Origin: Protonemura montana
Taxonomy: Eukaryota > Arthropoda > Insecta > Plecoptera > Nemouridae
Assembly (NCBI GenBank): GCA_947568835.1
Contig: OX387605.1
Location: 124,001 to 188,000, forward strand
DNA: 64,000 nucleotides
Direction: 5' to 3'
Shown: piece after piece, positions 1 through 64,000 of the stretch
Layout of the letters: each line of letters begins with the position of its first letter
Numbering within the stretch: position 1 is the first letter of the stretch
Made by a program: the position numbers and the translations under genes
Notes under the pieces: generated by a model
Databases searched by the model: none
Told to the model about the DNA's origin: nothing
What the model saw: only the letters and a program-made list of their open reading frames with translations

Positions 1-2766
1 AGTGTCTGAAACAACTAGCCTCAGTGTCTGAGACAACTAGCCTCAGTGTGTGAGACAACTAGCCTCAGTGTGTGAGACAACTAGCCTCAGTGTCTGAGAC
101 AACTAGCATCAGTGTCTGAGACAACTAGCCTCAGTGTCTGAGACAACTAGCATCAGTGTCTGAGACAACTAGCCTCAGTGTGTGAGACAACTAGCCTCAG
201 TGTCTGAGACAACTAGCCTCAGTGTGTGAGACAACTAGCATCAGTGTCTGAGACAACTAGCCTCAGTGTGTGAGACAACTAGCCTCAGTGTCTGAGACAA
301 CTAGCCTCAGTGTCTGAGACAACTAGCATCAGTGTCTGAGACAACTAGCATCAGTGTGTGAGACAACTAGCCTCAGTGTGTGAGACAACTAGCCTCAGTG
401 TGTGAGACAACTAGCCTCAGTGTGTGAGACAACTAGCCTCAGTGTCTGAGACAACTAGCATCAGTGTCTGAGACAACTAGCGTCAGTGTCTGAGACAACT
501 AGCATCAGTGTCTGAGACAACTAGCCTCAGTGTCTGAGACAACTAGCATCAGTGTCTGAGACAACTAGCCTCAGTGTCTGAGACAACTAGCCTCAGTGTC
601 TGAGACAACTAGCATCAGTGTGTGAGACAACTAGCCTCAATGTGTGAGACAACTAGCCTCAGTGTCTGAGACAACTAGCATCAGTGTCTGAGACAACTAG
701 CCTCAGTGTCTGAGACAACTAGCATCAGTGTCTGAGACAACTAGCCTCAGTGTCTGAGACAACTAGCATCAGTGTCTGAGACAACTAGCCTCAGTGTCTG
801 AGACAACTAGCCTCAGTGTCTGAGACAACTAGCATCAGTGTGTGAGACAACTAGCCTCAGTGTCTGAGACAACTAGCATCAGTGTCTGAGACAACTAGCA
901 TCAGTGTCTGAGACAACTAGCCTCAGTGTCTGAGACAACTAGCCTCAGTGTCTGAGACAACTAGCATCAGTGTGTGAGACAACCAGCCTCAGTGTCTGAG
1001 ACAACTAGCCTCAGTGTGTGAGACAACTAGCCTCAGTGTCTGAGACAACTAGCCTCAGTGTCTGAGACAACTAGCCTCAGTGTCTGAGACAACTAGCATC
1101 AGTGTCTGAGACAACTAGCCTCAGTGTGTGAGACAACTAGCCTCAGTGTCTGAGACAGCTAGCCTCAGTGTCTGAGACAACTAGCCTCAGTGTCTGAGAC
1201 AACTAGCATCAGTGTCTGAGACAACTAGCCTCAGTGTCTGAGACAACTAGCCTCAGTGTCTGAGACAACTAGCATCAGTGTCTGAGATAACTAGCCTCAG
1301 TGTGTGAGACAACTAGCCTCAGTGTCTGAGACAACTAGCCTCAGTGTCTGAGACAACTAGCATCAGTGTCTGAGACAACTAGCCTCAGTGTCTGAGATAA
1401 CTAGCCTCAGTGTGTGAGACAACTAGCCTCAGTGTCTGAGACAACTAGCATCAGTGTCTGAGACAACTAGCCTCAGTGTGTGAGACAACTAGCATCAGTG
1501 TCTGAGACAACTAGCCTCAGTGTCTGAGACAACTAGCCTCAGTGTCTGAGACAACTAGCATCAGTGTGTGAGACAACTAGCATCAGTGTCTGAGACAACT
1601 AGCCTCAGTGTGTGAGACAACTAGCCTCAGTGTCTGAGACAACTAGCCTCAGTGTGTGAGACAACTAGCCTCAGTGTCTGAGACAACTAGCATCAGTGTC
1701 TGAGACAACTAGCCTCAGTGTCTGAGACAACTAGCCTCAGTGTGTGAGACAACTAGCCTCAGTGTCTGAGACAACTAGCATCAGTGTCTGAGACAACTAG
1801 CCTCAGTGTCTGAGACAACTAGCATCAGTGTGTGAGACAACTAGCCTCAGTGTGTGAGACAACTAGCCTCAGGGTCTGAGACAACTAGCATCAGTGTCTG
1901 AGACAACTAGCCTCAGTGTCTGAGACAACTAGCCTCAGTGTCTGAGACAACTAGCCTCAGTGTCTGAGACAACTAGCATCAGTGTCTGAGACAACTAGCC
2001 TCAGTGTCTGAGACAACTAGCCTCAGTGTCTGAGACAACTAGCCTCAGTGTCTGAGACAACTAGCCTCAGTGTCTGAGACAACTAGCATCAGTGTCTGAG
2101 ACAACTAGCCTCAGTGTGTGAGACAACTAGCCTCAGTGTCTGAGACAACTAGCCTCAGTGTCTGAGACAACTAGCCTCAGTGTCTGAGACAACTAGCCTC
2201 AGTGTCTGAGACAACTAGCATCAGTGTCTGAGACAACTAGCCTCAGTGTCTGAGACAACCAGCCTCAGTGTCTGAGACAACTAGCATCAGTGTCTGAGAC
2301 AACTAGCCTCAGTGTGTGAGACAACTAGCCTCAGTGTGTGAGACAACTAGCCTCAGTGTCTGAGACAACTAGCCTCAGTGTCTGAGACAACTAGCCTCAG
2401 TGTCTGAGACAACTAGCCTCAGTGTCTGAGACAACTAGCCTCAGTGTCTGAGACAACTAGCCTCAGTGTCTGAGACAACTAGCATCAGTGTCTGAGACAA
2501 CTAGCCTCAGTGTCTGAGACAACTAGCATCAGTGTCTGAGACAACTAGCCTCAGTGTGTGAGACAACTAGCATCAGTGTCTGAGACAACTAGCATCAGTG
2601 TCTGAGACAACTAGCCTCAGTGTCTGAGACAACTAGCCTCAGTGTCTGAGACAACTAGCCTCAGTGTCTGAGACAACTAGCCTCAGTGTCTGAGACAACT
2701 AGCCTCAGTGTGTGAGACAACTAGCCTCAGTGTCTGAGACAACTAGCCTCAGTGTCTGAGACAACT
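1..2766. repeat. 22-bp satellite array (about 126 copies, open at left edge)
   Basis: A head-to-tail array of a 22-bp unit containing TGAGACAACTAGC fills the left edge and probably continues beyond it. Units differ mainly at two positions: C or G in the TGT(C/G)TGAG part and C or A in the AGC(C/A)TC part. Rare singletons occur, for example a G in place of A near 1157. The array stops abruptly at about 2766. A lone related monomer lies near 2950-2967. No coding signal is seen. It lies about 540 bp beyond the stop codon of the WDR1 gene. Confidence 0.97.
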
Positions 2767-3304
2767 CGACCCACACGTGGGGTTTAAAGTCTCAAACATT
2801 TACAAGTCAACTTAGAGACGTAGCAAGACAACTGACAGTCTAATAAATTGTTTTAAAAAATCACATGATAACCAAATGTGTATTAATAAAAAAAATATAA
2901 CATAAGAATAACTTCATTTTTCTAGAAGATATGCACACATAGATAGATTTTGAGACAACTAGACTCCTCCTCCCCTACAGCAATGTTTAATAAATTGTTG
3001 AAAAACTTATTTTTTGTACTATTGTTGTACAATATTTCTTTCTTACTTTATAAAACATGTATAGTAGTACTAATAGTATCCATAGAACTAAATTTTAATA
3101 ACGGCTAGAGTATCGTCATTCCTTACACATTCCAGTTTTCTCCAACACTCGGAAAGAAACTGTATTTCAAACAAATCCAAACAGGGAATGGAGGGGGTAA
3201 GTAAGTAGATAACACAACATGAGTGGATAGCAAATAGTATATTTGTTGAAAACAGCAATCAGTAAATCACGGCAGGGGACGAGGCCAGGGTAGGGAGGGG
3301 GGGA
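2767..3304. other. 3' flank and probable 3' UTR of WDR1
   Basis: AT-rich sequence between the 22-bp satellite and the WDR1 stop codon, with no gene seen. Read on the minus strand it should hold the WDR1 3' UTR. ATTAAA-type poly(A) signal candidates (TTTAAT on the plus strand) occur near 3093 and 2985. A single stray copy of the satellite word GAGACAACTAG lies near 2952. Confidence 0.5.
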
Positions 3305-6300
3305 CTAGAAGGGCTGGACGTTCCACACACGAGTGTTGCAGTCCTGACCTACAGAGACCAACGTCACATCATCAAGCCACGCCACCCGCGTCACCTGGTT
3401 CTGGGGGTGCGCATCTGAAACAAAACAAGTACATCATGTATTGGAGCCAAGGTATAGGGCAGGGTGCAAGCATGGATGTGTACAGCTGGGTTGGCATCTT
3501 CAATGGGAGCCAGGGACATGTGTGTCAAGGTATAGGGCATGGTGCAAGCATGGATGTGTACAGCTGGGTTGGCATCTTCAATGGGAGTCAGGGACATGTG
3601 TGTCAAGGTATAGGGCTTGGTGCAAGCATGGATGTGTACAGCTGGGTTGGCATCTTCAATGGGAGCCAGGGACATGTGTGTCAAGGTATAGGGCATGGTG
3701 CAAGCATGGATGTGTACAGCTGGGTTGGCATCTTCAATGGGAGCCAGGGACATGTTTGTCAAGGTATAGGGCATGGTGCAAGCATGGATGTGTACAGCTG
3801 GGTTGGCATCTTCAATGGGAGCCAGGGACATGTGTGTCAAGGTATAGGGCTTGGTGCAAGCATGGATGTGTACCGCTGGGTTGGTATCTTCAATGGGAGC
3901 CAGGGACATGTTTGTCAAGGTATAGGGCTTGGTGCAAGCATGGATGTGTACAGCTGGGTTGGTATCTTCAATGGGAGCCAGGGACATGTGTGTCAAGGTA
4001 TAGGGCATGGTGCAAGCATGGATGTGTACAGCTGGGTTGACATATTCAATGGGAGCCAGGGACATGTGTGTCAAGGTATAGGGCATGGTGCAAGCATGGA
4101 TGTGTACAGCTGGGTTGGCATCTTCAATGGGAGCCAGGGACATGTGTGTCAAGGTATAGGGCATGGTGCAAGCATGGATGTGTACAGCTGGGTTGGCATC
4201 TTCAATGGGAGCCTGAGACATGTGTGTCAAGGTATAGGGCATGGTGCAAGCATGGATGTGTACAGCTGGGTTGGTATCTTCAATGGGAGCCAGGGACATG
4301 TGTGTCAAGGAACTTACTCTTGAGGATGGTATGTTTTGCTGGCTGTTCTACGCTCCACACGATGATGCTTGTATCCAATGAACCGCTAGCCACACGCTTG
4401 CCGTCGGGTGAGAATGCTACGCAGTTAACGCGCGCGGTGTGGAAGCCCCACTCTTTGTTGTGCGCCAACTGTGCAGACAAGAATTACTTCATGAGCTTGT
4501 TGTTGAATCATGATTCGATGAAATCTCTAATTGTCAAGTGTAACGTTATAAGGAAAACTAGTGCTAAGGACAAATCAAATAGACCTGAGTCTAAAAACTA
4601 TCATGAGTATCTACTACATGCAGTACATGTACTATCTACAGGCCCGGATTTACAAAGGGTCAGTGCTCTTCCCAATTTTTTAAAGGGAAAAAAAGGTCCG
4701 CAGCTATATGCGCATTTGAAATTATACTTAATTGAAAAAGCATTTCACTCAGTAAAGGAGTATTGTGAAGAGCTGTAAAAAAATGTTAATATATAATTGT
4801 TTGAATTCTTCATGTATGTTTTGCTATATTTATATGTATATATTGTATATATTGATCCTGTAGAACTGACAATATCCAATACCCTGGAACGGGTCAAAGG
4901 AAAATAATAAAGCATTATTATTATTATTATTATTATTAACAACGAATCTCATCACGAAAAAAAAGAAAAAAAAGAAAAGTGTAACGTTGTTTGTTCCTAA
5001 CGTTTGAACGTTGTTCCTGGCTGTTCATAAATACAAACGGGAGATAATTTTAACACTGACTTCTTGCCTATAATTTTAACACAGCAAAGAGAGTGTTCCT
5101 AGAATGAACATTCCAACTATGCAATCAGTAAAGCTGTCCTAACATTGACCACTAAGTAAGGTAAGGTAAGCAACAGTGTGGGGTTGCCATGGTTACCTGA
5201 TAGTCTGAAGTGCGGTACAGCGCCACCTTACGGTTGCCGTCAGCGGCGGCTAAGAGGGCTCCGTCAGGTGAGAAGGCCACGTCGGTGATTGGACCCAAAT
5301 GAGTTAGCACGGCCTTCTCTGTCAGCTGGTGGCCATCCAGCGAGTACACGTGCACCTAAACAGGGGACAAAGCTCAGTACACGTGCACCTAGGTCCACTA
5401 GAAGGTTCTACGTGGAGGTGAATTTTAAGGAGTTTTTCAATTGAATGAAAGATGTGAGAAACTTTTCAGGGGCGCAAACCTCTTTGACACAGAGTAAAAC
5501 TGAAAAACATATCATAACATGAATGCAAGTTGCCAGATATTTCAGCTGAATCATTGTTAGGTTGTTATACCTGGCTATCAGCAGCTCCACCAACAGCAAC
5601 GTCGTTGTGTGTTGTCATGGCAACGCAGGAAGGTTCAAACGTGACGGGAAGAGCAGAAACTCGACGGACTCCTTCACTGACTGTCAGCTGATTCACGCTG
5701 GCAGTGACAGCCACGCCCCCTTGGATTGCAAGTCCACGAGGCTGTGACTCTAGCTTTAGACCCTCGCTTGAGTACGTTCTAAAACAAGAACAATAAACCA
5801 GAGTAAGCTTCTACTCCAGTAGACCTGAGTAAGCTCCTACTCCAATAGACCTGAGTAAGCTCCCACTCCAATAGACCTGAGTAAGCTCCCACTCCAATAG
5901 ACCTGAGTAAGCTCCCACTCCAATAGACCTGAGTAAGCTCCCACTCCAATAGACCTGAGTAAGCTCCCACTCCAATAGACCTGAGTAAGCTCCCACTCCA
6001 ATAGACCTGAGTAAGCTCCTACTCCAATAGACCTGAGTAAGCTCCCACTCCAATAGACCTGAGTAAGCTCCCACTCCAATAGACCTGAGTAAGCTCCCAC
6101 TCCAATAGACCTGAGTAAGCTCCCACTCCAATAGACCTGAGTAAGCTCCCACTCCAATAGAACTGAGTAAGCTCCCACTCCAATAGACCTGAGTAAGCTC
6201 CTACTCCAATAGACCTGAGTAAGCTCCCACTCCAATAGACCTGAGTAAGCTCCCACTTCAATAGACCTGAGTAAGCTCCCACTCCAATAGACCTGAGTAA

Positions 6301-9136
6301 GCTCCCACTCCAATAGACCTGAGTAAGCTCCCACTCCAATAGACCTGAGTAAACTCCCACTCCAATATACCTGAGTAAGCTCCCACTCCAATAGACCTGA
6401 GTAAGCTCCCACTCCAATAGACCTGAGTAAGCTCCCACTCCAATAGACCTGAGTAAGCTTCAACTCCAATAGACCTGAGTAAGCTCCCACTCCAATAGAC
6501 CTGAGTAAGCTCCCACTCCAATAGACCTGAGTAAGCTCCCACTCCAATATAACTCACCTTGACGGCAGATCGATGGCACGGAGGCTGTCATCGATGCCGC
6601 AGGTGTACAAAGTGTCACCTGTTGCTTTCATGCCGTTCATCTGGTTGCCGTGGCCGACGCCCCCGACTCTCTCTGAGGTTCCCGTCTTGGCATCCCAAGC
6701 TGTCACGAAACCATCGTGAGAGCCAGTGAATATCTCCCGGCGATCATCGCTCAATGCAAGCACAGTGATTGGCTTGTTGTGTCCCTGTAGAGATAGATGT
6801 AGATGGTAGAGAAACATTGTAACCCAGACCACTGCCACGACATGCACGGCAGGTTGTCACCTTGAGTATGCGCAGAGGCTTTGTCGGGTTGTTCACGTCC
6901 AGGTAGTTCACAAAGCCGCTAAGTGACACGGAGAGCACGTTCTTGCCTTGCCACAGACACGATACCTGTTGGTCATCCACGGTCGTACCCATCACAAACT
7001 CAGACACTCGTTGCCTGAAACCAAACACAGAGACATTATGACAGAAGATCCTGGGTTCGCAACGGGGCCTGGGCAGTTACGTCTTGATACAAGAAGAGCA
7101 AGCAGGTATGTGCCTTGACAGGTACCAAGTTGGAGGTTAGGTTTCATGACGTACCTTGTTTCAGTGTCCCAGAGAGCGCAGGTTTTGTCCCCCGAAGCAG
7201 TGAGCAGTTGCCTTCCGTCAGGTGACCAAGCGACTGCATACACACCTCCTTTGTGCGCCGGCAAGCCAACCTCGCCACGCAGCTCAGACGTACTTCCGTC
7301 GTACACAAACACTTTGCCGTCGAAGCCTGCCGAGGCAAAGAGACCGCCATCGGGGGAGAAACGCACCGCCTGGAAAACAAGAGGGATGGTGGGGTTAACA
7401 TCTTTCCATGATTGACATGGCAATAAGCACAAGCATAGCACACAAGGATCTTAAAACTTGGTTATCATATGGGACTGCACACAATTGGCATAGCAATAAG
7501 CACAAGCATAGCACACAAGGATCTTAAAACTTGGTTATCATATGGGACTGTACACAATTGACATAGCAATAAGCACAACCATAGCACAGCTAGTGCTTGT
7601 GCTGGTGCTAGTGCTTATTGCTGTGTTAATTCTGAGAAAATCTTTTCCCTAAGCTGTGTTTAGAATGTTTGTGAGCTGGCAATGTACCCCATTCAGCCTG
7701 GTGCAAGTGCTACAGTCAAAAGTATGAGGTAATTATAACGAGCTAGCCAAAAGCTCTTTAGAACTCAAGCACAGCAATTAAAATATCAAACTTCGTTATC
7801 AAACGTTTATTTGAATTGGCAATGAAATATATCCCTGTTTCTCATGTAGTCATTGCAAGATTGTTCCTAAATCATGTACCTTTATAAGTTAGGTTAGGTT
7901 ACCTGGACGAATCGCGAGTGCTCCTGCTTAGTGCGTGCAAACTTAAAGGGCGGTCCTTCGAAGACTCCAACTGTGTTGTCCTCGGAACCGGTGACGATGC
8001 GGAAGGGTCTTGTGGGCCGGAAATCAACCGAGTTGATGGGCTTGCTCTGCCCGGAGATCTCTCCGACGGAAGTGCCCGTCTCGGCCATGAACACGTGACC
8101 GAAGCGCTCTCGTCCCTCTCCGACTGCCACCATGCGCTGGGAGTCAGCAGACCATGACAGATCTTTGATTGCGCCGCCCAACGGCTGGAACTCATTCTTG
8201 AGGAGGTGTTCGCGGTTTACTGTGTCCCAGATTCTCACCTTGCCCGACTGGTCTGAAACACAAACGTACTCATTGAAAATCCGTGCAAGCCACGGATTAA
8301 AGCAGGATACGGCAAACCTATGAGAAATAAATAAAACCATAAAAGTGAAAATCTGTCATTAGGTTAAAGCCAGTAACCTAAACTGCATCGGATATTTTAT
8401 ATCCTGCATGATACAGAAATACAAGCATTCTGCAATTTTCTGTAACTTGTTTTAGTGAGAGCATGAATTATAATCTACACTAATTTCTCTGTAACCCTCT
8501 CAAGCAGCATAGGGTGTGAGTAGTCTGCTTCTTCAGGTGCTGCACACACAATCTCTGCCTCAAGCTTGCATAGACTAACCTCCAGACGCAATGTAAAATC
8601 CGCTGGGAGAATACTTCGCCACATTGACGGCGCATGAATGCTCTGTATACACCTCCGAGATAGCGGGGTTGTCGATATTGCGGATTACCACGCTGTTGCC
8701 GTTGGTGTAGAGGAAGTTGACACCCTTGGGGTCACCACCAAGAACAATGGGCTGTCCCCGCTGGGTCCGCGGCAGGGTTGCAAATACATACTCTGCAAGG
8801 AAACAAGATTTGACATCTCATGACAGGTGAATGGAAGCCGGGACGGCTATTTGGCTTGCTGCCATACACCTACAACCTCTTCCTGCCGTTCCACTGGACG
8901 ATTTTAGATCAAGTTTCTCACAGCAATCCGTGGACGGATCACAGCCTTACATGGTAATTAGATCTGTTATCAGCACCTGTATGATAACGACCCCAAGTGA
9001 AGGGCCGGCCTCAATGGCATGAGTAACCTACAATTTCACCCTTACTTGTCGTTTAAAACAACTGTGTAGGCTCTGTAACGTAGAAGTCAACGAATAAAAT
9101 ACGTTAATGTCGTTGCTTACTATTAGAAACTGCCAT
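3305..9136 (-). CDS. WDR1: WDR1 / actin-interacting protein 1 (flare), 10 coding exons
   Basis: Coding exons on the minus strand are 9136-9121, 8792-8580, 8252-7903, 7369-7155, 7014-6861, 6784-6558, 5778-5571, 5355-5197, 4468-4318 and 3414-3305. They sum to 1803 nt (600 aa plus TAG) with GT/AG borders and consistent phases throughout. The usual family length is about 600-610 aa. The start reads [18 protein letters not shown], matching the AIP1 N-terminus. Later landmarks are [59 protein letters not shown] and GQDCN, in family order. AIP1 folds as two seven-bladed WD40 propellers and helps cofilin take actin filaments apart in the cytoplasm. The gene shares a 202-bp divergent promoter with MRPL45. 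Introns 3, 6 and 9 carry minisatellites and intron 8 a LINE fragment. Confidence 0.96.
3441..4311. repeat. 78-bp minisatellite in WDR1 intron 9 (about 11 copies)
   Basis: A tandem array of a 78-bp unit containing GGTATAGGGCATGGTGCAAG lies between the last two coding exons of WDR1. Because 78 is a multiple of three and the unit lacks stops in several frames, long open frames appear on both strands. These are intronic artefacts and not genes. Copies differ by a few substitutions. Confidence 0.95.
4617..4937 (+). mobile_element. 5'-truncated non-LTR retrotransposon (LINE) 3' end in WDR1 intron 8
   Basis: The plus strand up to the TAA at 4778 encodes a tail containing [20 protein letters not shown]. 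This resembles the end of LINE open reading frames of the jockey/CR1 type, which commonly finish in a fYSveEyl-like motif. An AT-rich 3' UTR follows, then AATAAAGCATTATTATT and a TTA microsatellite at about 4911-4937, a typical LINE tail. Only the extreme 3' end is present. It lies antisense to WDR1. The family call is by resemblance. Confidence 0.7.
5343..5391 (-). repeat. 16-bp direct repeat duplicating the exon 8 acceptor of WDR1
   Basis: The 16-mer AGTACACGTGCACCTA occurs at 5343-5358, spanning the acceptor and first codons of WDR1 exon 8, and again at 5376-5391. The second copy lies 33 bp farther upstream in gene direction and recreates an AG acceptor. Splicing to that decoy would read V-H-V-Y and then an in-frame TGA. 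Confidence 0.8.
5797..6553. repeat. 26-bp minisatellite in WDR1 intron 6 (about 29 copies)
   Basis: Tandem 26-bp units containing AGACCTGAGTAAGCTCCCAC fill most of the intron between the exons at 6558 and 5778. The array ends within a few bases of the splice donor of exon 6 (GT at 6557-6556). The period is not divisible by three, so all three minus-strand frames stay open and give long false open frames of repeated [15 protein letters not shown] type. Confidence 0.95.
7411..7590 (-). repeat. 73-bp repeat, about 2.4 copies, in WDR1 intron 3
   Basis: Copies start at 7411, 7484 and 7557 (partial). The unit, with CTTGGTTATCATATGGGACT, is the reverse complement of the unit in the large array at 31231-33593. 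The right end is followed by an inverted GTGCTTATTGCT that pairs with AGCAATAAGCAC in the last copy. Confidence 0.93.
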
Positions 9137-9338
9137 TTTTCAACGCGAATCCCGTTTCTAGACCGTCCGGTACTTCGTCCTCTTCACGCACAACGCCCAC
9201 TGCCCGTTGCACTTGACTGTCACCGCAATCGCCGCTAGCAGCAACGCAACTGATGTGTACGATGCCCTTATATGGGAGCGCTGCGATGGTGCTGCGCCAG
9301 CAATTAAAAATCATAACTCATCAATTCTGATTTCAACT
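9137..9338. promoter_or_regulatory. Divergent promoter between WDR1 and MRPL45 with CArG box
   Basis: Only 202 bp separate the two start codons, which point away from each other, so one compact bidirectional promoter is inferred. It holds CCTTATATGG at 9266-9275, an exact CC(A/T)6GG serum response element (CCATATAAGG on the other strand). The core is 130 bp upstream of the WDR1 ATG and 64 bp upstream of the MRPL45 ATG. The surroundings are relatively CpG-rich. Actin-cytoskeleton genes are known targets of SRF with MRTF cofactors. Confidence 0.75.
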
Positions 9339-12300
9339 ATGGCGGCCAATATGGTGATGTCTACCACCTTAAAGTTATTACAGGTAAAGATTCGGATATG
9401 TTCGCGGGAGGCGAATGGGAAGGATGATTAAGACATGTTAGTGAACTTCAGAAATATTTGGTTCTTTGTCAAATACAAAGGCAATCGTTAGAAAAGCTCA
9501 TGCCGACGATCCTAACCTTCGAATCCTAACCTTTTCAAGGCATGTCTGGAGATCGTAGCACCAGTTCTTACAGGACAAAGAGCAGCCTATGTTTGGTTCT
9601 TTGTCAAATACAAAGACAATCGTTAGAAAAGCTCATGCCGACGATCCTAACCTTCGAATCCTAACCTTTTCAAGGCATGTCTGGAGATCGTAGCACCAGT
9701 TCTTACAGGACGAAGAGCAGCCTGTGTTTAGTATGCTATATTATGTCATGTCTTTCAGTCGGCACCGCGGGGTTTACTGGGGCAAACGGCAGCGGCTGCG
9801 ACAAACTTGCAGTTGATTCGTGGAAGGCGGACAAAACACTGGGATCCCAAGTGGAAAAAGTTGCGTGCTCAGAAAGTGGTAAAGGTTGAACTTCCAGACT
9901 ACGACGAGGGTAAAAAGAATGTAGAAATGTCGACGGAGGAGATGCGTAGCAAGATGAAGGAAAAGGGCATCCAGCCACCTCGGCCGTGGATGGAGCGGCC
10001 ATTCTACATTAGCTCGACTGGCGGAGTCTTCGAGGCATATGTGCCACCGGAAGGTGATGGCCGTATCTCTGCAGTCACCAAGCAGGTGCGTCTGTAAAAT
10101 CCTGAAAACCAACTGGATAATTACTAATTCCATTAACCTACCATAATTCCACATACTGCATTCTTACCATATTCAAGTAAGAAGTAAATGTTTGAAGATG
10201 TGTCTTGTTTTTATTAAAACCAGATTGTCAGACCGTTATTTGACAGGTGTAGTTAGGTTAAAGTTATCTACGAATATAGTAGTGATAGTAGCTGTAGTGA
10301 AGTAAATGGAAGCAATTCGATGTTTAGTCATGTATTGAACAAAGGCTTTCTTGGTAGGGTCTTGAGTAGATGTGATTGATATACTTTGAAGGTAATAAAT
10401 GATGGCCAATTATTGTACAAAGCAATTGTTTTAGATTTGTATTGTAATAAAAGGTTTTAAACATTCCAAAAGAGTTGAAAAGCTATGGATGACAATGGTA
10501 TTACTGAAAATGTGCTCAGCTTTCCATCAATGATGTAAATGTGGTGTGTCTTGAAAAAATTGTTATTTTGCAACTTTCTGCAAAAATTAAGTTCGGCTGT
10601 CTGAACTTTGTTAGCCTTTAAACCACTGTTTGTTAGCTTTGAACAAATGTAAACCAGTACCTAAAGATTGGTTCGAGAATTTAGAATTACTAGAAGAGAG
10701 TTTATCTCCAGCTGCCATCACCCAGGCTAGTGCAGCAAAACTTAAAATATTTTACTCCCAAGTATATGGTAATATGCTTTGAGAGTTGGAGCAACAGAGC
10801 AGGAAAGATCAACACATCCAAAAAAAAAAAAATATTTGAAAGTGAGATAAAATCCACTTGATCTTGCAATCTTATAACAAGGACAGAGGAAATGAAGCAA
10901 GATGGGAAAAGAAGGATCATGATATTTATAACAAATAATAATGGTAAACCATTATCCAAGTTGGTTTGCTATTGATTGTGTATCAGGGAGCAAAGCAGAA
11001 GCTGGAGTTCTTGGAGAAGAAAAGCAAGTCGATGATGGCAGTGCGCAAGATCCGGACGTTTGATGAGGATTTCGACCGCAAGGACTTTGTGCAGCACGCT
11101 CAGGAGATCTACATCAAAGCTCACCAAATGTTAGCCAGGTTGGTACCTGCTCAGATCGTACACCTACGTTACAGTTTCATTATCTGAAGTCGAAACAGTT
11201 GAAGGTAGAAGGGATACTAGAGCCTTTTCAATACGCTTTGGTAATAAAAATATATACATATATATATATTTTGCAGGAGAGTGATGAGAACTAAGCCAGC
11301 TTGGTTTTGCTTTCTGGAGGTTGATTGGCAACTTTTTAGAGACAGATTTCATTGGTTAAAGAATATTCATAACAAAATGCCATCAACTTCTCTTTAACTT
11401 TTAAAAATGTGTCATTAAAAAGATGATGTTTCGATCACGACAGTGTTTAGAACAGTGTTTTCATCCGTTGTCTTTGATCCACGCATTTCGATGGTCACCT
11501 TGATTAGATTTCTTTATTTGTTGACGTCTCCTTATTTTACATCCAGGAAGCAGTAAAGTTATCAACTTACCAATAAATGGTTGTCAAACTAATTTTCCAA
11601 CCGGGGAAAAAGACTCGTTGCATTAGTGTTGTCAGAATGAATAAACAAGATCGAGAAGAGCTTGACTTTTTACCGCTGGCCAGACTTAACGTGATCTTCT
11701 TTCCGTTGCAGCAAAGACAAGTTGAAGCTGCGAGAGTTCGTCACTGAAAGAGCGTACCCGGTAAGTGTTATCATTGCTAGCAACTTGTTCCGTTAGGTTG
11801 CTGTCCCTGCCGTCAGGTTGCTGTCCCGACCGTTAGGTTGCTGTCCCTGCCGTTACGTTGCTGTCCCTGCCGTTATGTTGCTGTCCCTGCCGTTAGGTTG
11901 CTGTCCCGACCGTTAGGTTGCTGTCCCGACGGTTAGGTTGCTGTCCCTGTTGTCAGGTTGCTGTCCCTGTTGTTATGTTGCTGTCCCTGCCGTTAGGTTG
12001 CTCTCCCTGCCGTTAGGTTGCTGTCCCTGCCGTTAGGTTGCTGTCCCTGCCGTTAGGTTGCTGTCCCTGCCGTTAGGTTGCTGTCCCTGCCGTTAGGTTG
12101 CTGTCCCTGCCGTTAGGTTGCTGTCCCTGCCGTTAGGTTGCTGTCCCTGCCGTTAGGTTGCTGTCCCTGCCGTTAGGTTGCTGTCCCTGCCGTTAGGTTG
12201 CTGTCCCTGCCGTTAGGTTGCTGTCCCTGTTGTTACGTTGCTGTCCCTGCCGTTATGTTGCTGTCCCTGCCGTTAGGTTGCTGTCCCTGCCTTTATGTTG

Positions 12301-13515
12301 CTGTCCCTGCCGTTAGGTTGCTGTCCCTGCCGTTAGGTTGCTGTCCCTGCCGTTAGGTTGCTGTCCCTGTCGTTATGTTGCTGTCCCTGTCGTTAGGTTG
12401 CTGTCCCTGCCGTTAGGTTGCTGTCCCTGTTGTTAGGTTGCTGTCCCTGCCGTTAGGTTGCTGTCCCTGCCGTTAGGTTGCTGTCCCTGCCGTTAAGTTG
12501 CTGTCCCTGCCGTTAGGTTGCTGTCCCTGCCGTTAGGTTGCTGTCCCTGCCGTTAGGTTGCTGTTCCTGCCGTTATGTTGCTGTCCCTGCCGTTAGGTTG
12601 CTGTCCCTGCCGTTATGTTGCTGTACCTGCCGTTATGTTGCTGTACCAGCCTTCAATGTTTGTCGTGTTTTACAGGAAATTGTACACAATACACTCGACA
12701 AGACGTTGGTGTGGAACTTCATTGCGTCGCTAGAGCCGCCACGGGTCGTGCATGCCCGCTGTACAGAGGTCATCACCAAAGAAAACATCTTTGCACAGGC
12801 AAGTGACGTAATGATGCATCATGTAATTTACTGATGTGATAACGCAATGCTAATAAAATCTGATTTTCACTTTCCAAGTTGCCAATAATGTTCATATGAT
12901 CTTCACTCTTCTTTCAAGAACTGTCCAATTGAACACATTTTGTAATACAACACAAAAAACAAAAAGGGTGCGGACAATAAATTCACTGCTACACTCGTTC
13001 TTTTAAGTATGAGATTCAGACAAGAAATTGCAAGTTTTTGACTTCTGCACGCATTTCTATTTTCAACATGTCACTTGATGAAAGTGTGCTTTTACACAAG
13101 ATATTTTTTTTTACTTGAAAAGTAAAAGCTTTAGCCACATTTTCAAATTGAAATGAATAAAATGCAGGACAGTATTTTGTAGTTTGATGCCCGGGACAGA
13201 TCCTGGAGTTGTGTTGACGTTGATCTTGTTTGCCTGCAGGTGACAGTTCGATTCCACACGCAGCAAACGTTGGCCGTGTACGATCGTTTCGGTCGTCTCC
13301 ATCACGGCCACGCTACGGCCCCACGAGACGTACTTGAGTACGTTGTGTTTGAACGACACCTGGCAGATCTCCACGGAGCCTGGCGACTTCACGACAAGCT
13401 GGTGCCTGATTGGCTGCCTCCAAGAAGCCCCGCCCACATCACATTTGCTATCGACCAATCCAAGGCTACGCTGCCTGATGAAGTCCCGCCTCCTGCGGAG
13501 GTTGCACGAGTATAG
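9339..13515 (+). CDS. MRPL45: Mitochondrial ribosomal protein L45, 6 coding exons
   Basis: Coding exons are 9339-9383, 9759-10085, 10987-11138, 11712-11760, 12676-12798 and 13240-13515. Together they make 972 nt, 323 aa plus TAG, with consistent phases; the human protein is about 306 aa. The first ~45 residues are rich in Ser, Ala and Arg and lack acidic residues, as in a mitochondrial presequence. Family landmarks are [15 protein letters not shown] in exon 2, [14 protein letters not shown] in exon 3, [18 protein letters not shown] in exon 5 and [16 protein letters not shown] with [12 protein letters not shown] in exon 6. The C-terminal half is the Tim44-like fold of the family. It belongs to the large mitoribosomal subunit near the exit tunnel and membrane. 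The fifth intron begins with GC rather than GT (GCAAGT at 12799). Intron 4 is mostly a 20-bp minisatellite. Confidence 0.96.
9457..9725. repeat. 135-bp tandem duplication in MRPL45 intron 1
   Basis: Two nearly identical 135-bp copies (9457-9591 and 9592 to about 9725), starting TTTGGTTCTTTGTCAAATAC, lie head to tail just before the exon 2 acceptor. They differ by very few bases, so the duplication is recent. Confidence 0.93.
11793..12655. repeat. 20-bp minisatellite in MRPL45 intron 4 (about 43 copies)
   Basis: Tandem units of GTTAGGTTGCTGTCCCTGCC run almost from the exon 4 donor to the exon 5 acceptor. Variants are mostly CGTTAGG, CGTTATG and TGTTAGG. The start word TTAGGTT is insect-telomere-like only by chance, since the period is 20 and the rest differs. 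Confidence 0.96.
12799..13239 (+). other. GC-AG intron 5 of MRPL45
   Basis: The upstream exon ends ...TTTGCACAG and the intron opens GCAAGTGACG. The acceptor is TTGCCTGCAG at 13230-13239. Joining here keeps the frame and gives [11 protein letters not shown], matching the family. The U1-pairing context AG|GCAAGT is the usual one for GC donors, so this looks like a genuine non-canonical intron. Confidence 0.88.
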
Positions 13516-14918
13516 TTCCCCACCTCGGGCAGCTGTCCCAAGGAGAGGGATGCGTACTGAATTAATTGTTGTTTTTTCTGTTGCGGTGGCAGCAGTGGAA
13601 AGCAGTTTCTGTACAGAAATACTTTGGAGGGCAGAGTAAGCCTGTGAATGCTGCCTCTCATTGCCAGGTGGCTTTTGTCTTCGTTGCATTCTTCCAGCGT
13701 CAAGTGGTGATTGCCGACAGCAAGATGATCTCTACCGCTCGTGGCAATTAAATAGATGTGTATTTATTTAGTCACTCCATTGTTACGCGAGGAAAGAAGC
13801 GAAGGAATGTAGTTTAACGAGAATAAATAGTTTATTAATACAAATAGTTATCACTGGACACGACGATAAGTTCATACCGGTATTGCCGGTAATACCTCCA
13901 TTTGTCATGAAACATTCCTTATATTGGAGACCAACTTCTTAACAAAGATGTTGAAACTTTACCCTCCGTAAAATATCAATTAAATTTACTACATTTTGGC
14001 TACGATTATTGCAAAATAGACGTGAGAGATGCAGATTGCAAATCATGAAAATAGTTATTTTTTCACGTGCATCTGCAGAGTTTTTTGTTGGTATCAATGA
14101 CAATTCAACAAACATGAAGAATGCCAAGAATTAAGGTTGGTCCCAACGTGTAGCCAAGCTCAAAAATATCACCTCCATTACATGTTTCTTGCGGGAAAAA
14201 CCCCGATATTTGTTTGACATTTGTGTCGAAAGACTCCCACGTTATTCAACTTACCACATGTCTGGTACTGGCCAATCTGGACATATGAACAAATATTGCT
14301 TAAAATGATTATAATTTCCTCGTCGTTCCTTTGAGCCTGTAATCCTGCCGACTTTATTGACATAAGATGGCAATACGCTGAAGTGATTTACTCCCCGGGT
14401 GCCAATGAACAGCTTTATATAAAAGTTGTGCCGTTGACTTGGCACGCAGACGTGTACTGATGGTATTTACATGCATGGACTTATTTCATAACATCTTGAT
14501 GGGTATCAACTGGTAAGACTTCATGTTGCTCTTCATGTTTTCAAATAGAGCCACTTGGAACCCTGTGGCACTCCACGGGTAGCTTGTTGTCCAAGCGTAA
14601 TGTTCGTGCACAGAAAGACGGAAGAATTTGTCACCAACTTTGACAGCTCACACCGTTGTCGTTGAGTCTCACAAGCGATCGACACGTCAGGCTTGGACAC
14701 CGTTTCTGTCAAACTTGTCACGGAAAATGCGGCAATCAAGGCCCTTGTTTGGCAGAGGACTCAACATTGTCATAAAGACATGAGCTTTGTTGTCAAGCAA
14801 AGATACTTCATGTCATACAAAATAACAAATCTTTCACAAGGCACTGACTGCACTGGCTTCTAGACTTGTCTTAACTTTCCAACCAACACCAGCATTAGCT
14901 TGTCTTGTTTGAACATCA
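13516..14918. other. Convergent 3' UTRs of MRPL45 and RGS12/loco
   Basis: No gene is seen in these 1.4 kb between two stop codons facing each other. AATAAA for the plus-strand gene is at 13822-13827. TTTATT, which is AATAAA on the minus strand, occurs at 13831-13836, 13763-13768 and 14353-14358. The two transcripts may therefore end within a few bases of each other or overlap. The remainder is AT-rich and unremarkable. Confidence 0.6.
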
Positions 14919-15251
14919 TCAAACAAAGCTGCTGGTTGGCTGGTCAAGATAGACCGCCCGGTGGCGCCCGCGACAGGCTCGTGCAGTGGGCGGCGGCATG
15001 GCGCGAGCGTCTGCCGCGTGATTGGTCACGTCGGCGACTGCACGTCCGTGAGTGCGTGGACGTGGGCGTGGCCAGCCTAGAGGGGCACGTGGAGCAAGGC
15101 GTGGCTTGGGAGGGAGGGGCGGTGGAGGGGGTGAGGTTGGGTTGCATGTTGTGCCTGACATCGCATCACTTAGCAACGCGTACGGTGGACTTGCTGCGTC
15201 AACGTCGGTCTCCAGCGGAACCGGCTTCGTGCGGCAAGCATTCTCCTTGTC
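14919..15251 (-). CDS. RGS12: RGS12/loco exon 14: Pro-rich tail and PDZ ligand
   Basis: The acceptor TTTGTTTCCAG precedes DKENACRTKPVP. The exon codes 110 residues and TGA at 14921-14919. A segment SPPPPPLPPKPR fits class II SH3 ligands (PxxPx+). The protein ends QPTSSFV, a class I PDZ ligand (S/T-x-hydrophobic). Vertebrate long RGS12 isoforms end ATFV, as I recall them, and their own PDZ domain can bind such a tail. The upper part is Arg- and Pro-rich and probably disordered. The exon is GC-rich compared with its AT-rich flanks. Confidence 0.85.
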   Translation of the reverse strand, partial: DKENACRTKPVPLETDVDAASPPYALLSDAMSGTTCNPTSPPPPPLPPKPRLAPRAPLGWPRPRPRTHGRAVADVTNHAADARAMPPPTARACRGRHRAVYLDQPTSSFV

Positions 15252-18200
15252 CTGGAAACAAACGCAAGTAAAGCAAGTAAAGCAAGGTGTTTTTAAACTC
15301 ATGTCTACTTGATGTAAACTTAGCACTAGTTTTAACAAAAACTATTTCAACTGGGTTTTCAATGCTAAGTGAAGGACAACTAAATTTCCCAACGTTTCCT
15401 GACAATTTTCCAATAACAAAAGAACCACATAAAATAATAACAATTACCAAGTTCAAGCTTCCTAAATGCATCTAAATAAAATAATCAGGGTCAATAACTG
15501 AAAAACTAACGTATTTTGTATTTTCTAAATTAAAATCCCAAACAAATTGGCGTTTTTTACTAACTAACTAATTACGTGTGTGGAAAAACGCCAATTTTTC
15601 GAGGTTGTCCTAACGTTATGTGATACAATCAAAATTTTCTTATTCATTACGTTTAGTTCTTAATCTACTCGTCCAAATATTTTCTTCTGGATTCTTTGTG
15701 CTGATTTCTTCTGTCTCCTCACTGATATTCTCTTTTCCATTTTTCTGTTGTAAAATTTTTCCCCAAGCTCTATCAAGTTGAAAACTATCATCTCTATTAA
15801 AGTTATTAGACTGTTTTTTAATTTCTATTGCTTCTCTGACTTTGCTAGTGAATTTCCTTTCATCTCGACATAAAATCCTTACCGTGTCTATTTGAATGCG
15901 GTGTTGAAACCAGTTGTTGAATAGACAATATCAGTGAGAAGGCAGAAGAAGTCAGCACAAAGAAACCAGAAGATATTATTTCAACGAGTAGATTAAGAAT
16001 TATGTTTGACAATAATAACCTTGAGAAAGTCTGGCAGCTCGAAGTTAATCTCAGTGCCTCGTTGGTCTTCCAGTCGGCTACGTTGTGCTCGTTTCAACCC
16101 CTCGAACAAATCTGCAATCACAGAACAACGTTCACTAATTGGGCAACATGATAGACCAATCACTAGCAACTTAACTATCAGTTGCAATACTTGATTGAAT
16201 CATTGTTGCAATCATTTTTGCAATCATTGTTGCAATGCCAACAATGGCAACACAATAACACCCACCCTAAACTGGTCCCTCCACATCCAAAAATCCCTCT
16301 CTAAAATAAAAAGCACCCGCTACCTACTGCGTCGTCTTAAACGAATTGTCAACCCCAATACGCTAAAACTAGTCTACCACGCCCACCTCCACTCCCACCT
16401 CTCAAACGGCATCCTCTTCTGGGGAACCTAACCCCACAGGCCAAAAGAATCTTCATTGCCCAGAAGCAGGCAGTTCGTATCATAGCCGGCATCTCCCGCT
16501 GAAAGACATGCAAGCCCCATTTCACCAGCCATAAAATCTTAACCCTCACCTGCACCCTCATTCAAATAGCCAGCACCCTTGTCTGAACCCATCCCCACCT
16601 CTTCCCACTCAACTCATCTATCCACACCCATGAAACTAGAAGTAGAAAATAAATTTGGACCATCCCACACCTCACCTCCCTCTTTACACATAGCCCCCCC
16701 CCCCCCCCCCCACATCTGTGAAACAATGTATAACCACCTCCCGACCCAACGTAGCTCCTTCAATTCAAACCTTCCAAACTTTCTTCTCCAGAATTCTTTC
16801 TACAGCCTCGAAAAATACATCACCACAACATCTCACCAACCATCTCTCCTCTCACTCCAAACTCCAAACCTTCCCCCATAATCATGACCTGGATGACCTG
16901 CATGACCAGCATGACCTGCATGACCTGCATGACTTGCATGACCAGCATGACCAGCATGACCAGCATGACCTGCATGACCAGCATGACCTGGATGACCAGC
17001 ATGACCTGTATGACCAGCATGACCTGCATGACCTGCATGTCCTGCATGACCTGCATGACCAGCATGACCTGTATGACCTGCATGACCAGCATGACCAGCA
17101 TGACCTGCATGACCTGCATGACCTGCATGACCAGCATGACCTGTATGACCTGCATGACCAGCATGACCAGCATGACCTGCATGACCTGCATGACCTGCAT
17201 GACCAGCATGACCTGTATGACCTGCATGACCAGCATGACCAGCATGACCTGCATGACCTGCATGACCAGCATGACCTGCATGACCAGCATGACCTGCATG
17301 ACCAGCATGACCAGCATGACCTGCATGACCTGCATGACCAGCATGACCTGCATGACATGCATGACCTGCATGACCAGCATGACCTGCATGACCTGCATGA
17401 CCAGCATGACCTGCATGACCTGCTAATTATTATTATCACTTTATTGTTAAGAAGTTATCGTAAAAAGCACAAACAAATACTATGTACTCGTCCACCGCTT
17501 CACATAAATACAAATACAAATCATTGTTGCATCTGATCATTGGGCTTAATGCCAAGTGTTTACCAGGAGACAGCAGTGGGTCCACAGGGCTGGCTGCATT
17601 CACCGTCGTCGTGGAAACAACGGGCGCAGTTTCCACCGCCTTCTTCTTGCTACGAGAATCCTAGAAACACAAGCCACATGGTTGGTATCAGAACAGCTGA
17701 CAGATGCTACCGGGAAAATGGCCGCCAACGTTGGCATGGCAACGTTGCAATTCACAGGCAACTCAATTTCAATGTTTATTTTTAAACAAATTCGCATTAA
17801 TCCGCAATACTCTGGTGGTCGCCAGATGGAATGAAGGTTTGTAATTGAATGAATTGATTTGTGGTGTTTAACATAGCACTGTTTTGACATCTGGCCATCC
17901 GGCACTGCTCTAATGGCGTCGGTGAATGAGTGGATGATGATGAACCTAACCTAGCCTAGAAGGGAGGAGGGGAAACCTGGTGCCGGCACGTAGCCTACTC
18001 CTGTCGAATAGATATTATCTTAAACTAGGATATGACTTTATGTGACGTTGACAAATTAGCTCAGTTTAGCAGTTGCCGAGATCGTCACTCACCCGATGTT
18101 TATCGTGGGCGGAGTCTCGTCGCAGGAATCGGCCGAGAATCCCCGAAGAATGCTCGGAGCCCCAATCCTCGGACTGCAAGCAAAGAAAGTCCACGTCTTG

Positions 18201-21200
18201 GTCCAGCTCGTTGTCATGACAACATTTATAAAAGAGTTCACAACGGTGTTCTGCTTTAGCATCAAGTAATGATACAAATTGTCTTGTAGAACGAGGACCG
18301 TGGTTTATTTATAGCAAACAACCTGACAAAAGTTTAACAGAACGTTACCAAAGAACTGATCAAGCTTACATACATTTAGGAAGCTTGATCTTGGTAATTG
18401 TTATAATTTTATGTGGTTCTTTTGTTATTGGAAAATTGTCAGGACTGCTCTTACCCTTGAAGAAGGATCAGGTACAAGTTACGAAACGTTGGGAAATTTA
18501 GTTGTTCTTCACTTGGCATTCAAAACCCAGTTGAAATAGTTTTTGTTAAAACATGGGTTAGCATTGAGATGAAAAGATGTTTAATCCTAAAAACTGGTGA
18601 GAAGCTCAAGTTCTTGACGTACCTTGACAGAGCAGGGGGCGGTGGAAGCGGCGGTAGCATCCTTGCCGCGCAGGAGTTCCTCAAACACACGGTTCGTTAT
18701 TTCGTCCAGAGAAGCAGCCGGTCTCGATCTTGAACTTATCTGTTTCCATAACAAAATTTCATTATTAACAAGTTGGTATTACTCCGGTAATTGCTAGATG
18801 CTAACTCAAGTGAAGCAATCAATAAAAAAAATAGGAAAATTCATAACCTCTCAAATATTGATGTTCAAACAGGGACTCGAACCCCCATCTCCACCTGTCG
18901 CGAGTGTTGCTCTAACCAATTGAGCTACTTGGACCCCGATCTCCACCTGTCGCGGGTGTTGCTCTAACCAATTGAGCTACTTGGACCCCGATCTCCACCT
19001 GTCGCGGGTGTTGCTCTAACCAATTGAGCTACTTGGACCCCGATCTCCACCTGTCGCGGGTCTTGCTCTAACCAATTGAGCTACTTGGACCCCGATCTCC
19101 ACCTGTCGTGGGTGTTGCTCTAACCAATTGAGCTACTTGGACCCCGATCTCCACCTGTCGCGGGTGTTGCTCTAACCAATTGAGCTACTTGGACCCCGAT
19201 CTCCACCTGTCGCGGGAGTTACTCTAACCCATTGAGCTACTTGGACCACGATCTCCACCTATCACGGGTGTTGCTCTAACCAATTGAGCTACTTGGACCC
19301 CAATCTCCACCTGTCGCGAGTGTTGCTCTAACCAATTGAGCTACTTGGACCCCGATCTCCACCTGTCGTGGGTGTTGCTCTAACCAATTGAGCTACTTGG
19401 ACCCCAATCTCCACCTGTCGCGAGTGTTGCTCTAACCAATTGAGCTACTTGGACCCCGATCTCCACCTGTCGTGGGTGTTGCTCTAACCAATTGAGCTAC
19501 TTGGACCCCGATCTCCACCTGTCGCGAGTGTTGCTCTAACCAATTGAGCTACTTGGACCCCGATCTCCACCTGTCGCGAGTGTTGCTCTAACCAATTGAG
19601 CTACTAGGACCCCAATCTCCACCTGTCACGGGTGTTGCTCTAACCAATTGAGCTACTTGGACCCCGATCTCCACCTGTTGCGGGTGTTGCTCTAACCAAT
19701 TGAGCTACTTGGACCCCGATCTCCACCTGTCGCGGGTGTTGCTCTAACCAATTGAGCTACTTGGACCCCGATCTCCACCTGTCGCGGGTATTGCTCTAAC
19801 CAATTGAGCTACTTGGACCCCGATCTCCACCTGTCGTGGGTGTTGCTCTAACCAATTGAGCTACTTGGACCCTGATCTTCACCTGTCGCGGGTGTTGCTC
19901 TAACCAATTGAGCTACTTGGACCCCGATCTTCACCTGTCGCGGGTGTTGCTCTAACCAATTGAGCTACTTGGACCCCGATCTCCACCTGTCGTGGGTGTT
20001 GCTCTAACCAATTGAGCTACTTGGACCCCGATCTTCACCTGTCGCGGGTGTTGCTTTAACCAATTGAGCTACTTGGACCCCGATCTCCACCTGTCGCGGG
20101 TGTTGCTCTAACCAATTGAGCTACTTGGACTCTGATCTCCACCTGTCGCGGGTGTTGCTCTAACCAATTGAGCTACTTGGACTCTGATCTCCACCTGTCG
20201 CAGGTGCTGCTCTAACCAATTGAGCTACTTGGACTCTGATCTCCACCTGTCACGGGTGTTGCTCTAACCAATTGAGCTACTTGGACTCTGATCTCCACCT
20301 GTCGCGGGTGTTGCTCTAACCAATTGAGCTACTTGGACACTGGCTTTTTGAGATGATTTTAGTGTATTTGATGAGAATGACAGTTCTCCAAGGAGTAGAA
20401 TCAAGAGGCTGTGAATACTCACAGTCACTCTGATTCTAGTGACGCTATATCACGTCACAACCTGTCAACTTGAGTAACTCCAATTTGACGTTGGATTTGT
20501 CATATTTATTTGAAATCTTATTTAAATTGCAAACGCTTGCAATGTGCAAAGTATAGTTTAATTAGAAACAGTATCACATCTAGCAGATCTCTGCTCCGCG
20601 ACTGAACTCACCGGGGCGCGCGTTATGTGCAGTCGACGGCCGCGCAAATTGACGCAGTCGGTGTCGCTGCGCAGTGGCTGCTCAAGGTCATCAAGGAACG
20701 CGGAGAACGCTGGGCACGCGAGACCGCGACGTTCCAACAGACGCTGCACGAGTTCACCAACGTGTTCACCCGGTCGCGGTCGCAGAACCGTCGTAGCTCC
20801 GTCCGGGAGCGTGACCCGGCACAAACCCGGACACTCCTGTCAAGCAACAAGCAACATTATACAAATCTGTCTTCACATCTGGCCATGTGGTCTTATCATG
20901 ATAAAGCTAACCTAGCCTAGAAGGGAATCCCTGTGCAAGCACATAACCTACTCCTGTTGAATTCACCCATTCAATACCTGACCCTGCACAATGTTGCTTA
21001 ACTTTCATCCCTCCAACCTCTCTTCCAAACAGAACTGGTCATGTGTATGATGGTCACCCATCCAATACCTGACCCAGCGCAATGTTGCTTAACTTTCATC
21101 CCTCCAACCTCTCTCCCGAACAGAACTGGTCATGTGTATGATGGTCACCCATCCAATGCCTGACTCAGCGCAGTGTAGCTTAACTTTCATCCCTCCAACT

Positions 21201-24200
21201 TCTCTCCCGAACAGAACTGGTCATGTGTATGATGGTCACCCATCCAATACCTGACCCAGCACAGTGTTGCTTAACTTTCATCCCTCCAACCTCTCTCCCG
21301 AACAAAACTGGTCATGTGTATGATGGTCACCCATCCAATGCCTGACTCAGCGCAGTGTTGCTTAACTTTCATCCCTCCAACTTCTCTCCCGAACAGAACT
21401 GGTCATGTGTATGATGGTCACCCATCCAATACCTGACTCAGCACGGTGTAGCTTAACTTTCATCCCTCCAACCTCTCTCCCGAATAGAACTGGTCATGTG
21501 TATGATGGTCACCCATCCAATACCTGACTCAGCACGGTGTAGCTTAACTTTCATCCCTCCAACCTCTCTCCCGAATAGAACTGGTCATGTGTGTGATGGT
21601 CACCTATCCAAAACCTGACCCAGCACAATGTTGCTTAACTTTGGGTCTCTCCAGCAAACTAATTAGTGGTTGTCCAATGCGCTGGCCTAAGATTGCTGTC
21701 TGACTTGTTAAGAGTTGTTGCTTGCCTTGTCTACGAACGGAGCCAAGTCCCCTCCGAGGGACTGACGGCTATGTGCTCCGCGCAGAGCAACGTCCCAGGC
21801 TCCGCCTCTATTGTCTGTGCGATCGCGTGATTGGCTCCGACCTCGACGTTGCCAGGGTAATAACGACCGCCTCTGACGTTCTTCTGCGTCACTGCGAGAT
21901 TTCTTCAGCTGCAGCAAGAGAAGGTCACTTAACACATTGATACACAAGGGTAATATTACCTCAACAATTGATAAACACGTACTGAAAGTCTCAAAAGCGA
22001 ATAACTTACGAGAAATATCAAAAAGAGATTTTATACGACAGTGGCTCCACTTAATGGGGTGTCCCAGTACTCAGCATTTTTGTCAGTAAAGTAGTCATTT
22101 GGTGGCCATCTTTCACGCAGAAACTTTAACATCAACGTTCTGTCTCTACCTAGAACCTGTACACTCTACAGTTTAACATTAACATTCTGTCTCTACCTAG
22201 AACCTGCACACTCAACGGTTTAACATTAACGTTCTGTCTCTACCTAGAACCTGCACACTCAACGGTTAAACATTAACGTTCTGCCTCTACCTAGAACCTG
22301 CACACTCAACGGTTTAACATCAACGTTCTGTCTCTACCTAGAACCTGTACACTCAACGGTTTAACATCAACGTTCTGTCTCTACCTAGAACCTGCACACT
22401 CAACGGTTTAATATTAACATTCTGTCTCTACCTAGAACCTGCACACTCAACGGCTTAACATTAACGTTCTGTCTCTACCTAGAACCTGCACACTCAACGG
22501 TTAAACATTAACGTTCTGTCTCTACCTAGAACCTGCACACTCAACGGTTAAACATTAACGTTCTGTCTCTACCTAGAACCTGCACACTCAACGGTTTAAC
22601 ATTAACGTTCTGTCTCTACCTAGAACCTGCACACTCAACGGTTAAACATTAACGTTCTGTCTCTACCTAGAACCTGCACACTCAACGGTTAAACATTAAC
22701 GTTCTGTCTCTACCTAGAACCTGCACACTCAACGGTTAAACATTAACGTTCTGTCTCTACCTAGAACCTGCACACTCAACGGTTAAACATTAACGTTCTG
22801 TCTCTACCTAGAACCTGCACACTCAACGGTTAAACATTAACGTTCTGTCTCTACCTAGAACCTGCACACTCAACGGTTTAACATTAACGTTCTGTCTCAA
22901 CCTAGAACCCACACACTCAACGGTTTAACATTAACATTCTGTCTCTACCTAGAACCTGTACACTCAACGGTTTAACATCTACGTTCTGTCTCTTCCTAGA
23001 ACCTGCACACTCAACGGTTTAACATTAACGTTCTGTCTCTACCTAGAACCTGCACACTCAACGGTGTAACATTAACGTTCTGTCTCTACCTAGAACCTGT
23101 ACACTCAACGGTTTAACATTAACGTTCTGTCTCTACCTAGAACCTGCACACTCAACGGTTTAACATTAACATTCTGTCTCTACCTAGAACCTGTACACTC
23201 AACGGTTTAACATCAACGTTCTGTCTCTACCTAGAACCTGCACACTCAACGGTTTAACATTAACATTCTGTCTCTACCTAGAACCTGTACACTCAACGGT
23301 TTAACATTAACGTTCTGTCTCTACCTAGAACCTGCACACTCAACTGTTTAACATTAACGTTCTGTCTCTACCTAGAACCTGCTCACTCAACGGTTTAACA
23401 TTAACGTTCTGTCTCTACCTATAACCTGCACACTCAACGGTTTAACATTAACGTTCTGTCTCTACCTAGAACCTGCACACTCAATGGTTTAACATTAACG
23501 TTCTGTCTCTACCTAGAACCTGCACACTCAACTGTTTAACATTAACGTTCTGTCTCTACCTAGAACCTGCACACTCAACGGTTTAACATTAACGTTATGT
23601 CTCTACCTAGAACCTGCACACTCAACGGTTTAACATCAACGTTCTGTCTCTACCTGGAACCTACACACTCAACGGTTTAACATTAACGTTCTGTCTCTAC
23701 CTGGAACCTGCACACTCAACGGTTTAACATTAACGTTCTGTCTCTACCTGGAACCTGCACACTCAACGGTTAAACATTATTGTTCTGTCTCTACCTAGAA
23801 CCTGCACACTCAACGGTTTAACATTAACGTTCTGTCTCTACCTAGAACCTGCACACTCAACGGGTAAACATTATTGTTCTGTCTCTACCTAGAACCTGCA
23901 CATTCAACGGTTTAACATTAACGTTCTGTCTCTACCTAGAACCTGCACACTCAACGGTTTAACATTAACGTTCTGTCTCTACCTGGAACCTACACACTCA
24001 ACGGTTTAACATTAACGTTCTGTCTCTACCTAGAACCTGCACACTCAATGGTTTAACATTAACATTCTGTCTCTACCTAGAACCTGCACACTCAACAGTT
24101 TAACATTAACGTTCTGTCTCTACCTGGAACCTGCACACTCAACGGTTTAACATTAACGTTCTGTCTCTACCTGGAACCTGCACACTCAACGGTTAAACAT

Positions 24201-27200
24201 TATTGTTCTGTCTCTACCTAGAACCTGCACACTCAACGGTTTAACATTAACGTTCTGTCTCTACCTAGAACCTGCACACTCAACGGGTAAACATTATTGT
24301 TCTGTCTCTACCTAGAACCTGCACACTCAACGGTTTAACATTAACGTTCTGTCTCTACCTAGAACCTGCACACTCAACGGTTTAACATTAACGTTCTGTC
24401 TCTACCTAGAACCTGCACACTCAACGGTTTAACATTAACGTTCTGTCTCTACCTAGAACCAACACACTCAACGGTTTAACATTAACGTTCTGTCTCTACC
24501 TAGAACCTGCACACTCAACGGTTTAACATCAACGTTCTGTCTCTACCTAGAACCTGCACACTCAACGGTTTAACATTCTGTTACGTTATTAACCTTAGCA
24601 GTGGCCGCGCTGGGCGTAGCATGTTCTGCGGGAGCTGCTGTGGCTGCTCGATCCATACACTGTTGGAAGCCTCCGCTCTTGAGGAACCGTGGATAGCTGT
24701 CAAACTTCATCAGGTTGAAAATCTGTTTCTGCGCAGACGTGAACAGATCTGGCGGAGCCAGACGGAGCCGCTCGGGGGAAACATGTCGCGCGGCCGCGTC
24801 AACGTTGACCGGCTCCGACGCTGACGGAGCCAAGTGCCGCGCGAAGATGTCAGCAGCAACAGCGCGGCGCCCGGTCTCGTCCCCCGCGCGGCGAAACTGC
24901 TCGCATGACGCATAGAATGCAATGTTCTCGTGCGAGAACTCCTTCTTCAGGAACTCCTGGAACAACGGCAGGGACACGGGCTTTTAAAACTACTACTTTT
25001 ACTCTAATTTGGTCCCAAGTTTTCTGAAATGTTGCTGTCTAATGATGGAAAATTGTATGGATTAACATCTGATGAAAGATGCTGGACCCAACAAACATGT
25101 TGACTAGTCATGTCCTGTAGATCTTCGCTCTAATCATGGCAGCATGGCATGGCATAAACAAGATGGCGACATGGCATAAACAAGATGGCGGCATGGCAGC
25201 CATCTTGGTGGAAGAATATATATAACACTCCTGCATTAGGAACCGTGACTATCTCCATCTCACAAGGAGACGATCGACCAGTAACCAAACGGGAAGTTCT
25301 GGACGAGGTAACTCACTGCAAAGGCGTCCATGCCGACGGGGTCGTCGAGAAGGCGTTCAAAGGAAACGGCCCACGAGGTGGGTCCCCCTTCCCCCTCCGT
25401 GGAAGTAGCCTCGTCGACCTCTTCTCCACCAGATGGCTGGAACACACAGACGTTTCAGTGAGTAAACGGTACCATTGTATAATGGTAAGGTTTGTGTATA
25501 GAAGTGACCAATAGGGCTGGGACTTGGCGTGTGGTTGGTACAACCCCTATCCTAGAATCTAGCCTCCTAGCCTCTAACTACTAACCTAGCCTCTAGTCCC
25601 ACAGTCAAGCCAGAGCCAAGCTAGAGGTTGCTAGGGGTTTCTAGGGGTTTCTACGGGTTGCTAGGGGTTGCTACGGGTTGCTAGGGGTTGCTAGGAGTTG
25701 CTCTGGCAGCTACTTGCTCATCCAAACATAGTTATACACGCTGCGTTCGTAGAAGTGGGGTTGGATGGGGGTGCTTGGTAACATAGAGTTGAGTGTTGGG
25801 TGATGAGCCAGCAACTCATGCAGTGATGTTGTGTTCATATAACAAACCAATGCAGGACACAATGTACAAGAGCTAGCATAGCACCAGACTAGAAGATTGT
25901 CGTCTCCACTGTGCCTTGAATTGATTGGCAACGACGGCAGAGATTGATGTCTAGGAGGGAATTGACAGTCAATTGGTAACCGACCCCGAGATCGCACGCC
26001 TTGCCCCGCACGAGCACTTGACCCCGAGACAGATTCGCGTGCGTACTGCTGTCAGTGACGTCAGCGCGTGGGAACCACGCTTGGTCACGTGGCCATCTTG
26101 GCGCGGTAGCTTTCACCCGAGCTGACAGACGACGCGAACGAGGCCGAGCTTTCACGAGGCACCTGATGGGGTCTAATGGTGCCTGATGGGGTCTAATGGT
26201 GCCCGTTGGGGCCTGATATTGCCTGATATTGCCTGATATTGCCTGATATTGCCTGATATTGCCTGATATTGCCTGATATTGCCTGATATTGCCTGATATT
26301 GCCTGATATTGCCTGATGAAGGCCGTCCAAACACATGAAGCAGCTGACTCACTCGTCTCGGCAGAGGAAGACTCATTGCCCAGACAGCAGAGCACGCGAC
26401 TCGCAGGAAGGCGTTTGCCAGGCACGGGTCCGCACATGCGACAGCTGGGCTGAGCGCTCACGGCCGACTGGCTCGCTAGCTCCGCGCAGCGCGTCACTCC
26501 ATTCTTCCCCCCCCCCCCCCCCTCCAAACCCGTCATCCGCGGAAGAACCGACGTCATCTATTGTTCTCGTGGTCACATGCCAAATGCCGGGGGGGGGGGG
26601 GGAGAGGAAGTCATTTTCGACCGGAAGCCATTTGCTGTTTTACGACGCACTGTGTTGGCGACGTCGCTGCCGGAATGGCGTCGTGAAATGATAAATCGAT
26701 TGATAACCACAAGGGCCTTTGGGCAAGCAATTTCAAATGTGACCTTGACATCGAGGAATTCATTTCCGGTCAGAATGCCGACAAGATGATGGTACCGTCT
26801 AAACCACGCCCACCTGGACGGGTCACTGCAGGTCGCGGTAGTCCATCCAGCATCTGGCACCGTCGAGTGTTGCTCAACTTGTCAAGTCAACAAAAGCAAC
26901 GCCTACCCGAGTAAACCAGCTGCAGTCGCAACCTTCCCGCGACCTCGAAACAGCCGTTATTGATACTTAGCTCTTTAAAAGCTGGCCTAGCACGGCCAGG
27001 AGCCGAGGGTGAACCCGGTGCCGGCCACCGCTTAGTCTTGTCACTTTGACACACTGTGTTGGCTGCTCCTGTCCAACAGCACCAAGGACCGGCCACCGCT
27101 TTAGCCTTGTCACTTTGACACACTGTGTTGGCTGCTCCTGTCCAACAGCACCAAGGACCGGCCACCGCTTAGCCTTGTCACTTTGACACACTGTGTTGGC

Positions 27201-30200
27201 TGCTCCCGTCCAACAGCACCAAGGACCGGCCACCGCTTAGCCTTGTCACTTTGACACACTGTGTTGGCTGCTCCTGTCCAACAGCACCAAGGACCGGCCA
27301 CCGCTTAGCCTTGTCAATTTGACACACTGTGTTGGCTGCTCCTGTCCAACAGCACCAAGGACTGGCCACCGCTTAGCCTTGTCAATTTGACACACTGTGT
27401 TGGCTGCTCCTGTCCAACAGCACCAAGGACCGGCCACCGCTTAGCCTTGTCACTTTGACACACTGTGTTGGCTGCTCCTGTCCAACAGCACCAAGGACTG
27501 GCCACCGCTTAGCCTTGTCAATTTGACACACTGTGTTGGCTGCTCCTGTCCAACAGCACCAAGGACCGGCCACCGCTTAGCCTTGTCACTTTGACACACT
27601 GTGTTGGCTGCTCCTGACCAACAGCACCAAGGACCGGCCACCGCTTAGCCTTGTCACTTTGACGCACTGTGTTGGCTGCTCCTGACCAACAGCACCAAGG
27701 ACCGGCCACCGCTTAGCCTTGTCAATTTGACACACTGTGTTGGGGCTGTTACTTTGACACTTGTGTACTGACAGTAGGTGAATGTCCAGCTGATGAAAAG
27801 ATCGACGATGACGCAATATGGGAGTGGAGATCACGATACGATTTGCATTGTTAGAACGATACTATCAGTAAATGAAGTAGGACAGTTATGTGGTCGGCCA
27901 TATTAACTATGTGGTTCTTCTTTTAAATTTTGCCACTGGTAATGGCGCCTACCCTGTTGCCTCTCAGCGACGTGAACCCTGCCGGGATGATGGCGCTGTC
28001 CCCGACGCTGGCTACCTTTCTGTGGCGTAGACGCACAGAGAGCGCGCGCATTCCGACGCCGTGCTCGCTAGCGTGGTGACGGCTTCGAGTCCCGACGCAC
28101 TAATATCACCTCGCCGTGCCGAGCACAGCGTCATGCTGCCGTCGACCGCGATATCCGTCTTGACAACATCGGTCGACCGGCAATGATGCAAGACCGACAC
28201 GCGATAAGGAATCGGTTCGGAGATCCCCGCTCTTGGCTTGATGACCAACGGCCGTTCTTTTCAATTTTCGTTCCTTTCCAGAGTCAGCCACTCTGCTTTA
28301 TCCAACATGGCCGCCATGTTGCTACCGAGTCAGCCACTCTGCTTTATCCAACATGGCCGCCATGTTGCTACCCAGTCAGCCACTCTGCTAAATCCAACAT
28401 GGCCACCACTACTCTCGTAAGTTATTTTTTGGACCCCTTTTCACTAACATTTTCCGAAGCGAAAGGCACAGTAGTGGCTGCAAAAGCTGCGAGGTCACAC
28501 TTTTGCTATTCACTAACTTTTTCTCGGTATTTCCAACACGACAAACCATTCGGTTCATCTCTAAAGTAAGAATGTTAAGCAAAGTTTAGTCCTCGATCAG
28601 TTTCTCAGAATCTGATGGCAAGAAGTTGCTGTCAACAGCGATGGAGATTAAATTGTGTTCCCACATCTTGCCCCTCAGGTATTGGTATTGGTCAATACCA
28701 TTGGTCAAGGTCAGGTATTGGATGGATGACCATCATACACATGACCAGTTCTGAGGTTGGAGGGATGAAAGTTAAGCAACACTGCGCTGGGTCAGGTATT
28801 GGATGGGTGACCATCATACACATAACCAGTTCTGTTCAGGAGAGAGGTTGGAGGGATGAAAGTTAAGCAACACTGCGCTGGGTCAGGTACTGGATGGGTG
28901 ACCATCATACACATAACCAGTTCTGTTCAGGAGAGAGGTTGGAGGGATGAAAGTTAAGCAACACTGCGCTGGGTCAGGTATTGGATGGGTGACCATCGTA
29001 CACATAACCAGTTCTGTTCAGGAGAGAGGTTGGAGGGATGAAAGTTAAGCAACACTGCGCTGGGTCAGGTATTGGATGGGTGACCATCATACACATGACC
29101 AGTTCTGTTCGGGAGAGAGGTTAGAGGGATGAAAGTTAAGCAACACTGCGTTGGGTCAGGTATTGGATGGGTGACCATCATACACATGACCAGTTCTGTT
29201 TGGGAGAGAGGTTGGAGGGATGAAAGTTAAGCTACACTGCGCTGGGTCAGGTATTGGATGGGTGACCATCATACACATGACCAGTTCTGTTCGGGAGAGA
29301 GGTTGGAGGGATGAAAGTTAAGCAACACTGCGCTGGGTCAGGTATTGGATGGGTGACCATCATACACATGACCAGTTCTGTTTGGGAGAGAGGTTGGAGG
29401 GATGAAAGTTAAGCAACACTGCGCTGAGTCAGGTATTGGATGGGTGACCATCATACACATGACCAGTTCTGTTTGGGAGAGAGGTTGGAGGGATAAAAGT
29501 TAAGCTGACAAGTTTTTGCTACTAAAACAAGTGAACTTACCATCAAGTCTGTTATTCTGCGCCTGCTTGAAAGCTCCTGCATGCTCCCCCAGAGCCGTGG
29601 TCGCCATGGAGACGATACTGTAGCCGCTGCCCCCTGGCTCAGTGACTCACTAACCACGCCCCTAGAGTCCTGCGATCCCATTGGCTGAGTCCCACATATA
29701 ATGGAATCCTGTGATCCCATTGGCTGGGAGCCAGACCTGACAGAATCCTGTGACCCCATTGGCTGGGAGCCAGATCTGACCGAATCCTGTGATCCCATTG
29801 GCTTGTGGGAGCCAATCGGAGACGAGCATGCCGCTGGCATTGGGTCTCTCATTGCCCTGACCGTAAGCCGAGCACTTTCCGGTGATATTGCAACGTTGCC
29901 ATTTTCACTCGGCGTTTCAACACGGGACACTTCAGCCAGCGAGGTGGCAACACTGGGCAAGGTGGCAACACTGGGCAAGGTGACAACACTGGTCGATGTG
30001 GCAACACTGGGAGGGATATAACATTTGGCAACACTGGGAAATCGATAGGCAGTCTTAACGCTGGAAGATATCTCGTACTTGTGAGGTTCGCTTGGCAAGT
30101 TGTACGACGTGGCAACACTGGAAGTCACTTCGTGCTTCTGCGGCACATTCAGCAAGTCATGCGATGTTGCAACGCTGGAAGGCAGAGGCACGCTCGGCAG

Positions 30201-33200
30201 GTCGTACGTGCTGGCAACGCTGTAAGTTCGTGCGTTGGCAACACTGTATTTCATGTCGTTGACAACACTGTACGTAGCGTCGATGGCAGCACTGTACGAT
30301 GACACGTTGGCAACACTGTATTTTGTTTCTTTGGCCGCACTAAAAGCTGAATCGTTTGCAAGGTTGAAGGTTGACACATTGGCAACACTGTATTTGGAAT
30401 CGTTTACTGAACTGTATTTTGTTTCGTTGGCAGCGCTGAAGGCCGAGTCGTTTGTGACACCGTAAGTGGATACGTTGGCAACACTGTATTTAGTTTCGTT
30501 GGCTATGCTGAAGGCCGAAGCGTTGTGGGCGTCGCCTTGTGGACTCGGAACCGAGTGGAAAGCTCCGAGACCGAAAGCTGGCAGTGGGAAGCTGGCCCTG
30601 GTGACAGAAATGGGAAGCGTTGATAAACACAAGCACCATTCATCCATGACATGCCCAAAAAAAAAAAAGTACAAATAAAATGGGAAGATTTGAGAAAATT
30701 GAAGAAAGATGACCTGGGATGTAATACATTGAAAGAGATGGAGGATCAGTTTACAAGGTAAAAATAAACACAAGTGAGAGGAATGAACAAGTAATTAATT
30801 AAGAGATAAGAGGAATTGTTAAAAGATGAGAGATGTTATAATGTAGCTCTGATGAATGTGTTTGAATTAAAGTGTATAAATGCATGGGAGATGTTTACGA
30901 TGATGCAGGCTGTCAACCTGCAAGACTCACGTGTCATATTCAAGGCCGGGCGTGGAGGTGCCGGGAGCGTGAACCAGGAGGCGTTGGTTGCGTACGTCGA
31001 CAACGAGGATGCGCTCGGGTGCCGCAGAAGCTGCCTCTCGGAACCCAACCCCCGAGTCACTGTTGCTAGAAGAGCGTGAAGACGGCGCAGGGGACGGGGC
31101 TCGAGCCAGCGCCTGGAACCTTGCCACCAGACCCAGCGCATCCGCTGGAAACTCAGCGCAGCCCTCGGATGAGTCACCACTTCGAGAACACTCTAGCTGC
31201 AACACAAGAAAACAATCCAACTTTAGTTAGAGTCAATTGTGTGCAGTCCCATATGATAACCAAGTTTTAAGATCCTTGTGTGCTATGCTTGTGCTTATTG
31301 CTATGTCAATTATGTGCAGTCCCATATGATAACCAAGTTTTAAGATCCTTGTGTGCTATGCTTGTGCTTATTGCTATGTCAATTGTGTGCAGTCCCATAT
31401 GATAACCAAGTTTTAAGATCCTTGTGTGCTATGCTTGTGCTTATTGCTATGTCAATTGTGTGCAGTCCCATATGATAACCGAATTTTAAGATCCTTGTGT
31501 GCTATGCTTGTGCTTATTGCTATGTCAATTGTGTGCAGTCCCATATGATAACCAAGTTAAAAGATCCTTGTGTGCTATGCTTGTGCTTATTGCTATGTCA
31601 ATTGTGTGCAGTCCCATATGATAACCAAGTTTTAAGATCCTTGTGTGCTATGCTTGTGCTTATTGCTATGTCAATTGTGTGCTGTCCCATATGATAACCA
31701 AGTTTTAAGATCCTTGTGTGCTATGCTTGTGCTTATTGCTATGTCAATTGTGTGCAGTCCCATATGATAACCAAGTTTTAAGATCCTTGTGCGCTATGCT
31801 TGTGCTTAATGCTATGTCAATTGTGTGCAGTCCCATATGATAACCAAGTTTTAAGATCCTTGTGTGCTATGCTTGTGCTTATTGCTATGTCAATTGTGTG
31901 CAGTCCCATATGATAACCAAGTTTTAAGATCCTTGTGTGCTATGCTTGTGCTTATTGCTATGTCAATTGTGTGCAGTCCCATATGATAACCAAGTTTTAA
32001 GATCCTTGTGTGCTATGCTTGTGCTTATTGCTATGTCAATTGTGTGCAGTCCCATATGATAACCAAGTTTTAAGATCCTTGTGTGCTATGCTTGTGCTTA
32101 TTGCTATGTCAATTGTGTGCAGTCCCATATGATAACCAAGTTTTAAGATCCTTGTGTGCTATGCTTGTGCTTATTGCTATGTCAATTGTGTGCAGTCCCA
32201 TATGATAACCAAGTTAAAAGATCCTTGTGTGCTATGCTTGTGCTTATTGCTATGTCAATTGTGTGCAGTCCCATATGATAACCAAGTTTTAAGATCCTTG
32301 TGTGCTATGCTTGTGCTTATTGCTATGTCAATTGTGTGCTGTCCCATATGATAACCAAGTTTTAAGATCCTTGTGTGCTATGCTTGTGCTTATTGCTATG
32401 TCAATTGTGTGCAGTCCCATATGATAACCAAGTTTTAAGATCCTTGTGTGCTATGCTTGTGCTTATTGCTATGTCAATTGTGTGCAGTCCCATATGATAA
32501 CCAAGTTTTAAGATCCTTGTGCGCTATGCTTGTGCTTAATGCTATGTCAATTGTGTGCAGTCCCATATGATGACCAAGTTTTAAGATCCTTGTGTGCTAT
32601 GCTTGTGCTTATTGCTATGTCAATTGTGTGCAGTCCCATATGATAACCAAGTTTTAAGATCCTTGTGTGCTATGCTTGTGCTTATTGCTATGTCAATTGT
32701 GTGCAGTCCCATATGATAACCAAGTTTTAAGATCCTTGTGTGCTATGCTTGTGCTTATTGCTATGTCAATTGTGTGCAGTCCCATATGATAACCAAGTTT
32801 TAAGATCCTTGTGTGCTATGCTTGTGCTTATTGCTATGTCAATTGTGTGCAGTCCCATATGATAACCAAGTTTTAAGATCCTTGTGTGCTATGCTTGTGC
32901 TTATTGCTATGTCAATTGTGTGCAGTCCCATATGATAACCAAGTTTTAAGATCCTTGTGTGCTATGCTTGTACTTATTGCTATGTCAATTGTGTGCAGTC
33001 CCATATGATAACCAAGTTTTAAGATCCTTGTGTGCTATGCTTGTGCTTATTGCTATGTCAATTGTGTGCAGTCCGATATGATAACCAAGTTTTAAGATCC
33101 TTGTGTGCTATGGTTGTGCTTATTGCTATGTCAATTGTGTGCAGTCCCATATGATAGCCAAGTTTTAAGATCCTTGTGTACTATGCTTGTGCTTATTGCT

Positions 33201-35868
33201 ATGTCAATTGTGTGCAGTCCCATATGATAACCAAGTTTTAAGATCCTTGTGTGCTATGCTTGTGCTTATTGCTATGTCAATTGTGTGCAGTCCCATATGA
33301 TAACCAAGTTTTAAGATCCTTGTGTGCTAAGCTTGTGCTTATTGCTATGTCAATTGTGTGCAGTCCCATATGATAACCAAGTTTTAAGATCCTTGTGTGC
33401 TATGCTTGTGCTTATTGCTATGTCAATTGTGTGCAGTCCCATATGATAACCAAGTTTTAAGATCCTTGTGTGCTATGCTTGTGCTTATTGCTATGTCAAT
33501 TGTGTGCAGTCCCATATGATAACCAAGTTTTAAGATCCTTGTGTGCGATGCTTGTGCTTATTGCTATGTCAATTGTGTGCAGTCCCATATGATTATTACT
33601 GTACTATACACTTATAATTGAATGCATTATTATTATAACATATAATAACATAAATATTATTGTAATGTTATGATTATCATACTATATTATTATATAAATA
33701 TTCCCATGTATGGTAAACCAAGCAAAGTGTTTGTCTGCGTTGATTGATTAACTGTCTGTTAAAACGGTCTGTTTAAACTGGAAAGCATATCTTGGAGCTG
33801 TTCTTGCAATCTCTATAAATACCTTGGCAAACTCTCTGTTTAACGAGGGAGCAAACTTGTAGGCAGAGGCTTTTAATGCAGCTTCAAAAAAGCTTCAGCA
33901 GTCAAGAAACCCAGTCTGATAACCACCTGAGGTTACGCAATAAAGATATAAAATATATGTGACCTGATTTTATCTTTTTTAGCCGAGGGGTTTTATTTGT
34001 TGCCAAATAAAATGAGCCAAAAACTAGCTTAAAGGAGGTTATCGGTCAACACCGATGAACAACAAGACATGTTGCTGTAGATCTCTTCCTTAAATACCTG
34101 GAAAGCAGCAGCACGAGCAGCATGCCTCTCATGCGAGGCGGGCTCCAGTGAAAAGACATGGCAAGCAGAGGCGGCGCCGGGTCCAGCAGTGACGAGAGCG
34201 AAGGCTCGGGCGTCCCTCGAAGCGAAGGCAACTCGAGCGCCAGGAAGACGAGCCAGTGCACGACCCGCTGCGTTGGCCAGCGCAAGCCAGCGTGGGGCAG
34301 CTTCTAGCAGCACTGGTGTGGCAGCACCACGCTCTCCGCCCAATCGTCTGCCGGCAAAAACAAACACGTTACGTTCATTCAGACGCAGCTCTGTATACTT
34401 AGGATTGCAAAGTGCAAACAAATTGCAAGATATTTCTCACTCCCAAGATGTGACCATTCTCTTGACACTGCCCTGAGGATCTTTCAGAAAGTGAGTTTTG
34501 TTTTGAGATAGTGCTTAATGAAAGTTAGAACTAAACAATAAACAACATGTCTGCCTAGCCCCATCTATGACACAAACCTCAAATCCTTTCTAATCTAGAA
34601 TCCCTATTACTCACTAGAACAATTTCTAAATACTAATCATAATACATAATGTAGAATAGAGTGACTCAGGTGCTTGACTTAATCCCATACCATATATACC
34701 CATTATTTATAACTATGCACACCATTATTATTATTATGTATTTTCATCATATTATATTATACCTACCTATATATATTTTATCTCTACCACTAAGTTGCAA
34801 TTGCAATCATCTTTAGGCAAATGTTCCTCAGCACTTAGGCTCACGCAAATACTATGTTATTGTACCTACGCATTATTAAATAAATAAAAAAATAAAAAAA
34901 GCTGATTTATTGATTCTAGTGAAATCCTCCCAATTTTCCAGCAAATTTTTGTAAGTTGTGGAGATAATCGACCCCAACCTGCAGAACCACGAGCACCACG
35001 AGTTGATGACATCAAACAAATGACTCACCGAATGCAGCTCCTTACGACTTGCAAGCGACTGCCCGGCTGCAGATCTCGCGGCATCTCGATGGTGCCAAGA
35101 TACCCGACCAAGCAGCGTAACAAGCAGCCATCCGCCCCTGCAACAACGGGCCGGGGGCGGGCTGGAGGCGGCACCGCCCCCTCTTCACCAAACATTGCCC
35201 CCGTGTGGAGGTCACGGATTACCTGTCGACCACAAACAGAAACATTACCTTTGCTGCTGCTCTCAAGTGGGAACATGAGCAACAGTTTATTTCAGACCAA
35301 TGAGAATGCAAACAAATCCATCAAATTACTGGGCACACATTTACTACCACTAGTGCCAACCAAACAGTGGTTGAATAACTTGTCGCTGGCAACAATCGAG
35401 AGACTGACCTCGGCCTTGACAATATCTCCAGCACCGGGATCCTTGCCACCATAACAAAACATAATGCGCACGTCCACCAACCTTGGCGGCACGGTTCTGT
35501 GCAGTTCCTTGCCGCGGCTTGCTCTTGGGCTTCGGCCTGCTCGGGCTCTGCGCTGCTGCCCCCTCGTCGTCCGAGCTGTCAGAGTAGTAGCTCTCGGCGA
35601 TCTGCAAGCGCAGTGTGCCCCGCGCGGAGCCGATGAGTCGCACCACCTCATCATGTGGAGTGCGGCCGACACCCTGCCCATTAGCTGACACCAGGTAGTC
35701 TCCCGCACGTAGACCGGCACGCTCGGCTGGGCTGCCTGGCACGATGCAAGACAAGATGCAGGGCTGCTGGCCGGAGATCGTGAAGCCAAAACCTTGCCGG
35801 CCTCGAGCCAGTTCAACCGAACGAACGCCGTAGTTGGCGCGCTTCTTGCGGCGCCGGGATGCGTGCAT
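14919..35868 (-). CDS. RGS12: RGS12/loco homologue (R12 RGS protein), 14 coding exons
   Basis: Exons in gene order are 35868-35482, 35222-35029, 34347-34098, 31196-30931, 30597-29541, 25436-25317, 24956-24594, 21908-21726, 20836-20612, 18739-18623, 18173-18093, 17660-17564, 16111-16020 and 15251-14919. The sum is 3765 nt, 1254 aa plus TGA, and every junction is phase-compatible. Domain order is PDZ (about 16-92), PTB (about 130-330), a long linker, RGS (about 740-865), Ras-binding (about 945-1010), GoLoco (1114-1144) and a Pro-rich tail ending TSSFV. This is the order in RGS12 and fly loco. Such proteins speed GTP hydrolysis on Galpha-i/o, bind Galpha-GDP through GoLoco, and scaffold Ras/Raf signalling. 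The ATG at 35868 is the first after an in-frame TGA. The second RBD of vertebrate RGS12 is not evident. One intron uses GC-AG. Further small or alternative exons cannot be excluded. Confidence 0.93.
15297..15465 (-). mobile_element. Dispersed repeat, copy 1 (likely Penelope-like terminal repeat)
   Basis: Plus-strand sequence from ACTCATGTCTACTTGATG to CAAGCTTCCTAAATGCATC is shared with copies at 36762-36979 (same orientation), 18364-18562 (opposite) and partly 38706-38855 (opposite). This copy lacks the central hairpin segment that the others have. It lies about 190 bp from a Penelope-like endonuclease fragment whose coding strand is the same (minus), so it may be the terminal repeat of that element. 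Confidence 0.7.
15655..16003 (-). mobile_element. Penelope-like element fragment (end of GIY-YIG endonuclease) with inverted duplicate
   Basis: Read on the minus strand from about 15926, the sequence encodes VREAIEIKKQSNNFNRDD followed by LDRAWGKILQQ. This is the kind of C-terminal sequence seen after the GIY-YIG domain of Penelope-like retroelements. The last ~77 bp (about 15655-15731) recur as an imperfect inverted copy at about 15924-16003. Partial inverted copies are common in this family. The fossil starts 17 bp inside the intron after the GoLoco exon donor. Confidence 0.72.
16020..16111 (-). CDS. RGS12: RGS12/loco exon 13: GoLoco motif
   Basis: The acceptor GTGATTGCAG and phase 1 entry give the codon GAT and then LFEGLKRAQRSRLEDQRG, ending ELPDFLK at the donor. 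The DQR triad of GoLoco motifs is intact, including the Arg that reaches the nucleotide of Galpha-GDP. The motif therefore looks able to act as a guanine nucleotide dissociation inhibitor. It matches the RGS12/RGS14 version, including the following LPEFL-like segment. Confidence 0.95.
16255..16880 (+). mobile_element. Decayed LINE (jockey-like) reverse transcriptase 3' part
   Basis: The plus strand encodes LNWSLHIQKSLSKIKSTRYL, then LRRLKRIVNPNTLKLVYHAH and HSHLSNGILFWG, the conserved region after the RT core of jockey-type LINEs. It ends near NFLLQNSFYSLEKYI at about 16820. The reading frame shifts several times and there are stops, so the copy is dead. A C-run at about 16690-16709 interrupts it. 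It is antisense to the host RGS12 gene and directly followed by a 9-bp minisatellite. Confidence 0.8.
16883..17422. repeat. 9-bp minisatellite (about 60 copies) beside a LINE 3' end
   Basis: Units CATGACCTG and CATGACCAG alternate irregularly with rare variants (TGTATGACC, TGCATGTCC). All frames are open, producing spurious proteins such as repeated HDLHDQHDL or MTCMTS. It begins within about 20 bp of the end of the LINE fragment. Confidence 0.95.
17564..17660 (-). CDS. RGS12: RGS12/loco exon 12: linker before GoLoco
   Basis: A clean acceptor (TTGTGTTTCTAG) opens DSRSKKKAVETAPVVSTTT; the exon ends LLSP plus one base (donor GGTAAAC). The phase 1 exit completes Asp with the GoLoco exon. It is a basic, Ser/Thr-rich stretch with no recognised domain, placed as expected just before GoLoco. 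Confidence 0.85.
17884..18010 (-). mobile_element. SINE body fragment shared with 20.87-20.96 kb
   Basis: The stretch with AACCTAACCTAGCCTAGAAG followed by TAGCCTACTCCTGTCGAAT is repeated, diverged, at about 20870-20960. There it is joined on the minus strand to a 5S rRNA-derived array. This suggests one SINE family with a 5S-derived head and a unique body; the copy here lacks the head. Confidence 0.55.
18093..18173 (-). CDS. RGS12: RGS12/loco exon 11: linker
   Basis: An 81-nt phase 0-0 exon with strong borders (TTTGCTTGCAG and CGG|GTGAGT). It encodes SEDWGSEHSSGILGRFLRRD and ends HDKHR. No domain is recognised. Its position between the Ras-binding exon and GoLoco, with the preceding exon, is where vertebrate RGS12 has a second Ras-binding domain. 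Confidence 0.8.
18364..18562 (+). mobile_element. Dispersed repeat, copy 2, with hammerhead-like core
   Basis: Inverted copy of the repeat at 15297-15465, running from GGAAGCTTGATCTTGGTAA to GTTGAAATAGTTTTTGTTA. It keeps the central segment at 18457-18487: TTGAAGA, one base, an imperfect helix, then GAAAC. Confidence 0.75.
18623..18739 (-). CDS. RGS12: RGS12/loco exon 10: linker, possible degenerate second RBD
   Basis: A phase 0-0 exon of 39 codons, ISSRSRPAASLDEITNRVFE onward to SVK, with donor AAG|GTACGT. The acceptor (GGAAACAG) has a weak pyrimidine tract; an AG 11 bases later is an alternative but breaks the phase. A predicted helix (LDEITNRVFEELL) follows an RP pair. This faintly recalls the KPTK-E-L-P start of the second Ras-binding domain in RGS12/14, but the similarity is too weak to claim. 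Confidence 0.75.
18863..18934 (-). ncRNA. tRNA-like sequence, 72 nt, probably a relic
   Basis: On the minus strand this reads as a tRNA-like cloverleaf. The 7-bp acceptor stem has one mismatch. The D arm is GCTC/GAGC, with A box TAGCTCAATTGG. The anticodon stem has four pairs of five, the T stem four of five, and the B box GGTTCGAGTCC is perfect. The anticodon loop is CGCGACA with G, not T, at position 33, so it is unlikely to decode. A run of T on the minus strand (A-run at about 18823-18831) lies about 35 bp downstream and could end Pol III transcription. It is the only full-length copy; the neighbouring array repeats just its 5' half. Confidence 0.65.
18887..20338. repeat. 52-bp satellite made of tRNA 5' halves (about 28 copies)
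   Basis: Each 52-bp unit is, on the minus strand, the acceptor 5' strand, D arm and anticodon arm of the tRNA-like sequence at 18863-18934, and carries the Pol III A box TAGCTCAATTGG. The T arm with its B box is present only once, at the left end. The break lies at a GGGGT word shared by the start of the unit and the T stem. Copies are over 90% alike. The array fills the intron between exons 9 and 10 of RGS12/loco. Confidence 0.92.
20612..20836 (-). CDS. RGS12: RGS12/loco exon 9: Raf-like Ras-binding domain
   Basis: The acceptor GTTGCTTGACAG opens ECPGLCRVTLPDGATTVLRP, followed by LLERRGL and QPLRSDTDCVNL. CRV-LPDG and the DxDC element match the first Ras-binding domain of RGS12/RGS14 (CRVMLPDG, LDQDC). 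The domain binds activated Ras/Rap and Raf kinases. The exon ends at a strong donor (CCG|GTGAGT). Reading on past it gives VSSVAEQR and then a stop within 20 codons, which recalls a stretch of the second RBD but is probably chance. Confidence 0.92.
20870..21655 (-). repeat. 5S rRNA-derived SINE with head expanded to a 91-bp array (about 7.5 copies)
   Basis: On the minus strand each unit contains AAGTTAAGCAACACTGCGCT and TATTGGATGGGTGACC. These correspond to the internal promoter of 5S rRNA genes (A box around AGCTAAGCAG, C box TTGGATGGGAGACC). About seven heads lie in tandem (about 20965-21655), followed by a body at about 20870-20960 shared with 17884-18010. The 5' part of 5S is replaced by other sequence. 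Confidence 0.75.
21726..21908 (-). CDS. RGS12: RGS12/loco exon 8: linker between RGS and RBD, GC donor
   Basis: The acceptor CTCTTGCTGCAG opens LKKSRSDAEERQRRSLLPWQ, a basic stretch. It matches the RGS12 linker, where an EKKRKGAFFSWSRTRS-like motif sits in the same place. The exon ends APFVDK and the intron starts GCAAGC, a GC donor. Joining AAG to GAG of the RBD exon keeps phase 0. A GT three codons earlier (TTC|GTAGAC) is a weaker in-phase alternative. Confidence 0.85.
22125..24577. repeat. 47-bp minisatellite (about 52 copies) abutting the RGS exon donor
   Basis: Units of 47 bp with AACGTTCTGTCTCTACCTAG and CACTCAACGGTTTAACATT fill the intron between exons 7 and 8. The array ends 16 bp from the splice donor at 24593-24592. 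Variants include GGTTAAAC, TTATTGTTC and ACCTGGAAC types that recur in blocks, indicating multi-unit duplications. Confidence 0.96.
24594..25436 (-). CDS. RGS12: RGS12/loco exons 6-7: RGS domain
   Basis: Exons 25436-25317 and 24956-24594 (phase 0 throughout) carry the RGS domain, from SWAVSFERLLDDPVGMDAFA to RFLKSGGFQQCM. Galpha contact residues look intact: E-N in FSHENIAFY, the Asn in PVNVD, and L, D and R in NLMKFDSYPRFLKS. GTPase-activating activity is therefore expected. The exon 7 tail is Ala-rich (AATAAPAEHATPSAATAK). The donor AAG|GTTAAT leads into the 47-bp array. Confidence 0.95.
25618..25710. repeat. Degenerate 10-bp repeat
   Basis: About nine copies of a unit like GCTAGGGGTT with T or G substitutions, in an intron of RGS12/loco. 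Confidence 0.8.
26030..26600. promoter_or_regulatory. Candidate internal CpG-rich promoter of RGS12/loco
   Basis: A GC- and CpG-rich patch in the intron upstream of the RGS-domain exons. It holds a full CRE palindrome TGACGTCA at 26056-26063, a CACGTG E-box at about 26087 beside a CCATCTTGG YY1-like word, and a second GACGTCA near 26550. Fly loco and vertebrate RGS12 are known to make shorter isoforms from internal promoters. That use here is inference. A C-run and a G-run (about 26510 and 26588) flank part of it. Confidence 0.35.
26165..26316. repeat. 10-bp minisatellite GCCTGATATT (about 10 perfect copies)
   Basis: Ten near-identical tandem GCCTGATATT units flanked by diverged copies, within the CpG-rich patch. 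The perfect identity suggests recent expansion. The minus-strand frame stays open (repeated ISGNIRQYQA), without other support for coding. Confidence 0.95.
27000..27745. repeat. 68-bp minisatellite (about 11 copies)
   Basis: Tandem 68-bp units containing CTTGTCACTTTGACACACTG and GGCTGCTCC. Each unit includes a short dyad, GTTGG...CCAAC, around the GCTGCTCCTGT core. Intronic in RGS12/loco. Confidence 0.95.
28015..28157 (-). other. CpG-rich open segment, possible alternative exon of RGS12/loco
   Basis: On the minus strand, after TGTTGTCAAG, the sequence TDIAVDGSMTLCSARRGDIS continues open to ATER at an AG|GTAGCC donor-like site. Composition resembles this gene's exons rather than its introns. 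The exit phase (2) does not fit the next certain exon, whereas splicing exon 5 directly to exon 6 does fit. It may be an alternative or first exon, or not coding. Confidence 0.3.
28281..28392. repeat. Three 46-bp repeats with ATGGCC dyads
   Basis: Units run GAGTCAGCCACTCTGCTTTA and then AACATGGCCGCCATGTT, the latter an almost perfect palindrome and YY1-like. The third copy is diverged (TGGCCACC). Confidence 0.85.
28672..29506 (+). repeat. 5S rRNA-derived 91-bp array (about 9 copies), plus orientation
   Basis: The same 91-bp unit as at 20965-21655 but in the opposite orientation. Each copy carries AAGTTAAGCAACACTGCGCT, GGGTCAGGTA and TTGGATGGGTGACC, equivalents of the 5S rRNA A box, intermediate element and C box. 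No SINE body is visible. The array ends 34 bp from the donor of RGS12/loco exon 5. Confidence 0.78.
29541..30597 (-). CDS. RGS12: RGS12/loco exon 5: 352-residue low-complexity linker
   Basis: A single 1057-nt exon (acceptor TTTCTGTCACCAG, donor ATG|GTAAGT) between the PTB and RGS parts. Its first two thirds repeat degenerate units of the KYSVANVSTY/SAFSAANET type, followed by LPSVATLPSVATSL. The last part has four 13-residue copies of PMGSQDSVRSGSQ (about 29690-29815), a coding minisatellite of 39 bp. It ends SSRRRITDLM, in the place of the Arg/Ser-rich linker of RGS12. It is probably disordered. The open frame over 1 kb and the phase fit support coding. Confidence 0.85.
30931..35222 (-). CDS. 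RGS12: RGS12/loco exons 2-4: PTB (PID) domain
   Basis: Exons are 35222-35029, 34347-34098 and 31196-30931, with phases 0-2, 2-0 and 0-2. They encode VGYLGTIEMP, the hallmark start of this PTB domain; RVAFASRDARAFALVTAG; ACHVFSLEP; then LECSRSGDSSEGCAEFPADA. Next comes SSSNSDSGVGF and ILVVDV, matching RGS12 (SSNSDSGIGN, VLVVDL). The PTB domain of RGS12 is known to bind phosphotyrosine-containing channel peptides. The exons are very GC- and Ala-rich. The last intron holds a 2.4-kb minisatellite. Confidence 0.92.
31231..33593 (+). repeat. 73-bp minisatellite (about 32 copies) with 657-bp higher-order repeat
   Basis: Tandem 73-bp units with CAGTCCCATATGATAACCAA and TTGTGTGCTATGCTTGTGC. Rare variants recur at a fixed spacing: AAGTTAAAAG near 31553 and 32210, and GTGCTGTCCC near 31679 and 32336, both 657 bp (nine units) apart. 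GCGCTATG is at 31791 and 32521, 730 bp, implying one extra unit. The inverse unit occurs in WDR1 intron 3. Confidence 0.96.
33594..34090. other. AT-rich intron of RGS12/loco
   Basis: Between the 73-bp array and exon 3 I see AT-rich sequence with (TTA)-like stretches at 33595-33700 and no gene or recognisable element. Confidence 0.5.
34560..34900 (+). mobile_element. LINE 3' tail (jockey-like)
   Basis: The plus strand ends GCAAATACTATGTTATTGTA, CCTACGCATTATTAAATAAA and an A-rich tail at about 34880-34900. This is a 3' end typical of jockey-like elements in arthropods. AT-rich sequence with TTA repeats precedes it; the 5' limit is uncertain. Confidence 0.55.
35482..35868 (-). CDS. RGS12: RGS12/loco exon 1: class I PDZ domain
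   Basis: ATG at 35868 follows an in-frame TGA. The protein begins MHASRRRKKR, then VRSVELARGRQGFGFTISGQ. The carboxylate-binding loop is GFGF at residues 26-29, and His72 (TPHDEVVRLIG) starts the second helix, the mark of a class I PDZ domain. A Ser/Asp-rich acidic stretch (YYSDSSDDEG) and a Lys/Arg/Pro segment follow, ending QNRAAK at the donor. It aligns with the RGS12 N-terminus, including INRAERV in the human protein. Its class fits the TSSFV C-terminus of the same protein. Confidence 0.94.
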
Positions 35869-36757
35869 GTTCACCAATCACAAAGCGTTGAAAGCAAATT
35901 GTTCTTACATTTGATTCGCTCAAGTACACTGGCAAACTTGTACTAGACAGTTACTCGACGATGACACCTTTAGTTACCTACGCAGTATTTACTTCCTGGG
36001 ACAAAGTGCGAGTGACGTTTGTAGCGTGAATGCATCATTGCCAATGCAGGGGCATTGCAGGAGGTGAGAGGTTAGGGCCGTCCGAGATGCGAAAACGGAC
36101 AGCAAAATATCTCAAGTCTTCACTCGATTTCTAGAATTAACAATACCCTTCACGCATTACAAGAAGTTTTTCGCGGAAATTAAATAAGCGGAATCTCCGC
36201 ACAAGAGTTTCAAATAGCTTATTTAGTCAATGAACGAACTGACAGGCAACAGGTTGTTGGCGCTACTAGCGGACGTTCAAGTGGTTCGCGACTGCAAGAG
36301 GCCTTCCGAGATTAAAACACAAAGGAAGTGAGTAATAACACATTATTCAGCACGAATCGACTGCGATTTACTATAATTCCAACGCTTACAATTGACGTTG
36401 GTCGCAAAAGCTTATCTACTCCATTATGTTTGACAACGCTCGCTGCAACAGCGCGCTCTGGCAACAAAAATGCTCATTACCCAAACGTAACGGTTTTCTG
36501 TCGAAATCGAATACGTGACCAATTTCGAATTTGTAGGACATGACCGACATGACCCTCGGTAACCTTCCTTGTTCAACGTCAGTAATTGGCATGAACCCAA
36601 TTATATTAATCATAATAGCAAGCCAAAAAAAAGACATGACATTCAATAATAATACAAAAAAGAAACAATAAAAGAAACAACAAAGAAAAATAAATCTGCA
36701 AAATCTGATTTAAATTGCGAACGCTTGCAATGTGCAGGGTTTTTTATTATGATTCTT
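35869..36757. other. 5' flank of RGS12/loco
   Basis: Probable 5' UTR and promoter for the minus-strand gene. No TATA box or further exon can be called. The word GAACGCTTGCAATGTGCA near 36719, after TTTAAATTGC, also occurs (one base different) near 20523, in the intron after exon 9, so it is a small dispersed repeat. Confidence 0.4.
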
Positions 36758-36761
36758 TCTA

Positions 36762-36979
36762 GACTCATGTCCACTCATGTCTACTTGATGTAAACTTAGA
36801 ACTAGTTATGAAAAAAACTATTTCAACTGGGTTTTGAATGCTAAGTAAAGAACAACTGAATTTCCCAATGTTTCGTAACTTGTACCTGTTACTTTATCAA
36901 GGGTTAGAGCAGTCCTGACAATTTTCCAATAACAAAAGAAGCTTAACAAAATTATAACAATTACCAAGTTCAAGCTTCA
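36762..36979 (-). mobile_element. Dispersed repeat, copy 3, with hammerhead-like core
   Basis: The fullest copy of the family at 15297, 18364 and 38706. On the minus strand 36900-36870 reads TTGATAA, one base, GTAAC, loop, GTTAC, GAAAC. It lies about 190 bp from a Penelope-like endonuclease fragment, as copy 1 does. Confidence 0.75.
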
Positions 36980-37129
36980 TCATTGTTAATTGCGAGATTA
37001 ACGGATGAGTAACACTACGCGGCAGAAAAGGAAACACTTACGACAATTGTTCAACTTATAAAAATATAGAAATAAGAAGAGTACTTGAACAAATGAACCA
37101 GTTTTAAAACAAAAAAAGTAGGGAAAGAA

Positions 37130-37450
37130 ACTCTGAATTAATTAAAAGGGGAATTAGTGAAAGCATTTTGGATGAAATCAAATCCATTGTCCATTGTATC
37201 CATATGCACCTAAGATAGGAGAAAAGATAAAAAAAAGTACTGTTGATAAACCAGATTTGTACAGCATTTAGAGCAGATAGATAAATAAGTACAATGGTAA
37301 GACCAGTGAAGGATCAGGTTCCATTAGAATGAAAGGGTGTCTATGAAGTAAGTTGTGAATGTGGAAAAGTTTACATAGAAGAAACAAGTAATAAAATTAG
37401 CTCAAGAGTCGAGGAAAGACTCAGGCTCAAAAACCCAAAAACAATCAGAA
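37130..37450 (+). mobile_element. Penelope-like element fragment (start of GIY-YIG endonuclease)
   Basis: The plus strand encodes VRPVKDQVPLE and GVYEVSCECGKVYIEETSNK, the GVY-I-CxCGKVYIGxT signature at the start of the GIY-YIG domain of Penelope-like retroelements. The copy is decayed and short. It is flanked by the dispersed repeat at 36762-36979. Confidence 0.8.
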
Positions 37451-37529
37451 CAAGTTTTCAAATAAAGGAAAAGAATTATTTAATAACACATTACTACATA
37501 CTATAATAATAAGAGATAATAAGATAACA

Positions 37530-38735
37530 GTGGAATGCTTTTGTCATTTCCTCCACACTGCAGCCTCTGCATAATCTGCAGCCTCTGGACCGCTCTGTTT
37601 ACAGCCCATTGAAATATGTCAACAGCACGAGCGATGCCTGGATGGTCAACCATCCCGGTGCAACAATCAATATTTTTGACATTCCAAAAGTTGTAGAGAT
37701 GTGCTTCACGGTGTTTGCTCTGTTTAATGAGATTGTTGACCCTAAAAAGGGCCTTGGCTCTCGACGTCAGTCTCCTGAAGATGACAAGCCGTGACTTGTC
37801 GAAACGTCGAGAGCCAAGGCCCTTTTTAGGGCCAACAATCTCATTAAACAGAGCAAACACCGTGAAGCACATCTCTACATCCACCAACGGCTCTGGAAAC
37901 CTTCACCATACCATTCCAAAAGTTGTTAAACAAGCGTTGCCACATGCGATTTCACCTATGAACATTTTGTCTGGGTGCAAGGTAAGCGGTATTTCACCTT
38001 TTAATCGTGATATTTTCACAGAAGACAAGTTTGTGCCAGCGTTTGTGACAGACAGACCAAATCTTGGCGACGGAGGTGAAGAACACGTTGCTGGTGTAAG
38101 CCTTATTGAACGAGCTGACCAATTAGAGCATGCTGATATCAGTCTACTTGAAGATGTGGCAGCTGAAGTCGAGGACCGCGGTGACGTGAACAAAGTTGAC
38201 GACATCAATGAAGTAAATTACATTTTGGATGAACATTGTGTTCTAAATTCGGTTACAGGTATTTTGGAGCTTGTATTGGAATCACAGGTAGCACCAGAAC
38301 AGGTTCGTTGGCACCCATCGCAGCAGGACCGCTGAACGGTGGTGTAAATAGAGCGAACATACGTCGACACTTCACCGCAATCTTGACTGACACCGCCACG
38401 AAGAATACGTCGGCTCAACAAAAACTGAACAAAGATACGCAACGAAATGAGGCCAAACTTAAGTTAGCTTCTGTGGTTAATTTAGAAAAAAAAAAAAATG
38501 CACAAGACTGCAAAAGCTGAGACTGCGGAAGAGGAGTTGGACAACATGGACGGCGACGGAGAATATTTTTGCCTCGCCTACGACGATGCGTACTCTAGAA
38601 GCCGAGCCAATAAGATTGGGCGTCTTGCGTTATGTGCAAGAAATGCACACACAGATTGTAACAACTGCAGCGAAGACAATTCAGCGAACAAATTATATAT
38701 TATGATGGTTTTTAGACTCATGTCTACTTAATTTA
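37530..38735 (+). pseudogene. pogo/jerky-like DDE transposase fossil, interrupted by an insertion
   Basis: The plus strand encodes LQPLDRSVYSPLKYVNSTSD then ATINIFDIPKVV before 37694, and KQALPHAISPMNILSGCKVS then GISPFNRDIFTEDKFVPAF after 37926. This is the C-terminal part of pogo/jerky-type DDE transposases (LQPLDRSV, GIYPFNRNIF). Farther on, CLAYDDAYSRSRANKIGRLA with HTDC recalls the zinc-finger-like tail common in these proteins, though the frame changes between the parts. Only the 3' portion is present and frames are broken, so it is dead. A 217-bp element sits inside it. Confidence 0.82.
37695..37911. mobile_element. 217-bp hairpin element with 15-bp target duplication and hammerhead-like loop
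   Basis: The 15-mer CATTCCAAAAGTTGT occurs at 37680-37694 and 37912-37926, bounding 217 bp that interrupt the transposase fossil. Inside, 37693-37767 and 37804-37878 form a 75-bp inverted repeat with a single mismatch. The 36-nt loop holds CTGAAGA (37775-37781), GACAAG/CTTGTC as a helix, and GAAA (37801-37804), with GTC at 37766-37768 opposite. This is an insertion with target duplication, most likely a non-autonomous Penelope-related element. Confidence 0.8.
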
Positions 38736-38855
38736 TCCTTATTTATTTATTCAAACCTCTGAAGAAGTAACCAGTATATGTTACGAAATGTCGGGAAATT
38801 TAGTAGCCCTTTATTTAGCATTCAAAACCCAGTTCAAATAGTTTTTCTAAAAAAT
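38706..38855 (+). mobile_element. Dispersed repeat, copy 4, with hammerhead-like core
   Basis: Shares GAAATGTCGGGAAATTTAGT and GCATTCAAAACCCAGTT with the other copies. At 38759-38788 it reads CTGAAGA, A, GTAAC, eight-base loop, GTTAC, GAAA. The left half differs from the other copies. Confidence 0.65.
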
Positions 38856-38859
38856 CATA

Positions 38860-39120
38860 TATTTATTTTTCACTTGTTCTTTTCATATTCAATATCATGA
38901 GCCAACTCAGACGACAAGGCAAGTTGGCTCACTCGCATTCATTGCTTCATTTTTTAAAAATATTTATTAGGAACAAGAACCTGATTAAAAGTTGCAATTT
39001 TATAATCCTGAATGTCAGCTTTGATGTGATTAATAAAAACATTTAAAAAATGCTATGGTTACGTCATAAAAAAATAAAACATGACAAGTTTGCCAACTAG
39101 CCCTGGTCTTATTTTGCATT
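38860..39120. other. AT-rich spacer
   Basis: No gene or element recognised. A short inverted pair, GAGCCAACT and AGTTGGCTC, lies near 38898-38932. Confidence 0.4.
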
Positions 39121-39367
39121 TCTTGGATTGCTGCATTTCTTGCATTGCTTGCATTGCTTGGATTGCTTGCATTGCTTGGATTGCTTGGATTGCTTGCATT
39201 GCTTGCATTGCTTGCATTGCTTGCATTGCTTGGATTGCTTGGATTGCTTGGATTGCTTGCATTGCTTGCATTGCTTGCATTGCTTGCATTGCTTGCATTG
39301 CTTGGATTGCTTGGATTGCTTGGATTGCTTGCATTGCTTGGATTGCTTGGATTGCTTGGATTGCTGC
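39121..39367. repeat. 9-bp minisatellite ATTGCTTG(C/G) (about 27 copies)
   Basis: Tandem ATTGCTTGC and ATTGCTTGG units. All frames are open on both strands (for example repeated CIAWIA or QSKQCK), which are artefacts. Confidence 0.95.
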
Positions 39368-39585
39368 ATTTCTAAATAAGACTACGGACATTTGGGTTGA
39401 TTTTCTCAAAGTAAATTCATGCTGGCAATTGTTTAGTAATGCATGCTTTTATTGATGCCAGTCTTCAGCAAATTGAGAATTGCTTCATGTTTGTGAGAAT
39501 CATTGGTGCAACTCGTATCAGATTGGTAACCGGTGGAAGATACAACTGGTTTGACAGCGTTCTCCTTGCAGTTCAAACTACGAGC

Positions 39586-39777
39586 TCAGGGCCCCGTGCA
39601 TTGACTAGCTGACATCGAGAAGCTCTCGTCCAATGTTTGGCGCTGCAAAGTTCGTTGCCACAACGATGAAGTGGCGGCCACGAGGCTCTGAATCAATACC
39701 GAGTCTAGTTGACTGGTATCAGCAGGCTGCGACATCAAGATCTCAGACAGCCACACAATCAGTCTTTCCAGCTCCAT
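39586..39777 (-). CDS. Possible terminal exon of an unrecognised gene
   Basis: On the minus strand a strong acceptor (TTATTGTATTTTCAG) is followed by 63 codons and TGA: MELERLIVWLSEILMSQPAD, then QSLVAATSSLWQRTL and ending SQCTGP. Codon composition resembles the host exons and the first part is amphipathic helix-like. I do not recognise the family. Upstream exons would lie beyond 39800. A weak open stretch at about 40077-39944 (acceptor TTTTCGTGCAG) has no clear donor. If real, the gene would run into the 23-kb satellite or beyond it. Confidence 0.35.
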   Translation of the reverse strand: MELERLIVWLSEILMSQPADTSQLDSVLIQSLVAATSSLWQRTLQRQTLDESFSMSASQCTGP

Positions 39778-39789
39778 CTGAAAATACAA

Positions 39790-40740
39790 TAAAACATAAC
39801 TTAAGGAGGAAAACTACAATAAAGCGGCATTTACCCTTCAAAATTAATTTTTACCATAGATTTGTAACTTTAGTATGAATTGAAATTGACTTATTTAAAA
39901 GGATTGTCTGAAAATGTGGATTTGCAATTAATTATCTAAGATTATCTGCGAGCTGAGAACGATTCTCTTGTAGAATACTGTCTTTCCCTGCGACCGCTCC
40001 GTTGGCCAAAGTCACCAAAAGTCTATCCCCTTCCGTACCGATTCTCCCTTCCGAGCTCAGAGCGGCACTGCACGAAAATATGCAACGTGCTAATTACATA
40101 CCTGCAGTAATTCACTTACCGTGGCTAAACGAATAATCTTATCATAAAGCCAAATTATTTCAACACAGAGGAAGGATGGAGGACTTTACTCAAATTATTT
40201 GAATTTTATCTGATGAGAGGTTTGTCTAGGTGCTAGGGGTTGAAAAAGCACTACGGGTTATTTCTTATGGGAGTTTGTTTTCTAAGCACCCAAGCCGAGA
40301 AACGCGGACTTTGACAATTTCTGCACGGACGGCCGTGCACATCGGAGTTATTTTTATAGTCCAAATACCATTATTATATCTTCCAAATCGATGGTAAAAA
40401 ATAAAATTGAAGCGTAAAGACCCCTTAAAGTAACTGAACAGGTTGATAAGATTCATTACTTTAACGAGGGCAGGTGTTGTGCTGAAGATTACAAGAAGGA
40501 GACCAATGGCTGAGGCATTGCACTGTTTCAGTGGGTTGGGTTGGGAGGGGGTAATAACAAGACAACTTAGGAAGGGGGGGGGGTCCACAATAAGAGGCTT
40601 CCACATTCCAAGACTCATGAGCCACCTAACAACTGCACCCTGAAGGTTTCCTTACAACGCCTTACAAAACCTTTGCAACATCCTCCAGCAGCCAGCAGCT
40701 GATAAAGAAGCACGGGATTACGTAGGGGCAAGATCTTTGT
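39790..40740. other. Unassigned spacer before the 32-bp satellite
   Basis: AT-rich to mixed sequence with no convincing gene. A G-run lies at about 40575-40583. The last 100 bp grade into the satellite via diverged monomers such as TAGCTAGCATTGCCACTATC. Confidence 0.4.
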
Positions 40741-43700
40741 TACTATCTTAGCTAGCATTGCCACTATCTGGGCTAGCACTAGCCACGCATTGTCACTATC
40801 TGGGCCAGCACTAGCCAAGCATTGTCACTATCTGGGCCAGCACTAGCCAAGCATTGTCACTATCTGGGCCAGCACTAGCCAAGCATTGTCACTATCTGGG
40901 CCAGCACTAGCCAAGCATTGTCACTATCTGGGCCAGCACTAGCCAAGCATTGTCACTATCTGGGCCAGCACTAGCCAAGCATTGTCACTATCTGGGCCAG
41001 CACTAGCCAAGCATTGTCACTATCTGGGCCAGCACTAGCCAAGCATTGTCACTATCTGGGCTAGCACTAGCCAAGCATTGTCACTATCTGGGCTAGCACT
41101 AGCCAAGCATTGTCACTATCTGGGCCAGCACTAGCCAAGCATTGTCACTATCTGGGCCAGCACTAGCCAAGCATTGTCACTATCTGGGCCAGCACTAGCC
41201 AAGCATTGTCACTATCTGGGCCAGCACTAGCCAAGCATTGTCACTATCTGGGCCAGCACTAGCCAAGCATTGTCACTATCTGGGCCAGCACTAGCCAAGC
41301 ATTGTCACTATCTGGGCCAGCACTAGCCAAGCATTGTCACTATCTGGGCCAGCACTAGCCAAGCATTGTCACTATCTGGGCCAGCACTAGCCAAGCATTG
41401 TCACTATCTGGGCCAGCACTAGCCAAGCATTGTCACTATCTGGGCTAGCACTAGCCAAGCATTGTCACTATCTGGGCTAGCACTAGCCAAGCATTGTCAC
41501 TATCTGGGCCAGCACTAGCCAAGCATTGTCACTATCTGGGCCAGCACTAGCCAAGCATTGTCACTATCTGGGCCAGCACTAGCCAAGCATTGTCACTATC
41601 TGGGCCAGCACTAGCCAAGCATTGTCACTATCTGGGCTAGCACTAGCCAAGCATTGTCACTATCTGGGCCAGCACTAGCCAAGCATTGTCACTATCTGGG
41701 CTAGCCAAGCATTGTCACTATCTGGGCCAGCACTAGCCAAGCATTGTCACTATCTGGGCCAGCACTAGCCAAGCATTGTCACTATCTGGGCCAGCACTAG
41801 CCAAGCATTGTCACTATCTGGGCCAGCACTAGCCAAGCATTGTCACTATCTGGGCCAGCACTAGCCAAGCATTGTCACTATCTGGGCCAGCACTAGCCAA
41901 GCATTGTCACTATCTGGGCTAGCCAAGCATTGTCAGTATCTGGGCCAGCACTAGCCAAGCATTGTCACTATCTGGGCTAGCACTAGCCAAGCATTGTCAC
42001 TATCTGGGCCAGCACTAGCCAAGCATTGTCACTATCTGGGCCAGCACTAGCCAAGCATTGTCACTATCTGGGCCAGCACTAGCCAAGCATTGTCACTATC
42101 TGGGCTAGCACTAGCCAAGCATTGTCACTATCTGGGTCAGCACTAGCCAAGCATTGTCACTATCTGGGCTAGCACTAGCCAAGCATTGTCACTATCTGGG
42201 CCAGCACTAGCCAAGCATTGTCACTATCTGGGCCAGCACTAGCCAAGCATTGTCACTATCTGGGCTAGCACTAGCCAAGCATTGTCACTATCTGGGCCAG
42301 CACTAGCCAAGCATTGTCACTATCTAGGCCAGCACTAGCCAAGCATTGTCACTATCTGGGCCAGCACTAGCCAAGCATTGCCACTATCTGGGCCAGCACT
42401 AGCCAAGCATTGACACTATCTGGGCCAGCACTAGCCAAGCATTGTCACTATCTGGGCCAGCACTAGCCAAGCATTGTCACTATCTGGGCTAGCACTAGCC
42501 AAGCATTGTCACTATCTGGGCTAGCACTAGCCAAGCATTGTCACTATCTGGGCCAGCACTAGCCAAGCATTGTCACTATCTGGGCCAGCACTAGCCAAGC
42601 ATTGTCACTATCTGGGCTAGCACTAGCCAAGCATTGTCACTATCTGGGCCAGCACTAGCCAAGCATTGTCACTATCTGGGCCAGCACTAGCCAAGCATTG
42701 TCACTATCTGGGCTAGCCAAGCATTGTCACTATCTGGGCCAGCACTAGCCAAGCATTGTCACTATCTGGGCCAGCACTAGCCAAGCATTGTCACTATCTG
42801 GGCCAGCACTAGCCAAGCATTGTCACTATCTGGGCCAGCACTAGCCAAGAATTGTCACTATCTGGGCTAGCCAAACATTGTCACTATCTGGGCCAGCACT
42901 AGCCAAGCATTGTCACTATCTGGGCCAGCACTAGCCAAGCATTGTCACTATCTGGGCCAGCACTAGCCAAGCATTGTCACTATCTGGGCTAGCACTGGCC
43001 AAGCATTGTCACTATCTGGGCCAGCACTAGCCAAGCATTGTCACTATCTGGGCCAGCACTAGCCAAGCATTGTCACTATCTGGGCTAGCACTAGCCAAGC
43101 ATTGTCACTATCTGGGCCAGCACTAGCCAAGCATTGTCACTATCTGGGCTAGCACTAGCCAAGCATTGTCACTATCTGGGCCAGCACTAGCCAAGCATTG
43201 TCACTATCTGGGCCAGCACTAGCCAAGCATTGTCACTATCTGGGCCAGCACTAGCCAAGCATTGTCACTATCTGGGCCAGCACTAGCCAAGCATTGTCAC
43301 TATCTGGGCCAGCACTAGCCAAGCATTGTCACTATCTGGACCAGCACTAGCCAAGCATTGTCACTATCTGGGCCAGCACTAGCCAAGCATTGTCACTATC
43401 TGGGCCAGCACTAGCCAAGCATTGTCACTATCTGGGCCAGCACTAGCCAAGCATTGTCACTATCTGGGCCAGCACTAGCCAAGCATTGTCACTATCTGGG
43501 CCAGCACTAGCCAAGCATTGTCACTATCTGGGCCAGCACTAGCCAAGCATTGTCACTATCTGGGCCAGCACTAGCCAAGCATTGTCACTATCTGGGCTAG
43601 CACTAGCCAAGCATTGTCACTATCTGGGCCAGCACTAGCCAAGCATTGTCACTATCTGGGCTAGCACTAGCCAAGCATTGTCACTATCTGGGCCAGCACT

Positions 43701-46700
43701 AGCCAAGCATTGTCACTATCTGGGCTAGCACTAGCCAAGCATTGTCACTATCTGGGCCAGCACTAGCCAAGCATTGTCACTATCTGGGCCAGCACTAGCC
43801 AAGCATTGTCACTATCTGGGCCAGCACTAGCCAAGCATTGTCACTATCTGGGCCAGCACTAGCCAAGCATTGTCACTATCTGGGCCAGCACTAGCCAAGC
43901 ATTGTCACTATCTGGGCCAGCACTAGCCAAGCATTGTCACTATCTGGGCTAGCACTAGCCAAGCATTGTCACTATCTGGGCCAGCACTAGCCAAGCATTG
44001 TCACTATCTGGGCTAGCACTAGCCAAGCATTGTCACTATCTGGGCTAGCACTAGCCAAGCATTGTCACTATCTGGGCAAGCACTAGCCAAGCATTGTCAC
44101 TATCTGGGCCAGCACTAGCCAAGCATTGTCACTATCTGGGCCAGCACTAGCCACGCATTGTCACTATCTGGGCCAGCACTAGCCAAGCATTGTCACTATC
44201 TGGGCCAGCACTAGCCAAGCATTGTCACTATCTGGGCTAGCACTAGCCAAGCATTGTCACTATCTGGGCTAGCACTAGCCAAGCATTGTCACTATCTGGG
44301 CCAGCACTAGCCAAGCATTGTCACTATCTGGGCCAGCACTAGCCAAGCATTGTCACTATCTGGGCTAGCACTAGCCAAGCATTGTCACTATCTGGGCCAG
44401 CACTAGCCAAGCATTGTCACTATCTGGGCTAGCACTAGCCAAGCATTGTCACTATCTGGGCCAGCACTAGCCAAGCATTGTCACTATCTGGGCCAGCACT
44501 AGCCAAGCATTGTCACTATCTGGGCCAGCACTAGCCAAGCATTGTCACTATCTGGGCTAGCACTAGCCAAGCATTGTCACTATCTGGGCCAGCACTAGCC
44601 AAGCATTGTCACTATCTGGGCTAGCACTAGCCAAGCATTGTCACTATCTGGGCCAGCACTAGCCAAGCATTGTCACTATCTGGGCCAGCACTAGCCAAGC
44701 ATTGTCACTATCTGGGCCAGCACTAGCCAAGCATTGTCACTATCTGGGCCAGCACTAGCCAAGCATTGTCACTATCTGGGCCAGCACTAGCCAAGCATTG
44801 TCACTATCTGGGCTAGCACTAGCCAAGCATTGTCACTATCTGGGCCAGCACTAGCCAAGCATTGTCACTATCTAGGCTAGCACTAGCCAAGCATTGTCAC
44901 TATCTGGGCCAGCACTAGCCAAGCATTGTCACTATCTGGGCTAGCACTAGCCAAGCATTGTCACTATCTGGGCTAGCACTAGCCAAGCATTGTCACTATC
45001 TGGGCTAGCACTAGCCAAGCATTGTCACTATCTGGGCTAGCACTAGCCAAGCATTGTCACTATCTGGGCCAGCACTAGCCAAGCATTGTCACTATCTGGG
45101 CCAGCACTAGCCAAGCATTGTCACTATCTGGGCCAGCACTAGCCAAGCATTGTCACTATCTGGGCCAGCACTAGCCAAGCATTGTCACTATCTGGGCTAG
45201 CACTAGCCAAGCATTGTCACTATCTGGGCCAGCACTAGCCAAGCATTGTCACTATCTGGGCCAGCACTAGCCAAGCATTGTCACTATCTGGGCCAGCACT
45301 AGCCAAGCATTGTCACTATCTGGGCCAGCACTAGCCAAGCATTGTCACTATCTGGGCTAGCACTAGCCAAGCATTGTCACTATCTGGGTCAGCACTAGCC
45401 AAGCATTGTCACTATCTGGGCTAGCACTAGCCAAGCATTGTCACTATCTGGGCCAGCACTAGCCAAGCATTGTCACTATCTGGGCCAGCACTAGCCAAGC
45501 ATTGTCACTATCTGGGCTAGCACTAGCCAAGCATTGTCACTATCTGGGCCAGCACTAGCCAAGCATTGTCACTATCTAGGCCAGCACTAGCCAAGCATTG
45601 TCACTATCTGGGCCAGCACTAGCCAAGCATTGCCACTATCTGGGCCAGCACTAGCCAAGCATTGACACTATCTGGGCCAGCACTAGCCAAGCATTGTCAC
45701 TATCTGGGCCAGCACTAGCCAAGCATTGTCACTATCTGGGCTAGCACTAGCCAAGCATTGTCACTATCTGGGCTAGCACTAGCCAAGCATTGTCACTATC
45801 TGGGCCAGCACTAGCCAAGCATTGTCACTATCTGGGCCAGCACTAGCCAAGCATTGTCACTATCTGGGCTAGCACTAGCCAAGCATTGTCACTATCTGGG
45901 CCAGCACTAGCCAAGCATTGTCACTATCTGGGCCAGCACTAGCCAAGCATTGTCACTATCTGGGCTAGCCAAGCATTGTCACTATCTGGGCCAGCACTAG
46001 CCAAGCATTGTCACTATCTGGGCCAGCACTAGCCAAGCATTGTCACTATCTGGGCCAGCACTAGCCAAGCATTGTCACTATCTGGGCCAGCACTAGCCAA
46101 GAATTGTCACTATCTGGGCTAGCCAAACATTGTCACTATCTGGGCCAGCACTAGCCAAGCATTGTCACTATCTGGGCCAGCACTAGCCAAGCATTGTCAC
46201 TATCTGGGCCAGCACTAGCCAAGCATTGTCACTATCTGGGCTAGCACTGGCCAAGCATTGTCACTATCTGGGCCAGCACTAGCCAAGCATTGTCACTATC
46301 TGGGCCAGCACTAGCCAAGCATTGTCACTATCTGGGCTAGCACTAGCCAAGCATTGTCACTATCTGGGCCAGCACTAGCCAAGCATTGTCACTATCTGGG
46401 CTAGCACTAGCCAAGCATTGTCACTATCTGGGCCAGCACTAGCCAAGCATTGTCACTATCTGGGCCAGCACTAGCCAAGCATTGTCACTATCTGGGCCAG
46501 CACTAGCCAAGCATTGTCACTATCTGGGCCAGCACTAGCCAAGCATTGTCACTATCTGGGCCAGCACTAGCCAAGCATTGTCACTATCTGGACCAGCACT
46601 AGCCAAGCATTGTCACTATCTGGGCCAGCACTAGCCAAGCATTGTCACTATCTGGGCCAGCACTAGCCAAGCATTGTCACTATCTGGGCCAGCACTAGCC

Positions 46701-49700
46701 AAGCATTGTCACTATCTGGGCCAGCACTAGCCAAGCATTGTCACTATCTGGGCCAGCACTAGCCAAGCATTGTCACTATCTGGGCCAGCACTAGCCAAGC
46801 ATTGTCACTATCTGGGCCAGCACTAGCCAAGCATTGTCACTATCTGGGCTAGCACTAGCCAAGCATTGTCACTATCTGGGCCAGCACTAGCCAAGCATTG
46901 TCACTATCTGGGCTAGCACTAGCCAAGCATTGTCACTATCTGGGCCAGCACTAGCCAAGCATTGTCACTATCTGGGCTAGCACTAGCCAAGCATTGTCAC
47001 TATCTGGGCCAGCACTAGCCAAGCATTGTCACTATCTGGGCCAGCACTAGCCAAGCATTGTCACTATCTGGGCCAGCACTAGCCAAGCATTGTCACTATC
47101 TGGGCCAGCACTAGCCAAGCATTGTCACTATCTGGGCCAGCACTAGCCAAGCATTGTCACTATCTGGGCCAGCACTAGCCAAGCATTGTCACTATCTGGG
47201 CTAGCACTAGCCAAGCATTGTCACTATCTGGGCCAGCACTAGCCAAGCATTGTCACTATCTGGGCTAGCACTAGCCAAGCATTGTCACTATCTGGGCTAG
47301 CACTAGCCAAGCATTGTCACTATCTGGGCAAGCACTAGCCAAGCATTGTCACTATCTGGGCCAGCACTAGCCAAGCATTGTCACTATCTGGGCCAGCACT
47401 AGCCACGCATTGTCACTATCTGGGCCAGCACTAGCCAAGCATTGTCACTATCTGGGCCAGCACTAGCCAAGCATTGTCACTATCTGGGCTAGCACTAGCC
47501 AAGCATTGTCACTATCTGGGCTAGCACTAGCCAAGCATTGTCACTATCTGGGCCAGCACTAGCCAAGCATTGTCACTATCTGGGCCAGCACTAGCCAAGT
47601 ATTGTCACTATCTGGGCCAGCACTAGCCAAGCATTGTCACTATCTGGGCTAGCACTAGCCAAGCATTGTCACTATCTGGGCCAGCACTAGCCAAGCATTG
47701 TCACTATCTGGGCTAGCACTAGCCAAGCATTGTCACTATCTGGGCCAGCACTAGCCAAGCATTGTCACTATCTGGGCTAGCACTAGCCAAGCATTGTCAC
47801 TATCTGGGCCAGCACTAGCCAAGCATTGTCACTATCTGGGCCAGCACTAGCCAAGCATTGTCACTATCTGGGCCAGCACTAGCCAAGCATTGTCACTATC
47901 TGGGCTAGCACTAGCCAAGCATTGTCACTATCTGGGCCAGCACTAGCCAAGCATTGTCACTATCTGGGCTAGCACTAGCCAAGCATTGTCACTATCTGGG
48001 CCAGCACTAGCCAAGCATTGTCACTATCTGGGCCAGCACTAGCCAAGCATTGTCACTATCTGGGCCAGCACTAGCCAAGCATTGTCACTATCTGGGCCAG
48101 CACTAGCCAAGCATTGTCACTATCTGGGCCAGCACTAGCCAAGCATTGTCACTATCTGGGCTAGCACTAGCCAAGCATTGTCACTATCTGGGCCAGCACT
48201 AGCCAAGCATTGTCACTATCTAGGCTAGCACTAGCCAAGCATTGTCACTATCTGGGCCAGCACTAGCCAAGCATTGTCACTATCTGGGCTAGCACTAGCC
48301 AAGCATTGTCACTATCTGGGCTAGCACTAGCCAAGCATTGTCACTATCTGGGCTAGCACTAGCCAAGCATTGTCACTATCTGGGCTAGCACTAGCCAAGC
48401 TTTGTCACTATCTGGGCTAGCACTAGCCAAGCATTGTCACTATCTGGGCCAGCACTAGCCAAGCATTGTCACTATCTGGGCCAGCACTAGCCAAGCATTG
48501 TCACTATCTGGGCCAGCACTAGCCAAGCATTGTCACTATCTGGGCTAGCACTAGCCAAGCATTGTCACTATCTGGGCCAGCACTAGCCAAGCATTGTCAC
48601 TATCTGGGCCAGCACTAGCCAAGCATTGTCACTATCTGGGCCAGCACTAGCCAAGCATTGTCACTATCTGGGCTAGCACTAGCCAAGCATTGTCACTATC
48701 TGGGCCAGCACTAGCCAAGCATTGTCACTATCTGGGCCAGCACTAGCCAAGCATTGTCACTATCTGGGCTAGCACTAGCCAAGCATTGTCACTATCTGGG
48801 CCAGCACTAGCCAAGCATTGTCACTATCTGGGCTAGCACTAGCCAAGCATTGTCACTATCTGGGCCAGCACTAGCCAAGCATTGTCACTATCTGGGCCAG
48901 CACTAGCCAAGTATTGTCACTATCTGGGCCAGCACTAGCCAAGCATTGTCACTATCTGGGCTAGCACTAGCCAAGCATTGTCACTATCTGGGCCAGCACT
49001 AGCCAAGCATTGTCACTATCTGGGCCAGCACTAGCCAAGCATTGTCACTATCTGGGCCAGCACTAGCCAAGCATTGTCACTATCTGGGCCAGCACTAGCC
49101 AAGCATTGTCACTATCTGGGCCAGCACTAGCCAAGCATTGTCACTATCTGGGCCAGCACTAGTCAAGCATTGTCACTATCTGGGCCAGCACTAGCCAAGC
49201 ATTGTCACTATCTGGGCCAGCACTAGCCAAGCATTGTCACTATCTGGGCCAGCACTAGCCAAGCATTGTCACTATCTGGGCCAGCACTAGCCAAGCATTG
49301 TCACTATCTGGGCCAGCACTAGCCAAGCATTGTCACTATCTGGGCCAGCACTAGCCAAGCATTGTCACTATCTGGGCTAGCACTAGCCAAGCATTGTCAC
49401 TATCTGGGCCAGCACTAGCCAAGCATTGTCACTATCTGGGCCAGCACTAGCCAAGCATTGTCACTATCTGGGCCAGCACTAGCCAAGCATTGTCACTATC
49501 TGGGCTAGCCAAGCATTGTCACTATCTGGGCCAGCACTAGCCAAGCATTGTCACTATCTGGGCCAGCACTAGCCAAGCATTGTCACTATCTGGGCTAGCA
49601 CTAGCCAAGCATTGTCACTATCTGGGCCAGCACTAGCCAAGCATTGTCACTATCTGGGCTAGCACTAGCCAAGCATTGTCACTATCTGGGCCAGCACTAG

Positions 49701-52700
49701 CCAAGCATTGTCACTATCTGGGCCAGCACTAGCCAAGCATTGTCACTATCTGGGCCAGCACTAGCCAAGCATTGTCACTATCTGGGCTAGCACTAGCCAA
49801 GCATTGTCACTATCTGGGCCAGCACTAGCCAAGCATTGTCACTATCTGGGCCAGCACTAGCCAAGCATTGTCACTATCTGGGCTAGCACTAGCCAAGCAT
49901 TGTCACTATCTGGGCCAGCACTAGCCAAGCATTGTCACTATCTGGGCCAGCACTAGCCAAGCATTGTCACTATCTGGGCCAGCACTAGCCAAGCATTGTC
50001 ACTATCTGGGCCAGCACTAGCCAAGCATTGTCACTATCTGGGCCAGCACTAGTCAAGCATTGTCACTATCTGGGCCAGCACTAGCCAAGCATTGTCACTA
50101 TCTGGGCTAGCACTAGCCAAGCATTGTCACTATCTGGGCCAGCACTAGCCAAGCATTGTCACTATCTGGGCTAGCACTAGCTTAGCATTGTCACTATCTG
50201 GGCCAGCACTAGCCAAGCATTGTCACTATCTGGGCCAGCACTAGCCAAGCATTGTCACTATCTGGGCCAGCACTAGCCAAGCATTGTCACTATCTGGGCT
50301 AGCACTAGCCAAGCATTGTCACTATCTGGGCCAGCACTAGCCAAGCATTGTCACTATCTGGGCCAGCACTAGCCAAGCATTGTCACTATCTGGGCCAGCA
50401 CTAGCCAAGCATTGTCACTATCTGGGCCAGCACTAGCCAAGCATTGTCACTATCTGGGTCAGCACTAGCCAAGCATTGTCACTATCTGGGCCAGCACTAG
50501 CCAAGCATTGTCACTATCTGGGCTAGCACTAGCCAAGCATTGTCACTATCTGGGCTAGCACTAGCCAAGCATTGTCACTATCTGGGCTAGCCAAGCATTG
50601 TCACTATCTGGGCCAGCACTAGCCAAGCATTGTCACTATCTGGGCTAGCACTAGCCAAGCATTGTCACTATCTGGGCCAGCACTAGCCAAGCATTGTCAC
50701 TATCTGGGCTAGCCAAGCATTGTCACTATCTGGGCCAGCACTAGCCAAGCATTGTCACTATCTGGGCCAGCACTAGCCAAGCATTGTCACTATCTGGGCT
50801 AGCACTAGCCAAGCATTGTCACTATCTGGGCTAGCACTAGCCAAGCATTGTCACTATCTGGGCCAGCACTAGCCAAGCATTGTCACTATCTGGGCCAGCA
50901 CTAGCCAAGCATTGTCACTATCTGGGCCAGCACTAGCCAAGCATTGTCACTATCTGGGCCAGCACTAGCCAAGCATTGTCACTATCTGGGCTAGCACTAG
51001 CCAAGCATTGTCACTATCTGGGCCAGCAATAGCCAAGCATTGTCACTATCTGGGCCAGCACAAGCCAAGCATTGTCACTATCTGGGCCAGCACTAGCCAA
51101 GCATTGTCACTATCTGGGCCAGCACTAGCCAAGCATTGTCACTATCTGGACCAGCACTAGCCAAGCATTGTCACTATCTGGGCTAGCACTAGCCAAGCAT
51201 TGTCACTATCTGGGCTAGCACTAGCCAAGCATTGTCACTATCTGGGCCAGCACTAGCCAAGCATTGTCACTATCTGGGCCAGCACTAGCCAAGCAATGTC
51301 ACTATCTGGGCCAGCACTAGCCAAGCATTGTCACTATCTGGGCTAGCACTAGCCAAGCATTGTCACTATCTGGGCCAGCACTAGCCAAGCATTGTCACTA
51401 TCTGGGCCAGCACTAGCCAAGCATTGTCACTATCTGGGCCAGCACTAGCCAAGCATTGTCACTATCTGGGCCAGCACTAGCCAAGCATTGTCACTATCTG
51501 GGCTAGCACTAGCCAAGCATTGTCACTATCTGGGCCAGCACTAGCCAAGCATTGTCACTATCTGGGCTAGCACTAGCCAAGCATTGTCACTATCTGGGCC
51601 AGCACTAGCCAAGCATTGTCACTATCTGGGCCAGCACTAGCCAAGCATTGTCACTATCTGGGCCAGCACTAGCCAAGCATTGTCACTATCTGGGCTAGCA
51701 CTAGCCAAGCATTGTCACTATCTGGGCTAGCACTAGCCAAGCACTATCACTATCTGGGCCAGCACTAGCCAAGCATTGTCACTATCTGGGCCAGCACTAG
51801 CCAAGCATTGTCACTATCTGGGCCAGCACTAGCCAAGCATTGTCACTATCTGGGCTAGCACTAGCCAAGCATTGTCACTATCTGGGCCAGCACTAGCCAA
51901 GCATTGTCACTATCTGGGCCAGCACTAGCCAAGCATTGTCACTATCTGGGCCAGCACTAGCCAAGCATTGTCACTATCTGGGCTAGCACTAGCCAAGCAT
52001 TGTCACTATCTGGGCCAGCACTAGCCAAGCATTGTCACTATCTGGGCTAGCACTAGCCAAGCATTGTCACTATCTGGGCCAGCACTAGCCAAGCATTGTC
52101 ACTATCTGGGCTAGCACTAGCCAAGCATTGTCACTATCTGGGCCAGCACTAGCCAAGCATTGTCACTATCTAGGCCAGCACTAGCCAAGCATTGTCACTA
52201 TCTGGGCCAGCACTAGCCAAGCATTGTCACTATCTGGGCCAGCACTAGCCAAGCATTGTCACTATCTGGGCTAGCACTAGCCAAGCATTGTCACTATCTG
52301 GGCCAGCACTAGCCAAGCATTGTCACTATCTGGGCTAGCACTAGCCAAGCATTGTCACTATCTGGGCTAGCACTAGCCAAGCATTGTCACTATCTGGGCT
52401 AGCACTAGCCAAGCATTGTCACTATCTGGGCCAGCACTAGCCAAGCATTGTCACTATCTGGGCCAGCACTAGCCAAGCATTGTCACTATCTGGGCTAGCA
52501 CTAACCAAGCATTGTCACTATCTGGGCCAGCACTAGCCAAGCATTGTCACTATCTGGGCCAGCACTAGCCAAGCATTGTCACTATCTGGGCTAGCACTAG
52601 CCAAGCATTGTCACTATCTGGGCCAGCACTAGCCAAGCATTGTCACTATCTGGGCCAGCACTAGCCAAGCATTGTCACTATCTGGGCTAGCACTAGCCAA

Positions 52701-55700
52701 GCATTGTCACTATCTGGGCCAGCACTAGCCAAGCATTGTCACTATCTGGGCCAGCACTAGCCAAGCATTGTCACTATCTGGGCTAGCACTAGCCAAGCAT
52801 TGTCACTATCTGGGCCAGCACTAGCCAAGCATTGTCACTATCTGGGCCAGCACTAGCCAAGCATTGTCACTATCTGGGCTAGCACTAGCCAAGCATTGTC
52901 ACTATCTGGGCCAGCACTAGCCAAGCATTGTCACTATCTGGGCTAGCACTAGCCAAGCATTGTCACTATCTGGGCCAGCACTAGCCAAGCATTGTCACTA
53001 TCTGGGCTAGCACTAGCCAAGCATTGTCACTATCTGGGCCAGCACTAGCCAAGCATTGTCACTATCTGGGCTAGCACTAGCCAAGCATTGTCACTATCTG
53101 GGCCAGCACTAGCCAAGCATTGTCACTATCTGGGCCAGCACTAGCCAAGCATTGTCACTATCTGGGCTAGCACTAGCCAAGCATTGTCACTATCTGGGCC
53201 AGCACTAGCCAAGCATTGTCACTATCTGGGCCAGCACTAGCCAAGCATTGTCACTATCTGGGCCAGCACTAGCCAAGCATTGTCACTATCTGGGCCAGCA
53301 CTAGCCAAGCATTGTCACTATCTGGGCCAGCACTAGCCAAGCATTGTCACTATCTGGGCCAGCACTAGCCAAGCATTGTCACTATCTGGGCTAGCACTAG
53401 CCAAGCATTGTCACTTTCTGGGCCAGCACTAGCCAAGCATTGTCACTATCTGGGCTAGCCAAGCATTGTCACTATCTGGGCCAGCACTAGCCAAGCATTG
53501 TCACTATCTGGGCTAGCACTAGCCAAGCATTGTCACTATCTGGGCTAGCACTAGCCAAGCATTGTCACTATCTGGGCTAGCACTAGCCAAGCATTGTCAC
53601 TATCTGGGCCAGCACTAGCCAAGCATTGTCACTATCTGGGCCAGCACTAGCCAAGCATTGTCACTATCTGGGCTAGCACTAACCAAGCATTGTCACTATC
53701 TGGGCCAGCACTAGCCAAGCATTGTCACTATCTGGGCCAGCACTAGCCAAGCATTGTCACTATCTGGGCTAGCACTAGCCAAGCATTGTCACTATCTGGG
53801 CCAGCACTAGCCAAGCATTGTCACTATCTGGGCCAGCACTAGCCAAGCATTGTCACTATCTGGGCTAGCACTAGCCAAGCATTGTCACTATCTGGGCCAG
53901 CACTAGCCAAGCATTGTCACTATCTGGGCTAGCACTAGCCAAGCATTGTCACTATCTGGGCCAGCACTAGCCAAGCATTGTCACTATCTGGGCTAGCACT
54001 AGCCAAGCATTGTCACTATCTGGGCCAGCACTAGCCAAGCATTGTCACTATCTGGGCCAGCACTAGCCAAGCATTGTCACTATCTGGGCTAGCACTAGCC
54101 AAGCATTGTCACTATCTGGGCCAGCACTAGCCAAGCATTGTCACTATCTGGGCCAGCACTAGCCAAGCATTGTCACTATCTGGGCCAGCACTAGCCAAGC
54201 ATTGTCACTATCTGGGCCAGCACTAGCCAAGCATTGTCACTATCTGGGCCAGCACTAGCCAAGCATTGTCACTATCTGGGCCAGCACTAGCCAAGCATTG
54301 TCACCATCTGGGCTAGCACTAGCCAAGCATTGTCACTTTCTGGGCCAGCACTAGCCAAGCATTGTCACTATCTGGGCTAGCCAAGCATTGTCACTATCTG
54401 GGCTAGCACTAGCCAAGCATTGTCACTATCTGGGCCAGCACTAGCCAAGCATTGTCACTATCTGGGCCAGCACTAGCCAAGCATTGTCACTATCTGGGCT
54501 AGCCAAGCATTGTCACTATCTGGGCCAGCACTAGCCAAGCATTGTCACTATCTGGGCCAGCACTAGCCAAGCATTGTCACTATCTGGGCCAGCACTAGCC
54601 AAGCATTGTCACTATCTGGGCCAGCACTAGCCAAGCATTGTCACTATCTGGGCTAGCCAAGCATTGTCACTATCTGGGCCAGCACTAGCCAAGCATTGTC
54701 ACTATCTGGGCCAGCACTAGCCAAGCATTGTCACTATCTGGGCTAGCACTAGCCAAGCATTGTCACTATCTGGGCTAGCACTAGCCAAGCATTGTCACTA
54801 TCTGGGCCAGCACTAGCCAAGCATTGTCACTATCTGGGCTAGCCAAGCATTGTCACTATCTGGGCCAGCACTAGCCAAGCATTGTCACTATCTGGGCTAG
54901 CCAAGCATTGTCACTATCTGGGCCAGCACTAGCCAAGCATTGTCACTATCTGGGCTAGCACTAGCCAAGCATTGTCACTATCTGGGCCAGCACTAGCCAA
55001 GCATTGTCACTATCTGGGCCAGCACTAGCCAAGCATTGTCACTATCTGGGCCAGCACTAGCCAAGCATTGTCACTATCTGGGCCAGCACTAGCCAAGCAT
55101 TGTCACTATCTGGGCCAGCACTAGCCAAGCATTGTCACTATCTGGGCCAGCACTAGCCAAGCTTTGTCACTATCTGGGCTAGCACTAGCCAAGCATTGTC
55201 ACTATCTGGGCCAGCACTAGCCAAGCATTGTCACTATCTGGGCCAGCACTAGCCAAGCATTGTCACTATCTGGGCTAGCACTAGCCAAGCATTGTCACTA
55301 TCTGGGCCAGCACTAGCCAAGCATTGTCACTATCTGGGCCAGCACTAGCCAAGCATTGACACTATCTGGGCTAGCACTAGCCAAGCATTGTCACTATCTG
55401 GGCCAGCTCTAGCCAAGCATTGTCACTATCTGGGCCAGCACTAGCCAAGCATTGTCACTATCTGGGCTAGCACTAGCCAAGCATTGTCACTATCTGGGCC
55501 AGCACTAACCAAGCATTGTCACTATCTGGGCCAGCACTAGCCAAGCATTGTCACTATCTGGGCTAGCACTAGCCAAGCATTGTCACTATCTGGGCCAGCA
55601 CTAGCCAAGCATTGTCACTATCTGGGCTAGCACTAGCCAAGCATTGTCACTATCTGGGCCAGCACTAGCCAAGCATTGTCACTATCTGGGCCAGCACTAG

Positions 55701-58700
55701 CCAAGCATTGTCACTATCTGGGCTAGCACTAGCCAAGCATTGTCACTATCTGGGCTAGCACTAGCCAAGCATTGTCACTATCTGGGCCAGCACTAGCCAA
55801 GCATTGTCACTATCTGGGCTAGCACTAGCCAAGCATTGTCACTATCTGGGCCAGCACTAGCCAAGCATTGTCACTATCTGGGCTAGCACTAGCCAAGCAT
55901 TGTCACTATCTGGGCCAGCACTAGCCAAGCATTGTCACTATCTGGGCTAGCACTAGCCAAGCATTGTCACTATCTGGGCTAGCACTAGCCAAGCATTGTC
56001 ACTATCTGGGCCAGCACTAACCAAGCATTGTCACTATCTGGGCCAGCACTAGCCAAGCATTGTCACTATCTGGGCCAGCACTAGCCAAGCATTGTCACTA
56101 TCTGGGCCAGCACTAGCCAAGCATTGTCACTATCTGGGCTAGCACTAGCCAAGCATTGTCACTATCTGGGCCAGCACTAGCCAAGCATTGTCACTATCTG
56201 GGCCAGCACTAGCCAAGCATTGTCACTATCTGGGCTAGCACTAGCCAAGCATTGTCACTATCTGGGCCAGCACAAGCCAAGCATTGTCACTATCTGGGCT
56301 AGCACTAGCCAAGCATTGTCACTATCTGGGCTAGCACTAGCCAAGCATTGTCACTATCTGGGCCAGCACTAGCCAAGCATTGTCACTATCTGGGCCAGCC
56401 AAGCATTGTCACTATCTGGGCTAGCACTAGCCAAGCATTGTCACTATCTGGGCTAGCACTAGCCAAGCATTGTCACTATCTGGGCCAGCACTAGCCAAGC
56501 ATTGTCACTATCTGGGCCAGCACTAGCCAAGCATTGTCACTATCTGGGCCAGCACTAGCCAAGCATTGTCACTATCTGGGCCAGCACTAGCCAAGCATTG
56601 TCACTATCTGGGCCAGCACTAGCCAAGCATTGTCACTATCTGGGCTAGCACTAGCCAAGCATTGTCACTATCTGGGCCAGCACTAGCCAAGCATTGTCAC
56701 TATCTGGGCCAGCACTAGCCAAGCATTGTCACTATCTGGGCTAGCACTAGCCAAGCATTGTCACTATCTGGGCTAGCACTAGCCAAGCATTGTCACTATC
56801 TGGGCTAGCACTAGCCAAGCATTATCACTATCTGGGCCAGCACTAGCCAAGCATTGTCACTATCTGGGCCAGCACTAGCCAAGCATTGTCACTATCTGGG
56901 CTAGCACTAGCCAAGCATTGTCACTATCTGGGCCAGCACTAGCCAAGCATTGTCACTATCTGGGCTAGCACTAGCCAAGCATTGTCACTATCTGGTCCAG
57001 CACTAGCCAAGCATTGTCACTATCTGGGCTAGCACTAGCCAAGCATTGTCACTATCTGGGCCAGCACTAGCCAAGCATTGTCACTATCTGGGCTAGCACT
57101 AGCCAAGCATTGTCACTATCTGGGCCAGCACTTGCCAAGCATTGTCACTATCTGGGCCAGCACTAGCCAAGCATTGTCACTATCTGGGCTAGCACTAGCC
57201 AAGCATTGTCACTATCTGGGCCAGCACTAGCCAAGCATTGTCACTATCTGGGCTAGCACTAGCCAAGCATTGTCACTATCTGGGCCAGCACTAGCCAAGC
57301 ATTGTCACTATCTGGGCTAGCCAAGCATTGTCACTATCTGGGCCAGCACTAGCCAAGCATTGTCACTATCTGGGCAGCACTAGCCAAGCATTGTCACTAT
57401 CTGGGCCAGCACTAGCCAAGCATTGTCACTATCTGGGCCAGCACTAGCCAAGCATTGTCACTATCTGGGCCAGCACTAGCCAAGCATTGTCACTATCTGG
57501 GCCAGCACTAGCCAAGCATTGTCACTATCTGGGCCAGCACTAGCCAAGCATTGTCACTATCTGGGCCAGCACTAGCCAAGCATTGTCACTATCTGGGCCA
57601 GCACTAGCCAAGCATTGTCACTATCTGGGCCAGCACTAGCCAAGCATTGTCACTATCTGGGCCAGCACTAGCCAAGCATTGTCACTATCTGGGCCAGCAC
57701 TAGCCAAGCATTGTCTCTATCTGGGCTAGCCAAGCATTGTCACTATCTGGGCCAGCACTAGCCAAGCATTGTCACTATCTGGGCCAGCACTAGCCAAGCA
57801 TTGTCACTATCTGGGCTAGCACTAGCCAAGCATTGTCACTATCTGGGCTAGCACTAGCCAAGCATTGTCACTATCTGGGCTAGCCAAGCATTGCCACTAT
57901 CTGGGCCAGCACTAGCCAAGCATTGTCACTATCTGGGCCAGCACTAGCCAAGCATTGTCACTATCTGGGCTAGCACTAGCCAAGCATTGTCACTATCTGG
58001 GCCAGCACTAGCCAAGCATTATCACTATCTGGGCTAGCACTAGCCAAGCATTATCACTATCTGGGCCAGCACTAGCCAAGCATTGTCACTATCTGGGCTA
58101 GCACTAGCCAAGCATTATCACTATCTGGGCTAGCACTAGCCAAGCATTGTCACTATCTGGGCCAGCACTAGCCAAGCATTGTCACTATCTGGGCCAGCAC
58201 TAGCCAAGCATTGTCACTATCTGGGCCAGCACTAGCCAAGCATTGTCACTATCTGGGCCAGCACTAGCCAAGCATTGTCACTATCTGGGCTAGCACTAGC
58301 CAAGCATTGTCACTATCTGGGCCAGCACTAGCCAAGCATTGTCACTATCTGGGCTAGCACTAGCCAAGCATTGTCACTATCTGGGCCAGCACTAGCCAAG
58401 CATTGTCACTATCTGGGCTAGCACTAGCCAAGCATTGTCACTATCTGGGCCAGCACTAGCCAAGCATTGTCACTATCTGGGCCAGCACTAGCCAAGCATT
58501 GTCACTATCTGGGCCAGCACTAGCCAAGCATTGTCACTATCTGGGCCAGCACTAGCCAAGCATTGTCACTATCTGGGCTAGCACTAGCCAAGCATTGTCA
58601 CTATCTGGGCCAGCACTAGCCAAGCATTGTCACTATCTGGGCCAGCACTAGCCAAGCATTGTCACTATCTGGGCTAGCACTAGCCAAGCATTGTCACTAT

Positions 58701-61700
58701 CTGGGCTAGCACTAGCCAAGCATTGTCACTATCTGGGCCAGCACTAGCCAAGCATTGTCACTATCTGGGCCAGCACTAGCCAAGCATTGTCACTATCTGG
58801 GCCAGCACTAGCCAAGCATTGTCACTATCTGGGCCAGCACTAGCCAAGCATTGTCACTATCTGGGCCAGCACTAGCCAAGCATTGTCACTATCTGGGCTA
58901 GCACTAGCCAAGCATTGTCACTATCTGGGCCAGCACTAGCCAAGCATTGTCACTATCTGGGCTAGCACTAGCCAAGCATTGTCACTATCTGGGCAAGCAC
59001 TAGCCAAGCATTGTCACTATCTGGGCCAGCACTAGCCAAGCATTGTCACTATCTGGGCCAGCACTAGCCAAGCATTGTCACTATCTGGGCCAGCACTAGC
59101 CAAGCATTGTCACTATCTGGGCTAGCACTAGCCAAGCATTGTCACTATCTGGGCTAGCACTAGCCAAGCATTGTCACTATCTGGGCCAGCACTAGCCAAG
59201 CATTGTCACTATCTGGGCCAGCACTAGCCAAGCATTGTCACTATCTGGGCCAGCACTAGCCAAGCATTGTCACTATCTGGGCTAGCACTAGCCAAGCATT
59301 GTCACTATCTGGGCTAGCACTAGCCAAGCATTGTCACTATCTGGGCCAGCACTAGCCAAGCATTGTCACTATCTGGGCCAGCACTAGCCAAGCATTGTCA
59401 CTATCTGGGCTAGCACTAGCCAAGCATTGTCACTATCTGGGCCAGCACTAGCCAAGCATTGTCACTATCTGGGCCAGCACTAGCCAAGCATTGTCACTAT
59501 CTGGGCCAGCACTAGCCAAGCATTGTCACTATCTGGGCTAGCACTAGCCAAGCATTGTCACTATCTGGGCTAGCACTAGCCAAGCATTGTCACTATCTGG
59601 GCCAGCACTAGCCAAGCATTGTCACTATCTGGGCCAGCACTAGCCAAGCATTGTCACTATCTGGGCTAGCACTAGCCAAGCATTGTCACTATCTGGGCCA
59701 GCACTAGCCAAGCATTGTCACTATCTGGGCCAGCACTAGCCAAGCATTGTCACTATCTGGGCCAGCACTAGCCAAGCATTGTCACTATCTGGGCTAGCAC
59801 TAGCCAAGCATTGTCACTATCTGGGCCAGCACTAGCCAAGCATTGTCACTATCTGGGCTAGCACTAGCCAAGCATTGTCACTATCTGGGCTAGCACTAGC
59901 CAAGCATTGTCACTATCTGGGCCAGCACTAGCCAAGCATTGTCACTATCTGGGCCAGCACTAGCCAAGCATTGTCACTATCTGGGCTAGCCAAGCATTGT
60001 CACTATCTGGGCCAGCACTAGCCAAGCATTGTCACTATCTGGGCCAGCACTAGCCAAGCATTGTCACTATCTGGGCTAGCACTAGCCAAGCATTGTCACT
60101 ATCTGGGCTAGCACTAGCCAAGCATTGTCACTATCTGGGCCAGCACTAGCCAAGCATTGTCACTATCTGGGCCAGCACTAGCCAAGCATTGTCACTATCT
60201 GGGCCAGCACTAGCCAAGCATTGTCACTATCTGGGCCAGCACTAGCCAAGCATTGTCACTATCTGGGCCAGCACTAGCCAAGCATTGTCACTATCTGGGC
60301 CAGCACTAGCCAAGCATTGTCTCTATCTGGGCTAGCCAAGCATTGTCACTATCTGGGCCAGCACTAGCCAAGCATTGTCACTATCTGGGCCAGCACTAGC
60401 CAAGCATTGTCACTATCTGGGCTAGCACTAGCCAAGCATTGTCACTATCTGGGCTAGCACTAGCCAAGCATTGTCACTATCTGGGCTAGCACTAGCCAAG
60501 CATTGTCACTATCTGGGCCAGCACTAGCCAAGCATTGTCACTATCTGGGCCAGCACTAGCCAAGCATTGTCACTATCTGGGCCAGCACTAGCCAAGCATT
60601 GTCACTATCTGGGCTAGCACTAGCCAAGCATTGTCACTATCTGGGCCAGCACTAGCCAAGCATTGTCACTATCTGGGCTAGCACTAGCCAAGCATTGTCA
60701 CTATCTGGGCCAGCACTAGCCAAGCATTGTCACTATCTGGGCCAGCACTAGCCAAGCATTGTCACTATCTGGGCCAGCACTAGCCAAGCATTGTCACTAT
60801 CTGGGCTAGCCAAGCATTGTCACTATCTGGGCCAGCACTAGCCAAGCATTGTCACTATCTGGGCCAGCACTAGCCAAGCATTGTCACTATCTGGGCTAGC
60901 ACTAGCCAAGCATTGTCACTATCTGGGCTAGCACTAGCCAAGCATTGTCACTATCTGGGCCAGCACTAGCCAAGCATTGTCACTATCTGGGCCAGCACTA
61001 GCCAAGCATTGTCACTATCTGGGCTAGCACTAGCCAAGCATTGTCACTATCTGGGCTAGCCAAGCATTGTCACTATCTGGGCTAGCACTAGCCAAGCATT
61101 GTCACTATCTGGGCCAGCACTAGCCAAGCATTGTCACTATCTGGGCCAGCACTAGCCAAGCATTGTCACTATCTGGGCCAGCACTAGCCAAGCATTGTCA
61201 CTATCTGGGCTAGCCAAGCATTGTCACTATCTGGGCCAGCACTAGCCAAGCATTGTCACTATCTGGGCCAGCACTAGCCAAGCATTGTCACTATCTGGGC
61301 CAGCACTAGCCAAGCATTGTCACTATCTGGGCCAGCACTAGCCAAGCATTGTCACTATCTGGGCCAGCACTAGCCAAGCATTGTCACTATCTGGGCCAGC
61401 ACTAGCCAAGCATTGTCACTATCTGGGCTAGCACTAGCCAAGCATTGTCACTATCTGGGCCAGCACTAGCCAAGCATTGTCACTATCTGGGCTAGCCAAG
61501 CATTGTCACTATCTGGGCCAGCACTAGCCAAGCATTGTCACTATCTGGGCAGCACTAGCCAAGCATTGTCACTATCTGGGCTAGCACTAGCCAAGCATTG
61601 TCACTATCTGGGCTAGCACTAGCCAAGCATTGTCACTATCTGGGCCAGCACTAGCCAAGCATTGTCACTATCTGGGCCAGCACTAGCCAAGCATTGTCAC

Positions 61701-64000
61701 TATCTGGGCCAGCACTAGCCAAGCATTGTCACTATCTGGGCCAGCACTAGCCAAGCATTGTCACTATCTGGTCCAGCACTAGCCAAGCATTGTCACTATC
61801 TGGGCCAGCACTAGCCAAGCATTGTCACTATCTGGGCCAGCATTAGCCAAGCATTGTCACTATCTGGGCCAGCACTAGCCAAGCATTGTCACTATCTGGG
61901 CCAGCACTAGCCAAGCATTGTCACTATCTGGGCCAGCACTAGCCAAGCATTGTCACTATCTGGGCTAGCCAAGCATTGTCACTATCTGGGCCAGCACTAG
62001 CCAAGCATTGTCACTATCTGGGCCAGCACTAGCCAAGCATTGTCACTATCTGGGCTAGCACTAGCCAAGCATTGTCACTATCTGGGCTAGCACTAGCCAA
62101 GCATTGTCACTATCTGGGCCAGCACTAGCCAAGCATTGTCACTATCTGGGCCAGCACTAGCCAAGCATTGTCACTATCTGGGCCAGCACTAGCCAAGCAT
62201 TGACACTATCTGGGCTAGCACTAGCCAAGCATTGTCACTATCTGGGCCAGCACTAGCCAAGCATTGTCACTATCTGGGCCAGCACTAGCCAAGCATTGTC
62301 ACTATCTGGGCCAGCACTAGCCAAGCATTGTCACTATCTGGGCTAGCACTAGCCAAGCATTATCACTATCTGGGCTAGCACTAGCCAAGCATTGTCACTA
62401 TCTGGGCCAGCACTAGCCAAGCATTGTCACTATCTGGGCTAGCCAAGCATTGTCACTATCTGGGCCAGCACTAGCCAAGCATTGTCACTATCTGGGCTAG
62501 CACTAGCCAAGCATTGTCACTATCTGGGCCAGCACTAGCCAAGCATTGTCACTATCTGGGCCAGCACTAGCCAAGCATTGTCACTATCTGGGCTAGCACT
62601 AGCCAAGCATTGTCACTATCTGGGCCAGCACTAGCCAAGCATTGTCACTATCTGGGCTAGCACTAGCCAAGCATTGTCACTATCTGGGCCAGCACTAGCC
62701 AAGCATTGTCACTATCTGGGCTAGCACTAGCCAAGCATTGTCACTATCTGGGCCAGCACTAGCCAAGCATTGTCACTATCTGGGCCAGCACTAGCCAAGC
62801 ATTGTCACTATCTGGGCTAGCACTAGCCAAGCATTGTCACTATCTGGGCTAGCACTAGCCAAGCATTGTCACTATCTGGGCCAGCACTAGCCAAGCATTG
62901 TCACTATCTGGGCCAGCACTAGCCAAGCATTGTCACTATCTGGGCCAGCACTAGCCAAGCATTGTCACTATCTGGGCCAGCACTAGCCAAGCATTGTCAC
63001 TATCTGGGCTAGCACTAGCTAAGCATTGTCACTATCTGGGCCAGCACTAGCCAAGCATTGTCACTATCTGGGCCAGCACTAGCCAAGCATTGTCACTATC
63101 TGGGCTAGCACTAGCCAAGCATTGTCACTATCTGGGCTAGCACTAGCCAAGCATTGTCACTATCTTGGCCAGCACTAGCCGAGCATTGTCACTATCTGGG
63201 CCAGCACTAGCCAAGTATTGTCACTATCTGGGCCAGCACTAGCCAAGCATTGTCACTATCTGGGCTAGCACTAGCCAAGCATTGTCACTATCTGGGCCAG
63301 CACTAGCCAAGCATTGTCACTATCTGGGCCAGCACTAGCCAAGCATTGTCACTATCTGGGCCAGCACTAGCCAAGCATTGTCACTATCTGGGCCAGCACT
63401 AGCCAAGCATTGTCACTATCTGGGCCAGCACTAGCCAAGCATTGTCACTATCTGGGCTAGCACTAGCCAAGCATTGTCACTATCTGGGCCAGCACTAGCC
63501 AAGCATTGTCACTATCTGGGCTAGCACTAGCCAAGCATTGTCACTATCTGGGCCAGCACTAGCCAAGCATTGTCACTATCTGGGCCAGCACTAGCCAAGC
63601 ATTGTCACTATCTGGGCCAGCACTAGCCAAGCATTGTCACTATCTGGGCTAGCACTAGCCAAGCATTGTCACTATCTGGGCCAGCACTAGCCAAGCATTG
63701 TCACTATCTGGGCCAGCACTAGCCAAGCATTGTCACTATCTGGGCTAGCACTAGCCAAGCATTGTCACTATCTGGGCCAGCACTAGCCAAGCATTGTCAC
63801 TATCTGGGCTAGCACTAGCCAAGCATTGTCACTATCTGGGCCAGCACTAGCCAAGCATTGTCACTATCTGGGCTAGCACTAGCCAAGCATTGTCACTATC
63901 TGGGCTAGCACTAGCCAAGCATTGTCACTATCTGGGCCAGCACTAGCCAAGCATTGTCACTATCTGGGCTAGCCAAGCATTGTCACTATCTGGGCTAGCC
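40741..64000. repeat. 32-bp satellite (roughly 730 copies), 23 kb, open at right edge
   Basis: Uninterrupted head-to-tail 32-bp units containing AAGCATTGTCACTATCTGGG and CAGCACTAGCC. The main polymorphism is GGG(C/T)C versus GGGCTAG: CCAGCACTAG or CTAGCACTAG. A 26-bp short unit lacking one six-base CACTAG-like block recurs many times. Rare variants (TTGACAC, AAGAATTG, CTGGACC, GGGCAAG) repeat exactly 3252 bp apart from about 42.3 to 47.4 kb, showing a higher-order duplication. No interruption by other DNA is seen. Confidence 0.98.

Follow-up and report, generated by a model that had tools for sequence, protein, structure and literature searches.

The window analysed here is a stretch of 64,000 nt from Protonemura montana (assembly GCA_947568835.1, contig OX387605.1, positions 124,001 to 188,000), and the coordinates below are those of the window, on the plus strand unless stated otherwise. 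The initial annotation described a hairpin insertion with a 15-bp target duplication, which is borne out: the left and right target-site duplications, at 37680-37694 and 37912-37926, are exact 15-nt direct repeats (CATTCCAAAAGTTGT), and between them lie two inverted arms of 76 nt each (37692-37767 and 37804-37879), 99% complementary and separated by a spacer of 36 nt. The final 3 nt of the left duplication are also part of the left arm. A terminal repeat, consisting of a hammerhead motif, an AUG, the first approximately 45 codons of an ORF and a tail, is present as two inverted arms. The left, inverted arm (37692-37767, minus strand) covers unit positions 30-105; it has no tail, ends at a putative upstream reverse transcriptase (RT) start site and is truncated within the hammerhead. 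No other sampled arm ends at internal position 30, where this one does. The right, direct arm (37769-37911) has the tail, starts at AGTCTC (or TC further up) and ends in ...CACCATAC. The join between the two cDNAs (37767-37768) has no strand, its TC can be assigned to either arm, and it creates an accidental GTC. The AGTCTC at the start of the right arm is a 5' boundary, at which four other subfamily-A copies (L018, L024, L025 and L026) end exactly. The opening codons of the element ORF (MTSRDLSKRREPRPFLGPTISLN...) occupy 37781-37911, the start being placed by comparison with the anole element of PMC11167929. The last pre-tail base, where tail-less arms end and where the upstream RT start site is presumed to lie, is 37879, and the 32-nt tail between the two presumed start sites, found in one arm only, covers 37880-37911.

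The insert splits a coding fossil, as was also noted initially, since the flanks joined without one 15-bp copy give a frame that stays open for 167 codons from 37600; the left flank occupies 37600-37679 and the frame resumes at 37912. Pfam gave no match for the 167-codon joined-flank frame at E 0.01, therefore 'pogo-like' is still a label from the initial annotation. Just upstream of the interrupted fossil, at 37300-37420, is a remnant of another Penelope-like element (PLE) family, whose frame RPVKDQVPLE*KGVYEVSCECGKVYIEETSNKISSRVEE resembles the corresponding stretch of a second-family copy, L077. Elsewhere in the window, a low-complexity tandem stretch with several open frames lies at 39059-39455 and a tRNA gene was detected by Rfam at 18862-18934 on the minus strand.

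The genome (258 Mb, 34 contigs) was searched with a 301-bp query, which returned at least 84 matches (40 of 237 candidates scored). These matches, together with independent copies that have their own target duplications, indicate that the insertion is not due to chance. Fetched copies have a common right end, ...CTTCACCATAC, and end 32 nt further in on their inverted side (TGTAGAGATG...), while the inner join varies from copy to copy. The longest copy of the subfamily that was examined (L016, 1,652 bp) contains a 487-aa ORF matching RVT_1 (E 8e-13), with a sub-threshold GIY-YIG match after the RT domain (E 0.0021; 18.7 bits vs the Pfam cut-off of 22.6); a C-terminal GIY-YIG endonuclease is therefore weakly supported. 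In a related second PLE family, L077 has an 856-aa ORF (RVT_1, E 2.8e-13) and two direct hammerhead-bearing repeats 2,940 bp apart, and L076 has an open ORF of 696 aa; Pfam found RVT_1 alone and no GIY-YIG in the ORFs of both. The repeats have the features of pLTRs, namely inverted arms, one of which carries a 32-nt tail, and direct repeats in L077. With its RT, pLTRs, inverted arrangement and 32-nt tail the element is Penelope-like, and the link to hammerhead-bearing PLEs suggested initially was right, a longer copy of the repeat carrying the RT ORF. The ORF of the 1.65-kb copy (L016, 1004-2655) occurs at eight places with 100% identity, with identical ORF copies on C5 (two), C11 (three), C12, C13 and C14. 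All eight are within about 1.2 Mb of a contig end, and this location and the identity of the ORFs suggest a duplicated subtelomeric block rather than eight insertions.

A complete candidate hammerhead motif lies in the right arm only (37771-37812) and reads TCTC-CTGAAGA-U-GACAAG...CTTGTC-GAAACGTC-GAGA. Stem I has 4 bp (TCTC 37771-37774 with GAGA 37809-37812), stem II pairs GACAAG 37783-37788 with CTTGTC 37795-37800, and stem III is a loopless 2-bp helix (ACGU). The CUGANGA and GAAA core and the NUH cut site of a hammerhead are represented by CTGAAGA (37775-37781), GAAA (37801-37804) and GTC, with one extra base, U 37782, after CTGAAGA; the predicted cut follows GTC, at 37808/37809. The loop elements listed in the initial annotation (CTGAAGA, a 6-bp helix and GAAA) are all present. 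Minimal PLE hammerheads were reportedly described by Cervera and De la Pena in 2014. Hammerheads lacking a real helix III are known from PLE terminal repeats (PMC6155905), and ours, likened to them by general form only, also has no real helix III and occupies the same place. At the gathering score Rfam reported no hammerhead in the whole window. The Rfam search proposed with the initial annotation was also negative for 37690-37915, where none of the 18 matches listed at E values up to 10 was a hammerhead, which is unsurprising for forms without helix III. A retrozyme would be non-autonomous and have a full hammerhead including helix III; here helix III is a loopless 2 bp and the longer copy has an RT ORF.

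The initial annotation had asked whether other copies lack these elements or fail to conserve the helices. The pattern CTGAAGATG-N(8-26)-CGAAACGTC occurred 191 times in the genome and 0 times for the reversed control; invariance of the core is not evidence, because the pattern fixed the core, and the helices were left free. Across 48 distinct copies, 84.4% of helix cells were paired vs 66.3% in shuffles, cells changed on both sides numbered 105 vs 50.0 +/- 6.8 in shuffles (4-18 when slid), and the covariation score was 0.466 vs 0.189. Pairs with a double change (8 vs 6.5; 74 of 500 shuffles as high) and pair types (18 vs 18.4; 363 of 500 as high) were not above shuffles. Helices I and II therefore keep pairing across subfamilies, with three of five measures exceeding shuffles and two not. 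The changes follow subfamilies, stem I swapping between TCTC/GAGA and AGTC/GACT and stem II having pairs reversed, so the covariation support comes from a few subfamily-level swaps and may reflect few events. Copies truncated further in (e.g. L027-L030) have no hammerhead motif, as truncation predicts. The right-arm motif has the minimal PLE hammerhead form and is a conserved candidate ribozyme.

The hammerhead core overlaps the AUG at 37781-37783, and the extra base after CTGAAGA is the U of this AUG. The extra base had been correctly noticed initially and is not peculiar to this copy, being common to other PLE copies: in the published anole element template it is likewise the U of AUG (PMC11167929). 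The start codon does not fully explain its presence, because A rather than U stands there in the pLTR hammerhead of the L077 family. In L016 an upstream ORF stops at a TGA within CTGAAGATG, two bases ahead of the next AUG (TGAAGATG).

Arms were compared in two samples, with some loci in both: 56 hammerhead-motif loci and 32 loci of the window's own subfamily. The motif loci, out of 191, comprised the first 30 returned and 26 picked by subfamily, not by tail, and form the fairer sample, because the window-subfamily query itself contains the hairpin and tail. Loci L002-L008, which coincide with the window copy and L009-L013, were omitted from the arm counts together with L066-L077 (from the protein search), and L061 gave no hit. 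Removal of the two-armed duplicates L016, L034, L035, L062 and L063 left 44 independent two-armed insertions. L058 and L021 were left out of the head counts and the single-arm tally; L082 and L083 look like one duplicated place and were both kept as single-arm rows. Four of the 44 insertions could not be classified; in all 40 classifiable at both ends, one arm had the tail and the other did not (30 of the 34 in the motif sample were classed and 10 of 10 in the window's subfamily, all mixed). Independent choice of ends by the two arms, at the ratio of 19 tailed to 15 tail-less single arms, predicts that about half would be mixed, and 40 of 40 would then have a probability of about 5e-13. Priming once at each site is accordingly favoured by this count.

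Flanks shared at least 8 bases in 31 of the 44 two-armed insertions vs 2.0% of 1,714 random re-pairings, with fewer than 8 matching bases in the other 13, and the target duplications were variable in length. Two arms are not obligatory, because single-arm copies occur both with and without tail (19 and 14, respectively, with 3 unclear, after removal of two duplicates). A duplication of their own, of at least 8 bases, was found in 6 of 19 single-arm copies with tail and 5 of 15 without, one of these 15 rows being a duplicate, vs about 4% by chance; the no-tail site can thus act as a start alone. The RT start sites are not absolute, because the unclassed L087 has a clear duplication and one arm that begins at unit position 69. 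In 22 of 31 insertions of subfamilies A and B, as judged by eye, the tail is followed directly by CA, and some tail-less ends have TGT in common with the target; short microhomology may guide priming.

The inner ends of the arms point to the 5' end of the RNA. Among 125 arms counted (L106 supplies two pieces), 77 pass the start of CTGAAG, of which 62 end 0-14 nt upstream of it (8 at 0-2 and 54 at 3-14), none at 15-23 nt and 15 at 24 nt or more. Arms ending within 14 nt upstream make up 12 of 18 in subfamily A, 29 of 36 in B and 21 of 23 in A2, where the upstream template is based on two copies. The sequence at this boundary is AGTCTC in A, (AC)AGTC in B and near ACATCATTCTC in A2, and we take it to resemble an arthropod initiator. 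Read from DNA copies, this boundary suggests that the RNA begins just upstream of the hammerhead. At least one arm passes the hammerhead start in 37 of 40 insertions (the tail arm only in 14, the tail-less arm only in 13, both in 10), with neither doing so in 3. A template that begins at the 5' boundary of its repeat would give arms of only about 143 nt, which may be why short hairpins and solo copies of the repeat outnumber ORF-bearing copies. Arm ends also form smaller clusters, noticed post hoc, at unit positions 24-27 and 36-39, close to where stem II and stem I end on their 3' sides; RT stops at folded RNA are possible there.

The two arms of an insertion also mostly carry matching variants: in subfamily B they agree at 107 of 111 variable sites, where independence would predict 64.4, and in A2 at 93 of 110, vs a prediction of 60.7; linked sites are not independent of one another. 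A single RNA, or several RNAs from one locus, is therefore the probable template of both arms; the shared variants would also be expected if one cDNA had been copied from the other.

With considerable confidence, we interpret the hairpin as one short Penelope-like insertion made by two-ended target-primed reverse transcription. The element protein would cut both target strands, and each freed 3' end would prime on RNA of common origin, with the two strands using different members of a pair of adjacent, fixed start sites 32 nt apart on the RNA. Usually at least one cDNA would reach the RNA 5' end just before the hammerhead, and joining of the two cDNA ends head to head would give the hairpin. 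That the hairpin itself points to two-ended priming was overlooked in the initial annotation.

The main competing explanation is self-priming, in which the 3' end of a single cDNA folds back and copies itself into an inverted arm, as proposed with an antisense template in PMC3846280. In its favour, several joins (L010, L011 and L013) contain small palindromes and filler templated locally, and the two arms mostly carry the same variants. However, a copied arm should pass through the tail into target DNA, whereas in all 40 classed insertions the second arm goes no further than the no-tail site; the tail-less single copies with duplications of their own also speak against it, and in vitro RT starts at two sites of this kind (PMC11167929). 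We consider self-priming improbable. Panhandle template-switching on the transcript of an already inverted copy was set aside, as the inner ends cluster at the hammerhead 5' boundary and are not random. A miniature inverted-repeat or foldback DNA transposon would explain terminal inverted arms and target duplications, but it hardly merits belief given that the duplication length varies, that the arms are unequal, since just one bears the 32-nt tail, and have variable inner breakpoints, and that they represent the start of a retroelement ORF.

Two further alternatives concern the hammerhead. The fold initially proposed was a permuted hammerhead built from both arms, with the left arm giving GTC, and this triplet does occur at the join of the window copy. 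The left arm ends ...CTCGACG(T) and the right arm begins with AGTCTC or TCAGTCTC, the TC being ambiguous, and GTC at the left arm end was rejected as a hammerhead part: it arises from the join of this copy, joins vary, and GTC precedes AGTCTC in none of five other short subfamily-A hairpins (L009-L013). Stem I would moreover probably be unable to close in 6 nt, and a complete motif with pairing helices sits in the right arm, all of which makes the permuted fold extremely unlikely. The other alternative is that the hammerhead cleaves and the cut RNA is the usual template, for which the conserved motif and helices can be cited, as well as 7 of 125 arms, which stop at positions 36-39, shortly before reaching the predicted cut. 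Against it, 94 of 125 arms continue past the predicted cut in the upstream direction and none ends exactly at it, which argues that cut RNA is not the usual template, and anole hammerhead mutants still insert in vitro (PMC11167929); we regard it as very unlikely, if slightly less so than the permuted fold.

Extending the interpretation of two-ended priming, we put forward a proposal for and against which we find the case about evenly balanced. An obligatory asymmetric pair of RT sites, one per target strand and on RNA of one origin, would make inverted insertions the normal product rather than a side reaction. The hammerhead would lie at the very 5' end of the mRNA over the start codon (in the 1.65-kb copy also over the preceding stop), so that protein-assisted cleavage could strip the cap and AUG and turn the mRNA into non-coding RNA.

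For the integration of PLEs and their frequent inversion, one paper proposed self-priming, and a later one demonstrated priming in vitro at two sites and on both strands. These two explanations can be told apart when ends are counted across a genome rich in independent hairpins. The sharp 5' boundary beside the hammerhead gives a simple reason for the dominance of short copies, and a concrete place to seek the role of the ribozyme.

In LINE-1 twin priming, both target strands prime on the RNA, which results in an inverted 5' part. The second LINE-1 primer anneals at variable internal places, whereas the second site here is fixed, at a distance of 32 nt from the first. The Penelope elements of Adineta vaga (Arkhipova et al. 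2013, PMC3846280) similarly have inverted pLTRs arranged head to head, short target duplications, a 31-bp tail that is optional on one pLTR, and palindromes at the join; they differ in being low-copy, longer elements explained by self-priming, and no count of a tail rule was found in the part of PMC3846280 drawn on here. A further parallel is Poseidon PAc of Anolis carolinensis (Frangieh et al. 2024, PMC11167929), another sequence in another host, whose protein cuts and extends both target strands in vitro; in our case this is deduced from genomic copies. There too a hammerhead that includes the extra U (CUGAGGAUG...GAAACGUC) marks the ORF start, and RT starts at two adjacent internal sites, near the beginning of the ORF, that match and define the genomic tail. 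The anole in vitro template has a 126-nt UTR before the AUG, whereas a far shorter leader is suggested by most copies in the present genome. The portion of PMC11167929 used for this comparison reports no strand difference in start sites and no count of tail combinations for inverted insertions. Every component of the present system is already in print; what is added here is the one-of-each count, an apparent 5' end for the RNA, and data by which two-site priming can be distinguished from self-priming.
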